Source of the DNA: Bacteroidia bacterium
GTDB lineage: Bacteria; Bacteroidota; Ignavibacteria; SZUA-365
DNA length: 64,000 bases
Assembly (NCBI GenBank): GCA_027493955.1
Contig: JAOSJT010000001.1
Location: 3,583,131-3,647,130, forward strand
Reading direction: 5' to 3'
Numbering within the stretch: the stretch's first letter is position 1; each line of letters opens with the position of its first letter. Under the pieces are notes generated by a model. The model did not search any database. It worked only from the letters and a program-made list of their open reading frames with translations, and was not told the DNA's origin. This document shows positions 1 through 64,000 of this stretch, piece by piece. Both the position numbers and the translations under genes were made by a program.

Positions 1-2
1 TG

Positions 3-1727
3 GAATTCCGGCACGCGCTCGATCGTAATGTGAGTCTGCTCTTCAACTACGTCTGTCGGCCCCAATGGTCGCTCGTCAGGTACTTTTTTACCGACCGCGA
101 ACATGTACCGACCGTCGAAATAGAGCGCGGGATGAAGTATTTCTGGCACTATGAGTACTACCGTCTTATCCTGACGGAATATTTTTCGAAGAAATCCATA
201 TCGGTCATCGATGCGAGGAAATTCGAGGAACTGATAAAAAACATAGACAACGAGATTACGCGAAGCTTCGACAGCAAAAAGCTCGCGTCCCTGACCGAAC
301 CGATCTTTGAGCTTTTCAATGTCGGTAATGACAGTGAAACGCCTCTGGTGCCGATGGAAGCCCTTTCGATTTTCTTCGACGACAAGGGATTGACTTCCAT
401 CGTTGAACACATTGACCAGGAGAAAACGCGTCGTGAATACATCAACATGCACGACCTTGTTCTTCTCATTGGAGACGTGGATTTTACGATGAGCCTCGAC
501 ATATCCTCTATTGTCAGCCAGCATGTACGCGCTCTTGGCGTGCATCCTCCGGAGCGCGTGGCGCACGCGGGGCGGGATTTCGAGGTCCCGAGTTTCCCCG
601 TCATTGAACAGGAGCCCGTAGACATCGCTGACGGAGAGAGGCACCTCGATTTTGTGATCAGCGACGAGGAGCAGGGAGTTATCGAGCGTGACTTCGATTC
701 TCTGCACGAAGCCGACGATGATGATGATGCCGAGAATGACTTTCCTTCGTATGATGCGTTCAAACCGGCGGATGAAACGGAAATGGACGATGAGCTACGG
801 GAAATCCTCACCGATACCACGGAGGATGTGCCGGAAACCCAATCGGGCATTACCGAAATCGAAGAGGAAGACGACTACCCCGCATACTCGGTCACCGAAG
901 AAAGTATTCTCGATCTCGAGGAACGACTCAACGTCGAGCCGGAGACCGAGTTTTCCGTGGACTCCGACGATATTGACGTTGAGCCCGATGCGGCAGCTGC
1001 ACCTCTGCGTGATGATCTTGATGTCGTTGCGGAATTGGGGCTGCTTGATGATGAAGAAGTATCCTTGACCGGCGGCAACCTCATCAACGATGACATTGAG
1101 ATGGATATTCTCCTCGATGACGAGGATGATATCGCCGAGGATTCCGCTGACGCGACGGAACCGGCGGAGCTGGACATCGATTGGGAGAAGGAGGCTGCAA
1201 GTATCCCGGATTTGGCTCTGGAGGAAACGTCTCTTCACACAAGCAGCCCGGTATCGACGGTTCCTGAGGAGAAAGAACTGCAGAGCAGCGAAAACCTCAA
1301 ACCCGCTGAAGAATTGCTCTCTCAGTTGCAGCTCGATGACGTCGACGATATCATCGCCCCACCCAAACAACAATCCTTCGGCGACATCCCTTTGATCGAG
1401 AACGACGACTTCCCGCGTCGCAATGCGCCATCGCCGGAGCAGGATGCAGAGGAAGTTCCCATTCCCGCTGACGATGTGATTCGCCAGTTTGGTGATCTAT
1501 TTCAGCAGATCAGCGTCTCGGATCAGAAAAAATATGCGAAGAAGCTCTTTCGCAAGAATGACGACACTGTCAAACATGCGCTTGCGGTCCTGAATGGTAA
1601 GCCGTCCTCGAGGGAGGCTTCGGAGTACATTGATGAGCTGTTCATCAAGTATGATGTGGACATGTACTCTCGCATTGCCGTTCAGTTTACCGATGATGTG
1701 TACAAGCGTTATTTACCAAAGAAGTAA
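3..1727 (+). CDS. Acidic hypothetical protein, 5' end probably outside window
   Basis: The frame is open to the left edge with no stop, so the GTG at position 30 may be internal and the gene is probably cut by the window. I recognise no named family. The N-terminal ~190 residues are mixed alpha/beta-looking and aromatic-rich. Residues ~190-400 (counted from the GTG) are extremely acidic with many D/E runs and are probably disordered. The last ~85 residues form a basic, helical domain with FGDLFQQISVSDQKKYAKKL, which looks folded again. There is no signal peptide in the visible part, so it is probably cytoplasmic. It ends 6 bp before obg and very likely shares its transcript, which hints at a housekeeping or ribosome-associated role, but no function can be assigned. 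Confidence 0.8.
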   Translation, partial: EFRHALDRNVSLLFNYVCRPQWSLVRYFFTDREHVPTVEIERGMKYFWHYEYYRLILTEYFSKKSISVIDARKFEELIKNIDNEITRSFDSKKLASLTEPIFELFNVGNDSETPLVPMEALSIFFDDKGLTSIVEHIDQEKTRREYINMHDLVLLIGDVDFTMSLDISSIVSQHVRALGVHPPERVAHAGRDFEVPSFPVIEQEPVDIADGERHLDFVISDEEQGVIERDFDSLHEADDDDDAENDFPSYDAFKPADETEMDDELREILTDTTEDVPETQSGITEIEEEDDYPAYSVTEESILDLEERLNVEPETEFSVDSDDIDVEPDAAAAPLRDDLDVVAELGLLDDEEVSLTGGNLINDDIEMDILLDDEDDIAEDSADATEPAELDIDWEKEAASIPDLALEETSLHTSSPVSTVPEEKELQSSENLKPAEELLSQLQLDDVDDIIAPPKQQSFGDIPLIENDDFPRRNAPSPEQDAEEVPIPADDVIRQFGDLFQQISVSDQKKYAKKLFRKNDDTVKHALAVLNGKPSSREASEYIDELFIKYDVDMYSRIAVQFTDDVYKRYLPKK

Positions 1728-1733
1728 CCCAGC

Positions 1734-2756
1734 GTGTTTGTTGACGAAGTTGAAATCAGCGTATCGGCGGGCAATGGAGGAAAGGGACTCGTAAGTTTCC
1801 GCCGCGAAAAATACGTTCCCAAAGGCGGACCGGACGGCGGCAATGGTGGCCGGGGCGGCGATGTTGTTCTCCAGGCCAGTTCACAGCTCCACACCTTACT
1901 GGACCATCGCTATAGAAGAAGCTATACTGCGGGCGACGGCGCAGCGGGCGGCACAGCGCTGAAAACGGGCCGCTCGGGTGCGGATGAAGTGATACTCCTG
2001 CCGACAGGCACTATCGTGCGCGATGCAGTATCCGGTGAGATGATCGTGGACCTCGTACGCAACGGACAACGATTCGTCGTGGCACGCGGCGGTTTGGGTG
2101 GAAGAGGGAACGCCGAGTTTAAAAGCGCGACGCATCAAACTCCCAGAAACGCGGAACCAGGTCGTCCGGGAGAAGCCCGGCAACTACAACTGGAACTGAA
2201 ACTCATCGCCGATGTCGGTCTCGTCGGCTTTCCCAATGCAGGGAAATCCACTCTCATTTCCAGACTTTCGGCCGCCCGTCCAAAAATTGCTGACTATCCC
2301 TTTACCACGCTCGAACCGAATCTGGGGATAGTGCAATATCGGGAGTACGACAGTTTCACCGTGGCGGATTTGCCTGGTTTGATAGAGGGAGCGCATGAAG
2401 GGAAGGGTCTTGGTATTCAATTCCTCCGGCATGTGGAGCGGACGCGCGTTCTGATGATTCTGATAGAGAGCTTCAGCGACGATTTTTCGAGGGATATCGG
2501 CATACTTCGCGGGGAGCTTGCGATGTACAGCAAGCATCTCGAGCAGAAACCATGGTTCCCGTGTATTTCGAAGAAAGATGTTGCTGATAACGATCTTGAG
2601 AGTAGAATTTCTTCGCTTTCACTGGAGCTCGGTAAACCGGTTCTCGCTTTCTCATCCGTGAGCGGTGAGAACCTGGACACCTTGAAAGATGCGATGTGGG
2701 AAGCCATTCGTGTGGAACGTGATCATGATAGCACAGTGGATGACGACGAGGCGTGA
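1734..2756 (+). CDS. obg: Obg-family GTPase (ribosome assembly)
   Basis: Essential GTPase that binds the large ribosomal subunit and couples its maturation to nucleotide levels. The first ~158 residues are the glycine-rich Obg fold (SAGNGGKG, GGPDGGNGGRGGDV). The G domain follows with the P-loop GFPNAGKS near residue 167, switch I TTLEPNLG and G3 DLPGLIEGAHEGKGLG. The guanine-specificity motif reads SKKD rather than the usual NKxD; N-to-T/S changes occur in some relatives. The length, 340 aa, is normal for an Obg without a long C-terminal extension. The start is GTG, 6 bp after the previous gene. The stop overlaps the next gene's GTG (GTGA), which suggests translational coupling. Confidence 0.96.
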   Translation: MFVDEVEISVSAGNGGKGLVSFRREKYVPKGGPDGGNGGRGGDVVLQASSQLHTLLDHRYRRSYTAGDGAAGGTALKTGRSGADEVILLPTGTIVRDAVSGEMIVDLVRNGQRFVVARGGLGGRGNAEFKSATHQTPRNAEPGRPGEARQLQLELKLIADVGLVGFPNAGKSTLISRLSAARPKIADYPFTTLEPNLGIVQYREYDSFTVADLPGLIEGAHEGKGLGIQFLRHVERTRVLMILIESFSDDFSRDIGILRGELAMYSKHLEQKPWFPCISKKDVADNDLESRISSLSLELGKPVLAFSSVSGENLDTLKDAMWEAIRVERDHDSTVDDDEA

Positions 2757-3799
2757 GGGCTTTACCAGACATGCTTCCGGGTGCCGGTAGCGGGAACATC
2801 ATTCGCCCTTGGGAAACGCTCCGCCTCACATTCCTGCTTCTTCTGCTTTTTCTGTCCGTCGCCACATTTGCGCTGACGGTTGGATCGTACACTATCGATC
2901 TGGACACGCTATTTCGCATAGCAACGGGAGACCACTCGAGTGTCGTGGATGCTACTGCACGTGAAGTTCTCTTTCACATTCGCCTTCCACGCGTCATGAT
3001 GGCTGCTTCGGTGGGTGCCGGCCTATCGATGGCCGGCCTAATCTTCCAGGTCCTGCTGAGAAATGTTCTTGCCGATCCCTATATCCTCGGAGTGAGTGGC
3101 GGAGCGTCGGTCGGAGCGCTTATCGCCATTGTTTCCGGTGCCTCCGCGGCCTCCCTCTTCATGCAACCACTTTTCGCTTTTCTGGGATCACTGGTGGTAA
3201 TCGTCCTCGTCGCTGCCGTGGGTCTGCGATCAGGGGCAAGATCAAATACCCTGCTGCTCAGCGGCGTCATGATCGGGACCTTTTTATCTTCTGTAATTCT
3301 CGTGCTTGTGTCGACGACGGATACCTCCATCCGCAGCGCGCTGTTCTGGCTCATCGGCTATCTGGGAAATACGACAACGACACAGGTCAGCATCGCTGCT
3401 CCGTTGATCGTGTCCATTGGTCTTGTCGCTACGCTGCTTGCCGGAAAAATGAACCTCTTGTCATTGGGCGAGACCACCGCATCGCAGCTTGGCCTTGAAG
3501 CACGGCGTTTGCGTATCGTGCTGTTTTTTCTTGCGTCGATGAGTACGGCGGTCGTTGTGAGTTTTGCCGGTGCTATCGGTTTTGTGGGCCTTGTCGTTCC
3601 GCACGCGTGCAGACTTTTCACCGGACCGGATCACAGAATTCTGCTGCCGTCGGTTTTTTTCACCGGCGCGACTTTCACCATACTATCGGACATTCTCGCG
3701 AGAACCATCGTGCATCCTGTTGAACTTCCGGTGGGTGCGGTCACCGCGGCACTCGGAGCACCGGTATTTCTCGTTTTGCTGCTCCGGTCACGGCAATAA
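2753..3799 (+). CDS. FecCD/BtuC-family ABC transporter permease
   Basis: Polytopic inner-membrane permease of the iron-siderophore/vitamin B12 ABC importer family. About nine or ten hydrophobic segments are visible. Family hallmarks include [19 protein letters not shown], the [20 protein letters not shown] region near residue 105, and the [20 protein letters not shown] loop, which contacts the ATPase. The GTG start overlaps the obg stop by 4 nt; an internal ATG eight codons in is an alternative. No ATPase (FecE/BtuD) or periplasmic binding protein gene is in the window, so its partners must be elsewhere. The substrate (heme, siderophore or cobalamin) cannot be told from sequence alone. Confidence 0.9.
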
Positions 3800-3872
3800 A
3801 GTATTGCTTTTTGTCATCCATTCGTTGTACATTACATGTTCTGTTGAGTATACCACTATTTTTTGTAGAGTC

Positions 3873-4028
3873 ATGAAGAGAACATTTCAACCGAGCGTCA
3901 GGAAAAGAAAAAACAAGCACGGATTTCGCCAGCGAATGGCGACGAAGAATGGTCGCAAAGTCCTTGCCCGGCGCCGCGCAAAAGGCCGCTGGAAGCTCAC
4001 GGTCAGTGACGAACCGCGCTACCGGTAA
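3873..4028 (+). CDS. rpmH: 50S ribosomal protein L34
   Basis: A 51-residue, highly basic protein with the L34 signature [19 protein letters not shown] followed by [19 protein letters not shown], complete to the C-terminus. It binds 23S rRNA in the large subunit. It is the first gene of the classic rpmH-rnpA-yidD-yidC block. The 73-bp gap from the permease gene, AT-rich and with a TTGCTT/TACATT pair near 3804-3833, probably holds its promoter, though the match is weak. The ATG at 3873 is fixed by homology, although the frame runs open far upstream. Its 3' end overlaps the rnpA reading frame. Confidence 0.96.
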
Positions 4029-4422
4029 GCGCCAGCAATACGGAATCTCGAAGTCGGAGATTCTCCGCGGACACGACGCTTTCAGAACCGTTTTTTCGGG
4101 TTCTCAAAGTTTTCAGTCTCGTTTCATCCGCTGCTATTACCGAATTGAGAAACAGATCCCACCGTATGTCTGTATGGTGGGATTTGCTGTTAGAAAAGCA
4201 GGCGGTGCCGTATACAGAAATCGCGCGCGAAGGTTGATGAGAGAGTCCTGGCGATGCAAAAAGCTTGAACTGGCGCAACTTTGCGAAAACCGCCTTTTAC
4301 GAATGCACATTGTTTTTGTACTCGACGTACCACGTGTAGGCGGGAAGTTGCTCTACGGTGATGCAGATGCTCACATGAAGGATTTGCTTTTCGATCTCAT
4401 ACGTATGGCGGAAACCTCATGA
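4006..4422 (+). CDS. rnpA: Ribonuclease P protein component
   Basis: Protein subunit of RNase P, which helps the catalytic RNA mature tRNA 5' ends. The signature RNxxRR is present as [13 protein letters not shown], preceded by [10 protein letters not shown], and the N-terminal F/Y-rich RNA-binding face ([19 protein letters not shown]) is recognisable. The chosen start is the GTG at 4006, giving 138 aa, a normal length. It overlaps the last 23 nt of rpmH in another frame. An ATG at 3949 would add 19 residues and overlap rpmH by 80 nt, and cannot be excluded. The 3' end overlaps yidD by 4 nt (ATGA). Confidence 0.92.
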
Positions 4423-4640
4423 AACGGTTCTTGGCACTCATTCTTGTCGCCATAGTACGGTTGTATCAGTCCGTGATCTCACCTCTGTTTCCGCCATCCT
4501 GTCGCTTTTATCCTACCTGCTCCAGCTATATGATTGAGGCCCTTACAAAGCATGGCCCGTTTCGCGGTACCTGGCTTGGCCTCCGCAGAATTTCGCGCTG
4601 CCACCCATGGAATCCGGGTGGCTACGATCCGGTCCCTTAA
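4419..4640 (+). CDS. yidD: Membrane protein insertion efficiency factor YidD
   Basis: 73-residue membrane-associated protein that assists YidC-dependent insertion. It shows the family pattern exactly: an amphipathic hydrophobic N-terminus (residues 1-25), the Cys-rich [19 protein letters not shown] core, [20 protein letters not shown] at the end. The start overlaps the rnpA stop (ATGA), so translation is probably coupled. It sits in its usual place between rnpA and yidC. Confidence 0.95.
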
Positions 4641-4663
4641 GAATAATTTCAGAGACTTCCATC

Positions 4664-6526
4664 ATGGACAGACAAGCAGTCATCGGTTTCGTGCTCATTG
4701 CAGTGATTTTCATCGTCTGGATGTTCTACATGGCGCCGGAACCCCAGCCGCAACAACCCAAAGCAGAGCAGCCATCCGCTGCCGCGCAGGAACAACAGGT
4801 TCAGAAGGATACGAACGTAAGTCTGCCTTCATCGACAGATACGGCGGTTGATACCCTTGCACCGAGCATACCCCAACAGCGCTTTGGCCGATGGTTCGCG
4901 GAAACTTCCGACGGTGAGAAGCGAAGCATCGTGGTAGAAACAGAAAAATACATTGCAGAAATATCCACCCATGGCGGGTCTATCGCGCGATGGACACTGA
5001 AAGGATTCAACACCTGGGATGGACGTCCGCTGCAGTTGATTGACTGGAAACGCAGCAGCGATTTCAACCTCGTGTTCGCATCTTCCGACGGTCGATACAT
5101 AGATACAAAAGATCTGTATTTCCAGATAAGTACGGAAAAAAACCACTCTCGCGCCAAGCTCGCTGATAATGATTCCCTTGTCGTTGAAGCCCGCTTACCT
5201 GTGAAGGGCGACAGCGCCGCCATAGTCAAGAGATACGTTTTTCGAGGAAGCGGTTATGCGATCGACCTCGATGTCGAAATGCACAACATGGCTGATATCA
5301 TCGCGAATTATGAATACCAGCTCACTGTCCACTCACCGGCTTTGACGGAAGCGAACAGCGTGGAGGAAGCGAGTTTCGCCGAAGCCCACGCGTTCGTCGA
5401 CGGCAAGCGCGATTACCTGGATGCCACAAGCGAATCCGAAAAGGAGAAGCTCAACAAAGAGGGAGAAGCGCTCTGGATGTCGGTAAACAACAAATACTTT
5501 ACCCATGCGGTGATGGCCCGGGATGGCTTCGTCGGAACGGGAGTGTATCTCGAAGGGATCATGATACCGCAGAGGAATAAAGGTCAACGGGAACTCTATG
5601 AGGCGGCGTTCAGAGTCAAGTACAGGGGAAGGGAAGTAGAACGGTCCACGTTTTCGCTGTATCTCGGACCTATGGATTACGATGAGCTCAAATCGCAATA
5701 CGAGGGTCTCGAACAGACGCTCAGTCTTGGATGGGCCTTCATCGTGCGACCCTTCTCCGAATACCTGGTCATGCCGTTATTCTCTTTTCTCCACGGCTTT
5801 ATTCCCAACTTTGGCTGGGTTATCATTATTTTCTCCATCCTCATCAAGATTCTCCTGCACCCGCTCACGAAAACCAGCATGAAATCCATGCAGCGTATGC
5901 AAAAGCTGCAGCCGATGATGAACGAGCTTCGCGAGAAGTACAAAGATGATCAGCAGAAGCAGAACATGGAGATCATGAAGCTCTATAAAGAGTACGGAGT
6001 TAATCCCGCGGGTGGATGTCTTCCTATGCTACTGCAGTTCCCTATTCTTTTTGCCCTCTTCAGTATTTTCCGGTCAACCATTGACCTCCGTCAGGAGCCC
6101 TTCATGCTCTGGATAACGGATCTCTCCGGTCCGGACATTATGTTCAGATTGCCGTTCGAATTACCACTTCTCGGCATGAGCTTCGTCAGCGGACTCGCAC
6201 TTCTTATGTCCATCACCATGTTCATTCAACAGAAGATGAGCATAAAGGATCCACGACAGAAAGCCATGGTGTACATGATGCCTGTGATGTTCTGGATTCT
6301 ATTTAATTCCTTCCCCTCCGGCTTGAACCTCTATTATTTCATGTTCAATCTTCTGTCCATCGGTCAACAGTGGTACATCAATAAAAAACATGAAAATGAA
6401 CCGCTGGTAAAAGTCGCACCAAAGAATGGGAAGAATAAACTGAGCTGGACCGAACGTGCCATGGCAAATATGCAGGAAAAGGCGAAGCAACAAGGAAAGA
6501 GCTCAAAATCAGGGAAGAAGTTCTGA
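4664..6526 (+). CDS. yidC: Membrane protein insertase YidC
   Basis: Inner-membrane insertase acting alone or with SecYEG. The 620-aa product begins at MDRQAVIGFVLIAVIF, a typical first TM anchor. A Pro/Gln-rich linker and a periplasmic beta-sandwich domain (about residues 60-350) follow, then the conserved five-TM insertase core from about residue 355. That core contains the cytoplasmic hairpin (MQRMQKLQPMMNELREKYKDD) and GVNPAGGCLPMLLQFPI. The C-terminus is Lys-rich, as is usual for ribosome contact. The ATG at 4664 was chosen over an upstream in-frame ATG that overlaps yidD. The gene ends in a strong intrinsic terminator. Confidence 0.97.
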   Translation: MDRQAVIGFVLIAVIFIVWMFYMAPEPQPQQPKAEQPSAAAQEQQVQKDTNVSLPSSTDTAVDTLAPSIPQQRFGRWFAETSDGEKRSIVVETEKYIAEISTHGGSIARWTLKGFNTWDGRPLQLIDWKRSSDFNLVFASSDGRYIDTKDLYFQISTEKNHSRAKLADNDSLVVEARLPVKGDSAAIVKRYVFRGSGYAIDLDVEMHNMADIIANYEYQLTVHSPALTEANSVEEASFAEAHAFVDGKRDYLDATSESEKEKLNKEGEALWMSVNNKYFTHAVMARDGFVGTGVYLEGIMIPQRNKGQRELYEAAFRVKYRGREVERSTFSLYLGPMDYDELKSQYEGLEQTLSLGWAFIVRPFSEYLVMPLFSFLHGFIPNFGWVIIIFSILIKILLHPLTKTSMKSMQRMQKLQPMMNELREKYKDDQQKQNMEIMKLYKEYGVNPAGGCLPMLLQFPILFALFSIFRSTIDLRQEPFMLWITDLSGPDIMFRLPFELPLLGMSFVSGLALLMSITMFIQQKMSIKDPRQKAMVYMMPVMFWILFNSFPSGLNLYYFMFNLLSIGQQWYINKKHENEPLVKVAPKNGKNKLSWTERAMANMQEKAKQQGKSSKSGKKF

Positions 6527-6544
6527 CCACTTGTCCAAGCTACG

Positions 6545-6579
6545 AAAAAAGGCGGCGCAGATTGCGCCGCTTTTTGTTT
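6545..6579 (+). terminator. Intrinsic terminator after yidC
   Basis: An 8-bp perfect stem, GCGGCGCA (6552-6559) with TGCGCCGC (6563-6570), and a 3-nt loop, preceded by six A and followed by TTTTTGTTT. It closes the rpmH-rnpA-yidD-yidC transcript. The A-tract makes it likely to work in both directions. Its T-tract runs straight into the first parS site. Confidence 0.88.
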
Positions 6580-6590
6580 CACGTGGAACA
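6575..6590. promoter_or_regulatory. parS centromere site 1 (ParB binding)
   Basis: The 16-mer TGTTTCACGTGGAACA. On the other strand it reads TGTTCCACGTGAAACA and fits the canonical bacterial parS consensus TGTTNCACGTGAAACA with no mismatch in fixed positions. It lies between genes, 48 bp after yidC, in the origin-proximal rpmH neighbourhood where parS sites are normally found. It should nucleate ParB loading for chromosome partition and SMC recruitment; parA and parB are not in the window. Confidence 0.9.
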
Positions 6591-6596
6591 GATCAG

Positions 6597-7004
6597 GTGG
6601 TTTCGGCTTCGCTCAACCATCAGCCGGGCCATGAGCGGAGTCGAAAGGCCTGAGTGAGTTTCGACTTCGCTCAACCACCAGCCGGGCCATGAGCGTAGCC
6701 TAAAGGCCTGAGCGAGTTTCGGCTTCACTCAACCACCGGATGGGCCCTGAGCGTAGCCGAAGGGCTTGAGCGAGTTTCGACTTCGATCAACCACCGTACG
6801 GGACCTGAGCGGAGCAGAAGGACCCTGAGTGAGTTTCGACTTCGCTCAACCCCCAGCCAGGTCATGAGCGTAGCCGAAAGGCCTGAGCGAGTTTCGAGTT
6901 CGCTCAACCACCAGCCGGGCCATGAGCGTAGCCGAAGGGCCTGAGCGAGTTTCGGCTTCGCTCAACTAACGTGCAGGGGCCGCTGTTTCGACTCCGCTCA
7001 GTCA
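6597..7004. repeat. 58-bp tandem repeat array between two parS sites
   Basis: About six direct copies with a 58-59 bp period (unit starts near 6601, 6659, 6717, 6775, 6834, 6892), plus partial copies at 6950 and 6985. Each unit carries TTCGGCTTCGCTCAACCACC and, some 30 bp later, TGAGCGTAGCCGAA. These two segments are partly inverted, so each unit could form a hairpin. Copies differ by a few substitutions. No unit contains a convincing reading frame. The same TTCGRCTYCGCTCA core recurs at 37.0 and 49.8 kb, so this is a local expansion of a dispersed intergenic repeat family. Confidence 0.9.
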
Positions 7005-7024
7005 CAGTACGAGGATCAGCAGTG

Positions 7025-7040
7025 TGTTTCACGTGAAACA
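7025..7040. promoter_or_regulatory. parS centromere site 2 (ParB binding)
   Basis: A perfect 16-bp palindrome TGTTTCACGTGAAACA, identical to the strongest form of the universal parS consensus. It lies 450 bp from parS site 1, on the far side of the tandem repeat array and 133 bp before the next gene. Two consensus sites this close are very unlikely by chance. Confidence 0.93.
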
Positions 7041-7172
7041 CCGTGTAGACTGACCATGTACTATACATATTATGCTGTTAGTGTCCTTAATTATTGTTTA
7101 TGGTCGCCGCCTTTGTTCACTGATGCGTGTTTCGTAAATTGTTAATCTTGCATCAGAGGTAGGTACTTTTTC

Positions 7173-9818
7173 ATGCTGCACATACGAGTCAAAGACACAC
7201 TGTCGTTCGTCGGGACGGCTATAGCGGTATTGTTGTGGATATTCATCGTTCCAGAGCACATGCACGCACAGATTGAATTTCTGGAGCAGAAACGACCTGT
7301 ACGAACGGACATAGGCATGGGTTTGCTCACGTCGAACGCGACGCACACTATCATCGATTTGAATGGTGAGTGGCGCTATAAGGTGGTTGATTCAGACCAA
7401 TGGTACAGTGTGAATATTCCTTCATCCTGGAAAGGTACGCACCGGGCTGTTTTTCGGAAGGAACTTAACATCGCGCCAAGTCTCTATGCTTCTCGCGCAT
7501 TCCAGTTGGTGGCTTTGAGCATTTCCAATTATTGCGAAATCTCCATCAATGGGCAGTTTGTGGGTAAGCACTCCGGACTCACGTCGTTCAGTTTCAATGT
7601 ATCTCCCGGTGTGCTGAAGCAGGGCAGAAATACGATCGAAATCCTGGTCCATAATGAACTGAATACCAAGGAAACCTTGCCGCCGTACGAACAGCTGTGG
7701 AGCAGGATGAACTATGGCGGAATAGTTCACGATATCGCACTTGTCGCCAGAAAATCGGTGTGGGTGCAGGAAACGTACCTGAAAGCGTCAGGAGGTGGGG
7801 ATGGCAAATCCGGGACGCTGATGTACCGCGCCTATCTCAGTTCGGGTCGTCTGAAGAATATCAAGGGAGATTCGGCGTCGGGATTCGGCGAATTCGGTCG
7901 CTCTGTCGTCAATCATACGATCGAGCTTCTCGATCCCGTGACCATGCAGGTTCTCGCGTCAAGCGAAACACAGCGTCTTGTCGTTGAATCGGATCGTCTC
8001 AAGGAAGTGCAAATCACACTCACGATTCCGTCGGTGAAACAGTGGTCTCCGGAATCACCGAATATGTATCTGCTCCGGCAGCGGACCATGCAGGGTCAGA
8101 CGCTGCTCGATGAATCGTATGTGCACGTGGGATTTAAAAACCTGGAAGTACGTGGATCGGATGTATACCTGAACGGAGAAAAGTATTTTCTCAAAGCGCT
8201 GACATATATGGAAGATTCTCCATGGCACGGGCGTTCGCTGTCCATTGATGAAATGGAACGGGATGTTCTGATGATGAAGAATCTTGGTACCAACGCGGTG
8301 CGGCTTTTCGCGGGTGCGGTTCATCCGTATTTTCTTTCGCTGTGTGATCGCTACGGACTTCTGGTGTTCCATGATGTTCCTATGACCTACGCACCTTCCG
8401 AGGTGATACGCAAAACGGGTATTTTGACGACGGCCAAAAATACCGTGAGAGAGTTGCTGATGCGGGATAACTGGCATCCTTCTTTTGCCTCCATCGGTAT
8501 TGGTCAGGGATTGGAAGGGACGAACGAAATATGGAGAGAGTATCTGTCGGAACTCTCCTCCTCCATCAAAAAACAGCACGATGTTCTGATTCACGCCTCA
8601 TTCCGGGATTTACCTGCCTCGATGGAAGAAGGGCTGATACATCTCGTGGGATTGGACATACCACTCGGGCAAGAAGCACAGGTGCTTTCACGGATTGAAT
8701 CCATCGATACGCGGAATCTCGGGTTGCCGATATTCATTGCGTCTCTTATGTATCCCGTACAAATTGGCAACTATAACGGATATAGCGATCCGCCATCTAT
8801 AGATGCGCAGGGACAGTTTTTTCTGAATGTCTACCGGAACGTCCGGCAACAGGGCTTCGCGGGTATAACCATTCATTCCTTTAGTGACTGGGCGGTATCA
8901 CGGCCGATCATGATCGTGGACAGAGTACATCAATTCACTGCCACGGCGGGAATCGTTGACAGGTACCGGCAAAAACGATTGGCCTATGATGTATTGAAGG
9001 CGAATTTCAATAATGAAAAGCCGCCGGTTTTGGTGTCCGGTACTTACACAGAAGATCATCCCGTTTCCTTTGTGGTAATCGGCATCGTCATCATTTTTCT
9101 CTTCGCGCTGGTGTACAATATTTTCCGTCGTTTCCGGGAGAATGTCGTGCGCTCCTTTCTGCGACCCTACAATTTCTATGCCGATGTACGCGACAAACGC
9201 ATGCTTTCCATTTTTCAGACATCGATGGTCGGATTGCTCGGTGCGTTATCGGCAAGTCTTCTGTTTGCGAATCTGCTCTATTTCTGGCGCATGGATCCGG
9301 TGGCGGATCATCTTCTCGCTCAACTGCTGCACAGCGTCTGGTTGAAACAATGGATCAACTTCGCTGCCTGGAATCCCCTGGAGAACATCCTGATCACGAC
9401 GCTCGTGCTTTTCCTGGCGATGCTCACATTTACGCTCTTTCTCCGGGCTCTGGCGTTGCTTTTTCGGGGAAAGGTGTTGATGTTCGACGCCTTCAGCGTA
9501 GCGATGTGGAGCGTGCTGCCGATGATCATGCTCTCGCCGCTCGGCATGATACTGTACCGCATCATGGATCAAGGTATCGTGGAAATTCTCGCGGCAATCC
9601 TGTACCTGAGTTTCCATATCTGGATTGTCAGCAGACTCCTGAAGGGTAGCGCCATTGTCTTTGATGTGAGGCCCGTGTTTTTCTACATCGGCGGATTCCT
9701 CATTATTACCACGGGAGCCGTGTTGTGGCTCTATTCCCTGAATGCAAATTATGACTTCCTCGCCTATCTGCGGTACTTTGCCTCGCTTTGGCTCTCCGCG
9801 GGTTCGGCTGTTTCCTGA
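7173..9818 (+). CDS. Membrane protein with degenerate GH2-like ectodomain and C-terminal multi-TM domain
   Basis: 881 residues. An N-terminal signal/anchor (about 13-32) precedes a glycoside hydrolase family 2 layout: sugar-binding jelly roll (about 55-190, DLNGEWRYKV, SWKGTHRAVFRKEL, INGQFVGKHSGLTSFSFNV), an Ig-like domain (about 195-325) and a TIM-barrel-like part (about 330-620, KNLGTNAVRLFAGAVHPYF). The usual catalytic glutamates are not evident: the acid/base site reads GQGLEGTNEIW instead of a clean GNE, and the nucleophile strand reads LPIFIASLMYP with no Glu. From about residue 629 there are five or six TM helices resembling Yip1-type domains. The ectodomain is probably periplasmic and may bind glycan rather than cleave it. 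It lies between parS and smc; a link to them is not implied. Confidence 0.8.
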   Translation: MLHIRVKDTLSFVGTAIAVLLWIFIVPEHMHAQIEFLEQKRPVRTDIGMGLLTSNATHTIIDLNGEWRYKVVDSDQWYSVNIPSSWKGTHRAVFRKELNIAPSLYASRAFQLVALSISNYCEISINGQFVGKHSGLTSFSFNVSPGVLKQGRNTIEILVHNELNTKETLPPYEQLWSRMNYGGIVHDIALVARKSVWVQETYLKASGGGDGKSGTLMYRAYLSSGRLKNIKGDSASGFGEFGRSVVNHTIELLDPVTMQVLASSETQRLVVESDRLKEVQITLTIPSVKQWSPESPNMYLLRQRTMQGQTLLDESYVHVGFKNLEVRGSDVYLNGEKYFLKALTYMEDSPWHGRSLSIDEMERDVLMMKNLGTNAVRLFAGAVHPYFLSLCDRYGLLVFHDVPMTYAPSEVIRKTGILTTAKNTVRELLMRDNWHPSFASIGIGQGLEGTNEIWREYLSELSSSIKKQHDVLIHASFRDLPASMEEGLIHLVGLDIPLGQEAQVLSRIESIDTRNLGLPIFIASLMYPVQIGNYNGYSDPPSIDAQGQFFLNVYRNVRQQGFAGITIHSFSDWAVSRPIMIVDRVHQFTATAGIVDRYRQKRLAYDVLKANFNNEKPPVLVSGTYTEDHPVSFVVIGIVIIFLFALVYNIFRRFRENVVRSFLRPYNFYADVRDKRMLSIFQTSMVGLLGALSASLLFANLLYFWRMDPVADHLLAQLLHSVWLKQWINFAAWNPLENILITTLVLFLAMLTFTLFLRALALLFRGKVLMFDAFSVAMWSVLPMIMLSPLGMILYRIMDQGIVEILAAILYLSFHIWIVSRLLKGSAIVFDVRPVFFYIGGFLIITTGAVLWLYSLNANYDFLAYLRYFASLWLSAGSAVS

Positions 9819-9842
9819 TCACACGCTTTTCCATAGAGGACC

Positions 9843-12800
9843 ATGTATCTCAGCAAGCTCGAAATATTCGGCTTTAAATCATTTGCGAATAAAACCAATC
9901 TCGTTCTGAATGATGGCATTACCGCAATCGTGGGACCGAATGGTTGCGGTAAAACCAACATCGTTGACGCCCTTCGATGGTCGCTCGGAGAACAGCGCTA
10001 CTCAACGCTGCGCAGCGACAAGATGGAAGATGTGATTTTCAACGGCACCAAGGTCAGAAAACCTATCGGTATGGCGGAAGTGTCGCTGACAATCGAAAAC
10101 AATAAGGGCATTCTTCCGATCGAATATAATGAAGTGACGATAACGCGACGTGTGTATCGTTCCGGGGAGAGTGAATACCTGCTCAACAAGACCGTTTGTC
10201 GTCTCAAAGATATCGTGCATCTCTTCATGGATACCGGAATGGGCGCAAACGCGTATTCGGTGATCGAGTTGAAGATGGTCGAGACGATTTTGAGTGACAA
10301 GATGGAGGAACGTCGCCGTCTCTTCGAGGAAGCCGCCGGGGTAACTCGCTACAAGGCGCGACGGAAAGAAGCACTGCGCAAACTCGAGGATGTGGAAGCC
10401 GACCTGCTGCGGGTGGATGATATCATCGCGGAGGTGAACAAAACGGTAACATCGCTCAATCGTCAGGCCCGGAAAGCGGAACGCTACAATGAAATCCAGG
10501 AGCGCCTCCGCATGCTCGAGATAGATGTGCTTCAACGAGATTATAACAGTCTCTTTGATCGCCTCGAGCCATTGGAAGAGCGTCTGAGTACCAGCATCGC
10601 TGAGCGAGAATCAATGCGCCTCCATATGGAGGAGGAAGAAGCGCTGGTGGACGTGTATAAAAGCGAACTCGGCGAAATCGAGGGTCGCCAGCATGAGCGT
10701 CGAGAGCGGCACGCCGTTGTACTCAATCGTAGCAATGAAACACGACAGACGCTACTCCTGAGTGAGGAGCGCCAACGGTCGCTCCATCAGCGTTCCGAGC
10801 GTCTGGCCGAGGCCATCGGGAGTTACGAACAGCGCATTACCGTCATAGACAAGGCAAAAAACGAAATGACGGTGCAGCTCGAACTTCAGGCCGGTGAGTT
10901 GGAGCGACTGGAGGTGGAAAGCAACGCTCAACGCGAGGCACACCGGGATATCGAAGAGCAACTCTCTCAGAAAAAATTGCAGGCGGAAACACGGCAAGCG
11001 CGTCGACTGGACATCATGCAGGAAGTCACCGCGTTACAGGGTGAATCCGATCGATCGAGCACGCGCCAGGAGTCGATCGAGAACGCCATAATGCGGTTGA
11101 ACGACGAAGACAGCGACGCCGAAGGGAACCTCGATCAACTTCGGACCGAGGTCGCTGAACAGGGTAAAGGACAGGCCGTGCTTTCGGATACCGTACTCGA
11201 AGCCGAAAAGCAATTTCACAGAATGGAAGAGCGGAAGCAGTCGCTCCGGAGCGAAATCGACCGGCTGCAAAACCGAGCGTTCGAGATTCAGGGTCAGATC
11301 GGTGAGAAAATGACTCGCATTGACTTTCTCAACGGTCTTGTGGATCGCCTTGAGGGGTACAATGAAAGTGTACAGCACTTGTTGCGCAACAGAGATTGGT
11401 CGGCTTCGCGCTATGGTACTATCGCGGACGCGATCAACACCCGTGAGGATTTGCGTATTGCCATTGAAGCGGCGCTCGGTGATGCGGCGCACTTCATTCT
11501 CGTCAATGATCTCAACGAAGCTCTCAGTGGTTTGCAGAATCTGAAGGATCATCGCAAAGGGAAAGCGACGTTCGCATGTCTTTCGCGCGTGCCGGAAATG
11601 AAAGCAGCGACGTTTCCCATTGCGGGGGATGGTATTCTGGGTTGGGCGGTTGATCTGGTGAAATACGATACGCTGTATCGGGATCTGTTCCACCTTCTCT
11701 TGCGTCGCGTGCTGATCGTCCGTGATGCTGAAACGGCTAATGCCTGTATCCGGGAGTATCCGGAACTCCGTTGTGTCACGCTGCAAGGAGATCTCTTCGA
11801 CAGTCAAGGGATTGTGCGCGGTGGGAGCCACAGCCAGGACGAAGGCAGCATGATCGGAAAAAAGGATCAGATTGCGATGCTCGGCCGCGAAGTGGATGAG
11901 CTGAAACGGCATCTGCTGGAGAATCAATCCGCTCTGGAAGATCTGAACGATGAATACACCGCCATCGATCTTCGGAGCTACGCGGAGCAAATGAAGCAGA
12001 CGCAGCAGGAACTATCCGCGCATGAGCGCAGGGTCGCACAAATTGTTTTTGAGATAGAAAAGCAGGAACGCATCATACAGAAAAATGCCGAGGAGCGCGC
12101 GCGCCTGGAAGAGGAACTTGCACAAATTGCTCTTCGTCTTGCACAGATCCATCCGCGCATGGAAATACTGCGAAGCGAGCAGGAAACCGTGGAAACCGAA
12201 GTGGTGCGGGAATCCGAGATTCTTACCGAGCTCGAAAAAACGTACAACCGGAGTATGGAGGTACTGACGCAAGCCAATGTCGCGGTCGTGCAGAAGCGCG
12301 GTGAAATTCAGAATATGAGAAATGAATTCGATCGCCTCAGTACCACGCTGCACGAAGCGGAGCGTTCGCTGCTGAATGCCCAGGAGGAAATCGTTCAGGC
12401 ACAGGAAGCCGCAGCTTCCTTGGTTGAAGACATTACGCGTCTCAAGGCCGAGGCCATGCTTCTCGATGAGGAGGAGGCGTCATCCCGGAGTGAACTCGAA
12501 GCAATAGAAATGGAGCTTGAAGAAAAGCGTGGTGAAACCCGCCGTATCGAGAAACTGCTCCAGGAAGACCGACAGAAGCAAAACCAAACGATCGGTATCG
12601 TGCATGAGACGGAGCTGAAAGTTACCGAAATCCGTCAACGCATTCTGTCGCTCGAGGATCATGCCCGGAATGAATTCGAGATGGAACTCACCCGTTTACC
12701 GGGCCAGGAGGAAGACGTCTTTGACCTGGCGCAGGCAAAGGAGGAAATCAATGACCTCCGCCAGAAAATCCGTGCGCTCGGTCCGGTCAATCCTCTCGCC

Positions 12801-13403
12801 TTCGAGGAGTGGAAGGAAGAAAAGGATCGTCTTGATCTGCTCACAACGCAACGCGAAGATCTTATCGCCTCGCAGCATACGCTTCGTGATACGATCCGCG
12901 AGATCAACGAAACGGCGAAGAAGAAGTTTACCGAGACCTTTGCCCTTGTACGCGATAACTTTATCCGCATATTCAAATCTCTGTTCGACGAGGGTGACGA
13001 GGCGGATCTCCTTATCGGGGACAATGAGGATCCGCTCGAAGCACGCATTGACATTATCGCGAAACCGCGCGGGAAGCGACCGCATTCGATCGATATGCTT
13101 TCCGGCGGCGAGAAAACGCTGACCGCGATCGCGCTGCTGTTCGGGATTTATCTCGTAAAGCCCAGTCCCTTCTGCATCCTCGACGAAGTGGATGCGCCCC
13201 TGGACGATGCGAACATAGACCGGTACATTCGAATCCTGCGGGAATTTTCGGAGAACACGCAGTTCATCGTCGTGACACACAATAAGCGAACCATGGCCGC
13301 AGCGGATACGCTGTATGGCGTCACCATGGAAGAAGAAGGTGTGTCAAAACTCGTTGCCGTGAATTTCAGCCAGGAAGCGGTCGCCAAGTACACCTACAAT
13401 TGA
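9843..13403 (+). CDS. smc: Chromosome segregation protein SMC
   Basis: 1186-aa structural maintenance of chromosomes ATPase, of normal length. Walker A GPNGCGKTN is at residues 31-39. Long coiled-coil arms flank a hinge at about 510-665 (YGTIADAI, AIEAALGDAAHFILV, VTLQGDLFDSQGIVRGGS). The C-terminal head has the ABC signature MLSGGEKTLTAIALL near residue 1085 and Walker B FCILDEVDAPLDD near 1110. It dimerises at the hinge and is loaded by ParB at parS to align chromosome arms, so two parS sites 2.8 kb away fit. ScpA and ScpB are not in the window. GAGG precedes the ATG. Confidence 0.98.
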   Translation: MYLSKLEIFGFKSFANKTNLVLNDGITAIVGPNGCGKTNIVDALRWSLGEQRYSTLRSDKMEDVIFNGTKVRKPIGMAEVSLTIENNKGILPIEYNEVTITRRVYRSGESEYLLNKTVCRLKDIVHLFMDTGMGANAYSVIELKMVETILSDKMEERRRLFEEAAGVTRYKARRKEALRKLEDVEADLLRVDDIIAEVNKTVTSLNRQARKAERYNEIQERLRMLEIDVLQRDYNSLFDRLEPLEERLSTSIAERESMRLHMEEEEALVDVYKSELGEIEGRQHERRERHAVVLNRSNETRQTLLLSEERQRSLHQRSERLAEAIGSYEQRITVIDKAKNEMTVQLELQAGELERLEVESNAQREAHRDIEEQLSQKKLQAETRQARRLDIMQEVTALQGESDRSSTRQESIENAIMRLNDEDSDAEGNLDQLRTEVAEQGKGQAVLSDTVLEAEKQFHRMEERKQSLRSEIDRLQNRAFEIQGQIGEKMTRIDFLNGLVDRLEGYNESVQHLLRNRDWSASRYGTIADAINTREDLRIAIEAALGDAAHFILVNDLNEALSGLQNLKDHRKGKATFACLSRVPEMKAATFPIAGDGILGWAVDLVKYDTLYRDLFHLLLRRVLIVRDAETANACIREYPELRCVTLQGDLFDSQGIVRGGSHSQDEGSMIGKKDQIAMLGREVDELKRHLLENQSALEDLNDEYTAIDLRSYAEQMKQTQQELSAHERRVAQIVFEIEKQERIIQKNAEERARLEEELAQIALRLAQIHPRMEILRSEQETVETEVVRESEILTELEKTYNRSMEVLTQANVAVVQKRGEIQNMRNEFDRLSTTLHEAERSLLNAQEEIVQAQEAAASLVEDITRLKAEAMLLDEEEASSRSELEAIEMELEEKRGETRRIEKLLQEDRQKQNQTIGIVHETELKVTEIRQRILSLEDHARNEFEMELTRLPGQEEDVFDLAQAKEEINDLRQKIRALGPVNPLAFEEWKEEKDRLDLLTTQREDLIASQHTLRDTIREINETAKKKFTETFALVRDNFIRIFKSLFDEGDEADLLIGDNEDPLEARIDIIAKPRGKRPHSIDMLSGGEKTLTAIALLFGIYLVKPSPFCILDEVDAPLDDANIDRYIRILREFSENTQFIVVTHNKRTMAAADTLYGVTMEEEGVSKLVAVNFSQEAVAKYTYN

Positions 13404-13424
13404 GGGCGATACGGTGCTCTTGCG

Positions 13425-13459
13425 TCCCGCACGGCCGATGGCTTGTGCGGGATGTTTTT
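13425..13459 (+). terminator. Intrinsic terminator after smc
   Basis: An 8-bp stem, TCCCGCAC (13425-13432) with GTGCGGGA (13445-13452), and a 12-nt loop, followed by TGTTTTTATC. It lies between convergent smc and the minus-strand aminotransferase and touches the latter's stop codon. Confidence 0.75.
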
Positions 13460-14744
13460 ATCCGACCCATTCGGCTATGCGTTTAACCGCTTCGATTGTT
13501 TCTGCGCAGTGCACGTCGAGAAAATCTGCGGGGAGTGCAGTGTCGAGGGGAATTGCCCGGCTGGCCGCGAGAGCTTCAGAACCATCGAAATTGACATAGG
13601 CCAGTCGCGAGGTGAGCTCCCCGGGAGGACGCTCAAAATCCGCGCCCGGGAGCATCGCGACGCCCGATTCCACGAGCAGGCGTTCGCATAGCTCGCGACT
13701 CTCCGTGATTCCGCGAGCAGCCAACGCCTCACGATGTTCCTCAAAATCCAAAAAGAGGTAGAACGCGCCTTCGGGCTTGTGCACGAAAATATCTGCGGTC
13801 GTCAGCGTTTCCGCGCAGGTGGTGCCAAGCAAGCGAAGGATGCGGCGGGCATGGCTCAAGTAGGTTTCGATTTCGTCGCCGCCACGGAAAGCGGTTACCG
13901 CGGCGTGCTGGATGGGCGCGCTCACTGAGGTAAAGGTCTCGCTCGCCACAACCGACATCGCATCGAGAAGCCAGAACAGCGGTTTCGGAAACGTAAAAGT
14001 GCCCAGCCGCCAACCTCCGGCGCCACACCATTTCGACAGGCCCGAACTGATGATCGTGCCTTCCGGATAAAATCGCGCGATGGAGAAATGTCCTCCACTG
14101 TGGGCGAGCTGCCCGTATATTTCATCCGAAAGGAGAATGATTTCGTATTCCCGGGCTATTTCAGCTATTTCCTGCAGCTCCTCCATCGTGTAGGTATCAC
14201 CATCGGGATTCCCGGGGTAGTTGAGTATCAGTAAGCGGGGTCTGTACTGATCGTTCTCCGTGTCGAGATACGTCTTCAGTCGCGTCGGGGAAATTCGCCA
14301 GCGCTCGCTGCGGTTGGTGTGGATACGCTGCACATTGCGACCGATGATTTTGGCCTGTGGACCATACGATACCCAACACGGGGTCGGGAGAAGTATCTCT
14401 CCATAATACACCAGTTGGAGCAGGAACATCAGTTCTTTCGAACCCGGTCCGATCAATACACCATCCGGGTGGGCGTTGACGTGATCTTTTCTGCGATGGA
14501 AATCCGCGACCGCAGCACGGAGTGTGGGCAAGCCCTTGACGGGGAGGTAATCCTTCTCCGTCGCATGATTTCGCAGGGCGTTCACAATGACACCGGGAAC
14601 GGGAAAGGGCGATTGACCGAGGCCGAGTTTGAAAATCCGTTTGCCCTCCGCCATGAGTGCGTTGCTCCGTTCGTTGATGGCGAGCGTGGCGGAAGCGTGT
14701 AAGCCTCGCACATTCATGTTGAGACTGATATTGCGACCGTTCAT
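13458..14744 (-). CDS. PLP-dependent aminotransferase (class I/II)
   Basis: 428-aa fold-type I aminotransferase. Visible landmarks are the substrate/cofactor loop GPGSKELMF near residue 100, NYPGNPDG near 175-182, the PLP-ring aspartate in SDEIYG (Asp207), the Schiff-base lysine in SSGLSKWCGAGGWRLG (Lys238) and an R-containing C-terminal segment. This arrangement is seen in aspartate/aromatic aminotransferase relatives; the amino donor cannot be fixed. GAGGAAC precedes the ATG, which overlaps the stop of the upstream PIG-L gene by 4 nt, so the two are translationally coupled. The C-terminal ~60 residues, with HCAETIEAVKRI, are intact. Confidence 0.9.
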   Translation of the reverse strand: MNGRNISLNMNVRGLHASATLAINERSNALMAEGKRIFKLGLGQSPFPVPGVIVNALRNHATEKDYLPVKGLPTLRAAVADFHRRKDHVNAHPDGVLIGPGSKELMFLLQLVYYGEILLPTPCWVSYGPQAKIIGRNVQRIHTNRSERWRISPTRLKTYLDTENDQYRPRLLILNYPGNPDGDTYTMEELQEIAEIAREYEIILLSDEIYGQLAHSGGHFSIARFYPEGTIISSGLSKWCGAGGWRLGTFTFPKPLFWLLDAMSVVASETFTSVSAPIQHAAVTAFRGGDEIETYLSHARRILRLLGTTCAETLTTADIFVHKPEGAFYLFLDFEEHREALAARGITESRELCERLLVESGVAMLPGADFERPPGELTSRLAYVNFDGSEALAASRAIPLDTALPADFLDVHCAETIEAVKRIAEWVG

Positions 14745-15490
14745 TTCTGTTCCTCAAAACGCGATGCGTCTTTGTTTCGCGGCAGGAGATCGTGAAAGAG
14801 AGAAGAAACCGGCGGTGAATAGCTCTCACCGAAGAGGGTATAATATTCTTCTTCCCAAAGCATCCAGTTGTCATGATTGTGATCGTGCACGTCTCCGAGT
14901 ACGCTTTCATGTGCGTGAATCGCGGCGTGCTCGATTTCCCGCACATGCGATACCGGAAGACGCACGTGAATTCTGTGTTCGGGCACACCGAACACCTTGC
15001 GTGGCCATGAGGAGGTGCGGGATTGCGGCAAGACGCAGAACGCCAGGCGTTGCATCCAGGGGTGGCTTTCGCGCAGTTGTACGAACGCGCGTTTCACCAC
15101 ATGATGCATGACAATATGATCCGGATGCACGGAGCTTCCCTGAACGTCAAAGGTTATAAGCACATTCGGTTGACGCTCAAGAATCTTTTCCGAGATGTCG
15201 GATTCGAGAATTCTCGGATCGAGGTCGCGTAATCCACCGTCGGGATAATCACCTTGATACACATGGGATATGCCGAGAATTTCCGCGGCACGTTGCACTT
15301 CGTTGGAGCGCCGTTGTGCGAGATCTTCGGGAGTAATACCCAAGCGCGCGGCGTGGCGACTGCGCTCGCCTCGGGTCAAAGTGTAAAGACTGACTTCATG
15401 TCCGGCGGCAGTGAGGGCGGCTATTGTACCGCCAGTGAGGAAACTTTCATCGTCGGGATGGGGAAAAAGGCAAAAAACCCTGAGAGGCAT
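14741..15490 (-). CDS. PIG-L/LmbE-family deacetylase
   Basis: Zinc-dependent N-acetylglucosaminyl deacetylase-like fold. The metal and catalytic motif HPDDE sits at the N-terminus (LFPHPDDESFLTGGTI), the second metal His is in SSVHPDHIVMHHVV, and LTRGERS lies between. Start chosen at MPLRVFCLFPHPDDE (249 aa), since homology begins there; the frame extends 17 codons further upstream. Family members deacetylate GlcNAc-linked small molecules, including low-molecular-weight thiol precursors (MshB, BshB) and glycolipids. Coupling to an aminotransferase does not resolve the substrate. Confidence 0.88.
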   Translation of the reverse strand: MPLRVFCLFPHPDDESFLTGGTIAALTAAGHEVSLYTLTRGERSRHAARLGITPEDLAQRRSNEVQRAAEILGISHVYQGDYPDGGLRDLDPRILESDISEKILERQPNVLITFDVQGSSVHPDHIVMHHVVKRAFVQLRESHPWMQRLAFCVLPQSRTSSWPRKVFGVPEHRIHVRLPVSHVREIEHAAIHAHESVLGDVHDHNHDNWMLWEEEYYTLFGESYSPPVSSLFHDLLPRNKDASRFEEQK

Positions 15491-15764
15491 CAGTATCGTA
15501 CGCAGTTGTGAGGTGAGATGAAATCTGAAACACAGGAACAACGTCGGAGCGCACTATCGTGGTCCCTGTGAAAATACAGTGAAAGGGCATATGATGCGAA
15601 TGAAGAATGCACAGTAACGATGTCCTCGCCGGCGGATCTGCGCGAGACGGTCACGCGATACTGACCGGAAAAACAGTACGAACGGATGCACTGCTCGCGC
15701 GCGATACAACGCATCGTTTGCGAATGCGCGCACCTGCTACTGTAAGGAGTACTGTGCTTAGCGA

Positions 15765-18380
15765 TCAGCGGAGCAACTGGAGGTTTCTCCAGGTCGCGGG
15801 CTGACCGTCCAGCAACAGCACGGCGCGATAACTGCCCGATGCCAAACCGGACGCGAGGAAAACGCGCTGATATGTTCCGGCATCCTGCCGCTCGTTCACC
15901 AGCGTCTGAAGATACCGCCCGGTCTCGTCGAAGAGGAGCAGCGTCACATGTCCGGCCCTTCGCAGCTCGTATGTCAGCGTTGTGGACGGATTGAAAGGAT
16001 TGGGCATGCTGGTGAGAATCACATAATTCTCATTGGCGGCCAATGGCCAGAGACAATCGCCGCTGACCGTTACGTAACCGTCATAAAAACGGGCGAGCAC
16101 CGAACCGCGGTTAACGGAACTGGCGAGAGAATCGAATTCCAGAGGCGAAACGGCATAGCGAAGAATATCCGCATCATCACCGAAAAGCACGGTAAAGCGC
16201 ATCCGGAACAACTCGCCGCTTCCGCTCAACGCATCCCGCAGTGTCTGAGCGTTGAAAATCAGACGTCCGTTCACATCGGTATAGGTACTGGTCCAATTAC
16301 GTGCCAACAATGTGCTGTCATATTCCAATGCTTCAAGACGCAGTAGTGCCGGATCATACTGTATGTGCAACTGCAGCTCCCGAATCTCTTTGTCCCGGGC
16401 TTCGTCAATGAGCACGGGTACACGAACTTCCTTGCTGAAGCGCTCAAGTGCATCGCGAGGTATGGTGAACACTGTTACGGGAGGGATCCCGATGATGAAA
16501 ATCCAATCCTCACAATACGTTTTCATGTTGCCGGATCGGAACTCCACGCGTATTGTGTCCAAAGTACCTTCGCGACGAGCGAGAGGTTGAAGCGACCAGG
16601 AAACCGTCCACACGGAATCAATCCCGAGAGGATCACTGCGCCGAATAAGAGTGCTTTCCTGGAGAGGGAGTCCGATTCCCGAGGGCAGGAGTATTGCCGC
16701 TTCAAGATTGCGTGCCGCAATGGTTCCGTTGTTTCTGATTGTTGCGCGAAACACCAGCGGATCGTACTCGAGTATGGCAATGCTGTAGTGCAGCGTATCC
16801 GCCGGAAGGGTTTCGGCGCTGCATTCGAATTCCGGCTTCAACGCAGCGGCAATGTACACCTTGCAAATCGTTGAAACCGTCGCTGCATTACGACTGGTGA
16901 TGCGTACCGTGATCTCGATATCGCGCTCCACCTGTACGGGCACTGGTGCCAGGGTCCAGCGAACGCTCTCCTGCGCGTTGGCGGCGAAGGAAGGTGTGAT
17001 AAGAACGCGACTTGTCACAGGTGCGATGAACTGAATATCCGGATCGGCGATGATTATCTCGGCATACACGGAATCTGCCGGATCGGTGCCGATATTCGTG
17101 AGCAGAACGTCCACGAAAAATTCGGTGGGTTGGTACAGACCAGTATTCGGATTGACGTGAATGCTGTCGGGAATAATGGTGCAATCCGCTTCGAAAAGAG
17201 GAGCACGAACCGCAGGTAAAATCAGGGTGTCGCAGCAACTCGTTCTACGGTTGAAAGTATCGAAGACGTCGACGCATATCTGGCTGGTGTCAGAACGGAA
17301 AACCGGCAAAGCGCGTAACAGCCAGGTGACGGAAATTTCCTGACCGGGATTCAAGTCTCCCACCAGTATTTCGCTCTGTGGTGAAAGCACCACGACGGCA
17401 ACCGGATGCGAAAGCGTCGCTCGAACATTTTTTGCCTTGGCTGAGCCCGTATTGCGCACTTTAACAGTCCAGGTGAATGGATTCGGTGTGTAGGCCCCAT
17501 TTTCAAAGCGAAGCTCGGACTGATTTTCGCAGTCAAGGGCGAAAAGCACATCACGCGCAGCGGGAATGAAGAGCTCGTAACTGCACAACGTGTCGATGAT
17601 GCGGTCCCCGAGCCCGCCTTTTCCCTGGACGCGAAAACGGACGAGTACGGTCGTATCCACCGCGCGCCGGAGTACATTGAGTCTGAACACCTGGGCAAGC
17701 GAAGCGCCGGGGGTCAACACTCCGAGATCGAGGCTTTGGGGCTGACCATCCGCGAGAGTAAGACCGGGTGTTGCAACGTAAAACAGGCGAGTCTCCTTCG
17801 AAGGGGCGTCACCCTCGTTTCTGATCGTTAGTGGGAAAGCAAGCGGGTTGGGACGGTAGTCGTTCAGTGTATCAACGAACACCGCGCTTACCGATCCCGC
17901 GGGTGGACATATGAGGAGATTGACGGGTCGGTATTCCTTCTCGACCCAGATCACGATAGGACAATCCGTACGAGCGCCCTCCTTGCCCGATATCGCAATA
18001 ACAATGGTATCCAGGCCGCTGATTGTCCGGGGGTTGACCCGGACGGTAAACGTCGCGCGTGCGGTATCGCCGGGAAGGAGTCGATCTGTCAGCAGAACGG
18101 AAGACGGGGAGACAACGGTAAATCGCGGATTGGATCGCGGAAACGCATAAAGGGAATCGGCATGGACCGTACCATCATTCCAGACAGCGACGGAAACGTC
18201 GAATTCTCCCGGCAGATAACGGTTAAAGGTGGTTTTGTCAAAATAAACGGAATCGGGTCCGGCAGCGGAGCACAGTAATGTGTGATTGGCGGATTGTCCG
18301 ATAGCCGCAGTCGAAAAAAGAAGGAAAAAGAATCCGATGAAGGAACTGCACCGAAAACAATGGTGAAACGACCGCCGCAT
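15765..18380 (-). CDS. Secreted multidomain protein with T9SS sorting domain (five Cys-paired beta modules)
   Basis: 871 aa with a signal peptide (SSFIGFFFLLFSTAAIGQS). It contains five repeats of a ~115-residue beta-sandwich module, each starting with a Cys segment such as LLCSAAGPDSVYF or LDCENQSELRF, then YxPxxFxxxVxVxNxG, and ending with a second Cys. They resemble CARDB/DUF11-like adhesion modules. A cohesin-like domain follows (IPRDALERFSKEVRVPVLID...IQYDPALLRLEAL), then a C-terminal sorting domain (MPNPFNPSTTLTYELRRAGH...ASGSYRAVLLLDG) that in this phylum directs type IX secretion and cleavage. It lies 7 bp after its larger paralogue and is presumably cotranscribed. Function unknown; probably cell-surface or matrix. 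Confidence 0.87.
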   Translation of the reverse strand: MRRSFHHCFRCSSFIGFFFLLFSTAAIGQSANHTLLCSAAGPDSVYFDKTTFNRYLPGEFDVSVAVWNDGTVHADSLYAFPRSNPRFTVVSPSSVLLTDRLLPGDTARATFTVRVNPRTISGLDTIVIAISGKEGARTDCPIVIWVEKEYRPVNLLICPPAGSVSAVFVDTLNDYRPNPLAFPLTIRNEGDAPSKETRLFYVATPGLTLADGQPQSLDLGVLTPGASLAQVFRLNVLRRAVDTTVLVRFRVQGKGGLGDRIIDTLCSYELFIPAARDVLFALDCENQSELRFENGAYTPNPFTWTVKVRNTGSAKAKNVRATLSHPVAVVVLSPQSEILVGDLNPGQEISVTWLLRALPVFRSDTSQICVDVFDTFNRRTSCCDTLILPAVRAPLFEADCTIIPDSIHVNPNTGLYQPTEFFVDVLLTNIGTDPADSVYAEIIIADPDIQFIAPVTSRVLITPSFAANAQESVRWTLAPVPVQVERDIEITVRITSRNAATVSTICKVYIAAALKPEFECSAETLPADTLHYSIAILEYDPLVFRATIRNNGTIAARNLEAAILLPSGIGLPLQESTLIRRSDPLGIDSVWTVSWSLQPLARREGTLDTIRVEFRSGNMKTYCEDWIFIIGIPPVTVFTIPRDALERFSKEVRVPVLIDEARDKEIRELQLHIQYDPALLRLEALEYDSTLLARNWTSTYTDVNGRLIFNAQTLRDALSGSGELFRMRFTVLFGDDADILRYAVSPLEFDSLASSVNRGSVLARFYDGYVTVSGDCLWPLAANENYVILTSMPNPFNPSTTLTYELRRAGHVTLLLFDETGRYLQTLVNERQDAGTYQRVFLASGLASGSYRAVLLLDGQPATWRNLQLLR

Positions 18381-18387
18381 ATTCGTC

Positions 18388-21300
18388 CTATCTTGAGAGT
18401 GTCATTCGGCGCACCTCGACACTTCGGGGTGTCTCCAATCGGTAAAAATACACACCGGACGGGAGATTCTCCGCAACGAAGCGAATCGCGTGTCTGCCTT
18501 CCGGCAGTACCTGATCGACGAGTACTCCCACGACACGTCCATGCACGTCGAATACCTGAAGACGAACCGCTTGCTCGGTCGACAGAGTGAATGCGATGGT
18601 TGTCAGCGGATTGAACGGATTCGGTCGGTTTTGTTCAAGCGAGGCCTCACCGGTAGCTTTGAGTGGTTCGAGGCAATCGTTCGTGACCAGAGCATTTCCA
18701 TCCACGGTCTGAACACGGATGACACCGCGATTCATGACTGCGGTCAGTGAGTCGACGCGCAATGGAGTTTCACCGAAGCTGAAAACACTGGTTTTATCGT
18801 TGTAGACGCCCTCGACATTCAGGAACAGCAGTACGCCTGCATCTGTGGCGAGCGGTGTTCCCGTCGTGTAGTCGGATATTTCAACGACACCCGGGGTGAG
18901 CACAGTGGTTTTCGCGCCAACCCAACCGAGAGCGGTGAGCGACGCGGTATTCTGCGTACCGAGAAAATGCAGCACGCGGGGATCGTATTCGAAGCGGAAC
19001 GTGTACTCGGAAAGATCCTTCCCGACGGTTCTGTCGATAGACACCGGTATGTTGTACTTTTGTCCGTAGCGCAGCAATACATCTTTCGGGAGTGAGACGG
19101 TGACACGCCGCGGAGAACCCTGAATGAACAGGTCGTCGACACACAGGGCGTCCGAAGCATTGTCCGCCCGGGCGATGAAGCGAAACTCCCGCAGAACATC
19201 AGCGTCCGCACGCATGGCGGTGAAGCGCCAGGAAACCGAAGCGCTCTCACCGGCACCCAGGTGAGGAGGGGAGAGTTGTTTCTGCGGACTTTCGCCTGTC
19301 AATAGCGAAACCCCCGGAGGAAGCACCAGCAATGCGTCGACATTCAGTGCGCGCACCTTTCCGATATTCCGAATGGTGTAGGTGACGGTGCAGACGGGGA
19401 ATTCATACGTTCCGGTATCCCAGTTGAAAAACAGCGAATCCTCAGGAAGAGAACCACAGTCCGTCACGAGTATCGGCTCCTGACTCGCTGGAATATGTAC
19501 AGACAGTGCGCAGTCTACATCCGGATGATTGTCTGACACAATGGTGATAACCATGGGAATATCGCCGGGATCGGGACGCTTGAGTGCTTTTACCTGCCAG
19601 GTAGCCCGGATGGAATTGCCGGCCGCAATGTCGCCAAGCGATTGCTCCGAAGAATTGACTATCTGCATGAACGAGCCGAGCACACTCAAGCTCACGCGTA
19701 CATTTTGCGCCGTGCCGAGCCCGACATTCGTCAGATTCAGCGCAACATCGAAAGGATTGCCGAGATACTGTCCATCCAGTTCACTGATGAACAACGTATC
19801 GATAGACCAACAGGATGGCATCAGCACGGGATTTTCGGTCCTTGGAATGAACATATCAGTGCAGCACGTTCCTGTTGCGCCGATGGAATCCACGACTTGT
19901 GTACAGATGCGATAGACGCCGTCGTAGGCTCGCATTTCAGGATGAAGGCGCCATTCGAGGTCCACATGATCACCGATTCCCAGTACCGGGATATAACGAC
20001 CCGGTTGCTCTCCGTCGGCCAGAGATACCATGGCGGGCAGAACGATGGTGGGTTTCAACCCGCGGCCGATGGCGGTTCCTACGTTTCTGATGCGCACCGA
20101 AAGAGTGGGATCGGGAGAATAGCGGTTGTTCTCCCAGCGGAGAGAATCCGGTGTGGTGCACTCCAGAATGTATTCCGGACGCCGGACAGCGGGTACCCAG
20201 ATGGGCTGGAAACATTCGGCAAGGACAATCTGCTTTCCGAGACCGCCACGTCCGGTGATCTGAAAATGCAGTGTATCCCATCCTGCGGTGTTTCGTGGAA
20301 GCGCGCGGAGAGTCCAGGTTTCGCTGCGGGTGTCGCCGATGTACATCGTGCCTTCTTCGCGAAGATTGGCACCCACCGGAGTGAAATACTCCGGACCGAC
20401 AAACATGATCTGACAATCTTCCGCGTAGGTTTCGCCGACGTTCTGCGCGACTGTTCGTACCGTGAAAGGATTGGGCACGTAGTCATAGGTTTCGTCGGAA
20501 AATTCGAGGGAGTCTTTGTCGGTGGAACAGAGAAGTGTGAATTCCGGCATGCGCACACGCTGGACCCAGACGGGGTGATAGCACCAGGCTGGGTTGGTGT
20601 CGTCTCCCTGGATGTTTACGCGCAGCGTGTCATATCCGTCAGTCATGCGGGGATTGACCCGGACTCTGAACGCACCGGAAGCCGAATGGCCCGGGAGAAG
20701 AACATCGGCTAGATTTTGTGATGCCGGAGGTATGATGGTGAAACGCGTGTCCTGCAGCAATTGCGCACGAACGTCCTTTGTCTGTCCGTTGCCGATGTTG
20801 TGCGCGGTGACCTGTATATCGAACTCCTGCGGTTCATAGTATTGCTCCCGGAAATACACGGTATCCGGGGCGGTAATGTCGCAAGCGATGGCGGAGCTGA
20901 GCGCCGGGTCGATGAGTATGCGATCCCAACACGCGAATTGCGGGAAATTATCCGCCACGACGGAGAAATAAATACCGATCGAGTCGAGGTCTTCTTGTTT
21001 TACCGCTTCGAGCGTCCAGGTAGCGGTAGCGGATCCTCCGGGTGGGATGGTGCGCGGGAAAAGGTATTGAAGATTCGATTGAGGAGCGATGAGCTTCACT
21101 GCGGATAGGTCGGTTACCAGCGTCGCACGTACGTTGAGTCCCTCGCGTGTTCCGGTGTTATACACTGTGACGCTCACATCGAAGGGATTCGGCTCATAGC
21201 GCTTTTCCGCGTCGTTCCAGTTCAGCGATCCGGGAACAGTCACAATACAATTCAGCTCCGGTTCGCGTGGACGGATCTTAATGGTACCGTTGAACAACTC

Positions 21301-22596
21301 CGGATACAGGCAGTAGGCCTCGAAGTCCCAGTTGATGAGTTGGACAAGCGAGTATATCATGCTCGAGACGTCTCCGGCACGGAAGTGCAGATACATCAGC
21401 ACGCCCGGTTGTTGATTCATTTCGATGTGCTCGTCTATGTGCACCGCAACGCTTGAGCCAAAGGGCTGATAGGTCACCGCACGTCCTTCGAGAATGGTGC
21501 CGTCGGTGGATAGGCGGACGAACTGAAGAACGTTTCTGTCGTATCCGATAACTACGTCCGATTTGCTGAATACTCCGTTGACGGAGCTTTCGAGCATTAC
21601 CGGAATGACGACTTCTTTTGTGGAACCAACATCCGCGTCGCCCAGACGCAGACGCACCGGTTGGAATTTCGAACGGTCGAGCGGCGCCTGATACGTGCGC
21701 GTGGCGCTCGCGGTGCCACCGCAATAATTCTTCAGTATCAATTCGACGGTCCGCATTGTCCCGTCGGGACAGTTCGACTCATAGTCGATATAGCATTCCT
21801 TGAAATCCTCTTTAATGGCTTCTTTGATGGAGGCGTAGATCTGCGCGATGTCCTTGCCGTCGGCGGAGTAATAGTACTGCGCGCCCGTAGATTTGGCCAG
21901 CAGTTCGAGATTTTGCTGCGCTATCAGGTCATCTTCGAGTCCATAGCCGATGGTATACACTTTCACGCCCTGGGTCTGCGCGAAGCGGATGACGGCCTGT
22001 ACGGTTTTGAAGTACTGGCTCCGGTTGTCGCCTCCGTCGGACAGCAAAACGACGGCTTTACAGCGATTCTTTCCGGATGAGGCCAGCTCCTGAATTCCGA
22101 CAGCGGTAGCGTCCCATACCGCCGTCCAGCCGAAGGGTACCATGGCATCAATCGCCGCTATGAGCTGCGCTTTATTTGAGGTCATTCCCACATCGAGCGT
22201 GACGAATTCTTCGAAGGACACAACCGCCGCTTCATCGCAGGGGAGTCCGTCCGGATTCATCCGTGCGATGAACTCCTTTGCGCCTCTCTTGACATTTTCC
22301 ATTTTTTCACCCGCCATGCTCCCGGAGCGGTCGAGCACAAGGGCGACTGACACGCAACAATCGGGATCAGGTGGGCACCACAGCGTCGCGTTCTTGACCA
22401 GCAGACCGTTCTCGTACACTTCGAAGTTCTGCGGCTGCAAATCGTTCCGGAAAGTGCCACCGCAGGTCACTTTGTATGCGAGACGGATCTTCGGATACTG
22501 CACTTCCACGCGCTTGAACAACAATGTCGGTTGCGCTGAAGAAGGGTGTACCAACAGCAAGGCGAGGAGGATGGAACAGATGTAGCGAACCACCAT
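18388..22596 (-). CDS. Secreted VWA-domain giant protein with T9SS sorting domain (six Cys-paired beta modules)
   Basis: 1402 aa. Signal peptide (ICSILLALLLVHPSSAQ), a short beta domain, then a von Willebrand A domain from about residue 80 with an intact MIDAS (VLDRSGSMAG, later LLSDGGDN), predicted to bind a divalent cation and a protein ligand. A cohesin-like stretch follows, then six ~115-aa modules of the type found in the downstream paralogue (starts near LNCIVTV, IACDITA, LLCSTDK, LECTTPD, MPSCWSI, VTDCGSL). A second cohesin-like domain and a C-terminal sorting domain (NRPNPFNPLTTIAFTL ... SGVYFYRLET) complete it. Likely exported by T9SS to the surface; the secretion machinery is not in the window. 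First gene of a two-gene minus-strand unit. Confidence 0.88.
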   Translation of the reverse strand: MVVRYICSILLALLLVHPSSAQPTLLFKRVEVQYPKIRLAYKVTCGGTFRNDLQPQNFEVYENGLLVKNATLWCPPDPDCCVSVALVLDRSGSMAGEKMENVKRGAKEFIARMNPDGLPCDEAAVVSFEEFVTLDVGMTSNKAQLIAAIDAMVPFGWTAVWDATAVGIQELASSGKNRCKAVVLLSDGGDNRSQYFKTVQAVIRFAQTQGVKVYTIGYGLEDDLIAQQNLELLAKSTGAQYYYSADGKDIAQIYASIKEAIKEDFKECYIDYESNCPDGTMRTVELILKNYCGGTASATRTYQAPLDRSKFQPVRLRLGDADVGSTKEVVIPVMLESSVNGVFSKSDVVIGYDRNVLQFVRLSTDGTILEGRAVTYQPFGSSVAVHIDEHIEMNQQPGVLMYLHFRAGDVSSMIYSLVQLINWDFEAYCLYPELFNGTIKIRPREPELNCIVTVPGSLNWNDAEKRYEPNPFDVSVTVYNTGTREGLNVRATLVTDLSAVKLIAPQSNLQYLFPRTIPPGGSATATWTLEAVKQEDLDSIGIYFSVVADNFPQFACWDRILIDPALSSAIACDITAPDTVYFREQYYEPQEFDIQVTAHNIGNGQTKDVRAQLLQDTRFTIIPPASQNLADVLLPGHSASGAFRVRVNPRMTDGYDTLRVNIQGDDTNPAWCYHPVWVQRVRMPEFTLLCSTDKDSLEFSDETYDYVPNPFTVRTVAQNVGETYAEDCQIMFVGPEYFTPVGANLREEGTMYIGDTRSETWTLRALPRNTAGWDTLHFQITGRGGLGKQIVLAECFQPIWVPAVRRPEYILECTTPDSLRWENNRYSPDPTLSVRIRNVGTAIGRGLKPTIVLPAMVSLADGEQPGRYIPVLGIGDHVDLEWRLHPEMRAYDGVYRICTQVVDSIGATGTCCTDMFIPRTENPVLMPSCWSIDTLFISELDGQYLGNPFDVALNLTNVGLGTAQNVRVSLSVLGSFMQIVNSSEQSLGDIAAGNSIRATWQVKALKRPDPGDIPMVITIVSDNHPDVDCALSVHIPASQEPILVTDCGSLPEDSLFFNWDTGTYEFPVCTVTYTIRNIGKVRALNVDALLVLPPGVSLLTGESPQKQLSPPHLGAGESASVSWRFTAMRADADVLREFRFIARADNASDALCVDDLFIQGSPRRVTVSLPKDVLLRYGQKYNIPVSIDRTVGKDLSEYTFRFEYDPRVLHFLGTQNTASLTALGWVGAKTTVLTPGVVEISDYTTGTPLATDAGVLLFLNVEGVYNDKTSVFSFGETPLRVDSLTAVMNRGVIRVQTVDGNALVTNDCLEPLKATGEASLEQNRPNPFNPLTTIAFTLSTEQAVRLQVFDVHGRVVGVLVDQVLPEGRHAIRFVAENLPSGVYFYRLETPRSVEVRRMTLSR

Positions 22597-22880
22597 GGCA
22601 ACAGCTTTTAATGTGAAATCATCAGATCAGGAGCGAGTCAAGTCGAAGTATATGAAAAAATTCTTATGGAGGAAACAGAATTCGGTGTGCACTTCAGAAA
22701 ATAATGAAGGAAAATGTGTTAGAGAGTTCGGTTCAGAACATACTTCAGCAAGGAACGGCAAAGAAGAGACAAATTTTTACCCTGTTTTGTTACCGCGGGA
22801 TAAGAAATATCTGCAACTTTCCAGACACGCTGTCGTATCTACGCAGCTATCCCATTTCACACACACATTCCGAGGTTATC

Positions 22881-23273
22881 ATGGCAGAACAAAACGTTCC
22901 CACGCATGGATCGTTCGCGTGGAATGAACTCGCAACGAATGATGTCGCCGCATGCAAGAGCTTCTATACCGATCTTCTTGGTTGGGAAGCCGAAGACATG
23001 CCCATGGGCGACGGTACCTATACAGTGTTCAAAAAAGGCAGTCAGCAGCTTGCGGGTATGATGGCCATCGCGCCCGAATGGGGTCCGGTACCACCTAATT
23101 GGATGGGCTACATTGCCGTGGATGATGTTGATGAAGCCGCCTCACGGGTGGAGGGACTCGGCGGCGGAGTGATCATGCCTCCGACGGATATTCCCAATAT
23201 CGGTCGTTTCGCGGTCATCAAGGATCCAGGCGGCGCAGTCGTTTCCATTATGACCTTCCTCCCTATGGAATAA
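22881..23273 (+). CDS. VOC-family (glyoxalase/bleomycin-resistance-like) protein
   Basis: 130 aa containing one vicinal oxygen chelate fold made of two beta-alpha-beta3 halves: FAWNELATNDVAACKSFYTDLLGW, then MGYIAVDDVDEAASRVEGLGG and the end GRFAVIKDPGGAVVSIMTF. The GDGTYTVFKKG and PTDIPNIGRFAVIKDPGGA segments are typical of the stand-alone VOC proteins annotated as glyoxalase-like, whose substrates are mostly unknown. ATG at 22881 (MAEQNVPTHGSF) is chosen because homology starts there; the open frame runs 59 codons further upstream through AT-rich DNA without family similarity. GAGG lies 9 bp upstream. Confidence 0.85.
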   Translation: MAEQNVPTHGSFAWNELATNDVAACKSFYTDLLGWEAEDMPMGDGTYTVFKKGSQQLAGMMAIAPEWGPVPPNWMGYIAVDDVDEAASRVEGLGGGVIMPPTDIPNIGRFAVIKDPGGAVVSIMTFLPME

Positions 23274-23296
23274 TTTCCGAGAGGTAACAGAAAACA

Positions 23297-23340
23297 CGGC
23301 GGGTCATTGCTCTCGAGGAATGACCCGTCGTCGCGTTTTC
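23297..23340. terminator. Bidirectional terminator between VOC gene and msrB
   Basis: A hairpin with CGGGTCATT (23300-23308) paired to AATGACCCG (23319-23327). The T-rich flank CGTTTTC lies on the right and, on the other strand, GTGTTTTCTG. It sits between the ends of convergent genes. Confidence 0.7.
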
Positions 23341-23424
23341 TATCCTGTCCGTTATTTCAATCCCCAGCGTCTCGACGTGAAAGAAAGAATGATCCGGGAG
23401 AGACCGGCAGGCCGTGGGCGCCGC

Positions 23425-23946
23425 TCACTCTTCGGATTTGAAGTCGAGAGCGACACTATTGATACAGTAACGCAGACCAGTCGGCCTGGGTCCGTCATCG
23501 AAAACATGCCCAAGATGGCCACCGCATTTGCCGCACACGACTTCCTCGCGAATCATGCCAAAGCTTTCATCGCGATTGGTACTCACGCTCGCGGCATCCA
23601 TCGGTGCCCAGAAACTGGGCCAGCCGGAACCGGAATCGTATTTGTGTTCCGAGCTGAACAAGACGTTTCCACAACCCGCGCACACATACTGGCCTTTGCC
23701 TTTGAAGGAGTAGTACTTGCCCGTAAACGGAGCTTCCGTGCCTCCGTCACACAGGACATGCTTCTGTTTTTCGGACAGACGTGCTTGGTATTCGTCGCTC
23801 TGTTTGTCTGGTATTGACATGCTGGTTTCTCCGGAATGGATGGTTGAGTCTTGTTGCGTCTGTTTCATGACTGCGTCTTCGCGGTTCTGGGCGGTGCAGG
23901 CAGTGGAGCAGACGAGCAGAGAAAAAACACATAAATAGACGAACAT
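23425..23946 (-). CDS. msrB: Peptide-methionine (R)-S-oxide reductase, lipoprotein form
   Basis: 173 aa. It reduces methionine-R-sulfoxide in oxidised proteins. The MsrB domain (about residues 50-168) has both zinc CxxC pairs (CAGC, CGKC), GSGWPSFW, GHVFDDGP and the catalytic cysteine in RYCINSVALDF. The N-terminus is a lipoprotein signal (LLVCSTAC, lipid Cys17), so the enzyme probably acts in the periplasm or on the outer membrane, unlike cytosolic MsrB. The linker is rich in Q, S and D. It stands alone; no msrA is nearby. Confidence 0.94.
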   Translation of the reverse strand: MFVYLCVFSLLVCSTACTAQNREDAVMKQTQQDSTIHSGETSMSIPDKQSDEYQARLSEKQKHVLCDGGTEAPFTGKYYSFKGKGQYVCAGCGNVLFSSEHKYDSGSGWPSFWAPMDAASVSTNRDESFGMIREEVVCGKCGGHLGHVFDDGPRPTGLRYCINSVALDFKSEE

Positions 23947-24114
23947 CGTAGTGCCTTTCTTGACGTGGTGCGGTAACTGAATACCTTAACACGGATCGTT
24001 CGTCTGAAATTCAATTTGCGCCTTCTAGTACTGATTGTTCCGACTGACAGATTTCGGACGAAATCGCTATATTATTGCCTGACCGTACCATAGTACAGAA
24101 AAAGATCTTCACGC

Positions 24115-25524
24115 ATGACGCGAACGACAGATACATCCTACGATCTCATTGTGATCGGCAGTGGCCCCGGAGGCGAAGGGGCATCCATTCGAGCGGCGAA
24201 AGCGGGCAAATCCGTGGCCGTGGTCGAGAAATACATCCAAATTGGCGGCGGCTGCACGCATTGGGGCACCATACCGAGCAAAGCACTGATCTGGATCGTC
24301 CAGCAGTACGCAGACATGCGGAGCAACCGCTTGTTCGACAAATACATGCGGACCATGCGCCTCGGATATACCGAGCTGATGAATGAGATAGAGAAGGTGG
24401 TGATGCAGCAGGTGCGCGAGCGGCAGGGCTTTTACCATCGCAATGGCATCGATATAGTGCACGGTATGGCCGAATTCGTCGATCCGCGTACGATACGTGT
24501 TCGTGAGGAAGACGGCAGCGAACGCATGCTTACCGCGGGGCATTTTGTGATCGCCACGGGCTCTCACCCCTACCGTCCCCCGGATGTCGATTTTTCCGGA
24601 AATCGTGTGCTGGACAGTGACACGATTCTCAAACTGACTGAAATTCCCGATACAATCACCATTTACGGTGCGGGCGTCATTGGCAGTGAATATGCATCCG
24701 CCTTCCGGGCGCTCGGATCCAAGGTGAACCTGGTGAATACCCGCGCACGTCTGCTCGAATTTCTCGACGACGAAATCAGCGACGCTTTGAGCTATCATAT
24801 GCGGGATGAGGAAGGAATTCTGATCAGACAAAACGAAGAGTATGAACAGGTGGAAGTGCGGGACGACTGTGTTGTTCTGCATCTCTCGACGGGCAAAAAG
24901 ATAAAATCCGATGTATTGCTGTGGGCAAACGGACGCACGGGTAATTCCGCCGGTCTTGGTCTCGAAAACCTGGGCATCGAGGCCGATTACCGGGGTAATA
25001 TCGCGGTCAACGAACGGTATCAAACCAAGCATGCGCACATTTTCGCTGTCGGCGATATCGTCGGTTATCCCAGTTTATCCAGCGTCGCATATGATCAGGG
25101 GCGCTACGCGGCATCGGTTATTCTGCACGGAGAGCCGGACGGACGCATCGTCGCCGATTTCCCCACAGGCATATACACCAGACCGGAGATAGCAAGCGTC
25201 GGAAAAACGGAGCGTGAGCTCACGGCCGCAAAGGTTCCTTACGAAGTCGGCCGATCATTTTTCCGCAATCTTGCGAGAGGCCAGATCACCGGAAAAACCG
25301 CCGGTATGCTCAAGCTGCTGTTTCACCGGGAAACTCTGCAGGTGCTTGGAATTCACTGCTTCGGACAAAACGCATCCGAGATTGTCCACATCGGTCAGGC
25401 CATCATGGAGCAGCCGGGGGAGAACAACTCGCTCAAGTATTTTATTGACACGACCTTCAACTACCCGACCATGGCCGAGGCCTATCGCGTCGCCGCTCTG
25501 AACGGGTACAACCGGCTGTTCTGA
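24115..25524 (+). CDS. sthA: Soluble (Si-specific) NAD(P) transhydrogenase
   Basis: 469-aa flavoprotein that moves hydride between NADPH and NAD+ in the cytosol. FAD site [18 protein letters not shown] at the N-terminus. The active-site region [15 protein letters not shown] keeps a single Cys where dihydrolipoamide dehydrogenases have CxxxxC, which is the hallmark of SthA. The NAD(P) motif [14 protein letters not shown] is near residue 185, the second FAD site IFAVGDIVG near 308, and the C-terminal dimerisation domain is complete ([20 protein letters not shown]). A possible -10-like TATATTAT lies at 24067-24074. It probably reoxidises surplus NADPH. Confidence 0.93.
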
Positions 25525-25665
25525 TATACAGCACCCTCTCGGTGAATCCATTTTTTCCATCGTTCTTTCGAACCAACGGTGATGCCGAAAGCACACGACA
25601 GTCATAGCGAGGCGCACAGCGGCGCCGAACCCGGAGGAAGCACAGCGCAGGCATCCGAAGGAAGG

Positions 25666-26730
25666 ATGGGTATACGACCCGGACTTGCTCTTCCTCCGGA
25701 CGCTTCCTCGGCCCCGTTACGCCGTCGTGCGCGCACACTCAGCGTGGATGAACATGTAGAAGGAATACGGAACGGTGATCGCGTGGTGCTTGGCAAAACC
25801 ATCACGCTCATTGAAAGCCGGAAAGCGGAGCACAATCGCAAGGCCCTTGAAGTGATGCGGAGGCTGGCGCCACACACCGGAAAGGCGATCAGAGTCGGTA
25901 TTACCGGTGTACCGGGCGTGGGAAAAAGCACTTTTGTGGAAGCGCTTGGAACCTGGCTGTGCGATCAGGGACATCAGGTTGCTGTGCTCGCCATTGATCC
26001 GAGCAGCAGTATCTCCAGCGGCAGCATCATGGGCGACAAGACGCGCATGGAGCGCCTTTCCGTCATGCCGAACGCGTTCATCCGTCCCTCCCCTTCCGCT
26101 GGGTCTTTGGGAGGAGTGGCGCGAAAGACGCGCGAGGCTATGCTCGTGTGCGAGGCCGCTGGCTTCGATGTCGTGCTGATTGAAACCGTGGGTGTTGGTC
26201 AATCCGAAACCATGGTACACTCCATGGTGGATTGCTTTCTCCTTCTCATGCTCGCGGGAGCCGGGGATCAGCTTCAGGGAATCAAACGCGGAATCATGGA
26301 ACTGGCCGATGTCGTCGCCATCAACAAGGCTGATGGAGACAACGCGCGGGCCGCTCAAGTGGCGCGAGCTGAATATGAGATGGCGCTGCATCTCATGAAA
26401 TATCCCGTACCTGGATGGCAGCCGCCCGTTCTCACCTGCTCCGCGCTTACGGGGGACGGTATCGCGGAGGTCTGGAACAGCATAGACGAATTCCGGGTTG
26501 TGATGAACGCGTCAGGATGGCTGCAACGAAAACGGCGCGAACAGGCCCTCGCCTGGATGCACGACGCAATACGTGATTCTCTGCAGGACCACTTCTTTTC
26601 GCACACGCACGTGGCCGCATTACGCGACGACCTCGAACGAGAAGTCGCTGAAGGCAGCACACCCCCCCTGCTTGCGGCACAGCGATTGTTGGAGACGTTC
26701 TTCGGCGGGGATGTTTCACCCTTGACCTGA
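25666..26730 (+). CDS. meaB: MeaB/ArgK-family G3E GTPase (methylmalonyl-CoA mutase chaperone)
   Basis: P-loop GTPase that loads and protects B12 in acyl-CoA mutases. Walker A GVPGVGKST, the AIDPSSSISSGSIMGDKTRM switch region, and FIRPSPSAGSLGGVARKTREA, ETVGVGQSE and NKADGDN motifs are all as in MeaB. The start is chosen at ATG 25666, directly preceded by GAAGGAAGG, giving 354 aa. A longer frame from GTG 25579/ATG 25582 would add 28-29 low-complexity residues (His/Ser/Gly-rich) not typical of the family. No mutase gene is in the window. The C-terminal helical dimerisation region is complete. Confidence 0.9.
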   Translation: MGIRPGLALPPDASSAPLRRRARTLSVDEHVEGIRNGDRVVLGKTITLIESRKAEHNRKALEVMRRLAPHTGKAIRVGITGVPGVGKSTFVEALGTWLCDQGHQVAVLAIDPSSSISSGSIMGDKTRMERLSVMPNAFIRPSPSAGSLGGVARKTREAMLVCEAAGFDVVLIETVGVGQSETMVHSMVDCFLLLMLAGAGDQLQGIKRGIMELADVVAINKADGDNARAAQVARAEYEMALHLMKYPVPGWQPPVLTCSALTGDGIAEVWNSIDEFRVVMNASGWLQRKRREQALAWMHDAIRDSLQDHFFSHTHVAALRDDLEREVAEGSTPPLLAAQRLLETFFGGDVSPLT

Positions 26731-26760
26731 CTATGTGTTACTATTCACGGAGATAGAGCT

Positions 26761-27369
26761 ATGAGAGTAGTACGAATCATTCTGCCTATGTTTCTCCTGG
26801 CGTTGCTTGCTGCGTGTTCGGGAAGTGAAGAACAGGTGAAGGCCGATGTACCCGTCATACGTGTTGATACCATCGCTGCCCCAGCAGTTGACACGCGCGT
26901 GTTCAAATACAATGAACGCTACTATGTGCGCGGTGCCTTGCTGGCGAAAGCCACCAATATCGACGATCCGGTACAGGCTCTCCGGGTCATTCAGCTTGTG
27001 CGTGGCGCCCATGAAGCTTTGGTCATCAGCAGTTTCGAGAATGACGGGCCAGTTCCCACCGAAACCTGGCTGGGACTGGAATTCAAAACCCTCGCTCCAG
27101 GTACCTATTCGCTCGAGCAGGTGGAAGCGTTGCAATTTTATCGCTTCTATCTCGGTGAAAAACGCAATCGTTTTGACGGTGAAAAAGTGAGCGGAACGAT
27201 CACCGTTGATGAGCTGACGGACCAGGCCGTTATCGGATCGATCAACGCGGAAATCTCAGGTGTTACCAAATCCTTCGATGCCGCCCCAAAGCCGGGGAAA
27301 GTGCAGTTCAGCGGCTCATTCCGTATCGGACGCGTGAATATCGAGGATACAATGATCGGCGGTCGCTGA
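26761..27369 (+). CDS. Conserved-looking lipoprotein of unknown function
   Basis: 202 aa. The lipoprotein signal peptide (MFLLALLAACSG, lipid Cys19) is clear. The mature part is a mix of beta strands without recognised motifs. The segment NERYYVRGALLAKATNIDDPVQALRV starts it, and TYSLEQVEALQFYRFYLGEKR and GKVQFSGSFRIGRVN are in its second half. The strand-rich end suggests a small beta-sandwich or lipocalin-like fold, but I do not recognise the family. GGAG lies upstream of the ATG. It ends 7 bp before radA, so the two may be cotranscribed with meaB. Confidence 0.82.
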   Translation: MRVVRIILPMFLLALLAACSGSEEQVKADVPVIRVDTIAAPAVDTRVFKYNERYYVRGALLAKATNIDDPVQALRVIQLVRGAHEALVISSFENDGPVPTETWLGLEFKTLAPGTYSLEQVEALQFYRFYLGEKRNRFDGEKVSGTITVDELTDQAVIGSINAEISGVTKSFDAAPKPGKVQFSGSFRIGRVNIEDTMIGGR

Positions 27370-27376
27370 CACGCGC

Positions 27377-28735
27377 GTGGCAAAACAACGAACACAGTTT
27401 GTCTGCCAGTCCTGCGGTGCCACAAGTGCGCGATGGAGCGGTAAATGTGATTCCTGTGGGAGTTGGAACACCTTTGTCGAGGAGGTGATCCGGCAGAACA
27501 TCCCCGGCCGAGGCGCGCGCGCGGCACTTCCCGATGCGCGTGTGCAGCCGGTAACCGCCATAGCGGCCGCGGACGACCAACGTCTGGGAACCGGTCTGAC
27601 CGAGCTGGACAGGGTTCTGGGAGGAGGTATCGTATCCGGTTCTGTCATGCTGCTGGGCGGCGATCCCGGAATAGGCAAATCGACGCTGATGATGCAACTC
27701 GGACAGCGCAGTCATATCGGGGTTCGCATTCTGTATATCAGTGGCGAGGAGTCACTCAGGCAGATCAAGTTGCGTGCGGACCGTCTCGGTGTACAGTCGG
27801 ACGACTTTCTGGTCCTGGCGGAAACGAATCTCGACAGCATTTCCGCTGCAATCGATGAGCACAAACCGCACCTTGTCATCGTGGATTCAATCCAGACCGT
27901 GTTTCGCCCGGAACTCGAAAGCGCACCGGGCAGCATATCGCAGGTGCGTGAATGCACGGCCGTTCTTTTACGCCAGGCAAAGTCGAGCGGCATTCCAATG
28001 TTCATCATCGGTCATGTGACGAAGGACGGCGTGATCGCGGGACCGAGGGTTCTCGAACACATGGTGGACACTGTGTTGCAGTTCGAGGGTGATCATCATC
28101 ATGCGTACCGCATTGTCAGAGGTCTGAAGAATCGATTCGGCAGCACGAATGAGATCGGCATTTTTGAAATGCGGGAAAACGGTCTTCGCGAGGTCAGCAA
28201 TCCCAGCGAGGTCTTTCTTTCCGAGCGTTCGCGCGGAATTTCAGGGGCTTGCGTCAGTACGAGTCTGGAAGGAACACGTGCCCTGCTCATCGAGGTGCAG
28301 GCGCTTGTCACGCCGAGCAATTACGGCATGCCGCAGCGCACGGTCGCCGGCCTGGATGCCAGACGTGTTTCGCTTCTCCTGGCTGTACTTGAAAAGCGCT
28401 ATGGTTTGCGTGTCGGTCAATACGATGTGTTCGTCAATATTGCCGGAGGGGTACGTATAGACGAGCCGGCTATTGACCTTGCGGTATGTGCCGCAGTGGT
28501 GTCAAGTGCCAGGGATCTCCCCATAGATCATGCGACGGCCATAGTCGGGGAGGTGGGGCTGGGAGGTGAGGTACGCTCCGTCAGTCAGCTGGAAAAGCGC
28601 GTTGCGGAAGCGGCCAAACTCGGGTTCAAGCGCATTGTGCTTCCCTCGGGCAACCTCGCCGAGTCGAAACGGAAAGATATCGAGGTCGTGGAGGTCGAAC
28701 TCCTTCCCGAAGCGATTGAAATTCTGCTCAGATAA
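27377..28735 (+). CDS. radA: DNA repair protein RadA
   Basis: 452-aa RecA-like branch-migration ATPase acting in homologous recombination. An N-terminal C4 zinc finger (CQSCGATSARWSGKCDSCGS) is followed by the RecA core with Walker A GGDPGIGKST near residue 95, the RadA-specific KNRFGSTNE motif near 250 and a C-terminal Lon-like domain (DVFVNIAGGVRIDEPAIDLA). The start is GTG, 7 bp after the preceding stop. All family motifs are intact. Confidence 0.97.
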   Translation: MAKQRTQFVCQSCGATSARWSGKCDSCGSWNTFVEEVIRQNIPGRGARAALPDARVQPVTAIAAADDQRLGTGLTELDRVLGGGIVSGSVMLLGGDPGIGKSTLMMQLGQRSHIGVRILYISGEESLRQIKLRADRLGVQSDDFLVLAETNLDSISAAIDEHKPHLVIVDSIQTVFRPELESAPGSISQVRECTAVLLRQAKSSGIPMFIIGHVTKDGVIAGPRVLEHMVDTVLQFEGDHHHAYRIVRGLKNRFGSTNEIGIFEMRENGLREVSNPSEVFLSERSRGISGACVSTSLEGTRALLIEVQALVTPSNYGMPQRTVAGLDARRVSLLLAVLEKRYGLRVGQYDVFVNIAGGVRIDEPAIDLAVCAAVVSSARDLPIDHATAIVGEVGLGGEVRSVSQLEKRVAEAAKLGFKRIVLPSGNLAESKRKDIEVVEVELLPEAIEILLR

Positions 28736-28956
28736 TTGTGCGGATAGTCTGCCTTGTCTGTAGCTTCGTCTTGCCACCGTGTTGCTGTTTCCAGAAGCGC
28801 CACGCAGCACCCCGGAGTCATTTAGCCGAATGAGGGCAGAGTTTGATGTTCGCGTCTGCGGGGAGCAGGGCAAAAAATTCTCCGGGGAACTTATCCGGCG
28901 GCATTTTCTGTATATTGCTTTATGTATTGTCCCAATTCAAATTCTCAAGGAAACTC

Positions 28957-29433
28957 ATGAAACGACTGCAGCTCACTCTCGCCGTTCTCCTGTTCGCGGC
29001 CGCTTCGCTTCACGCTCAGGTAGGAGAGCAGGCACCGGCGTTCTCGCTGAAAAATGCTGAAGGGAAGGACGTCTCCCTGGCAGACTTCAAGGGAAAAATC
29101 ATCGTATTGAATTTCTGGGCCACCTGGTGTCCCCCTTGCCGCGCGGAGATTCCTGACTTTATCCGTGTGTATAAAAACTATAAAGCAAAGGGTGTCGAGA
29201 TTGTCGGCATTTCCCTTGACCATAAAGGATGGGATGTGGTGCGTCCTTTTCTGAAGAGCAACAACATAAATTATCCGGTATTGCTCGGCGACCAGAAAAT
29301 CGCGCAGTCGTACGGGAATATACGATCCATTCCCACCACCTTTATCATCGACCGGAAGGGAAAGATCGTGGATTCGCATGTCGGCGCCATGTCGGAGAAA
29401 GACCTCGTAAAGAGATTCGAGAAGCTGCTCTGA
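28957..29433 (+). CDS. TlpA/ResA-like thiol-disulfide oxidoreductase
   Basis: 158 aa: signal peptide (LTLAVLLFAAASLHAQ), then an AhpC/TSA-type thioredoxin fold. The redox motif is WCPPC in LNFWATWCPPCRAEIPDF, and the cis-proline is in IRSIPTTFIIDRKGKI. It acts outside the inner membrane, probably reducing cytochrome c apoproteins or other Cys proteins; no partner gene is adjacent. The ATG at 28957 has AAGGA 5 bp upstream and begins the signal peptide; the frame is open 38 codons further up without support. Confidence 0.93.
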   Translation: MKRLQLTLAVLLFAAASLHAQVGEQAPAFSLKNAEGKDVSLADFKGKIIVLNFWATWCPPCRAEIPDFIRVYKNYKAKGVEIVGISLDHKGWDVVRPFLKSNNINYPVLLGDQKIAQSYGNIRSIPTTFIIDRKGKIVDSHVGAMSEKDLVKRFEKLL

Positions 29434-29461
29434 CGCATTCACCCGGGTTCTGGTAAAAAAG

Positions 29462-29491
29462 AAAATGACAGCTCGGCGCTGTCATTTTTCT
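29462..29491. terminator. Bidirectional terminator between tlpA-like gene and aroC
   Basis: Stem ATGACAGC (29465-29472) with GCTGTCAT (29478-29485), 5-nt loop, flanked by an A-run on the left and TTTTTC on the right. It therefore serves both convergent genes. Confidence 0.88.
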
Positions 29492-29571
29492 TTGAAGCGT
29501 TGGCATAGGCGAACGATGTCTCGATCATTGATGGAGCTTCGGGTGGGGTTGGGCACGCGTGCGGTGAGAGC

Positions 29572-30594
29572 TTACGTGGTATCGAGTCGCCGTGCAAGAT
29601 AGAGGTCCGCCAGCACGAGGGCTGCCATGGCTTCGATGACGGGTACAATGCGCGGAGCGATGCAGGGATCATGCCTCCCCTGCTGTGCCATTCGTCCTAC
29701 CGTGCTCGTCGGTTTGATGGCGACGGACAGCGTTATCCTTTCTCCCGTGGTTATTCCACCCTGAATGCCATGCGAAAGCAGTCCGGTGCCGGCATCACTC
29801 CCCTCCTTTTGTACATGGAACGCTGAGCCGGGCAGTCGGACATCCTCGAACGCGCCTCCGAGGGTAACACCGCTTACGGCGCCAATACTCATGATGGCCG
29901 CTGTGAGCAGTGCTTTCGCTTTGTTGAATACGGGTTCACCCAGGCAGGCGGGCGCACCATCGATACGGAGCTCTATTACTCCTCCCCGCGAATCCCCTTC
30001 GCTCGCGCAGCGCTTCAGTTCCTCCGCAATGCGTTTGTCTGCCGCCGGGTCGGGACAACGGCTGACATAGGAGTCAACAATTTGGCGTGTAATCGGTGTT
30101 TCTGGCAGTGTGGCGCGAATGTCTCCAACCTCGCTAACGAAAGCGGTAATTTCAACGCCCTGGGGAAGAATACGCTCAGCGATCGCTCCACCAATGACAC
30201 GCGCCAGCGTCTCGCGTCCCGAGGATCGTCCACCGCCGCGATGATCACGCACACCGAATTTCCTTTCCCAGACCTTGTCCGCATGGCCCACGCGGTGAAT
30301 ATCAGGAGAATAATCGACGCTTCGCGCATCCATGTTTCTTACGATGACCGCGATGGGAGTACCCAAAGTGGTGTCGTTGAAAACGCCACTGAGTATTTCC
30401 GGGACATCCTCCTCTGCGCGTTGCGAGGTGACGACGGACTGACCCGGGCGGCGTCGGCGCAACGCGCTTGTGATATGTTCAGTCGTGAGTCGGATTCCGG
30501 CAGGTACTCCGTCGAGAACCGCTCCGATCGCCGGGCCATGCGACTCACCGAAACTGGTCAAAACAAGAAGGTTACCGAAGCTGTTGCCGCGCAT
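29572..30594 (-). CDS. aroC: Chorismate synthase
   Basis: 340-aa FMN-dependent enzyme that turns EPSP into chorismate, the last common step to aromatic amino acids. Signature stretches: GNLLVLTSFGESHGPAIG at the start, RRRPGQS, DHRGGGRSSGRETLARV, and GIQGGITTGERI near residue 270, ending with RHDPCIAPRIVPVIEAM. It is the second gene of a minus-strand aro unit, 10 bp after the shikimate fusion gene. No obvious ribosome-binding site precedes the ATG. Confidence 0.97.
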   Translation of the reverse strand: MRGNSFGNLLVLTSFGESHGPAIGAVLDGVPAGIRLTTEHITSALRRRRPGQSVVTSQRAEEDVPEILSGVFNDTTLGTPIAVIVRNMDARSVDYSPDIHRVGHADKVWERKFGVRDHRGGGRSSGRETLARVIGGAIAERILPQGVEITAFVSEVGDIRATLPETPITRQIVDSYVSRCPDPAADKRIAEELKRCASEGDSRGGVIELRIDGAPACLGEPVFNKAKALLTAAIMSIGAVSGVTLGGAFEDVRLPGSAFHVQKEGSDAGTGLLSHGIQGGITTGERITLSVAIKPTSTVGRMAQQGRHDPCIAPRIVPVIEAMAALVLADLYLARRLDTT

Positions 30595-30604
30595 GTGTGT
30601 GTCA

Positions 30605-32419
30605 TTAAAACGTTGTGAGCAATGCGTCGTTCGTCCCGAGCTGCCAGATTTTTCTCTGTGCTGCAGCCTGATGTTTATAAAACGTCATGCCATTGAAAAA
30701 CGCGCCGGCTTGGACGGGTGCGGGATCAATCGTGCGATAGCGCAGGTCGAACCAGGCGTCACAGGAGGGGGCGCCCTCGGAGGCATTTTGTCCGGAAGCG
30801 TTGACTATGAGATTGTAATGCTCCGTCTGTTGTCCGTCCCAGCCGCGACGCGCGCTCACGGTCTTTACGGTTTGCCAGCCGTCCTTGGCAAGCGCGCGGC
30901 AGAGAGCGTCGGACACTCCCCCCTCTCCGAAAACCACTGCTGTGCCGGGAATAATGCCCTTCTGCTTGATCTCCTCAAGAGCTGCCGTCATCCCGTCTTC
31001 ATCCGTGTCGAAGAGCAGGAAGCTCCCTTTGATAAGTGCGAGGGTGTTCCCCGCTTTCAGATCGATTTCGCAGCCGACAAAGTTGGATTCATACACTGCG
31101 CGTTTGAGCGGAGCAGTAACCGAAAGTCCTTTGAAACCGATCTGCGGCAGTAAATGCAGGCAATTATCTATCTCGGCGGCAGCGAGAGGGATTTTGACAT
31201 AGACGCTGTCGATTTCCGAGAAAGGAGCACAGGCTGTGTGAAAAATATCGCCGATACTTTCATCTACTTGTCCCCCGATCACTCCATAGAATGAAACGGG
31301 TGGCTTGGCGGTGCAGTGCGGGAGGAAGTAATCCACCCCCGGTGGGAGCTGTGAGCGTTCAAGACAACCGCTGCTGATGAAATTGATCGCGTTTCCCGCG
31401 AAAAGGCGTTGGATGCGCATCCAATTCCACCGTTTACCCTGCGGGAAGAAGTTGATCCTGTTTCCGGCTTTCTCATGCACTTTGTAGAGCTGATTGGCAT
31501 AGCGCAATTCGACCCAGGATTTGACGCGCGGAGCATACTTCAGCATGAGCTGCGCACTCCAGGCGGGATAGGAGGTCGCTATGAAATCCGGAAGCGATAT
31601 GAGATACTCGAAGAATTCCTTGTACACATCGTCCGGATGTGTGGAGAAAATCAACGGCCGCGGTTCGATGCCGCGCAAGTCGAGATGCTGTATAAAAGCG
31701 GTATCACAATCAAACATGTCCGCGCGCGTGGCACGCGCGAAGAAGCCGGAGTCCTTACTGCGCAGCGAAGCAAGGACCGGGACAGGCACTTCCGGTATTT
31801 CATTGAACATGTCTGACCGGATCTCGACGCCAGCCATACCAAATAGCTTCGCCTGAGCAACACAACGAGGAAGATCGTCTTTGTCACGGGGTCGCATCCA
31901 ACTCATACGCATGACTGGTGATGCATGGGCCGAAATCAGCCAGTCAGCCAGAATTCGCAGGCGCGTGGCAGCCTGCTCAATGCCGCAACCGCGCTCGATA
32001 CGGAGTTGAACATGCGCTGATCGTCGATAGTGCTCTTCACGGCTCGTTTTCATCCAGGTGATTTCCTCCTCCGCAGAAATATCCGGTTTGAGACGCGCGC
32101 GCGTGGCAAGGGCATCCTCTTCCCATCCCTCGCGGTAAATCCAGATCACGAAGATATCGGCGGGGATGTCGCGTAATCCACCGCCTGCGGATATTACTGC
32201 AGTGGAGGTGCTTGCGCGGACCGACGCGAGCGTCTCAACCTCCAGGGTACGGAAAGCGGCTTCGTCGTCTCGGACCCATGTTGCAGCGGATGTACCAGTT
32301 CGGGATTGAATTTCATCATCCAGATCGATGAATGGAAAGGTGAGATCGGCGGCGAGGAGACGGCCAAGAGTGGTTTTTCCTGAAGTTCTGTGACCGATGA
32401 GTAGTAGGGAGCGATTCAT
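30605..32419 (-). CDS. Trifunctional-type shikimate pathway fusion: AroK + AroD-like (degenerate) + AroE
   Basis: 604 aa from MNRSLLLIGHRTSGKTT (the frame runs 14 codons further up). Residues 1-165 are shikimate kinase (P-loop GHRTSGKTT, DLDDE, SAGGG). Residues ~170-375 resemble type I 3-dehydroquinate dehydratase: EIRSD (199-203), SLRSK (Arg220), FSTHPDD (His261) and WMRIQRLFAGNAINFIS fit conserved positions, but the Schiff-base lysine strand reads PDFIATSYP without Lys. Residues ~377-604 are shikimate dehydrogenase (FYGVIGG, VTAPLKR with Lys439, DTDEDG, NADP loop GEGGVSDA, final GMTFYKHQAAAQRKIW). The order matches the last three domains of the fungal AROM polypeptide. It heads a unit with aroC. 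Confidence 0.88.
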   Translation of the reverse strand: MNRSLLLIGHRTSGKTTLGRLLAADLTFPFIDLDDEIQSRTGTSAATWVRDDEAAFRTLEVETLASVRASTSTAVISAGGGLRDIPADIFVIWIYREGWEEDALATRARLKPDISAEEEITWMKTSREEHYRRSAHVQLRIERGCGIEQAATRLRILADWLISAHASPVMRMSWMRPRDKDDLPRCVAQAKLFGMAGVEIRSDMFNEIPEVPVPVLASLRSKDSGFFARATRADMFDCDTAFIQHLDLRGIEPRPLIFSTHPDDVYKEFFEYLISLPDFIATSYPAWSAQLMLKYAPRVKSWVELRYANQLYKVHEKAGNRINFFPQGKRWNWMRIQRLFAGNAINFISSGCLERSQLPPGVDYFLPHCTAKPPVSFYGVIGGQVDESIGDIFHTACAPFSEIDSVYVKIPLAAAEIDNCLHLLPQIGFKGLSVTAPLKRAVYESNFVGCEIDLKAGNTLALIKGSFLLFDTDEDGMTAALEEIKQKGIIPGTAVVFGEGGVSDALCRALAKDGWQTVKTVSARRGWDGQQTEHYNLIVNASGQNASEGAPSCDAWFDLRYRTIDPAPVQAGAFFNGMTFYKHQAAAQRKIWQLGTNDALLTTF

Positions 32420-32776
32420 GCGGGCTGTCGCTTGTGGCGGTATCGAACACGCAATGTACAAAAAAAATCAACGTGTCCGCTTTACCTGCCCTGCTGAGAT
32501 GCAGAACGCGCGGCAAAAAGCCATCATGATGATCGTCTGAACGCAGGAGGGATTCCCGGGAACGAGAGGGAGCTTTGCGGCACAACAGAGCAGCGCCCCG
32601 CGTCGTCGTACGCAGCAGTGCGGATCAAACGCGCTGCCTGCGGCATGCTGCCCGATACCAGGAAGTGCGACATTCCACATACCGCGATATTCCCGCAGTA
32701 TTCCGAGCACATTTTCAGATCGAAGTTCCGTATTTTTTCATTGACCATGGTTCAGTACTCAAACCGTAAGGATACA
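32420..32776. other. Intergenic region between divergent aro fusion and aminotransferase genes
   Basis: 357 bp that should carry both divergent promoters. Open frames here lack family similarity and are probably chance. I see no hairpin or repeat. The only firm signal is AAGGA just before the ATG at 32777. Confidence 0.5.
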
Positions 32777-33958
32777 ATGAGCAGCACCTTTTCGCGACGC
32801 ATCGGCGCCGGGCGCATCGAAGGCCTCGGACAGTCCATATTTTCCGTCATGACCCGTTTGGCGCAGCAATACGACGCGGTGAATCTGGGCCAGGGATTTC
32901 CGGATTTTGACGGGCCCGAATGGCTGGTGGAAGAATACGCGAGGGCTCTGCGATCCGGACGAAATCAGTACGCGCCCATGCAAGGTACAGCAGCGTTGCG
33001 TAAGGCCATTGCAGCGTATCAACGAGAATACTGGTCGCTGGAATGGGATACCGAGGAGGAAATTACTGTGACTGCGGGAGCGACGGAAGCATTGCTGTCC
33101 ACAGTTCTGGCCCTGGTCAATCCGGGAGACGAGGTTATTCTCTTCGAACCGTACTACGATGCGTATATTGCCGATGTCCGGCTTGCCGGAGGGACGCCCC
33201 GCTTCGTCACCCTGCACGCTCCCGATTTCCGTATAGAGGCGCAAGCACTGGAGGCTGCTATCACTCCGCGCACACGCCTGATTCTGCTCAATACGCCGCA
33301 CAATCCAACGGGGCGCGTCTTTTCCGATGAGGAGCTCCGCGTGGTCGCCGCGGCGGCAATGGAGCACAATCTCCTCGTGGTAAGCGATGAGGTGTATGAA
33401 TTTCTGACGTACGGCCACGCACGGCATATACCATTCGCATCGTTACAGGGTATGCGTGAGCGTACCGTGACCGTGTCGTCAACGGGAAAGACTTTCGGCA
33501 TGACGGGATGGAAAATCGGTTATGCCATGGCTGCCGGTCCACTGACCGCCGCGATTCGGGGTGTCCATCAGTTTGCGACGTTTGCGGTGAATACTCCAGC
33601 GCAACTGGCCATGGCGCAGGCGCTTCGTCGCCTGAGCGAATATTTGCCGGATTTCAGGGTGGCGTATCAGGGTAAACGAGACCTGCTGTTGCGGGAGCTC
33701 ACGGACACGGGCTACCACTGCATACAGCCGGAGGGCACGTATTTCACCATGATGAGAATCCCCGCGACCGTCGGCCGCGGGGATATCGAGCTTGCGGAGC
33801 ACCTGATACGGGAGTACCGCGTCGCGGTCATCCCTCCTTCGGTGTTTTACGGACGCAGCAATGAGGGTTCATTCATGCTGCGCTTATGCTTTGCGAAACG
33901 CGAGGAGACGCTGACGGAAGGATTGAGACGCCTCCGAAGCGCATTAGTCGCGATTTGA
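32777..33958 (+). CDS. PLP aminotransferase, methionine/kynurenine aminotransferase type
   Basis: 393 aa. It belongs to the subgroup with an N-terminal NLGQGFPDFDGPEWL and GRNQYAPMQGTAALRKAIA, as in YbdL-like methionine aminotransferases and kynurenine-oxoglutarate transaminases. Cofactor residues: VTAGATEAL, NTPHNPTG (172-179), SDEVYEFLTYG, Schiff-base Lys238 in SSTGKTFGMTGWKIG, and C-terminal LRLCFAKREETL. The ATG at 32777 has AAGGA 5 bp upstream; an ATG at 32747 and an open frame further up are less likely. The 3' end overlaps the convergent gene by 15 nt. Confidence 0.93.
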   Translation: MSSTFSRRIGAGRIEGLGQSIFSVMTRLAQQYDAVNLGQGFPDFDGPEWLVEEYARALRSGRNQYAPMQGTAALRKAIAAYQREYWSLEWDTEEEITVTAGATEALLSTVLALVNPGDEVILFEPYYDAYIADVRLAGGTPRFVTLHAPDFRIEAQALEAAITPRTRLILLNTPHNPTGRVFSDEELRVVAAAAMEHNLLVVSDEVYEFLTYGHARHIPFASLQGMRERTVTVSSTGKTFGMTGWKIGYAMAAGPLTAAIRGVHQFATFAVNTPAQLAMAQALRRLSEYLPDFRVAYQGKRDLLLRELTDTGYHCIQPEGTYFTMMRIPATVGRGDIELAEHLIREYRVAVIPPSVFYGRSNEGSFMLRLCFAKREETLTEGLRRLRSALVAI

Positions 33959-34405
33959 GAGCAGACCGATGAGTCCGCCGATGAGCAGACCGACACCGAA
34001 AGCGCCCAGTACAGTGCTGAACGGGTGAATCTTGATATAATCTTCGGACTTGCGCAGGGCGGGATCAATATTTTCCTCACGGAGCCTGTTCATCTGCTCC
34101 CGCGCATTGCGTTGGAACTGAGAGGCTTTCGCCTTGATGCTGTCCGCGAAATCCTGCGAACGGGTATTGAGATCGTCGAAGCCCTGCGCTATGCGTTCCT
34201 TGGTTTCGAGATAGGTGGCGTACAGATCATGCAGTTTAGATTCGACGACGGCTTTCTGTTCTCCGTAGCGCTCGGAAATCAAGTCGATCAGCCCGGAGAA
34301 ATTGCCTTTGATGTTGATGAGCTCTTCGTCCTTGAGCTGATCCCATTTCACGGCAACGTGACCTTTGAAGCCGTCCCATTCGTGTTCAAAGCGTGGTAAG
34401 CTCAT
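33944..34405 (-). CDS. CsbD-like / DUF883 (ElaB-like) membrane-anchored protein
   Basis: 153 aa. The N-terminal ~60 residues (WDQLKDEELINIKGNFSGL, then ISERYGEQKAVVESKL) look like the CsbD stress-response fold. A long amphipathic helix follows (residues 60-120). The C-terminus has one TM segment in the pattern IHPFSTVLGAFGVGLLIGGL with a short NRD tail, as in ElaB/YqjD-type ribosome-binding membrane anchors. It is therefore probably a tail-anchored inner-membrane stress protein. AGGAGGAA precedes the ATG. It overlaps the aminotransferase 3' end by 15 nt. Confidence 0.82.
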   Translation of the reverse strand: MSLPRFEHEWDGFKGHVAVKWDQLKDEELINIKGNFSGLIDLISERYGEQKAVVESKLHDLYATYLETKERIAQGFDDLNTRSQDFADSIKAKASQFQRNAREQMNRLREENIDPALRKSEDYIKIHPFSTVLGAFGVGLLIGGLIGLLSNRD

Positions 34406-34853
34406 AATTCCTCCTTGTGCTGCTTTCGGTCAATGAAACGTCTGTGATTGTCGGACCTACAATGTACGGCAACGGAAAGTCTCTGTAAAGTCAAAAAAAC
34501 GGCAACAGAGTCGTCCCGAGTGTTCCGACCATCAGCCCGGGGAGACGAACCATTGCGCGGATGATCTCATTGCTGTGATGTCACTTACGAAATGGGCCGG
34601 TGACCGCCCATGTGGACTGGCAGGCACACTCAGTAAGACGGAACTTGACTGCATCACAACGACCCGCTGTCATTGACGAAATCTAAGCTGCGCGCGATGG
34701 CGCCACCGGATTTTGGAAACTATTCTTGCCGCAGAAAGTGCCGTAAGAGACGATGCATGCGAAGGTGTACTCAGCGTGGCTCTTGGAGGCAGATTGAACT
34801 TCCGTTGACCACTCGGTATATTGAAGCTCTTTCCAAACCACTTCGGAGACTTC
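34406..34853. other. 448-bp divergent intergenic region, no gene recognised
   Basis: Lies between the minus-strand CsbD-like gene and the plus-strand lipoprotein gene. No reading frame with plausible similarity, no tRNA-like cloverleaf and no strong hairpin was found. It presumably contains the two divergent promoters. Confidence 0.5.
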
Positions 34854-35480
34854 ATGATCAGGCGCATTTCCATACCGCTTCTCCTCCTCTCAACCCTGCT
34901 GTTGGGCTCGTGCAATGTGTTAAAAGAAATGCAGAAATCCATCACCAATCTCAGTCGCTGCAAATTCAAATTGGAATCCGTCAATGGCTTTTCCCTGATG
35001 GGTGTAAATCTTTCGAACAAGTCTTCTCTGTCCGATTTCAGTGTGATGGACGGAGCGAAACTTGCCGCCGGGTTCGCGCGCGGAGAGTTTCCCGCATCGT
35101 TCACATTGAATGTCGCTGCCATCAATCCCAACGACGGCACCGGTGGTACGCCGCAGACAAGCGCGACGCTCACCAGTTTCGCCTGGACACTGATACTGGA
35201 CAACACGCTGACGATCAACGGCAATATCACCGATCCCATCACCATTCCGGGAACGGGTCAACAGAGCATCATTCCCCTGCAAATGAATCTGGATCTGGCG
35301 AAGTTTTTCAAGGACAAAGGTTATGAAAGCGTGGTGAATCTCGCGCTTGCGCTGGGGGGGGTGAACAGCTCGCCGTCACGCATCACCCTGAGAGCGACTC
35401 CGCGCATTCGCACATCGCTCGGGGATATTACCTACCCGGGTGCGATCGACATCATTGACAAGGAATTCAAAGCGCAGTAA
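34854..35480 (+). CDS. LEA14/WHy-like lipoprotein
   Basis: 208 aa. A clear lipoprotein signal (LLLLSTLLLGSCNV, lipid Cys17) and then one beta-sandwich domain. The pattern LESVNGFSLMGVNLSNKSSLSDFS, SFTLNVAAINPNDG, FAWTLILDNTLTINGNI and IIPLQMNLDL resembles LEA type 2/WHy domains, which often occur in envelope lipoproteins of this phylum. The ATG at 34854 with GGAG at -10 was preferred over one 11 codons upstream. It is followed by a terminator, so it is probably a single-gene unit. Function unknown. Confidence 0.82.
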   Translation: MIRRISIPLLLLSTLLLGSCNVLKEMQKSITNLSRCKFKLESVNGFSLMGVNLSNKSSLSDFSVMDGAKLAAGFARGEFPASFTLNVAAINPNDGTGGTPQTSATLTSFAWTLILDNTLTINGNITDPITIPGTGQQSIIPLQMNLDLAKFFKDKGYESVVNLALALGGVNSSPSRITLRATPRIRTSLGDITYPGAIDIIDKEFKAQ

Positions 35481-35570
35481 CAACATCGTCAGTCGGAGTG
35501 TATCGCTCGATAGAAGCCTTTTCCTCCGCATTGCATTGCCGGATGGGGTGATGCACGGTATAAACGAACA

Positions 35571-35596
35571 AGGGCGCGGAAATCCGCGCCCTTTGT
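35571..35596. terminator. Bidirectional terminator between lipoprotein and NlpC/P60 genes
   Basis: A nearly perfect palindrome, AGGGCGCGGA (35571-35580) with TCCGCGCCCT (35583-35592), loop AA, followed by TTGTTAT. It lies between convergent genes. Confidence 0.82.
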
Positions 35597-35640
35597 TATG
35601 CGGTGAAGAATCACCGCAACGTTCTCATCGGAGGTGTGAT

Positions 35641-36516
35641 TCAGCGGCTGGCCTGTGCTTCCCCCGCATCGAGCTTGACGAGGCGACGTGCACCCACATA
35701 GGTCCGGTTGTAGTAGGGATGATCCAGACTGGAAATGATGACACCGTACTTCGTGCTCGCATGCGCGAAGAGATTTTCTCCAACGTAAATACCGACATGC
35801 GAAACAGCGGCGCGGCGACGGCGGGTTTTGAAAAAGACAAGGTCGCCGACCTTTAAATCATCGCGCTTGATCGTGTCCCCGACGCGAAATTGTTCGTTCG
35901 AGCTGCGCGGTAAACGAAGTCCGAGAGCGCGGTTGTACACGGTGCCGGTAAAGGCCGAGCAGTCCAATCCACGCGTGGCATCCATACCGCCGTAACGATA
36001 GGTCAGGCCGAGCAGGTTGATGATTTCCCGCATCATTTCCGGACGGTTGATCGAGGGATTGGCCTCGAGCGCCGATTTTTCGGCATTGGCCATAGTCTGG
36101 GAAATCACCTTTTCCATGACCAACGGACTCACGGCGGGGACATCCTCGCCATCAAAGTCGTCACCCTCGGCGAGTTCGTCCTCCACTTCCTCCACATCGA
36201 GGCCGAGTTCATCCACACGCAACGACAGCGTGCTGGCTGACTGGTTCACGATCAGTCGCTTCACTTCGTCCTGATCTGCGGGAAGATCGGCGTTGAGTTT
36301 TGCCTGTTCCTTGATATTGGAGTAGGATGCGACGGTCGCGGGATCGATGAGGTCTTTAGAGGAGCGCTGTGCCTGCGGGAGCTGGTCGGGAGCGAAAGAC
36401 GTGCTTGAGGTTCTGAATCGTGGCAGGGGTTCGAGCGAGGAACAGGCTCCGAAGAGCAGGCCTGCCAGGGGAAGCAACAATATGAAAGAACGCGGAAATC
36501 GGAGCGTCAGTCTCAC
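35641..36516 (-). CDS. NlpC/P60-family cell-wall peptidase, lipoprotein
   Basis: 291 aa. Lipoprotein signal LPLAGLLFGACSS (lipid Cys25). A ~140-residue acidic, probably flexible linker follows. The C-terminal NlpC/P60 domain has the catalytic Cys in TRGLDCSAFTGTVYN, His in AAVSHVGIYVG and a second His in NLFAHAS, as in gamma-D-glutamyl-meso-DAP endopeptidases. It probably cleaves peptidoglycan peptides from the periplasmic face. It stands alone. Confidence 0.93.
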   Translation of the reverse strand: MRLTLRFPRSFILLLPLAGLLFGACSSLEPLPRFRTSSTSFAPDQLPQAQRSSKDLIDPATVASYSNIKEQAKLNADLPADQDEVKRLIVNQSASTLSLRVDELGLDVEEVEDELAEGDDFDGEDVPAVSPLVMEKVISQTMANAEKSALEANPSINRPEMMREIINLLGLTYRYGGMDATRGLDCSAFTGTVYNRALGLRLPRSSNEQFRVGDTIKRDDLKVGDLVFFKTRRRRAAVSHVGIYVGENLFAHASTKYGVIISSLDHPYYNRTYVGARRLVKLDAGEAQASR

Positions 36517-36794
36517 CTGTGGTTCCTTCTCATTAGTGAATGGGAAAGAACGCCGTTACCTGCTACTGCTTCCGTGCGACCGAGGTACCGTCAGGAAATC
36601 GGAGACATACCACCCCAGCGGGAGATATCTTTCTGATTCTCTTTGCGTGTCGGTACCGTCATTCGGCTGTGTGGAAACAATGATGCAACAGGAGCTGTGA
36701 CGTTCGTAATTTGAAACAGTGATGGCACCGGTCATGTGATCCGATGCACGATGGATTCGACGGAGATGTAAAACATACTCCTAGGTATCTAAAG

Positions 36795-36932
36795 TTACCG
36801 GCGGTTGCGGAAAAATGCAAGAAGCGGCGCAAGCGCATAAATACGGCCTGAGATGCTGATCGCCGGGCGTACACCCCTGTGAACACGCGGCTTGCGGGTA
36901 CCCGAATTATCCGAATTATTTTTTTCCGCCAT
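36795..36932 (-). CDS. Possible small basic protein (45 aa)
   Basis: MAEKNNSDNSGTRKPRVHRG is followed by a short hydrophobic stretch (IYALAPLLAF) and RNRR. A weak AAGAAG lies upstream. The charge pattern is plausible for a small membrane-associated protein, but there is no homology to lean on and it may be chance. Confidence 0.3.
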   Translation of the reverse strand: MAEKNNSDNSGTRKPRVHRGVRPAISISGRIYALAPLLAFFRNRR

Positions 36933-37002
36933 TGTGTCGCTTCTTTGAACATTTTTTACAAAACGCGCCACAATGCACACCCCTGGCCCTGCCCGAGGGA
37001 GG

Positions 37003-37098
37003 GTGGTTTCGGCTTCGCTCAGGGACCGGGCGGCCCGTGCGCGTCCCTTCGGCTTCGCTCAGGGACCGTTGAAGGGATGCTCGGGGACCGACGAAGGG
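37003..37098. repeat. Dispersed GC-rich intergenic repeat, two to three copies
   Basis: TTTCGGCTTCGCTCAGGGACC near 37007, CTTCGGCTTCGCTCAGGGACC near 37046, and a diverged copy near 37079. The core is shared with the array at 6.6-7.0 kb and the repeat at 49.8 kb. It sits immediately after the 3' end of the neighbouring minus-strand gene. Confidence 0.8.
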
Positions 37099-37101
37099 CG
37101 T

Positions 37102-37641
37102 CTAGTTCATATACCTGGGCTTGCCGGAATAGAAACCAAAGCGCGCGAGAGCGTCGTGCACCGACTCGGGTCGGGATGGTTGTTGATATTCTATGAGAGG
37201 TACGCCCGCACCAGAAAGATCAATCCTCACGCTGTAGTATCGTGTGCCTGCCGCGTTGTCCCGGGAATCATGCGGGGGCTCATGGAAAACGGCTCCCGCG
37301 AGTCTTGCTTCTTCGCGCATACGCTCCCTGAAGGCTTCAACCTCTTCAGGAGGAATCTCCTGTATCGTGCAGCCGAGGTGCCGAAAATACTCATTCATGT
37401 TCACCCGCTGAGGTCGAAATAGTGGAGCCGTTATACGCGCGTCAGGAGGGAGAGGGATGGCGATGGGTTTGCATCTTGCGGCACGAAGCTGTAGAAAACC
37501 CGGTTCGCATGCACCGGAGCGACCACGCGGTATCCTGAACCAGCCCTCGGCTATCGCAAGGCGTTTTTCAATAAAGAGCATCATCCGCAGCTCGATGCTG
37601 CGAACATTGACCACGAGACGTGAGGAATACGGCTTGATCAT
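37102..37641 (-). CDS. Hypothetical protein, 179 aa
   Basis: No family recognised. The start at MIKPYSSRLVVNVRS is supported by AGAGGTGAT just upstream; the frame is open 29 codons further. The protein has no signal peptide or TM segment. The first ~85 residues (MLFIEKRLAIAEGWFRIPRG) are basic and strand-rich; the second half holds an acidic helix (IPPEEVEAFRERMREEARLA) and an end rich in aromatic residues (ALARFGFYSGKPRYMN). The composition is that of a soluble cytoplasmic protein, so it is probably a real gene. Confidence 0.6.
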   Translation of the reverse strand: MIKPYSSRLVVNVRSIELRMMLFIEKRLAIAEGWFRIPRGRSGACEPGFLQLRAARCKPIAIPLPPDARITAPLFRPQRVNMNEYFRHLGCTIQEIPPEEVEAFRERMREEARLAGAVFHEPPHDSRDNAAGTRYYSVRIDLSGAGVPLIEYQQPSRPESVHDALARFGFYSGKPRYMN

Positions 37642-37810
37642 ACTATCACCTCTGTGAGTAATTTGTGTTTCATTTTTTATCTGCGGGAAAATGTCCGTGC
37701 CGGCTGCCCGGAGTAATCGGGGCAGCATGCGAGTGAAGAGTGGGAGCGATCGGTGCGGATCAAGGACCAGTGCCCCTTACCCGCCCCATCGCAGGAAATT
37801 GCAGCGTCGC

Positions 37811-38059
37811 TCAGCAGTTACCGCGTCCGCAGTCACAGCCCTCGCGCGGTGCGAAGCTGCCGCACTGGAATTCGGCGCGCGGCTCGCAAATCATGTGATC
37901 GAGGCGCGCGAGCGTGCAGAGAATGGACTCGATGGGATGCTCGCTCGTGTCCATTTTGCAGACGACGCACAGAGATGGCTTGGGTATGGTGACGGGGTCG
38001 TAGCGGTTTCCGTCGTCGTCGAAGAAACCGTCCAGTTCGAAATCCGGGTGCTGGTTCAT
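37811..38059 (-). CDS. Small Cys-rich protein, probably metal-binding
   Basis: 82 aa starting MNQHPDFELDGFFDDDGNRY, with AGGGAG before the ATG. Cysteines come as CVVC in PKPSLCVVCKMD, a CTLARLD segment, a further Cys and the unusual end CDCGRGNC. I recall the central PKPSLCxxCxxD...CxLxRxDQ pattern from small conserved proteins of Bacteroidetes, function unknown; the Cys tail here seems extra. The spacing suggests a zinc site. It is divergent from the beta-helix gene. Confidence 0.7.
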   Translation of the reverse strand: MNQHPDFELDGFFDDDGNRYDPVTIPKPSLCVVCKMDTSEHPIESILCTLARLDHMICEPRAEFQCGSFAPREGCDCGRGNC

Positions 38060-38192
38060 GGTGTACTCCCTGTACAGTGTGATGTGGCGACCGGCGGCGA
38101 CTCCCGATTTGCCGGTCAATGGGAAAAGAAATATATAGGATTCAGACAATCGTGCAATGGATTTCCGCGTCCCTGATTTTGTGAGGTACAAG

Positions 38193-39695
38193 ATGAAAGC
38201 GTTCACACTTCTTTTGCTGCTGCTTCCGTGCTCACTCGGCGCACAAGTGCTGCGCATCGGCCCGGGCGGCTACGCTTCGTTACAGGCGGCCGCCGTGGAC
38301 GCCAGACCCGGCGATACGCTGCTTTTCATGGCGGGTACGCATGCGGGTGGTTCGTATATCAGCAATCTCCAGGGAAGATCGGATGCATGGATAGTGATCA
38401 CCGGTCCCGCCTCCGGGGAAGCCCGCATCACAGGCGGAAGCACGGCGCTGCAATTCAGCGATCCGGCGTATCTCAAGATCAGGGGACTGGTGTTCGAGGG
38501 TCAGACCGGCAATGGCGTGAACATCGACGATGCCGGTAGTATGGATACACCGGCGCATGATATCATCATCGAGCAGTGCACCTTTCGCGATATCAACGCG
38601 ACGGGAAACAACGACCTGCTGAAAATGTCCGGTGTGGATGACTTTGTCGTACGCGACTGCGTTTTTCTGAACGGCTCGCCCGGAGGCAGCATGATAGACA
38701 TGGTGGGCTGTCATGACGGGTTGTTCGAGAACAACGTCTTCACCAATGGCGGATCGAACAGCATACAGGCCAAGGGCGGCACGAGCGACATTCTCATCAC
38801 CCGCAACCGTTTTATCAACGGCGGTCAACGGGCCATCAATATCGGTGGATCGACGGGTCTGGCATTTTTCCGGCCGAGCGATGCCAATTTCGAAGCGGCG
38901 CGCATATTTATTTACGCCAATCTCTTCCGCGGCGGCATGACTCCCTTTGCCTATGTAGGCGCGGTGCATTGCGACGTTGCGAACAACACCGTGCTGTATC
39001 CGGACAAATGGGTGATACGCATTCTGCAGGAGACCACCGATGCCCGCTTCCTGCAATGCGGAGACAACAGCTTCCGCAACAATCTGGTCGTCGTCGACAA
39101 TCGGGCGATTTCACCCTCCGTCAACATCGGAGGAAACACCCGTCCCGAAACCTTTACCTTCGCGAACAACCTCTGGTACAATAGCGAGCAACCCTCGTGG
39201 GCCGGTCCCTCGTTGCCCTCGACGGAAACGAACGGACGGTATCGGACCAATCCGATGCTGCGCGACATCGCCGCCAACGATGTGGCGCCGCTCGCGGCTT
39301 CTCCCGCCATCGGTGCCGGGCTGAGCATCCCGGAACTGCGCTTCGATCTTCCCGGCCAGCGCTACAACGCGCCTCCCTCCATCGGCGCGATAGAGGGCAA
39401 TCCCGCGACCACCATTGTGCAGGCAATGCTTCCCGCGCGCGAGACGGGAATGCAGATCTATCCTCATCCCGTCGGTGACGGCGCAAGCATTCGCGTGTTC
39501 GCTGCGGGAGAGAACGAGGATGTCGCGCTGCTGTATGATATGCTCGGAAAAAAGATCGCCGGGATTCCGTTGCGTCACAGCGCTGCGGGCGTACTGAGCG
39601 GACGACTGGAAGCCGCCGCGTTGCCCAAGGGTGTGTATTTGCTGGTGCTCGCGTCGCAACCCCAGCGGCGGAGCATTATCAGTGTTGTGCGTTAG
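38193..39695 (+). CDS. Secreted right-handed parallel beta-helix protein with T9SS sorting domain
   Basis: 500 aa. Signal peptide (FTLLLLLLPCSLGAQ). The mature part reads like a parallel beta-helix of the pectate-lyase/Right_handed type: GYASLQAAAVDARPGDTLLF, then successive turns such as IIIEQCTFRDINATGNND, FVVRDCVFLNGSPGGS, GLFENNVFTNGGSNSIQ and ILITRNRFINGG. The C-terminal ~75 residues are a sorting domain (MQIYPHPVGDGASIRVF ... LPKGVYLLVLAS). It is likely to bind or cleave polysaccharide at the cell surface; catalytic residues cannot be assigned. Start chosen at the signal peptide, 12 codons into the frame. Its 3' end overlaps the convergent protease gene by 4 nt. Confidence 0.87.
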   Translation: MKAFTLLLLLLPCSLGAQVLRIGPGGYASLQAAAVDARPGDTLLFMAGTHAGGSYISNLQGRSDAWIVITGPASGEARITGGSTALQFSDPAYLKIRGLVFEGQTGNGVNIDDAGSMDTPAHDIIIEQCTFRDINATGNNDLLKMSGVDDFVVRDCVFLNGSPGGSMIDMVGCHDGLFENNVFTNGGSNSIQAKGGTSDILITRNRFINGGQRAINIGGSTGLAFFRPSDANFEAARIFIYANLFRGGMTPFAYVGAVHCDVANNTVLYPDKWVIRILQETTDARFLQCGDNSFRNNLVVVDNRAISPSVNIGGNTRPETFTFANNLWYNSEQPSWAGPSLPSTETNGRYRTNPMLRDIAANDVAPLAASPAIGAGLSIPELRFDLPGQRYNAPPSIGAIEGNPATTIVQAMLPARETGMQIYPHPVGDGASIRVFAAGENEDVALLYDMLGKKIAGIPLRHSAAGVLSGRLEAAALPKGVYLLVLASQPQRRSIISVVR

Positions 39696-40399
39696 ATCAC
39701 GCCAAGGGCGATGAGCACGAAGGCCGGGCCGTTGAGCACGGCGTGAATGATGACGCCAATCCAGGAATTCGCGCGCCGCTGCACGATGAAGGGCAGAATG
39801 AACAGTATCGGCAGCAGCGTGAGCAGCAATTGCCAGCCGAAGGCGACGTGAAACACCGTCCAACCCAGCGCGTGGTGCAGCCAGGCGTGACTGCCGATGC
39901 CCTCCTCCATTCGGGGCAGCATGACGCCGCGCCACAGAATTTCCTCTCCCATGATATTGAGCAGCCAGAACGGCAGCCAGGCGAGGAGAATCCAGTAGCG
40001 GCCGGGCCCCAGCACCTCGAAGCGCATGAACGGCGGTTGCGTATGCACCGCGCCGGCGAAGGCCTCGATCAGCTTCATGATCACCATGCTGAGCGTTCCG
40101 ATGGCAAGCACCCCGCCGAGCGTCCACATCCAGTCCTCGCGGTTCATCGCCCTGAAGCGCAGCCGCTCCCGCCAGATGGACGGACGAAGCGGGCCTTCGC
40201 GTTCGAGCAGCACCCAGGCCGCAATCAGCAATGGGAGAAACACGCCGAGCCCCGCGCACAGAAACCACGACACAATGATCTCGATACCCGCCGCCTCGCT
40301 GAGCCAGGGAATAAACAACTGCGTATGCAGCAGCAGCGCCGCGGCGGCGATGATGAAGATGACGCGGGATTGGGAAATGGACATGGGAGGGAGAGACAT
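39692..40399 (-). CDS. CPBP-family intramembrane glutamic/metalloprotease
   Basis: 235 aa, about six to eight TM segments. The CAAX protease/bacteriocin-processing motifs are present: EEILWRG in LLNIMGEEILWRGVML, then HVAFGW and HAVLNGPA. It cleaves proteins within the inner membrane; bacterial members act in stress, peptide processing or immunity. The ATG at 40399 (MSLPPMSISQS) or 40384 is likely; the frame is open to 40753 but similarity stops here. The first 81 codons and 66 bp upstream are duplicated at 42.7-43.0 kb. Confidence 0.87.
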   Translation of the reverse strand: MSLPPMSISQSRVIFIIAAAALLLHTQLFIPWLSEAAGIEIIVSWFLCAGLGVFLPLLIAAWVLLEREGPLRPSIWRERLRFRAMNREDWMWTLGGVLAIGTLSMVIMKLIEAFAGAVHTQPPFMRFEVLGPGRYWILLAWLPFWLLNIMGEEILWRGVMLPRMEEGIGSHAWLHHALGWTVFHVAFGWQLLLTLLPILFILPFIVQRRANSWIGVIIHAVLNGPAFVLIALGVI

Positions 40400-40465
40400 G
40401 CGATATCCGTGTTGATGACCGATAGGGGAAAAATACGAAGCAACGGGCAGAGTGCGGTATGCACG
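40156..40465. repeat. 310-bp direct repeat, copy 1 (inside and upstream of CPBP gene)
   Basis: Identical to 42685-42994 except for two adjacent bases (CAACGG versus CGGCGG near 40443). Copy 1 covers codons 1-81 of the intact CPBP gene plus 66 bp of upstream DNA, so it is presumably the original. The centres are 2529 bp apart. Confidence 0.95.
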
Positions 40466-40907
40466 ATGGAGATGCGGATGCGGGAGGGTAGGTGACAGCT
40501 TGAACGTCGTCGCCGGTGGAGGCGTGCTTTCGAGACAGCTCGAGGCAGAGGTAATCTCTCTGATCCGCTTCATCACGCCGTACCGAAAATTCTTTTTACC
40601 AGAAGACATCAAACGCTTGCATTTCTGTTTTTTTTTTACGTTAAAAGCAACTAGTACGTGAGGTCTTTGTTGGATCCGAAAATGCAGATGTACCCGTGAA
40701 GGGGTAGAGCAGAAGAGCGGTACGGGCAATACGTTACGTTTTATATAAGACAATCCGACCTTGTTAGTATGATTAGGAGTTGCGAGAAATGCGCCATATT
40801 CTGTCGCTTGCTGTAGGTATCCCCTTCATCCGAAGGTTGGTGAGCGCACAACATCCAGCGAAGGCCCCGTCGATGCGAGAATTTCTGAATTGGAACCAAG
40901 GTGCGCC
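40400..40907. other. 508-bp intergenic region, start of AT-richer patch
   Basis: Contains the end of direct-repeat copy 1 (to 40465), an A/T-rich stretch with a nine-T run near 40630, and TATATAAG near 40743 that could be a promoter element for the following gene. A possible leader ORF lies at 40789-40926. Nothing else recognised. Confidence 0.5.
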
Positions 40908-40926
40908 ATGTGCAGACGAAGCTTGA
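40789..40926 (+). CDS. Possible leader/small ORF (45 aa)
   Basis: ATG preceded by TTAGGAG about 9 bp upstream. The product begins MRHILSLAVGIPFIRRLVSA. It overlaps the start of the secreted-protein gene at 40908 in another frame, so it might couple translation, or be chance. No homology recognised. Confidence 0.25.
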   Translation: MRHILSLAVGIPFIRRLVSAQHPAKAPSMREFLNWNQGAPCADEA

Positions 40927-41798
40927 ATATTCTTTGTGTGATCGTGCTACCTGTTGTCGCTCTGATCACCCTCGCGGATACGGCATACAGTCAGGCGGTG
41001 ATCACCGCAAAGGCACGGATCATCGGCGTTGAACGATATAATCAGCATGGCAGCGGTTCAGGTCCAACCATTGTGGGACCCAACATTATACGGCATGTGC
41101 AATCAGATCTGGCGGAGTTGCCATCAAACGGATCCAGTTTCCAGTTTAACAAGACGGATCAGAGTTCGGATTTGAGCTTCAGAGACACCTGCGATTTACA
41201 CACGACCCTGGAATTTGACAGCGTTTCCCAGGCAGGAAAAATCGGTATTCATTCCTGCAGCGACGTCACAGTCAGTAGCTTTTACACGAAGCAGAGTATG
41301 TATCCCGGGGTGATTCACAACACCTTTGAATTCCGTACGACGCGCATCGGAGTTGAATTGGAATCGGAACATGATCCGAATCTCACGGTGAGAGAGAGGA
41401 ATCTCGTATCGGCATCGCCATCATTGGCAATCTGGAGCGCAGAACGTCTCCTTCCGCATATCGCTACATCGGAGGATGCAATGAAATCCCTATTGGAAAA
41501 ACTACTGACTTTTTCCATACCAGGGATTTTTGTTCAACAGGTTGACATTAACGTAGAACGAGAAACCGCGACACTTCATGATCAGAGAATCCGCATACAT
41601 GCGAAGGCGTCAAATGAATCCACTCTCCTGCCCGCAATCCATGAGATTGACGGGACAATCGTTGTAGATGGAGGCAACGTAACAATGATACAGGTACAGG
41701 TCGCTACATCGCCGGGGAAAGAACAAGGAAAAGGCCGACACGGAATTGCGCTTGATGTTTCAGGCGTGCTAACGCTTGAAGTGAATAGAGTACACTGA
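40908..41798 (+). CDS. Exported hypothetical protein
   Basis: 296 aa from ATG 40908 (AAGG 7 bp upstream; a TTG six codons earlier is less likely). A signal peptide is clear (LNILCVIVLPVVALITLADTAYSQ). The mature protein contains YNQHGSGSGPTIVGPN, two Cys in FRDTCDLHTT and GIHSCSDVTV that may form a disulfide, and a strand-rich C-terminal half (IDGTIVVDGGNVTMIQVQVA). I recognise no family. Codon use is visibly more A/T-rich than in the flanking genes. It is followed at 20 bp by the interrupted lipoprotein gene and is probably in one operon with it. Confidence 0.7.
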   Translation: MCRRSLNILCVIVLPVVALITLADTAYSQAVITAKARIIGVERYNQHGSGSGPTIVGPNIIRHVQSDLAELPSNGSSFQFNKTDQSSDLSFRDTCDLHTTLEFDSVSQAGKIGIHSCSDVTVSSFYTKQSMYPGVIHNTFEFRTTRIGVELESEHDPNLTVRERNLVSASPSLAIWSAERLLPHIATSEDAMKSLLEKLLTFSIPGIFVQQVDINVERETATLHDQRIRIHAKASNESTLLPAIHEIDGTIVVDGGNVTMIQVQVATSPGKEQGKGRHGIALDVSGVLTLEVNRVH

Positions 41799-41818
41799 AC
41801 CTTTAACAGGAGGAAACA

Positions 41819-42577
41819 ATGAAGATCACAGTTTCTTGCTCAATGTTGGCGTTCGTCTTGCTGTTCTTCGTAATGTGCTAAGACGAAACGCCGCTTACAG
41901 GTAGCAACAGCCATCAAGCGCCGGCTACGATTCACATGCCATTCAACGGCAATAACCCGTATGACTCGACAGGCATAGTGCACAACAACCTGCTCGAATA
42001 TCTTATCAACTACATCCCAGCTGATGACACGAGCGGAACCGGTCGAGCCAGCGCGTTGAAGGATGGAATATATTCGTTGTATGACTCACTAGGTCTCACG
42101 ATGGCCGATGCAGACTCATTGATCCAGTGGATCTCCAATAACTTCCACGCCGGTGAATCTCAACAATGGTTGAACAGCTATATCGCGAACTATTCATCCC
42201 CTAGATGTACTCAGCGTGAGCTGGGCTACATTCACCAAATCGGTCAGGCCTTCGAGGTAGCAACTGACTCAGCCGGTATTATGAACGCCCTGCTTTCGAT
42301 TGAATATGCGATGGTTCACGAAAATTGGGAAGAAGAGGAGACAATCGCTCTCGGGGCGATTTCCATTGCCAAAAATTCAACATATAGCGCGCTCACGAAA
42401 CAAGTCGGCGGTTGCCTATCGGCTGAAATTTATGCGTGTAGTGTAGATTATACGTCGTATCTTGCATCAATGGATGCAGATTGTGACAGAAAAAAAGCGG
42501 AGAGGTCCTCAGCGGGTATGTCAGCAGTAGCCTACGCCTTGTACATCTGTTGGGAACACTGGAATCCGGAAGGATAG
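41819..42577 (+). pseudogene. Lipoprotein-like gene interrupted by an in-frame TAA at codon 21
   Basis: A strong ribosome-binding site (AGGAGG) sits 5 bp before the ATG at 41819. The first 20 codons encode a signal-peptide-like MKITVSCSMLAFVLLFFVMC, and codon 21 is TAA (41879-41881). The same frame then stays open for 231 codons, starting DETPLTGSNSHQ, as expected for the mature part of a lipoprotein. A stop-free remnant could only start at ATG 41936, which has no ribosome-binding site and no signal. The mature part is helical and acidic (SLIQWISNNFHAGESQQW) with four Cys late on; no family recognised. Nonsense mutation, sequencing error and recoding are all possible. Confidence 0.65.
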
Positions 42578-42604
42578 GGTGAGCCGAATAAGAAGTAGTA
42601 ATTG

Positions 42605-42928
42605 TCAAATGACGGGACCGTCGACCCCAATCGGTGGTCCCGTTGTAAGTGAAACGGGAAGCAGTAAGCAAGAATCGAGTTTTGAGCGCAGCCGCTCCCG
42701 CCAGATGGACGGACGAAGCGGGCCTTCGCGTTCGAGCAGCACCCAGGCCGCAATCAGCAATGGGAGAAACACGCCGAGCCCCGCGCACAGAAACCACGAC
42801 ACAATGATCTCGATACCCGCCGCCTCGCTGAGCCAGGGAATAAACAACTGCGTATGCAGCAGCAGCGCCGCGGCGGCGATGATGAAGATGACGCGGGATT
42901 GGGAAATGGACATGGGAGGGAGAGACAT
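42605..42928 (-). pseudogene. Truncated second copy of the CPBP protease gene
   Basis: Codons 1-81 match the intact CPBP gene exactly from the ATG at 42928. After 42685 the sequence switches to unrelated DNA, adding about 26 missense codons (SKLDSCLLLPV) before a stop. It lacks the EEILWRG and His motifs, so it cannot be an active protease, though a membrane peptide could still be made. Confidence 0.85.
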
Positions 42929-42994
42929 GCGATATCCGTGTTGATGACCGATAGGGGAAAAATACGAAGCGGCGGGCAGAGTGCGGTATGCACG
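42685..42994. repeat. 310-bp direct repeat, copy 2
   Basis: 308 of 310 bases identical to 40156-40465, same orientation. The flanking bases on both sides are unrelated to those of copy 1. No target-site duplication or transposase is visible. Confidence 0.95.
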
Positions 42995-43219
42995 CCTAGG
43001 CGACGTATGAGCGCGGTGATAGTCCTTAGGGTCGCTTACACCAGAAGCCATGGGGGACGTTTTGGCACGGATGCCAGCGCAGATGCTGCTTCGAAGCCAC
43101 CGCCGCCGCCCTGAACCCGAATTGTAGCCGATGGGAGATGCTGGAAAGCCACCTCCGCTTCCGGTTTATTCGGATGTGTCATATCTTCAATGAAACGACA
43201 TCAATGGAAGGACAAGGTT

Positions 43220-43720
43220 ATGGCCTCAATCCCTGAAGTATGGCTTCGCGGTTCAATCCCGGACATCATCCCAGATCTGCAACCGGTGGCGCATGCGCTG
43301 CTGCAGGCGCGGGAGGATGTGGAGCGGTTGACGGAAGGCCTTGCTCCGGATGCGCTGTGGACCGAGCCCGGCAAGGCGGCGAGCATCGGTTTCCATGTGC
43401 GTCACATGGCCGGAGCGCTCGATCGCCTCATGACCTACGCTCGAGGGGAAGCGCTGTCCGATGCGCAACGCGAGGCGCTCGACGTGGAAAAGCTGCGTAC
43501 ACCTGACGTACGTGTGGAGATGCTCTTGACAACGCTGTACGCCACAATAGACAGGGCGCTGTCGCAGCTCCGGAGCACCGTGCCGGAGGAGCTGGAGCAC
43601 GGAAGGGCCGTCGGTCGCGCGGGGCATCCCTCCACCGTGCGGGGTCTGCTGCATCACGCCGGCGAGCATACCGCAAGACATGCAGGGCAAATCAGCACGA
43701 CGATGCGGGTGCTGGGCTGA
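43220..43720 (+). CDS. DinB-family (DinB/YfiT-like) protein
   Basis: 166 aa four-helix-bundle protein of the DinB superfamily. The three-histidine metal site is recognisable as SIGFHVRHMAGALDRL (first His pair) and GLLHHAGEHTARHAGQI near the C-terminus. Relatives are metal-dependent thiol S-transferases or damage-inducible proteins of unknown substrate. The ATG at 43220 (MASIPEVWLRG), preceded by AAGG, was preferred over the ATG at 43190, which has no ribosome-binding site. Confidence 0.87.
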   Translation: MASIPEVWLRGSIPDIIPDLQPVAHALLQAREDVERLTEGLAPDALWTEPGKAASIGFHVRHMAGALDRLMTYARGEALSDAQREALDVEKLRTPDVRVEMLLTTLYATIDRALSQLRSTVPEELEHGRAVGRAGHPSTVRGLLHHAGEHTARHAGQISTTMRVLG

Positions 43721-43829
43721 GAGTAGGCCTGGTGCAGTCCGCGACGTTCCATTGACGGCGCCAACAGTTACCATTGCGCAACGGGATACCACCATGCGAA
43801 AAAGCTAAACCCCACAATTCGGAGTGTAC

Positions 43830-44243
43830 ATGTTTGACATATTCAAAACCATTCTCGACGTCTCCAAATCGCTGCTTGGCCTCAAGGATCAGCTCAGGAC
43901 AGCGGACAAGGAGCGCAGAGGCGACATGTCGCAGTTGTTCATGAACATCAGCGACTGCCTGACCGCTGTATCAACAGAAATTCGGGACGGCGGGGTGCCG
44001 CATGGCCGCTGCGGCGAATTGCAGTTGTACGCGCAGGAACTGCCGGACAAGCTGCGAAAGGAGCTGGGTGATGAAAAGGCAATGGACCTGGGTGCTATGT
44101 TGTTCCATGCGTACAACGTCGAGAGCGTTGCCATGAATCTGCATCAGCTCGAGCATGCGGGCGAGAAGGAGCCCTATCTTGCGCAAATAGAAGAGGCCTC
44201 GGGGAAATTCCGCGCACTGGCCAATCTGGTCAAAGCGGGATAG
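43830..44243 (+). CDS. Hypothetical all-helical protein
   Basis: 137 aa beginning MFDIFKTILDVSKSLLGLKDQL; GGAG lies before the ATG, and a GTG two codons earlier is also possible. Composition is almost wholly helical with heptad-like spacing, and it ends EASGKFRALANLVKAG. Two Cys occur (ISDCLTAVSTE, GRCGELQLYAQ). No TM segment or signal peptide. I do not recognise the family. The N-terminus resembles the start of small regulatory partners found next to toxin-like or STAND-type genes, but that is a weak impression and no such gene is adjacent. Confidence 0.68.
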   Translation: MFDIFKTILDVSKSLLGLKDQLRTADKERRGDMSQLFMNISDCLTAVSTEIRDGGVPHGRCGELQLYAQELPDKLRKELGDEKAMDLGAMLFHAYNVESVAMNLHQLEHAGEKEPYLAQIEEASGKFRALANLVKAG

Positions 44244-44450
44244 GACTGTGGTGGTGCCGGGCGGCCCAGGGCTACGGTTCACCGAGTCAGTGCGGAGGTC
44301 CCTTACCTGTATGTTTGGCGAGGCGTGGTATGCGGGTAGCATCAGGCGTTCAGGACCGCAACCGAAAGGACGATTGACCGTACAAGCTATGATACGGTCG
44401 ATTTTGTAACCGACACCTGACACGTTGGAACAGGAATCCTCAAAGATCGG

Positions 44451-44954
44451 GTGAACGACCTTCGGAAATCTTCAAACCATCAACTGAAAGCACAGATCAA
44501 CGTGATAAGCATAACAGCAAGCGAAGTCATCGCGCGTCCGATACGCGAAGTATTCGCGTATGCAGGCGATTACCGCAACGACACCGCATGGCGCAAAGGC
44601 GTCGTCGAAATGCGCTATGAAGGAAGGGATGAACCCGCAAAGGGTGTGGTCACCTTCGAAGTCATGCGCAGCATGGGGATGAAGAACACAACCGTGGCTG
44701 AAATCACTGAATACAATCCGGTTGCAAGGACGGCATTCCGTTCGATCTCCGGCCCCGTCCCCTGTCATGGTTTCCGCGAATTTCAGGAAAGTGCCGAAGG
44801 GACCACATTCACCTATGTGCTCACACTCGAGCCGCGGGGTGTGATGCGTTTGCTCAAACCAATGTTGAGGACAATGTTTCAGAAACAGGTGGGTGAGGAT
44901 GTGCGCAGACTGAAGGCGAAGCTCGAGCATACAAATCTCCAAGCGTCCTCCTGA
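44451..44954 (+). CDS. SRPBCC-family (polyketide cyclase/START-like) protein
   Basis: 167 aa. The fold is suggested by ASEVIARPIREVFAYAGDYRND at the start, TFEVMRSMGMKNTTVAEITEYNP in the middle strands, and a long C-terminal helix (MLRTMFQKQVGEDVRRLKAKLE), all as in SRPBCC small-molecule-binding proteins. No catalytic residue can be named. The start is GTG at 44451; a GTG at 44502 would trim a poorly conserved N-terminus. It is 20 bp upstream of the HMA-AraC regulator gene and may share its transcript. Confidence 0.8.
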   Translation: MNDLRKSSNHQLKAQINVISITASEVIARPIREVFAYAGDYRNDTAWRKGVVEMRYEGRDEPAKGVVTFEVMRSMGMKNTTVAEITEYNPVARTAFRSISGPVPCHGFREFQESAEGTTFTYVLTLEPRGVMRLLKPMLRTMFQKQVGEDVRRLKAKLEHTNLQASS

Positions 44955-44974
44955 TAATATTGCCGGGCTCGTGA

Positions 44975-45562
44975 ATGAAAAATACCGTCCTTCATATCAA
45001 AAACATGGTTTGTCCCCGCTGTATTCGTGTAGTTCGCGAGGAGTTGGACAAGCTCGGGCACGATGTGCGCAGTGTGGTACTGGGGGAGGCTGTCATCAGC
45101 GGGACGGTGGAGGCCGGAGCGTTGGAAAGCATACGCGGGGTGCTCGAACAGAGCGGGTTTGAACTGATACAGGATAAGCGTGTCAGAATCATCGAGGCCA
45201 TCAAACATGCGGTGCTGAAGTTGGTACATAACGACCACGAGCAGAATCCGGTGGCCATCAACGATTCAGAATTTATCGCCCGAGAAACCGGCCATGAGTA
45301 CCACTATCTCACAACGCTTTTTTCATCGATTGAGAACGTAACAATCGAGCAGTATATCATCCTCCAGAAAATCGAATATGTGAAGGAACTGCTGAAGTAC
45401 GGCGAATTGACTCTCAGTGAAATTTCCTATCGCATGGGTTACAGCAGTGTAGCGCATGTTTCGAATCAGTTTCGCAAAGTCACAGGTATGTCGCCGACGC
45501 AGTTCAAGTCGCTCGGGGGCGCTCACCGGCACCATATCGACAATGTGAAGCCCATGCGCTGA
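44975..45562 (+). CDS. HMA domain-AraC family metal-responsive regulator
   Basis: 195 aa. Residues 1-65 form a heavy-metal-associated-like domain with metal motif MVCPRC (Cys13, Cys16). Residues ~90-185 form an AraC-type double helix-turn-helix (HEYHYLTTLFSSIENVTIEQY, ELLKYGELTLSEISYRMGYS, VSNQFRKVTGMSPTQFKSL). This short architecture occurs mainly in Bacteroidetes and is usually beside copper or other soft-metal export genes. It is likely to sense Cu(I) directly and activate the downstream OMP and copZ-copA units, which share an upstream element. The C-terminus ends in a His-containing tail (GGAHRHHIDN). Confidence 0.87.
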   Translation: MKNTVLHIKNMVCPRCIRVVREELDKLGHDVRSVVLGEAVISGTVEAGALESIRGVLEQSGFELIQDKRVRIIEAIKHAVLKLVHNDHEQNPVAINDSEFIARETGHEYHYLTTLFSSIENVTIEQYIILQKIEYVKELLKYGELTLSEISYRMGYSSVAHVSNQFRKVTGMSPTQFKSLGGAHRHHIDNVKPMR

Positions 45563-45607
45563 CACCGGTGTTTATCGGTCCTCCGCCAGTCCCGCCTTTC
45601 CGACCTC

Positions 45608-45645
45608 AATAATTCTGCAAATCTCTTTCACAGTTCTATAACACC
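45608..45645 (+). promoter_or_regulatory. Putative operator A, shared with the copZ-copA unit
   Basis: 38-bp element with AATAATT, TGCAA, TTTCAC, TTCT and TAACACC in fixed spacing; 30 of 38 positions equal those of 47051-47088. It lies 59 bp upstream of the outer-membrane protein ATG. Candidate binding site for the HMA-AraC regulator. Confidence 0.65.
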
Positions 45646-45704
45646 CGGCTGAACTCCGGGTGTCATCTTTGCATGAAACCATTCATATCCTTATGGAGGC
45701 TATC

Positions 45705-47015
45705 ATGCAAACATTTCTGTATATACTTCTGCTCTCGTTGTTCACAACCACCCTGCTGCACGCGCAGCACGATCATCATGCGCACCAGAAACAGAAAAGC
45801 GCAATCGACTCAACATCAGGCAGCAAAGCGCAGTCTGATGAATTATCTCACAATCCTGTGTTTTCAGAAGGCTCCGGCAGCAGTTGGATGCCCGAAAGCT
45901 CTGTAGTCCCGATGAAGATGTTTCAGCTCGGCGAATGGATGGCCATGATTCACGGGTCGGTGTCGCTGCGCTTTACCCGGCAGGGAGGCCCTCGCGGCGA
46001 GTCCGCGTTCAGCGCGCCGAATTGGTTCATGGCATCTGTGCGCAGACCGACGAGCGATAACGGTACGTTGATATTCCGAAGCATGCTCAGTCTCGACCGA
46101 TTCACGGAAGGCGGCGACGGCTATCCCTTGCTGCTGCAATCAGGAGAATCCTGGAAAGGCGAACATCTGGTTGATCGGCAGCACCCGCACGACTTCTTTT
46201 CGGAACTCTCCGCTCTGTACAATCATCGACTGACAAAGGGTCTGAGCGCTTTTGTGTATCTCGGCTATCCCGGAGAGCCGGCATTGGGTCCTCCGGCATT
46301 CATGCATCGCGCTTCCGCCGGATTCAATCCGGATGCACCGATCAGTCATCACTGGCAGGATGCCACGCATGTGAGTTTCGGAGTACTCACCGGTGGACTT
46401 GTCTGGGATCGCTTGAAACTGGAACTGTCGGCATTCAACGGAAGGGAGCCGAACGAAGAGCGATTCGGTTTCGATACCCCCCGATTTACTTCGCGAAGCA
46501 TTCGTTTCACAGTCAATCCGGTGCGGCAGTTGTCAATGCAGGCCTCAGTCGGTGCGCTGCGCGATCCGGAGAATAACGGCGTTGACGTGACGCGGAGCTC
46601 TGCGTCGCTTATGTATGCCCAGGCTCTATCAGGTGCCGGGTATTTCGAATCCGCGGTTATATGGGGACAGAATAACGATAGCCACACCGGTGTGACCGGG
46701 AGTCTTGTGCTCGAAGCGTCGCTCTATTTCTCGAAGTATGCCGTGCATGGACGCGCGGAAATGGTGGATAAAATCCGTCACGAGCTTTCGATTAGCGAGA
46801 ACCCGGAAGGAAAGGAACGCATCCGCCAATTTTCACTTGGTCTGTCAAGGAGCCTGATCGATATCGCGGGAATGAATGCCAGAATCGGCGCACAGGGCAC
46901 GCTCTACACACTTTCTCCGGATATGCAGAAGTACTACGGGGCGAACCCTGTGTCATTCCAGTTGTACCTGACCATATCACCTGCAAGCTCGTTGCAGAAA
47001 GCGGCACAGGAATGA
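45705..47015 (+). CDS. Copper-locus outer-membrane-type protein, His-rich N-terminus
   Basis: 436 aa. Signal peptide (LYILLLSLFTTTLLHAQ) then a metal-binding-looking HDHHAHQKQK segment. The body is strand-rich with aromatic-terminated strands (GSVSLRFTRQG, SLYFSKYAVHGRAEMVD), as in outer-membrane barrels, and contains the motif RQHPHDFFSELSALY. I recall RQHPHD-containing proteins from other bacterial copper/heavy-metal clusters, where their role is undefined. GGAGG lies 6 bp before the ATG. Putative operator A sits upstream, so copper induction is likely. It lies just before copZ. Confidence 0.8.
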   Translation: MQTFLYILLLSLFTTTLLHAQHDHHAHQKQKSAIDSTSGSKAQSDELSHNPVFSEGSGSSWMPESSVVPMKMFQLGEWMAMIHGSVSLRFTRQGGPRGESAFSAPNWFMASVRRPTSDNGTLIFRSMLSLDRFTEGGDGYPLLLQSGESWKGEHLVDRQHPHDFFSELSALYNHRLTKGLSAFVYLGYPGEPALGPPAFMHRASAGFNPDAPISHHWQDATHVSFGVLTGGLVWDRLKLELSAFNGREPNEERFGFDTPRFTSRSIRFTVNPVRQLSMQASVGALRDPENNGVDVTRSSASLMYAQALSGAGYFESAVIWGQNNDSHTGVTGSLVLEASLYFSKYAVHGRAEMVDKIRHELSISENPEGKERIRQFSLGLSRSLIDIAGMNARIGAQGTLYTLSPDMQKYYGANPVSFQLYLTISPASSLQKAAQE

Positions 47016-47050
47016 TGCTCATGCGGCAATCACTGCTGTCAAGCTGCGTG

Positions 47051-47088
47051 AATAATTGTGCAACACATTTTCACCATTCTGTAACACC
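47051..47088 (+). promoter_or_regulatory. Putative operator B upstream of copZ-copA
   Basis: Matches operator A at 30 of 38 positions with no gaps, 73 bp before the copZ ATG. The conserved blocks are AATAATT, TGCAA, TTTCAC, TTCT and TAACACC. The rest of the two intergenic regions is dissimilar, which argues for selection rather than recent duplication. Confidence 0.65.
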
Positions 47089-47161
47089 TCTGCACGATGG
47101 ATCAGTTAGCTTACACACAGGAAATACAGTAACAACTCAACAAGCGACGAAAGGCAATACC

Positions 47162-47416
47162 ATGAAATCAATCACAGTGAACATACACGGCATGACATGC
47201 AATCACTGCATCATGAGCATCCGGAAGGAATTGGCCAAGGTTCCGGGTGTGCTCGTGGATGAGGTGACAATCGGACACGCGGCGCTGCGTATCAATCCCG
47301 CTATCGCAGGAGAAGAGGAAATTCGACGAGCGGTTGAAGCGGCAGGCTACAGCGTACTTGAAATCAATGAAGAAAACCAGGACAGCCCCGGTCATGGAAA
47401 GGAAATACGGAAATGA
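47162..47416 (+). CDS. CopZ-like copper chaperone (single HMA domain)
   Basis: 84 aa. One ferredoxin-like HMA domain with MTCNHC in [21 protein letters not shown], and [12 protein letters not shown] at the end. It carries Cu(I) in the cytosol and hands it to the adjacent CopA. AAAGG lies 9 bp before the ATG at 47162. The frame is open 50 codons further up, but that part includes the putative operator. It overlaps copA by 4 nt (ATGA), so the two are made together. Confidence 0.88.
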
Positions 47417-49689
47417 ATACCAACGAAACAACAAGCACGGTTCCCGCCACGTACACATTGCCGGTAGAAGGAATGACCTGCGCGAGTTGTGTTGTGCGCG
47501 TTGAAAAAGCCATCGGGCAGCTCCCTGGAGTCGAATCCGCAAGCGTGAATCTCGCAACGGAAAAAGTCAGCTTCTCCTTCGATCCCGACGTTACAGATCT
47601 ACCCGCCATCGCTACGGCGGTAGAGGCAGCCGGGTACACCCTGATAACTCCCAGGGAGACGGAGCCGCATCATATCGTCGACATCGAGCACAAAGGAGCG
47701 GCGTCGGATTCCGATCCACAGGCTGCAGCCTATGTCAAATTGAAGCGGGATTTGAAACTCAGTGCGGTTCTTTCAGTGCCCGTCATGCTCATAAGCATGG
47801 TGAGCATGTCCCCATGGTTCATGAACGCCGTGCCCGTCGGAATGCAGGAGATCAACACTTTTCTGCTGATTGCGACCAGCGTGGTGATGTTCGGACCGGG
47901 GAAGAGATTCTTCAGCATTGCCTCGCGACTGGCGCGGCATGGATCGGCGGATATGAACAGTCTTGTGGCCATCGGAACGGGCACGGCATACGTGTTCAGC
48001 GCCATCGTCACCCTCTTTCCGCACTGGCTGCCGATCGAGAATCCGATGGAGCATATCTACTTCGACACCGCGTCGACCATTATCACCCTGATTCTGCTTG
48101 GCCGGCTGATGGAGGCACGGGCGAAGCGCAAGACGACGGACGCGATGCGCACGCTGCTCGGGCTGCAGCCGAAAATCGCGCACGTCAAACGTGGCGATGC
48201 TATTAACGATGTGCCGCTTCGCGAGGTCCGGCAGGGTGACGTGGTGCTTGTCAGGCCGGGTGAACATATCCCGGTGGACGGCCTGATCGTGGCAGGGACA
48301 AGCGCGGTGAACGAAGCGATGATCACCGGCGAAAGCATGCCTGTTGAAAAACGTGCGGGCGATACCGTGACGGGCGGCACCGTGAACTCCAATGGAAGCC
48401 TTGAAGTTCAGGCGACGGCGATTGGCGAGAGAAGCGTCATCGCTCAAATCGTCCGGCTTGTCGAAGAAGCGCAGGGCTCGAAAGCACCGATTCAGCTTTT
48501 GGCCGACAAGATAGCCGGTGTTTTCGTCCCGGTTGTGCTCGGGATATCGCTGCTCACATTTGCCGGATGGTATTTCATCGGCGGCGTTCCCGTCACAGTG
48601 GCGATGATCAATTTCATCGCCGTGCTGATCATCGCCTGCCCCTGCGCACTCGGGCTTGCAACTCCGACCGCCATTATGGTTGGAACCGGATCCGGTGCTT
48701 TGAGAGGTATTCTGATAAAAAATGCGGAGAGTCTTGAACGCGCCCACAACATTAACATTGTGGTCCTGGACAAAACCGGAACGGTGACCACGGGTTCCCC
48801 TTCGGTTACTGCGGTATCACTGTTCGGCGAGATGAATGAAGATTCGCTGCTCTCGCTCGTGGCATCGGTTGAGGCAAGGTCGGAACATCCCATTGCACAG
48901 GCAATTGTCGAGTACGCGAAACAGAAGAAAATCGATCTCCTGCCAATTGACAGCTTCCAGTCATATAGCGGGCTTGGTCTGACAGCTGTCGCGGGCGACC
49001 ATACCGTGATTATCGGCAACGCAGCATTCATGAAGGACTGGGTCATATCTACCGAAGCCGCTGAGGCCGAAGCGCAAGCCATCGCAACTCGTGCCGCGAC
49101 GGCCGTGCATATTGCCATAGATGGCGTAATTGCGGGACTGATTGCCGTCGCGGACACCATTAAGCCGACTTCCCGACAGGCTGTTGCGCAACTGCGTGAA
49201 ATCGACATTGAGGTCATTATGATCACTGGTGATAATCAACAAACCGCCGAGGCCATCGCGCGGGAAGCCGGAATTGATCGCGTGATCGCCGGAGTTCTCC
49301 CGGGAGGGAAAGCCGATGAGATCCGCAAGCTTCAGCGCGAAGGCGCAGTGATTGCGATGGTTGGCGACGGCATCAATGATGCTCCCGCTCTGGCGCAGGC
49401 GGACGTCGGTATTGCCATGGGCAACGGCACCGCCGTCGCCATGGAAACCGCCGATATCACGCTGATGCGCAGCGATCTGATCGGAATCGGTGAGGCGATA
49501 CGGCTCTCGCGTGCAACCGTGCGTACGATCAAGCAGAATCTCTTCTGGGCGTTCATCTACAACATAGTCGGTATTCCCATCGCCGCGTTTGGCTTGCTGA
49601 ATCCCATGTACGCCGCCGCCGCGATGGCAATAAGTTCGGTGAGCGTGGTATCGAACTCGCTGCGTTTGCGACGGGCGGCGATAGGTTGA
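47413..49689 (+). CDS. copA: Copper-exporting P1B-type ATPase
   Basis: 758 aa. One N-terminal HMA domain (GMTCASC, Cys23/Cys26). Eight TM helices, with the transport motif CPC at 409-411 in [16 protein letters not shown]. Phosphorylation site Asp453 (DKTGTVTTG), the HP motif of P1B pumps in SEHPIAQAI, and [16 protein letters not shown] are present. The last TM pair ([36 protein letters not shown]) fits Cu(I) specificity of the P1B-1 group. It moves Cu(I) from cytosol to periplasm. Last gene of the unit; a strong hairpin follows. Confidence 0.96.
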
Positions 49690-49740
49690 ATCATTGAGGG
49701 AGGCATCAGTTCCGCGGACGAGTTCAATTTTCCGACACTC

Positions 49741-49780
49741 AATACCGCGCAGTGGATTGGCTCCGCTGCGCGGTATTTTC
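49741..49780 (+). terminator. Strong hairpin after copA
   Basis: 12-bp perfect stem AATACCGCGCAG (49741-49752) with CTGCGCGGTATT (49766-49777), followed by TTC only. Likely terminator, though with a short T-tract. Confidence 0.65.
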
Positions 49781-49788
49781 AATAGGAG

Positions 49789-49902
49789 CCGGCCCTTCGA
49801 CTCCGCTCAGGGATCGGCACTCGGGTGATGAGCGGCGCATCAACTCCGCACAGGGACCGGTATACCGGTGGTTGAGCGGAGCCGAAACCACCGGTTCCCT
49901 GA
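49789..49902. repeat. Dispersed GC-rich intergenic repeat with inverted copy
   Basis: CCCTTCGACTCCGCTCAGGG near 49793, a diverged CAACTCCGCACAGGGACCGG near 49841, and an inverted part GAGCGGAGCCGAA at 49874-49886. ACCGGTGGTT (49864-49873) pairs with AACCACCGGT (49886-49895). Same family as the repeats at 6.6 and 37.0 kb. Confidence 0.8.
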
Positions 49903-50103
49903 TATCACCCAGGAAATGAACTGGCGTGTGATCAGCCTCCAGCTGATGGTGTGTACACACAACAGGACGATCCACATGCGGGGGAGTGCAAGGGCAAAGG
50001 GATTTCCGCCGGGATTTGCGTACTTTCGAAGTGAGAACTGAAGAGTAATCCATCCGCTGAACGCGGACGGCATGCGACATACCAGTACCGAGGCGCTCGG
50101 ATA

Positions 50104-50883
50104 ATGCTTATCGGTTTTATCAGCGATATTCACGAGGACGTGGAAAGTCTGCGGGACGGACTCACCTTGCTCGAGCGACGTAACTGCGACGCCATTGTGT
50201 GTCTCGGGGATATCGTTGGTTTTACGCTGCCGTTTCAGCGCAATATTTCGGGACGCGACGCCAATCGCTGCATCGCCATGGTGCGCGAGCACTGCATTGT
50301 GGTGGTTGCGGGCAATCATGACCTGTTCGCGGTGCGACGGCTGCCGAAGCTATCCGCGGGCTTCGATTACGGGGATGACTGGTACGCGCTCGATTATGAC
50401 GTACGCGCGAAGCGCTCGCGCAACCGTGTATGGCTGTACGAAGACAGCGAGCTGCCGCATTTTCTGTCCGAAGAATCCCGCGAGTACCTGCGGACGCTGC
50501 CCGAGTATCACGTCCTGGACTTGAGCGGGAACAAGATGTTTCTCTCGCATTACCACTATCCCGATTGTTCCGGATCCACCATCGACTGGCCGAAGCGGGC
50601 GCGGGATATGCGTGAGCATCTGCTGTTCGCCGCGTCTCATGGCTGTACGCTGAGCTTCTCGGGACATGGACATCCGGAGGGCTGTGTGCTTGCGGACGAA
50701 AAGAAGATTACACTACTTCCCTTCGGCGCTCATGCCACCGGAGACGCGCGGCAGTGGATTGTTTGTCCCTGCATAGCAAACACCAGCCGCGCCAACGGTG
50801 TGCTGATCCTCGATACCGGACAGCAGGAGATCGAGGCCATTCCTTTGCAATCAAGAAAAACCAATCGTGCGGGGTTCCGATGA
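50104..50883 (+). CDS. Calcineurin-like metallophosphoesterase (YfcE/MJ0936-like)
   Basis: 259 aa. Dimetal site motifs: GFISDIHEDVES (D-x-H), CLGDIVGF (GD), VAGNHDLF (GNHD), and SGHGHPEG (GHxH) near residue 193. This is the compact single-domain phosphodiesterase group, cytoplasmic, with no signal peptide. The substrate is unknown. Its stop overlaps the ATG of the DUF294 sensor gene (ATGA), so the two are translated together; a role in turning over a signal sensed or made by that protein is an attractive guess only. Confidence 0.9.
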   Translation: MLIGFISDIHEDVESLRDGLTLLERRNCDAIVCLGDIVGFTLPFQRNISGRDANRCIAMVREHCIVVVAGNHDLFAVRRLPKLSAGFDYGDDWYALDYDVRAKRSRNRVWLYEDSELPHFLSEESREYLRTLPEYHVLDLSGNKMFLSHYHYPDCSGSTIDWPKRARDMREHLLFAASHGCTLSFSGHGHPEGCVLADEKKITLLPFGAHATGDARQWIVCPCIANTSRANGVLILDTGQQEIEAIPLQSRKTNRAGFR

Positions 50884-53774
50884 AAGCGCAATCCTTCTGG
50901 CTCGTGAACCGGACGTATCTCCTTAAAATCGTGTTGCCCGCCCTGCTGACGATGGTGCTGTTCATGGTCTCCTTGTATCAGATCATCATCCCACGCTTTG
51001 AGACGATTATCATGGACCGCAAGCGCGAGATGACGAAGGAGCTCATCAACAGCGCCTGGCATGTCGCGGATCATTTTCACCGGGCGGCACAGCAACAGCG
51101 AATGTCGGACGATGAGGCACGTCGGCGCGCGATAGAGCAAATCCGCCACCTACGCTACGGCGATGAGTCGAAGGACTACTTCTGGATCACGGATTTTCAA
51201 CCCGTGATGATCATGCATCCCTTCAGGGAAGAGCTGAACGGCAGCGATTTAAGCAATTTTCTGGATTCGCGGGGTAAAAAATTGTTTGTGGAGATGGTCG
51301 CCATTGTCAAACGTGATGGCGAGGGCTTCGTGGATTATACCTGGCAGTGGAAGGACGACTCCACGCGCATCGTGCCGAAGCTTTCGTACGTCAGACCCTA
51401 CAAACCCTGGGGCTGGATTATCGGAACGGGGATATACATCGAGGATGTGAAGGCGGAAATTGCGGGTCTCGAGAGCAACATCGTCACCATTTCCCTATGG
51501 ATCACCGTGGCGACAGCGCTGCTGTTGCTGTTCATGGCCGTGCAGAACCTGCGCAGCGAGCGCAGGCGTTACCTTGCGGAGAGCAATCTCCGCGAAGCGA
51601 AGGAACGCTATGAAGCTCTGGTCGAAGCCAGCACCGAGGGCTTGCTCATGGTGCTCGACGACGGGCAGGTGTTCTGCAATCGCACACTGCAAGGCATGCT
51701 GGGTTACACGGAAGAAGAAGCGCGGAAGTTGGATCTGAAAAGCATGTTTCCGTCACTGACGGATGCGCAGATCCTGGGCCTGAGCGGCAACACCTCCCCG
51801 CTCGACCTTGAGCACCTTCATATCGAGAGCACGCTCAAAACGAAAAATGGCGCGGATACCCCAGTGCTGCTCACACCGTCTCCGGTGCAACTGTTCGGCA
51901 AGCAGGGTCTGGTCGTCATCGTCAAGGATATTCGGCATCACAAGCAAATCGTCACCGAACTCGATGAGAGCCGCGAGCGTTTTTTGGCGCTGACCAACAG
52001 ACTTTCTCTGGGGGTGTTCCGGACGGAAGCAGGCGGGGACATGCGCTTCGTGGAGGCAAATGCCGCTGCGTGTTCGATGTTCGGCTTCGGCAATCAGGAA
52101 GATGTACAATCCGCCGACATGCGCGGACTGCTGGACGAGAGCCATCAATTCACGGCGCTTGAAGCGGATCTTGATGTGCACGGTTTCGTGTCGAATAGGA
52201 TACTGCGTTGCCGCAAAGTGGATGGCAACGCATTGACGCTCTCCCTGTCGGTGGTTGTTGTGCGGGATGAAAGCGGTGATCGGCGGTACTGCGATTGTCT
52301 GGCCGAGGACGTCTCGGAAGTACAGCGCACTGAGCGTGTCGCCGGGAAGCTGATGACGGATCTGCAGATGCCGCTCGTACAGCTCGGGCAGCCCGTCTCT
52401 TCCTTCGTCCGTGCATTGCGAAGCTGTGACATGGGTGAGCCCCTCGGCAAAGTGGTGCGGGTCATGGATCGCATGAGAGTTGATATGATGATGGTGACGA
52501 GCGGGGAAGGTACTCTAATTGGGTATGTCGATGGGGACGCGGTGCAACGGTACATACTCGCATCAGAGAATATGGATGTACCTGTCTATCAGGTGATGCA
52601 GGCGCCGATACAGACCGTGCGATCGAGCGCAACGGTGTTCGATGTACTCGACGCGTCATTGGAGAAGGACGTACCCTATTTCGGTGTTAAGGATGAGAAC
52701 GGTGCACTGGTGGGGAGCGTGGCGGTGAAAGAGCTGCTCACCGCAGGCGTGCGCAATCAACTGTATTTCCTCCAGCGCGTGAAGCAGGCCGAGAGCATCC
52801 CGGAAATCAGACAATGCCGCGAGCAGCTCCAGATGTATGTGCGTATGCTCATCGAGAGCGGCGCAGGTGTTGAAACCATAGCACAAGCCACAACCTTGAT
52901 TTCAGACAGCATTCGTGCACGAATCGTGCAATTGGCTATAGCTGAATTGGGAGAACCACCGCTGGCTTTTGCGCTGATAGCGCTGGGCAGCGAGGGCCGC
53001 GGTGAGCAGACACTGGCGACCGATCAGGACAATGCCATCATCTACGCCGATACGGAAGAGTCAGCCGATGCGGCGGTGAAGGACTATTTTCTGCGGCTGG
53101 GGACTTTCGTCTGCGGTGCACTTGACAATGTGGGTTACGATTTTTGCAAGGGAGAGGTGATGGCGAAGAATCCCCGATGGTGTACTTCGCTGCGCGGCTG
53201 GAAGGACCACTTCCGGGATTGGGTGAACACCGCCAATCCGCAGGATTTACTGGAGGTGAACATCTTCTTTGATTTTCGGCATGTCTACGGCGAGGAGGCG
53301 CTGACCGACGAATTGCGCGACTATCTCCGACGCGTGACCTCCGGGAACAACGCGTTCTTCGTGTATCTGACGCAGAATGCGTTAAAGATCAAACCACCAA
53401 GCTGGCAGTTCAAGGCGGTGGAGTTGCTCGACATCAAATCCGCCATGCTACCGCTCGTCGATCTCGCACGCATTTACGCGTTGCGGCACAAACTGCCGCA
53501 AAGCAATACGCTGGAACGCATGCGGGCACTGCGGCAAAAGGACGTGCTGTCCGCCGCGGGTGTTCGCGACATGACCTACGCCTACGCGTTTTTGTTGACA
53601 TTGCGTTATCAGCATCAGGCGCGACGGCTCGCGGACAATGCCACCCCGGACAACAAATTGCATACGCAGGAACTTTCGGAAACAGAGAAACTGGTGCTCA
53701 AGCGTGTGCTGTCGCAAATCGACGATTTCCAGAAGAAGCTCAGTCTGGATTTCAGAGGAACCGTACAGACCTGA
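50880..53774 (+). CDS. Cache-PAS-PAS-CBS-DUF294 membrane sensor/nucleotidyltransferase-like protein
   Basis: 964 aa. TM1 about 14-36; extracytoplasmic single Cache domain 45-195 (DYFWITDFQPVMIMHP, WGWIIGTGIYIEDV); TM2 about 200-222; PAS at about 240-345 and 365-480; a CBS pair at about 500-615; a DUF294 nucleotidyltransferase domain from ~690 with GSEGRGEQTLATDQDNAIIY (GS and the metal Asp preserved) and DUF294_C to the end. Soluble CBS-DUF294 proteins are known next to DUF485-ActP acetate symporters; here the module is attached to a periplasmic sensor. Start fixed by the 4-nt overlap with the phosphoesterase gene. The gene probably belongs to the acetate-uptake locus downstream. Confidence 0.87.
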   Translation: MKAQSFWLVNRTYLLKIVLPALLTMVLFMVSLYQIIIPRFETIIMDRKREMTKELINSAWHVADHFHRAAQQQRMSDDEARRRAIEQIRHLRYGDESKDYFWITDFQPVMIMHPFREELNGSDLSNFLDSRGKKLFVEMVAIVKRDGEGFVDYTWQWKDDSTRIVPKLSYVRPYKPWGWIIGTGIYIEDVKAEIAGLESNIVTISLWITVATALLLLFMAVQNLRSERRRYLAESNLREAKERYEALVEASTEGLLMVLDDGQVFCNRTLQGMLGYTEEEARKLDLKSMFPSLTDAQILGLSGNTSPLDLEHLHIESTLKTKNGADTPVLLTPSPVQLFGKQGLVVIVKDIRHHKQIVTELDESRERFLALTNRLSLGVFRTEAGGDMRFVEANAAACSMFGFGNQEDVQSADMRGLLDESHQFTALEADLDVHGFVSNRILRCRKVDGNALTLSLSVVVVRDESGDRRYCDCLAEDVSEVQRTERVAGKLMTDLQMPLVQLGQPVSSFVRALRSCDMGEPLGKVVRVMDRMRVDMMMVTSGEGTLIGYVDGDAVQRYILASENMDVPVYQVMQAPIQTVRSSATVFDVLDASLEKDVPYFGVKDENGALVGSVAVKELLTAGVRNQLYFLQRVKQAESIPEIRQCREQLQMYVRMLIESGAGVETIAQATTLISDSIRARIVQLAIAELGEPPLAFALIALGSEGRGEQTLATDQDNAIIYADTEESADAAVKDYFLRLGTFVCGALDNVGYDFCKGEVMAKNPRWCTSLRGWKDHFRDWVNTANPQDLLEVNIFFDFRHVYGEEALTDELRDYLRRVTSGNNAFFVYLTQNALKIKPPSWQFKAVELLDIKSAMLPLVDLARIYALRHKLPQSNTLERMRALRQKDVLSAAGVRDMTYAYAFLLTLRYQHQARRLADNATPDNKLHTQELSETEKLVLKRVLSQIDDFQKKLSLDFRGTVQT

Positions 53775-54317
53775 TCCGGAGAGGGTGGAGACGGGAGTCG
53801 GAGAAGGATTGGCATTGCGGGTGTGCGCGGGAAAAGTGAAGAGTGAAAGGAAGCGAACCAGGGGCCGGTACGCTGTCCGCCGCATCCGCCTGAGGCCGGT
53901 CCATGAGCGAAGTCGGAGGGACTGTCGAGCGTCAATCGTGGTTGGTTTTGTCTTGCCGCTGCTGATAGCATCCATTGTGAAAAAGACCGACATCTCCATG
54001 ATGGCCATACGGACGCGGAGTGACGCAGCCGCGGGATTTCCAGGCTTTCCTGACACAGTTGCGGGAGCGATGGTATTTGAGTATTTTTTCACAATCCATG
54101 CCAGACAGCGCGTAACGACAACATCGTTATCCCGCTGAAATAATAGGATAATAAGGCCCTCATCACTGAAGCACCTGGAACCCTCCGCATTGGTCTATCC
54201 CTCCGCGCGAGGGGCCTGCAGAAGAGCGACCGCACCTTTCGCGGCACTGTATCCATAGACGCGTCATGGATTCTTCACGCCGCATTTCCATCCATCACCA
54301 CAGGATAAGGTACTCTT
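53775..54317. other. 543-bp intergenic region before DUF485-actP
   Basis: No convincing gene. A degraded form of the dispersed repeat (GGCCGGTCCATGAGCGAAGTCGG) lies near 53893. ATAATAGGATAATAAGG at 54139-54155 is an AT-rich patch that could be part of the promoter of the symporter unit. Confidence 0.5.
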
Positions 54318-54632
54318 ATGAGCATCAAGCAGGAAGATGTGCGCACCATCCTCGAGTCGGAGCGGTTCAGGGCGCTGGTGCGGAAGCGCGTCTCGGTTTC
54401 GCTGACGCTGACGATCATCATGCTGGTCGTATATTTCGGCTTCATTCTGACCATCGCGTTCAACAAGGAGTTTCTGGCGAACAAAATCGGCGAGCATGTG
54501 ACGATCGGATTACCCATCGGAATCGGCGTCATCGTATTCGCCTGGCTGCTGACCGGTGTGTACACACGCTGGGCGAACAACAGCTACGACAGAAGCGTCC
54601 GCGAACTGCGGAAGCAGATTTCCGATATGTAA
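54318..54632 (+). CDS. DUF485 small membrane protein (YjcH-like)
   Basis: 104 aa with two TM helices (SLTLTIIMLVVYFGFILTIAF and GLPIGIGVIVFAWLLTGVYT) and the conserved cytoplasmic end (YTRWANNSYDRSVRELRKQ). Typical DUF485 partner of the acetate symporter ActP, encoded immediately upstream of it in most bacteria. Its exact role is not defined; it is likely an accessory subunit in the inner membrane. Confidence 0.92.
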   Translation: MSIKQEDVRTILESERFRALVRKRVSVSLTLTIIMLVVYFGFILTIAFNKEFLANKIGEHVTIGLPIGIGVIVFAWLLTGVYTRWANNSYDRSVRELRKQISDM

Positions 54633-54671
54633 CCGTCACGACAGTCAGAAACCAACAAAAGGAAGAGCGAT

Positions 54672-56219
54672 TTGGAAACGTTTCAGACCACTCTCGGGCA
54701 GGCGAACATCGCCTCCATCATCATTTTCTTCTGTTTCGTGGCGATCACACTGGGGATCACCTATTGGGCCGCGAAGCGCACAAAAACCACATCCGAATTC
54801 TATGCGGCGGACAGAAGCATATCGGGTTTTCAGAACGGCCTGGCACTGTCCGGTGATTATATGAGCGCGGCCTCTTTTCTCGGCATCGCCGGCATGGTGG
54901 CGCTGAAGGGCTATGACGGACTCATATATTCCATCGGTTTTCTGGTCGGTTGGCCGCTGGTCATGTTTCTGATAGCCGAACCGCTGCGCAACCTCGGGAA
55001 GTTCACTTTTGCCGATGTCGTTGCGTTCAGACTGCGGCAGAAACCCGTACGGGTGGCTTCGTCCATCGGCTCGCTGATGACCATCATCTTTTATCTTATT
55101 GCGCAGATGGTCGGTGCGGGTGCGCTGATACAGATTCTGTTCGGATTACCGTACGAATCGGCTGTCGTCATCGTCGGGCTCGTGATGGTGATGTACGTCC
55201 TGTTCGGAGGCATGCTCGCGACGACCTGGGTACAGATCATCAAAGCGGTACTGCTTCTGGGAGGCGCGACCTTCCTCGTCATCATCACCCTGGCTCATTT
55301 CAATTTCAATCCGATCGAACTTTTCAATCAGGCATCGTTGAAGTATGGCGACGCGGTACTTGCACCCGGCGGATTCGTCACCAATCCATGGGATGCTATC
55401 TCCCTCGGTATCGCACTTATTCTGGGTACGGCAGGTTTACCGCATATTCTCATGCGTTTCTTCACCGTTCCGGATGCCAAGCAGGCGCGGAAGTCGGTGT
55501 TCGTCGCCACCGGTTTCATCGGTTACTTCTATATTCTCACCTTCGTGATCGGCTTCGGCGCCATGGTACTCGTCGGACACGACATCATCACCGGTGTTGA
55601 CAAGGGTGGAAACATGGCCGCTCTGCTGCTGTCGGAATCGGTGGGTGGACAGCTGTTCCTCGGATTCATCGCGGCAGTGGCGTTCGCGACGATTCTCGCC
55701 GTTGTGGCGGGCCTGACGCTTTCCGGTGCTTCGACATTGTCGCACGATTTGTACGTCAGTGTATTCAAGAGCGGCAAGACGGACGAAGCGGGAGAGGTGC
55801 GCGTAGCGAAGATCGCAACGCTGTGCATCGGTGCTCTCGCCATTTTGCTCGGTCTGGTATTCAAAGGACAGAACGTTGCCTTCACAGTCGGTCTGGCCTT
55901 CGCCATCGCTGCCAGCGCCAACTTCCCCTCACTGGTAATGTCCATCCTCTGGAAAAAATACACAACGCAAGGTGCTGTGTGGAGTATTCTCACGGGTGCC
56001 GGCCTGGCGGTCATACTGATCTTTTTCAGTCCGACTGTGTGGGTGGATATTCTCCACTACGAAGAGGCGGTATTCCCACTAAAAAATCCCGCGTTGTTTT
56101 CCATGACCGCATCGTTTCTCGTCGGAATTGTCGTCTCACTTCTGACGAAGGAAAAGGAAGCGCAGGACAAATTCGAGGATGAGAAACTGCGCACGTATCT
56201 CGGCATCGGCGCAGAATAA
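54672..56219 (+). CDS. actP: Sodium:solute symporter, cation/acetate type
   Basis: 515 aa, 13-14 TM helices of the SSSF family. YAADRSISGFQNGLALSGDY and MSAASFLGIAGMVALKGYDG are the ActP hallmark. GGMLATTWVQIIKAVLLLGG and a sodium-site helix (VAFATILAVVAGLTLSGAST) follow. It imports acetate and related short carboxylates with Na+ or H+. The start is TTG at 54672, with GGAAGAG 5 bp upstream; this unusual start is supported by METFQTTLGQANIA and family alignment. 39 bp after the DUF485 gene. Confidence 0.93.
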   Translation: METFQTTLGQANIASIIIFFCFVAITLGITYWAAKRTKTTSEFYAADRSISGFQNGLALSGDYMSAASFLGIAGMVALKGYDGLIYSIGFLVGWPLVMFLIAEPLRNLGKFTFADVVAFRLRQKPVRVASSIGSLMTIIFYLIAQMVGAGALIQILFGLPYESAVVIVGLVMVMYVLFGGMLATTWVQIIKAVLLLGGATFLVIITLAHFNFNPIELFNQASLKYGDAVLAPGGFVTNPWDAISLGIALILGTAGLPHILMRFFTVPDAKQARKSVFVATGFIGYFYILTFVIGFGAMVLVGHDIITGVDKGGNMAALLLSESVGGQLFLGFIAAVAFATILAVVAGLTLSGASTLSHDLYVSVFKSGKTDEAGEVRVAKIATLCIGALAILLGLVFKGQNVAFTVGLAFAIAASANFPSLVMSILWKKYTTQGAVWSILTGAGLAVILIFFSPTVWVDILHYEEAVFPLKNPALFSMTASFLVGIVVSLLTKEKEAQDKFEDEKLRTYLGIGAE

Positions 56220-56317
56220 TTGCGCGCAGCAGCACAGTGTTTCCGACGCAACGGACCGGCGGCACAGGCCGTCGGTCCGTACGTGGAAGATCTTCAACAA
56301 CGCACAAGGAGCAGTAC

Positions 56318-57562
56318 ATGAGACGGACGCTTTGTCTTGCACTCCTGACTCTCGCATTCGCAATACCGGAATTGCATGCGCAGCAGGAGACGAAAACCTT
56401 TGGCATTGAGTTTTCCGGTTTCGCAAAAACCGACCTTATATTCGACTCACGTCAGACCGTGAATCTCCGGGAAGGGCACTTTTTACTCTACCCGGCTCCA
56501 GAATTGAAAAGCCGCGACAACCGCGACATAAATGAAAGTCCGAGCTTCAACATGCTCTCGATACAGACACGCCTTCACGGAAAAATCACCGGGCCCGACG
56601 CTCTCGGAGCCAGGACATCGGGCGCGGTAGAGGGTGAATTTTTTGGTCACAGTGAAGGCGACATAAACGGATTTCGGCTGCGTCACGCCTTCGTAGAACT
56701 GGACTGGGAGAGCAGCTCGCTGCTGCTTGGTCAAACCTGGCACCCGATGTTCATAGCGGAAATGTTTCCCGGCGTTGTGTCCTTCAACACCGGCGCACCC
56801 TTCCAGCCCTTTTCGCGCAATCCGCAGGTGCGTTTTACTCAATCATTCGGCGGACTGAAACTGATGGTTGCGGCGGCATCACAGCGTGATTTCCAGAGCT
56901 ACGGACCCGACGGGACGGGGAAAGCGGTGCTTTCCTCTGCCTATCTGCGAAACTCCGTGCTTCCGGATATGCATGTACAGGCGCAATTTAAAAGCGGGGA
57001 ACATCTGTTCGGCGCCGGAGCGGATTATAAAATTCTGACACCCCGGCTTATCACCTCCACCAGCGACAAAGCGGACGAAAGCATCGGCACCATGGCGGCA
57101 ATTGCGTACGCAAAAATTGATCTGGCGCCGGTGACAGTGAAACTCGAAGGGGTATACGGAGAAAATCTTGCAGATCTGTTGATGCTCGGCGGGTATGCCG
57201 TCAAATCAGAAGACGCCTCGACCGGAGCTATGGAGTACACCGGCATCGGCTGCTATTCCGTGTGGGGCGAACTGTCGTACGGCAAGGAAGTGGAGGTCGC
57301 GGTATTCGCGGGGTATTCGCAAAATCTTGGAGCGAAAGACAATATCACGGGAACCTACTACTCCCGCGGTATTACCATCGACCATCTCTACCGCATTGCG
57401 CCGCGCGTGCAGTACACGACGGGAAAGGTGCGCTTCGCAGCCGAAGTGGAATACACCGGTGCCGCATACGGCATAGCGGAGGATAGCAATAAGGGAATAG
57501 TCAAAGATCCCGTTTCCGTTGCCAATACGCGCGTACTCGGAGCTGTGTTCTACTTCTTTTGA
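56318..57562 (+). CDS. DcaP-like outer-membrane porin
   Basis: 414 aa. Signal peptide (LCLALLTLAFAIPELHAQ). The mature part begins with the FGIEFSGFAKTDLIFDSRQ strand typical of DcaP-type porins, has many amphipathic strands (GLKLMVAAASQRDFQ, GEHLFGAGADYKIL) and ends with Phe (VLGAVFYFF), the outer-membrane barrel signal. The LLGQTWHPMF segment is also a family feature. It would let carboxylates cross the outer membrane to ActP. Start with AAGGAG 7 bp upstream; the frame is open 27 codons earlier. About 100 bp after actP. Confidence 0.88.
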   Translation: MRRTLCLALLTLAFAIPELHAQQETKTFGIEFSGFAKTDLIFDSRQTVNLREGHFLLYPAPELKSRDNRDINESPSFNMLSIQTRLHGKITGPDALGARTSGAVEGEFFGHSEGDINGFRLRHAFVELDWESSSLLLGQTWHPMFIAEMFPGVVSFNTGAPFQPFSRNPQVRFTQSFGGLKLMVAAASQRDFQSYGPDGTGKAVLSSAYLRNSVLPDMHVQAQFKSGEHLFGAGADYKILTPRLITSTSDKADESIGTMAAIAYAKIDLAPVTVKLEGVYGENLADLLMLGGYAVKSEDASTGAMEYTGIGCYSVWGELSYGKEVEVAVFAGYSQNLGAKDNITGTYYSRGITIDHLYRIAPRVQYTTGKVRFAAEVEYTGAAYGIAEDSNKGIVKDPVSVANTRVLGAVFYFF

Positions 57563-57601
57563 TAATCGGGCATCTTGTAACGCATTTTCGGAAAGACAGC
57601 A

Positions 57602-57633
57602 TGTAGCCCCACTCGGGGCTACAGCTCGTTTTT
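57602..57633. terminator. Hairpin between convergent porin and beta-repeat protein genes
   Basis: 9-bp perfect stem TGTAGCCCC (57602-57610) with GGGGCTACA (57615-57623), loop ACTC, followed on the plus strand by GCTCGTTTTT. It covers the stop codon of the minus-strand gene. Confidence 0.6.
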
Positions 57634-58038
57634 CACCCACCAATGCCAGACAGCCAGCCATGCAGGCCGGATGCCCTTGCCGGTGCAGAGCAGCATGTTA
57701 CTGCTGTCGACCAGGCGACCGTCGGGAAAGACCTTTCCGAGCAGGCGGTTGCGCGCATCGTACACTCGTCCATCTCTGTCGACGCGACCGAGCAGCATGT
57801 TGCGGAGCGACCATACCTTCCCTTCCCGGTCAATACGGAGTAATGTCTCATTCCGGCCGGTGATCAATCTGTCGGTCTCGGTGAAGCGTCCCAGCAACAC
57901 ATTCATCGGTGATAGAATACGCCCATCGGAGTGGATGGAAACGATATGTACGTTCTTTGCGTCGGTCACGCGTTGGGCGCTGACAAAAAAGGGGAGGCAT
58001 AAAAGAAATACGAACCCGGTCGTGCAGCGAAATCGCAT
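57619..58038 (-). CDS. Exported short-repeat protein (5-fold beta-flower-like)
   Basis: 139 aa. Signal peptide (TGFVFLLCLPFFVSAQ). The mature part is four to five ~18-residue repeats of the form DGR(I/V)xxxxNxLLG(R/K): DGRILSPMNVLLGR, EGKVWSLRNMLLGR, DGRVYDARNRLLGK, DGRLVDSSNMLL. Repeats of this sort in Bacteroidetes form a small closed 5-fold beta-flower structure. Function unknown. The end (PAWLAVWHWWVKNEL) is aromatic. It is preceded by 310 bp without other genes. Confidence 0.75.
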   Translation of the reverse strand: MRFRCTTGFVFLLCLPFFVSAQRVTDAKNVHIVSIHSDGRILSPMNVLLGRFTETDRLITGRNETLLRIDREGKVWSLRNMLLGRVDRDGRVYDARNRLLGKVFPDGRLVDSSNMLLCTGKGIRPAWLAVWHWWVKNEL

Positions 58039-58348
58039 TGGTCGTGTCCAGAGTAGTGTAGAAGCATTGTACGAATCGTGCCGATAGACTGCAAGAGGAT
58101 TGGCAAACGCTGATTGAACGTGTGCGAGGTGCTCGTTCCGATTCGGGCAGAGAGGAGTCGAATCCGTGAGTGATAGAGGATCTCGTCAACTAGTGCCGGG
58201 GGCATCGACGTTTTGTGGAGCTTATTCGAGGCGAAAATGCATCTTCTCAACTCGTCGGAGCTATCGCCCGAGTAAAGGTTGCCCGATACACAAATAGCCC
58301 ATCTCCGAAAAAGAGACGGGCCATTCAGCGATGAACACTATTGCACGG
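58039..58348. other. 310-bp intergenic region with terminator-like hairpin
   Basis: Holds the probable promoter of the minus-strand beta-repeat gene and, at 58292-58324, a terminator-like hairpin of the upstream minus-strand lipoprotein gene. No ORF with credible similarity. Confidence 0.5.
58292..58324 (-). terminator. Terminator-like hairpin after the lipoprotein gene
   Basis: On the minus strand GGCCCGTCTC (58322-58313) pairs with GAGATGGGCT (58305-58296), with one or two G-U/mismatch positions, loop TTTTTCG, followed by ATTTG. Moderate terminator. Confidence 0.55.
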
Positions 58349-59335
58349 CTACTCATTCGGTAGATACGGGATGCCCCAGATCGTGCTTGCGTACAACTGT
58401 GTATCGTCGTCATGAACAGAAGCATTCGAGAGAGCGCTCACGACCAGATGTCCGTACTTCTTTTTAGCCTTGATTTTCGAATACCATGTACGTTCATATA
58501 CACGTGTGAACAGCCCGGCAACGTCAGACTCCGACACGAGCGTGAACATCTGCTTGCGCAATCCGCTCTCTGCAACGAGGTGATGCAGCGCGACGTCTTC
58601 CGGATCGGGACTATTGCTGATGAGGGTGACGCGGACGGTGATGGGTTTATCCTTCAGTTTTGGCATTTTCACCTTCCACGGATGCTTCGAAGCCATAAAA
58701 TATTCATCCGGATTCGTGACCGTGAAGGTGTCCTTCGCAGTGATGAGCTCAACGGACTGGAATACGGAAGATGGTGGAACGGTACCGCCGTTGATAACGG
58801 AGACAGCCGCGAGTTTCCATTTGAATAAATCTCTGTCGTCATCCCGTTTGCGACCGTCATCGTCCCACACACGCACGAAGCGGAGGTTGCGATACAACGT
58901 TTCCGTGAATGGCTTACGCAGGGTGACTATTCCCGAAGGGGTTACGGCTTTCACCACAAAGTCACCGGTAATGATGATTTGTGTGTGGACGAGAGCAATG
59001 CTATCGCCCTGCATCGTCGCGGGACCGATGATGGAGCGGCTCACATTCCTGATCGAGCGACCGAATTTGATTGGTGTGATTGGGCCGAGCGCCGCGATTT
59101 CCTTCCTGAATGTGGAACCCAGGAGGTTGAAATCGGCGCTTTCGTTGAGAGCTTCGATGTCGCTTGTAAACAGATCGCGGGTTTCCTCGTCATTCCCCGA
59201 CACGACGCGCTGGAAATATTGCTCATCGGCTGAGGACGGCTCGAGCGGAGAATCATTCGAACACCCGGGAGCGAAGGTCGATACAAGCAGTAGTGAAAAG
59301 ACTGCGGCGAGAGCATGTATGTTTTTCATAGTCAT
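58349..59335 (-). CDS. Hypothetical lipoprotein
   Basis: 328 aa with a lipoprotein-type signal (AAVFSLLLVSTFAPGCSND). The mature part starts with a Ser/Glu-rich spacer, then an NTF2-like-sounding stretch (ITPIKFGRSIRNVSRSI, GDSIALVHTQIIITGDFVV) reminiscent of small alpha+beta cone folds. A second strand-rich domain follows (PITVRVTLISNSPDPEDVAL, SESDVAGLFTRVYERTW). I do not recognise a named family. Located on the minus strand between a terminator and a plain intergenic region, so a single-gene unit. Confidence 0.78.
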   Translation of the reverse strand: MTMKNIHALAAVFSLLLVSTFAPGCSNDSPLEPSSADEQYFQRVVSGNDEETRDLFTSDIEALNESADFNLLGSTFRKEIAALGPITPIKFGRSIRNVSRSIIGPATMQGDSIALVHTQIIITGDFVVKAVTPSGIVTLRKPFTETLYRNLRFVRVWDDDGRKRDDDRDLFKWKLAAVSVINGGTVPPSSVFQSVELITAKDTFTVTNPDEYFMASKHPWKVKMPKLKDKPITVRVTLISNSPDPEDVALHHLVAESGLRKQMFTLVSESDVAGLFTRVYERTWYSKIKAKKKYGHLVVSALSNASVHDDDTQLYASTIWGIPYLPNE

Positions 59336-59745
59336 CTCCTGGCTGTGAAGCGTTGCTGGGATGTTTCTCTCACATGAAGATCAGATCGGAAATCCTCTGC
59401 ACCGATCATCGCGAGGGGTGCAGGGGCCGGTCCGGCAAAGTCAAATTGTACCGTTGCGGTTCTTGTATTGTTCCTGCCACGGCGCATCCAAAAGTGGAAT
59501 AATCATACGAACTACAGTGGAGTCATACCTTCAGGCCACGGGATATTTGGCTTGAGCGTCCGATCTTCGAACAGTATTGACATTTGCTTCGATAATTTCT
59601 ATTATCCACACACAATTCCCGGTTGAAGAGAAGCACATTATGGCGTCCACAAGACGCAATGAATCACGGGCACGCGAACGGTATTTTTTTGCCCGTCGCG
59701 GGACGACGCTATTTCAAACACCAGGAAGTGAAAGACATATAGAAT
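59336..59745. other. 410-bp intergenic region before the oxidoreductase operon
   Basis: Presumably holds divergent promoters. A frame with ATG at 59640 runs into the next gene out of frame and lacks support. No repeats or hairpins stand out. Confidence 0.5.
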
Positions 59746-61203
59746 ATGCGAACGGAATCACACCGCCCCTGGAAAAACTGGGGAGAAACGCAATCATCGG
59801 TACCCGAATTGAGCTTCTGGCCTGAAAGCCGGGAGGATATTTCCGAGATTATCAGGATCGCGGAGGGCAGTGGCAAGACGGTCCGCGCCGTCGGATCGGC
59901 GCACTCGTGGTCTGACGTTGCGAGAACAGACGACTATCTGGTTTTTCCGGATAAGCTCACGCGCATTCTGGACATTGATCACTATCTCCTGAACGATCCG
60001 ACGACCATTCCGAAGCGTTTTCTGGTACATGTCGAGTCCGGCATCACCATTCGCGCACTCAACGCGGCTCTGCATTCTCGTGGTCTCGCGTTGATGAATC
60101 TGGGCGGCTACGATGGACAAACGATTTGCGGCGTCACTTCCACCTCCACGCATGGTTCCGGCATTGCCTATCCGCCGCTCAGCGATTTCATCAAGTCCAT
60201 GGAAATCGTATCCTGCCGCGGCAAGGTATGGCGCATCGAACCCTCGCAGACCTCGGGCATGGCGCTCACGAACCCTGCCGCCTATGCCTCGTCACATCCC
60301 GATCGCGAAACACATGAATTGGTGCAGAACGACGATTGGTTCTACGCAGCAATTGTCGGCGTGGGATGCCTCGGTATCATCTACTCGGTGGTTCTTGAAG
60401 TCCGCGAGGCCTTTTTGCTGAAGGAGACCCGTACGGTCAGCACGTGGCAGGCGGTGAAGCAACAATTGCGTGACGGAAAGATCTACGCCATGCCGGAACA
60501 CTACGAATTGCTGTTCAATCCCTACAAGGTGGACGGCAGCAATCGTTGTCTGGTCACGACCCGTGTGGAGACGGACAGACCCGGTAACAGAGAGCGGAGC
60601 ATTTACATCAAGTACAAAGCGGTGCTCGATGTCTCGGCCTGGTGGGTCAAGCTGCTTTCCATCTTCTGGCCTTCAAAAATCAAGAACACCCTGAACAGCG
60701 CCATCGATGCGCTCAGAGATGATGAATACACCGAGCAAAGCTTCAAAGTCTTTCACATCGGGGATGCAAACGAGATTCGGGTGTTTTCCGCCGAGTACGC
60801 GATTCCGGTCGAAAACGATACCTGGATAGCGGCTATAGACCGCCTGATGGAGGTGGCCGAGCGTATCGGGCGCGAGAAGAAGCGGTATCTCACCGTGCCT
60901 GTGGCCGTGCGCTTCGTTAAGGCCACCCGCGCATTGCTGTCTCCGATGTATGGGCGCGACACCTGCATGCTGGAGGTGATCGGGTTGCGCGGCGTCAAGG
61001 ACACGCCGCTGATTCTTGAGCAGATCGAATGGGCTCTGCAGGCGCACGCGGTGCGTCCGCACTGGGGGCAGGTGAATCACATCACACCGGAGCAACTGAA
61101 CGAGATGTATCCGGACAGCATCGGCCGGTGGCGTGATGTCCATAATCAGCTGAACATGTTCCGGACATTCACGAACGATTTCTCGCGTCGTGTGGGCCTT
61201 TGA
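59746..61203 (+). CDS. FAD-linked oxidase, aldonolactone/sugar-1,4-lactone oxidase type
   Basis: 485 aa of the vanillyl-alcohol-oxidase/D-arabinono-1,4-lactone oxidase superfamily. The FAD-binding part (about 1-190) has VRAVGSAHSWSDVA, DKLTRILDID, VESGITIRALNAALHSRGL and NLGGYDGQTICGVTSTSTHG. The lactone-oxidase (ALO-like) half follows, ending with HWGQVNHITPEQLNEMYPD, which carries the HWGK/HWGQ active-site motif. There is no His in the GSAHS position usual for covalent flavin other than the motif's own His, so covalent attachment is plausible but unproven. Cytoplasmic by lack of signal peptide. First gene of the terminal operon. Confidence 0.88.
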   Translation: MRTESHRPWKNWGETQSSVPELSFWPESREDISEIIRIAEGSGKTVRAVGSAHSWSDVARTDDYLVFPDKLTRILDIDHYLLNDPTTIPKRFLVHVESGITIRALNAALHSRGLALMNLGGYDGQTICGVTSTSTHGSGIAYPPLSDFIKSMEIVSCRGKVWRIEPSQTSGMALTNPAAYASSHPDRETHELVQNDDWFYAAIVGVGCLGIIYSVVLEVREAFLLKETRTVSTWQAVKQQLRDGKIYAMPEHYELLFNPYKVDGSNRCLVTTRVETDRPGNRERSIYIKYKAVLDVSAWWVKLLSIFWPSKIKNTLNSAIDALRDDEYTEQSFKVFHIGDANEIRVFSAEYAIPVENDTWIAAIDRLMEVAERIGREKKRYLTVPVAVRFVKATRALLSPMYGRDTCMLEVIGLRGVKDTPLILEQIEWALQAHAVRPHWGQVNHITPEQLNEMYPDSIGRWRDVHNQLNMFRTFTNDFSRRVGL

Positions 61204-61285
61204 ATCTTCCGAGGCGAAACAACGGGAAAGCCCTGGAATCGTTGTTCGCATATTCGGGAATGCAGCACAGAAAGGATGATGCCTG

Positions 61286-61789
61286 ATGAGCGATTATACA
61301 CCGAAGTTCTTCGACAGAGAGGATTTCGCAGGTCTGGTCGCGATTATCGAGACGATGATAGACACGGGAGGTGAAGCCGCGGTACATCCCGTCAACGCGG
61401 CGAAGCAGGTGGATACCTACCTGTCGCGCGTCGAATCCCCCGCTCTCGAGCAAATCCGTCTCGCCATCGATGCCATTGACTCGTGGTACATGCCGCTCTT
61501 TCTCGCCTTTCGCTTCGGGCGCTTCAGCAAATTGCCGTTGCATGAACGGCGGAAAGTGGTGGAGCGCATCATTACCCCGAAGGGCTTGTTCAAAGTCATC
61601 GCCATCGTGCGTGCGGGCGCACGAGACGCCGCGCGCACGCTGAAGCTGCTTGCGAGTATCGGGTACTACAATGGCGAGGAAGGAACGCGCATGGCGGGCT
61701 ATGTGCCGGCGGAAGAGCGTCCGCGCTTCATTCGGCTCGATCAGGCGCCGCTTGCTCATGCGGATCCTTTTCCGAAAGGAGGTGTGTGA
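61286..61789 (+). CDS. Small Gluconate-dehydrogenase-subunit-3-like protein
   Basis: 167 aa, helical. The pattern FFDREDFAGLVAIIETMID, FSKLPLHERRKVVERII and GARDAARTLKLLASIGYYNG resembles the gluconate 2-dehydrogenase subunit 3/N-terminal region of long-chain alcohol oxidases, which pairs with a GMC flavoprotein. It lacks the Tat signal seen in periplasmic subunit 3 proteins, so the complex is probably cytoplasmic. The stop overlaps the next ATG by 1 nt, and AGGAGGTG for the next gene lies within its last codons. Confidence 0.75.
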   Translation: MSDYTPKFFDREDFAGLVAIIETMIDTGGEAAVHPVNAAKQVDTYLSRVESPALEQIRLAIDAIDSWYMPLFLAFRFGRFSKLPLHERRKVVERIITPKGLFKVIAIVRAGARDAARTLKLLASIGYYNGEEGTRMAGYVPAEERPRFIRLDQAPLAHADPFPKGGV

Positions 61790-63243
61790 TGCGGGCGGAG
61801 TACGACGTCGTCATCATCGGATCCGGCGCCGCCGGCAGCGTGATGGCGTATCAGACCATCAGGAACAATCCTGGAATACGCGTAGCGGTGCTGGAAAAAG
61901 GCAAGCGTGTGCAGCCGCAATCCTTTACCCACGACACATTGGACATGATGGCGCGGGTGTACAAAAACGGCGGCTTGCAGACCACGAAGGACAACGATGT
62001 GGTGTTCGCGCAAGGACAGGCGGTAGGCGGATCCACCGTCATCAACAACGCGATCTGGCTGCGCGCGGATCTCGACGCGGTGCTTCCGGAGTGGGAAAAG
62101 CACAAGGCCTTCGTAGACAAGCAGGCACTGCTGTCAGCGTATGCGGAGATCGAGCGGGCGCTGCATGTTGTTCCCATCGATCCGCTGATGGCGAACGCGG
62201 GTTCGGAGTTTTTTCTCAAGGGCTGCCGCGCCCTGGGTATTCAGGCCGAATATCTCAAGCACAACCGCAAAGACTGCATCGGCTGCGGTTGGTGCAATTT
62301 CGGCTGCCGTTACAACCGCAAAACCTCCATGCTGGTTACCTATCTGCCCTGGGCCGAGCAACGCGGTGTGGACATCATAGACGGAGCACGGGATGTGCGT
62401 ATTCTGCATCAGGCCGGTGAGGCGAAAACGGTGGAGTTTTCCGGAGTGGGCGACAGTTTTTCACCCAACGCGACATCCACCATCAAAGCCGGCAAAGTGA
62501 TAGTGTGCGCCGGTGCCATCGGCTCGAGCGAGGTATTACTCCGCAGCAACATCAATCCCAACGGTCGAACAGGTCTGCATTTTCACGCGCTGGGCGGCGT
62601 GCTGGTCTCCGCCGAGGCACCGATGCAGCTGGATGGCTTCGACAATATCGGACTCACTTGCATGGCGCATGCAAGCCCGGATTATCTCGTCGAATCTTAT
62701 TTCACACCGCCGGCGGTTTTTTCTCTCAGCATCAGCGGCTGGTTCAACGAGCATTATCGCAAAATGAAGCGCTACAATCATTACGCGCAGGCCGGCGTCA
62801 TGGTGGCCACGGATCCGACGGGACGCATCAGCATCAACAAAAAGGGTCATGTGGAAATCGATCTGGTTTTTTCGCAGCGGGATGTCGCGGGACTGAAGGA
62901 AGGCATCAAAACCCTCGCGCGCATCTATTTCGCGGCGGGTGCGCTGCGCGTCATACCCGCAACCTACGAGGGTATTGATTTCCTTAGCGTCAATGATCTT
63001 ACGGCTCTGGATGCGCGGATCAAGGCGCCGGACGATTTGCTGCTGGGTTCGGCGCATCCGCAGGGCGGGAATGTCATGAGCGACGATCCGCGGCAGGGCG
63101 TGGTGGACTGCGGTTTCAAGGTGCATGGCTACAGCAACGTATACGTCGTGGATGCGAGCGTCTTCCCCACGAATATCAAGGCGAATTGCCAGGCCACGGT
63201 GATGGCCATGGCGCATTATGCTTCGAAGGTGATTGTCGGATAA
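61789..63243 (+). CDS. GMC-family flavoprotein oxidoreductase with Cys cluster
   Basis: 484 aa. The N-terminal FAD motif DVVIIGSGAAGSVMAYQ, GGSTVINNAIWLRAD, the GMC-C half with LLGSAHPQGGNVMSDD (active-site His) and VVDASVFPTNIKANCQATVMA are complete. An insert reads KDCIGCGWCNFGCRYNRK (four Cys), as in the long-chain alcohol oxidase/choline-dehydrogenase-like group. The substrate is likely an alcohol or sterol-like molecule, not a sugar for certain. Start at ATG 61789 with a perfect AGGAGGTG at -6; a GTG one codon upstream is possible. Translationally coupled to its small partner. Confidence 0.92.
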   Translation: MRAEYDVVIIGSGAAGSVMAYQTIRNNPGIRVAVLEKGKRVQPQSFTHDTLDMMARVYKNGGLQTTKDNDVVFAQGQAVGGSTVINNAIWLRADLDAVLPEWEKHKAFVDKQALLSAYAEIERALHVVPIDPLMANAGSEFFLKGCRALGIQAEYLKHNRKDCIGCGWCNFGCRYNRKTSMLVTYLPWAEQRGVDIIDGARDVRILHQAGEAKTVEFSGVGDSFSPNATSTIKAGKVIVCAGAIGSSEVLLRSNINPNGRTGLHFHALGGVLVSAEAPMQLDGFDNIGLTCMAHASPDYLVESYFTPPAVFSLSISGWFNEHYRKMKRYNHYAQAGVMVATDPTGRISINKKGHVEIDLVFSQRDVAGLKEGIKTLARIYFAAGALRVIPATYEGIDFLSVNDLTALDARIKAPDDLLLGSAHPQGGNVMSDDPRQGVVDCGFKVHGYSNVYVVDASVFPTNIKANCQATVMAMAHYASKVIVG

Positions 63244-63300
63244 GCAGTCCTGCGCGCGGATAACGCTACGGACGAATGACACGCAAGGAGAACACGCGAA

Positions 63301-64000
63301 ATGAATATTATTCTTCACCCCCGGGCAGCGCCCGCCGACAGGATACGCGTATGGATCGGTGCATTTCAGGCCACCACGGAAGCACAGCTCACCTGGTTTT
63401 TGGACAGCGTCCCGGTGACGCCCACCGTGCTCCGTCCCCTCAGCAGCGTCCGACACAACACTATGCTGCCGCCCGGCGTGAATCCATCCGGTGTGCGGCG
63501 CGTATTCAGCGGAGTCTATGAATTCAACGGACTGCAGCCGGATACGCTGTACACCATCGCCGTGCATGCAGGCGGCAGCGGCGCGAGCATCAATGTGCGC
63601 ACGCTGCCGGACCGCGTGCCCGCGTTGCTCGACGGTACGTTCAACGTGCTGCTTGTCTCTTGTTTTCATCGGGACGAAGATCCGGCGGGCTTGGCGGGAA
63701 GCATCGTTTCGCAGCTTCCGGTGACAGTGAAACCGCATCTTTCAATCCTCATGGGTGATCAGGTGTATCTCGATCTGCCGACACTGCGGAATTTTCCGGA
63801 CGACGAGGTCTGGCTCGCCCAGAAATTCGAAAGCGATTACGCGGCGAACTGGCAGGGGAGTCCTGGCTATGCGCAGATACTCGCCACGGCGCCCAGCGTA
63901 TCGGTGCCGGACGACCACGAGTACTGGAACAACTATCCGCATCCCAGTCCCATGATCGGGAATTCCCTCACCGCTAACGGACGGAATCGCTGGAGGCGCG
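63301..64000 (+). CDS. PhoD-like alkaline phosphatase, 3' truncated by window edge
   Basis: Open frame of 233 codons to the edge. The N-terminus has a fibronectin-like beta domain (RIRVWIGAFQATTEAQLTWF ... VYEFNGLQPDTLYTIAVHAG), then the metallophosphatase core with SCFHRDEDPAG, LILMGDQVYLDL-type motif (LSILMGDQVYLDLP), and PDDHEYWNNYP, the metal-binding pair of PhoD-like enzymes. No signal peptide, unlike classical Tat-exported PhoD. AAGGAG lies 10 bp before the ATG. It follows the GMC gene at 57 bp, probably in the same operon. Confidence 0.85.
   Translation, partial: MNIILHPRAAPADRIRVWIGAFQATTEAQLTWFLDSVPVTPTVLRPLSSVRHNTMLPPGVNPSGVRRVFSGVYEFNGLQPDTLYTIAVHAGGSGASINVRTLPDRVPALLDGTFNVLLVSCFHRDEDPAGLAGSIVSQLPVTVKPHLSILMGDQVYLDLPTLRNFPDDEVWLAQKFESDYAANWQGSPGYAQILATAPSVSVPDDHEYWNNYPHPSPMIGNSLTANGRNRWRR

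Follow-up and report, generated by a model that had tools for sequence, protein, structure and literature searches.

Does a stop codon that directly follows the putative lipid-anchor cysteine of a lipoprotein-like gene mark a broken gene, a short peptide gene or an unusual reading of the genetic code? The question arose in a 64,000-nucleotide stretch of DNA (the window), which lies within a single 5.24-Mb contig from an uncultured bacterium of an Ignavibacteria-related lineage, with genome completeness rated 100%. Here, the Shine-Dalgarno motif AGGAGG precedes ATG 41819 on the plus strand, which opens a run of 20 codons ending in Cys (MKITVSCSMLAFVLLFFVMC; Cys codon TGC, 41876-41878). An in-frame TAA lies directly 3' of this codon, and the translation of 41819-42580 continues behind it with DETPLTGSN... 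over 231 sense codons, closed by a TAG at 42575-42577. The layout described in the first-pass annotation (ribosome-binding site, signal sequence, Cys, TAA and 231 open codons) was thus confirmed by translation. The features of the locus are collected in Table 1.

Table 1 Features of the interrupted gene, its cassette and the flanking repeats (positions refer to the window)
Feature	Positions	Strand	Remarks
310-bp direct repeat, left-hand copy: presumed CPBP-like gene (minus strand), 5' part and region upstream of it	40156..40465		
Low-GC cassette with both genes	40466..42684	+	Single copy in genome
Upstream gene, signal-peptide protein of 302 aa, possible ATG at 40908	40890..41798	+	Ends 20 nt before ATG 41819, tight tandem
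Truncated ORF: type II-like signal peptide, 20 codons with Cys as the last, then TAA	41819..41881	+	Translation; aligns with the signal peptides of nine homologues
In-frame TAA after the putative lipid-anchor Cys codon	41879..41881	+	Translation; sense codon in 9/9 homologues
Post-stop frame, 231 codons and TAG, mature part of the helical lipoprotein family	41882..42577	+	Homology, profile match
310-bp direct repeat, right-hand copy with 2 mismatches: presumed CPBP-like gene, truncated 5' fragment	42685..42994		

Homology on both sides of the stop

At the local base composition, 231 codons would stay open by chance with a probability of about 5e-6. Neither an additional stop nor a frameshift was found among them, leaving the TAA as the single lesion, and decay is thus restricted to one codon as far as observed. 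The codon usage of the post-stop frame (-0.012 bits per codon) exceeded that of the other two frames of the same strand (-0.336 and -0.311); one reverse frame came near it (-0.031), and this frame contains 10 stops.

With the 231 post-stop residues as query, matches were obtained in eight of the 61 genomes searched, all of the same family (best E 1e-10), and a profile search of all 12 genomes of the family likewise matched eight. These 12 genomes include no further species of the genus. Besides the window gene, nine homologues were obtained, eight of them in seven other genomes and one as a paralogue in the same genome; six of the homologue loci belong to metagenome bins assigned to Ignavibacteria or 'Bacteroidetes'. 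All nine were uninterrupted; in each, a signal peptide leads up to a lipobox Cys whose next codon is a sense codon, and the Cys column was nearly invariant in the alignment. This count of nine refers to the 61-genome and family profile searches and excludes 11 matches from outside the family (L017-L026, L028), several of which were merely of signal-peptide size. A wider search of 395 genomes of the phylum matched 11, the own genome included. The own genome also contained a third, weak match (E 0.05), and a single-protein scan of the genome contigs matched no homologue.

A profile made from the nine homologues, excluding the window gene, was aligned with the window frame carrying an X at the stop. 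The alignment ran across the TAA from residue 8 to 189, and the profile Cys fell on the Cys of the window gene. The score amounted to 74.6 bits across the stop versus 70.7 bits for the post-stop part alone. Since the signal region contributes only 3.9 bits, the main proof is the common order of signal peptide, Cys and conserved domain. The match ended about 65 residues short of the C-terminus, indicating that the tail is divergent, and with identities of only 20-25% the homologues are too distant for measuring selection. As judged from the homology of the frame on both sides of the stop, the TAA interrupts a real, putative lipoprotein gene. None of the homologues begins after the stop and all nine carry a sense codon behind the Cys, so the recent nonsense mutation favoured in the first-pass annotation survives as the best-supported reading.

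We thus regard the locus as quite probably a young, nonsense-inactivated gene, the second in a two-gene cassette, whose product would have been a helical protein, exported and anchored by a lipid. Translation from ATG 41819 would make the 20-residue signal peptide and halt at the TAA; an anchored mature domain would not be produced and the lipoprotein would be lost. A restart at 41936, the first in-frame ATG 3' of the stop, would yield at most a cytosolic fragment without an export signal, and no ribosome-binding site is evident for this ATG in the sequence. The youth of the lesion would explain why the remaining frame is still open, and the function may be supplied by the uninterrupted paralogue. 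With bacterial nonsense pseudogenes the locus shares one in-frame stop at a place where homologues have a sense codon, followed by a frame that is still open and homologous; with recent ones it shares an uninterrupted paralogue in the genome and a cassette of probably recent arrival. It differs from them in the position of its stop exactly after the lipobox Cys, which was seen only once.

Position of the stop and the lipobox

The frequency of such arrangements was assessed in a 464-kb sample of the genome, comprising the window and 20 stretches of 20 kb. The bare pattern of a Shine-Dalgarno start, a short ORF, a stop and 150 or more in-frame open codons, with no signal peptide required, was common, with 50 rows when nested starts were counted apart. 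A strict scan for a signal peptide, a Cys, a stop within three codons and then at least 60 open codons returned the window gene as the only broken case versus 20 unbroken candidates, a set that probably includes some proteins other than lipoproteins. The window gene stands above chance because a run of 231 open codons is improbable, homologues exist, the profile passes through the stop and the case is unique in the strict scan. The exact place of the stop is a different matter: of the 251 sense codons of the gene, 83 would turn into a stop through a single substitution, so its position directly after the Cys carries no special weight post hoc and is a coincidence among many possible sites, in a case seen once only. 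If the reading as a young nonsense mutation stands, the locus represents one more recently broken gene, of use chiefly as a caution that coincidence can place a stop at a striking position.

The lipobox of the window gene, FVM-C, is atypical as well. Lipoprotein processing normally calls for A, G or S at position -1. The nine homologues, with Ala (8/9) or Ser (1/9) in front of the Cys, agree with this expectation, as do 15 of the 20 unbroken scan candidates with Ala, Gly or Ser, whereas the window gene has the Cys but a Met at -1. In addition to the stop, the gene departs from the pattern at this Met, which is compatible with decay and could also be native.

These observations bear on the main rival explanation, according to which the TAA arose through faulty base calling or assembly of an ordinary, uninterrupted lipoprotein gene. 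A single codon interrupting the frame with no other lesion is what such an error would leave, and Cooley and Wright attribute many internal-stop pseudogenes to assembly errors (PMC11017572). However, the genome is a single contig of rated 100% completeness, the lipobox is atypical at -1 too, and the strict scan of 464 kb contained no other lipoprotein stop of this kind. Although one wrong base would still be compatible with each of these points, we consider an error unlikely, and the TAA is presumably present in the organism itself.

Function of TAA in this genome and alternative readings

In this genome, TAA is an ordinary stop of the standard code. Among the 242 ORFs of 200 aa or more in the 464-kb sample, 59 end in TAA, and the median run-on past the stop was 30.5 codons for TAA, compared with 30 for TAG and 28.5 for TGA. 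The mean run-on was higher for TAA (85 versus 55 and 53 for the other stops), largely because of one run-on of 1107 codons in L047. Nine TAA ends had run-ons of at least 100 codons; several of these, including L047, enter apparent downstream genes with their own starts, while L056 and others have no such assignment. Rfam marked 47 tRNA places and ARAGORN called 46 tRNAs, none of the latter with a UAA-reading anticodon. One place lacking an ARAGORN call (L109:1-171) gave a weak tRNA match of 33.8 bits; it has a valine-type anticodon by eye and may be a tRNA gene in decay.

Readthrough, whether programmed or tolerated, or recoding would require that the TAA is decoded at some rate and the full-length lipoprotein is made. 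An open frame with homology on either side of the stop is shared with genes of this class, and readthrough of in-frame stops was proposed to be widespread in prokaryotes (PMC7918605). The window gene differs from recoded genes in that TAA terminates like TAG and TGA in the 464-kb sample, a suppressor anticodon is missing among the called tRNAs, and no signal structure was detected: the RNA around the stop folded no better than shuffled sequences (z 0.40) and matched no Rfam family. Moreover, a stop at that position occurred in 0/9 homologues. On these grounds recoding was discarded as the main reading, and readthrough at this codon appears highly improbable. Most likely, the gene is ordinary in kind, recently broken and involves no new reading of the genetic code.

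Phase variation was likewise rejected, since neither a repeat tract nor an invertible element is present at the stop; the absence of a tandem repeat tract there leaves no sign of a switching site, and the 310-bp direct repeats that flank the cassette could only delete or duplicate it. The idea of phase-variable reversion or recoding, raised as conceivable in the first-pass annotation, hence found no support from a repeat tract, a readthrough structure, a suppressor tRNA or a reassigned TAA.

Alternatively, the 20-residue hydrophobic peptide could itself be the product, comparable to the enterococcal pheromone inhibitors, or the gene could be switched on and off. A strong ribosome-binding site precedes the ORF, which stops precisely at the Cys, and a precedent by analogy may be seen in enterococci, whose pheromones correspond to the terminal parts of lipoprotein signal peptides and are countered by short inhibitor peptides resembling signal sequences (PMC7117660). 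Like peptides of the cAD1/iAD1 type, the window peptide is hydrophobic and matches a lipoprotein signal peptide. This is a resemblance only, seen here at the level of sequence and in another phylum, and the truncated form is absent from the relatives (0/9). Furthermore, the homologous frame of 231 codons would not stay open downstream of a dedicated peptide gene unless the change were very recent, and the lack of a repeat tract at the stop speaks against switching. Altogether, we give a peptide product or a switched gene very little credence. A working peptide gene in the full sense, coupled to the upstream gene, encoding only a signal peptide with a C-terminal Cys that would act extracellularly or in the membrane, and trailing the body of the old lipoprotein, seems very improbable as well.

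The cassette, the protein family and the neighbouring genes

The cassette of about 2.2 kb has a GC content of about 48%, versus 57% in the sampled genome. Its flanking 310-bp repeats are 99% identical, differing at 2 of 310 sites. The full copy of the repeat-associated gene, which we take to be CPBP-like, lies to the left of the cassette, and the right repeat is its truncated 5' piece. Repeats this similar suggest that the cassette is a recent insertion or duplication. At the divergence of the repeats, the expected number of nonsense hits in the gene is 0.12 to 0.24; one hit would thus be plausible and unremarkable if the gene arrived intact at that time. In codon usage, the post-stop frame ranked 12 from the bottom among 242 ORFs and the neighbouring gene ranked 9, as would suit genes that are foreign or expressed at a low level; these ranks give no age for the lesion.

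DNA matching the cassette site was present in the own genome only (1/13 genomes), and none of the relatives offers an empty-site comparison. Neither cassette gene had plasmid matches, and the lipoprotein part had no phage matches. For the upstream gene, no relative was found in 20 other genomes, plasmids, Pfam, NCBIfam or PHROGs.

The lipoprotein matched no family above cut-off in Pfam and NCBIfam and no family in PHROGs. A solved relative was not found by sequence; the best hit, an M protein chain (E 0.033), was taken as chance. The structure model of the post-stop protein of the window was poor (pLDDT 60.9), and its Foldseek matches were not meaningful. The model of an uninterrupted homologue was fair (pLDDT 80.4) and nearly all helical; it gave no Foldseek match at E <= 0.001, and its best VIA-align 2 score (Z 5.3) was within the chance range for helical bundles. 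The latter model is consistent with a family of helical lipoproteins that has no name in Pfam or NCBIfam, and we claim no function for it. Besides the broken gene, the locus draws attention to an unnamed, predicted helical lipoprotein family and to a cassette that was probably inserted recently in this uncultured lineage related to Ignavibacteria.

In a subgroup of the homologues (L037:4866-7364 and L040:1153-3784), the genes downstream encode a Por_Secre_tail-like secreted protein and another exported protein, the latter with a weak match to an outer-membrane barrel in L040. This arrangement may represent a conserved three-gene set. The secreted proteins downstream in L037 and L040 resembled the product of the upstream cassette gene by eye and were considered as its relatives; this candidate was rejected (BLASTP versus L037, E 0.29; identities of 16 and 22%). 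Within the window, a 195-aa ORF at 44975-45562, which we assume to combine an N-terminal metal-binding CxxC domain with an AraC-type DNA-binding domain, lies near an ORF at 47413-49689 that presumably encodes a copper-type P-ATPase.

Follow-up and report, generated by a model that had tools for sequence, protein, structure and literature searches.

The window, by which we mean the whole 64-kb stretch of DNA analysed, carries on one strand a gene for a regulator of the AraC type, a gene for an outer-membrane porin-like beta-barrel (OMP) and the copper genes copZ and copA. A 38-bp element is found twice among them, once ahead of the OMP gene and once ahead of copZ-copA (Table 1).

Table 1. Genes, candidate operator sites and predicted promoter features at the copper locus of the window
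Feature	Position	Strand	Evidence or remarks
HMA-AraC regulator, 195 aa	44975-45562	+	N-terminal copper-chaperone-like domain (MVCPRCI), C-terminal AraC-type DNA-binding domain
Candidate operator site 1, AATAATTCTGCAAATCTCTTTCACAGTTCTATAACACC	45608-45645	+	Upstream of OMP gene (ATG 45705)
Putative half-site cores, site 1	45616-45621 (TGCAAA), 45637-45642 (TATAAC)	+	Comparison of loci
Putative -7 box CATCTTTG, OMP promoter	45664-45671	+	27 bp past half-site 2 start; predicted transcription start ~45676
OMP, 436 aa, His-rich N-terminus QHDHHAHQ	45705-47015	+	AlphaFold, Foldseek
Candidate operator site 2, AATAATTGTGCAACACATTTTCACCATTCTGTAACACC	47051-47088	+	Upstream of copZ-copA (copZ ATG 47162)
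Putative half-site cores, site 2	47059-47064 (TGCAAC), 47080-47085 (TGTAAC)	+	Comparison of loci
Putative -7 box TAGCTTAC, copZ-copA promoter	47107-47114	+	Predicted transcription start ~47119
copZ, HMA copper chaperone	47162-47416	+	Pfam HMA, E 4e-10
copA, Cu(I) P-type ATPase	47413-49689	+	TIGR01511, 592 bits (cut-off 397); 4-bp overlap with copZ

The C-terminal part of the regulator matches Pfam HTH_18 (E 1.1e-14) as well as HTH_AraC and thus has the two helix-turn-helix motifs of the AraC type. In the AlphaFold model (mean pLDDT 86.7) this part resembles the DNA-binding domains of AraC, MarA and AdpA by Foldseek, and the N-terminal part resembles the Cu(I) chaperones CopZ (2qif) and HAH1 (1fee), with a ferredoxin-like fold and a CxxC loop. 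The first 70 residues include the motif MVCxRCI, which does not vary among 17 orthologues, and a search against PDB sequences matched this region to the HMA domain 3fry (E 0.007). The HMA assignment is therefore made from the predicted fold, the PDB sequence match and the CxxC motif, as Pfam HMA (PF00403) gave no match at E ≤ 0.001. Because fold and motif agree, we retain the name HMA-AraC under which the first-pass annotation had described the protein. The regulator shares its N-terminal fold and M-x-C-x-x-C loop with the CopZ/Atx1 chaperones but differs from them in being fused to a DNA-binding domain and in falling short of the Pfam HMA threshold. The N-terminal cupin domain that serves AraC proper for sensing and dimerization is absent, its place being taken by the copper-chaperone-like fold, and there was no Pfam match to the CsoR domain (Trns_repr_metal, PF02583).

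The OMP had no match in Pfam or NCBIfam and a PDB sequence search gave no name either, so its fold was predicted. The AlphaFold model (mean pLDDT 70) is a beta-barrel whose Foldseek matches are porins of the OprP/OmpF type (best E 3e-10). PcoB and CopB are outer-membrane copper proteins with which the OMP may be compared: it is likewise an outer-membrane barrel linked to copper, and its homologues have a Met/His-rich N-terminal stretch, but it lacks a Pfam or NCBIfam family and its predicted fold is that of OprP/OmpF-type porins.

Rarity and anatomy of the shared element

The first-pass annotation had reported 30 ungapped matches in 38 positions between the two sites, which end 59 and 73 bp ahead of the ATG codons, and recomputation gave the same values. 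In 3000 dinucleotide shuffles of both intergenic regions the best ungapped 38-mer match averaged 19.5 (SD 1.1) with a maximum of 25, and the runner-up match to either site in the whole window was 23/38. When the complete 5.24-Mb genome was searched with the 38-bp consensus, allowing up to three mismatches, only sites 1 and 2 were recovered and the reversed-pattern control gave none; a stricter half-site pattern likewise returned these two sites only. Since the consensus is confined to them genome-wide, the possibility that the element occurs at random positions, which had been named as the outcome that would speak against a regulatory site, does not apply.

The blocks of identity first noticed within the element (among them TGCAA and TAACACC) are real, but a finer structure underlies them. 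In each site the half-site AATTnTRYAAC occurs twice in direct orientation, with starts exactly 21 bp (two helical turns) apart, and TGCAA and (G/A)TAAC are the cores of the two half-sites. Nearly all orthologues of the regulator found in relatives have the element in the DNA around them, and comparison of these loci defines the half-site as a core TRYAAC preceded by AATTn, and the pair is spaced by 21 bp in 18/20 loci, where no spacing exceeded four loci in shuffles. Both sites of the window are followed by a -7 box of the Bacteroidota type (TAnnTTTG), which begins 27 bp downstream of the first base of the second core. When all offsets of NAnnTTTG were tried in 60 further independent loci, the offset of 27 was found in 40/60 and any other in at most one. 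A matrix was trained on 20 sites from the regulator loci of the window and its relatives; on leave-one-out, the designated site ranked first in 15/20 loci, the two window sites being counted as ranks 1 and 2. Sixty sites outside the training set give the approximate consensus AAATyyTRYAAmTCTTTyCCAAAATTnTRTAACA-N20-TAnCTTTG.

In AraC-regulated promoters the direct half-sites I1 and I2 lie two helical turns apart with the proximal one overlapping the -35 region, and activators of the AraC/MarA type contact RNA polymerase from such a promoter-proximal site. The element shows this arrangement of AraC/XylS operators, namely direct half-sites about two turns apart and adjacent to a promoter. Since the flavobacterial -7 box spans -12 to -5 relative to transcription starts (PMC9723704), half-site 2 would lie at about -39 to -34. 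This placement, together with the lack of a recognisable -33 box, fits an AraC-type activator in contact with RNA polymerase.

Three extra matches in the genome to the half-site pattern plus -7 box with one mismatch were rejected as chance, because the reversed-pattern control gave six and two of the three fall within coding frames (the remaining one is intergenic). Strict-pattern matches in relatives (L066, L067 and L068) were left out of the counts, as they are isolated or else touch or overlap a coding frame. Elsewhere in the genome (L060, G000:C1:600342-600395) there is a perfect repeat, TGTAAC-N15-TGTAAC, that lacks a proper -7 box. It points away from a superoxide dismutase gene that starts ~80 bp off, and by the control it is at chance level. 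Site 1 has in addition a perfect 8-bp inverted repeat (ACACCCGG/CCGGGTGT, 45641-45663) that occupies the gap from half-site 2 to the -7 box. It was seen neither at site 2 nor in the aligned sites of relatives, and may terminate transcription of the regulator gene or serve as a second operator.

Distribution of the element and the HMA-AraC regulator

The copA loci of 29 related genomes, 10 with the CxxC regulator and 19 without it, were compared. The operator precedes copA in 10/10 genomes with the regulator and in 0/19 of the others (Fisher p 5e-8), with scores of at least 28.6 bits in the former and at most 3.8 bits in the latter; the matrix included the ten sites themselves, and with each left out in turn they still scored at least 17.0 against 3.8 for the best non-carrier. 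The contrast is also present inside single families (f1, f11 and f14). In one genome (L032) an unrelated gene separates the regulator from copZ, and the element remains with copZ. In three genomes of the window's own family (f1) from which the CxxC regulator is missing, copA has a CsoR gene as its direct neighbour (G002:C96, G005:C56 and G006:C1), and no member of the CsoR family (PF02583) was found in the genome of the window. That CsoR adjoins copA where the CxxC regulator is missing suggests replacement of one copper regulator by another.

In the genome of the window the element is found neither at the other copZ-copA pair, copZ2-copA2 (L218, G000:C1:3073498-3075693, at 3.07 Mb of the contig), nor at a third P-type ATPase at 4.77 Mb. 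As the operator is missing there, the copZ2-copA2 pair is probably controlled otherwise, and by the sites recovered the regulon in this genome appears to consist of the OMP and copZ-copA units only. The copper regulon proposed in the first-pass annotation is hence supported by the placement of sites before copper genes and by their tracking of the regulator, and it looks small here, with two operons.

OMP homologues are rare (14/395 genomes of the phylum sample), and most have His/Met-rich N-termini. In two genomes (L039 and L043) the homologue follows an HMA-MauE gene in one operon, and a single operator site precedes the latter gene. Among 13 further loci with an OMP homologue an HMA-AraC gene is nearby in six, and in five of these (L175, L176, L182, L183 and L184) a site above 14 bits, the weakest being 14.9 in L182, lies upstream of neighbouring genes. 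The association of OMP and regulator is thus not peculiar to the window, since homologues elsewhere are linked to the same regulator.

Genome contigs were scanned and gave at least 576 relatives of the regulator, and the best 80 were kept, nearly all of them titled Bacteroidota or Ignavibacteriota. At these best 80 of at least 576 loci the 20-site matrix found a strong site on the plus strand in 60/80 and on the minus strand in 4/80 (Wilcoxon p 1.6e-12), and 19/80 had no strong site in the DNA examined. A CopA or CopZ match lies within 450 bp downstream of 38/61 strong sites, versus 5% of random positions, and many of the remaining strong sites precede ArsP-HMA permeases, HMA-MauE proteins or small CxxC proteins. 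Across the phylum the element is therefore seen before copA, copZ and other HMA genes, even kilobases from the regulator.

A sister clade (L046, L047, L049, L051, L052 and L053) has regulators with MVSxRCK in place of MVCxRCI. Its operator is closely similar (GTGAATnaTGTAAC...TGTAAyGC) and precedes non-copper genes such as that of a YceI-like protein, and L051 alone has four sites of this type. The operator by itself is consequently no proof of copper control, since a clade lacking the first Cys uses a very similar one at non-copper genes. In a further genome (L054, G042:C217) four near-identical copies of the operator and promoter stand in tandem, ~125-180 bp apart, at 5609-6055 on the minus strand, and adjoin two degenerate copies of the regulator.

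Proposed control of the two units and the alternatives

We propose, with considerable confidence, that the shared element serves the neighbouring HMA-AraC regulator as its operator and that the copper form of this protein activates both units. The first-pass annotation had taken the element for the likely binding site of this regulator, and the AraC-type architecture, its exclusivity within the genome, the co-occurrence with the regulator at copA (10/10 versus 0/19), the conserved recurrence before copper genes and the linkage to OMP homologues all argue, at the level of sequence, for that assignment. Direct binding, Cu(I) as the ligand, and activation rather than repression are what we infer from this pattern. 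Two regulator molecules would be placed on one face of the DNA, one per direct half-site, with the promoter-proximal half-site near the usual -33 contact of the sigma factor and with constant spacing to the TAnnTTTG -7 box. Cytosolic Cu(I) would load the N-terminal HMA domain at its CxxC motif, and the copper form would then bind both operators and recruit RNA polymerase. Expression of the OMP gene and of the copZ-copA export operon would in this way be switched on together.

Similarity of the two elements could also arise if both were strong housekeeping promoters that share a sigma-factor consensus, and the -7 box of the phylum sigma factor does follow each at a fixed distance. Such promoters would be expected to recur many times, however, whereas there are only two copies in 5.24 Mb; moreover, the element is missing before copA in genomes without the regulator and a half-site overlaps the would-be -33 element, which makes this explanation highly improbable. 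Recent duplication of one promoter segment, in place of constraint by a regulator, would be in keeping with two sites on the same strand, less than 1.5 kb apart, that match over 38 bp. We regard it as very unlikely, as the likeness does not extend past the element and falls on positions that are conserved among 60 sites from other genomes, and the OMP homologues of L039 and L043 lie in one operon behind a single site; duplication may account for the origin of the two sites but not for their conservation.

The element might instead be bound by a different, unlinked regulator. Among relatives, however, the element and the CxxC regulator co-occur perfectly, also in the contrasts within single families, and half-sites and spacing suit an AraC-type protein, which leaves hardly any room for this. 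A small but appreciable chance is left that HMA-AraC binds the element and mainly represses, or that it senses another soft metal (Zn, Ag or Au) or general envelope stress: proteins of the AraC family can act as repressors, metals other than copper can be bound by HMA domains, and in the SxxC sister clade the same type of operator stands before non-copper genes. Against repression, half-site 2 would lie at about -39 to -34, where it suits an activator, and no -33 box is recognisable; against another signal, copper is favoured by the repeated association with copA, copZ and His/Met-rich outer-membrane proteins and by the alternation with CsoR beside copA within the same family.

Compared with characterised AraC/XylS activators (E. 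coli AraC at araI1-I2, MarA/SoxS), the proposed system has the same C-terminal DNA-binding domain and the same two direct half-sites, the proximal one over the -35 region, but its sensor would be a copper-chaperone-like HMA domain of ~70 aa rather than the cupin domain of AraC and its promoter is of the Bacteroidota TAnnTTTG type. It has the same apparent job as CueR, CsoR and CopY, cytosolic control of copZ-copA, although these belong to other protein families and use palindromic operators, unlike the direct repeat found here. Judged by sequence, the operator is of the AraC-family type, its regulator has a copper-chaperone-like domain as sensor, and the system is used widely in Bacteroidota. 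We further lean, with less assurance, towards HMA-AraC being a widespread one-component cytosolic Cu(I) activator of Bacteroidota in place of CueR or CsoR, acting through a module of an AAATTnTRYAAC direct repeat at 21 bp with TAnnTTTG at a fixed distance; the sister clade, minus the first metal-binding Cys, would have kept this operator grammar and re-aimed it at envelope genes.

Cytosolic copper sensing in Bacteroidota has so far been poorly assigned. A 2024 study of a flavobacterium genome described relatives of MerR and CopY that lack copper-binding residues and pointed to ArsR-type candidates, with no mention of AraC proteins (PMC11213822). A published description of an HMA-AraC regulator or its operator was not found in the open-access literature. 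Because the site precedes copper-export genes wherever the regulator occurs among the related genomes tested, a plausible and unnamed copper sensor of Bacteroidota has become testable. Element and regulator together offer a concrete answer that comprises an exact operator and a target set and can be predicted to hold for many of the phylum's members. They also connect a so far uncharacterised barrel of the outer membrane with the handling of copper.

Apart from the copper locus, open reading frames at ~40026-40464 and 42579-42993 of the window share identical stretches of peptide, which points to duplication of a few hundred bases of DNA beside a CAAX-protease-like gene.
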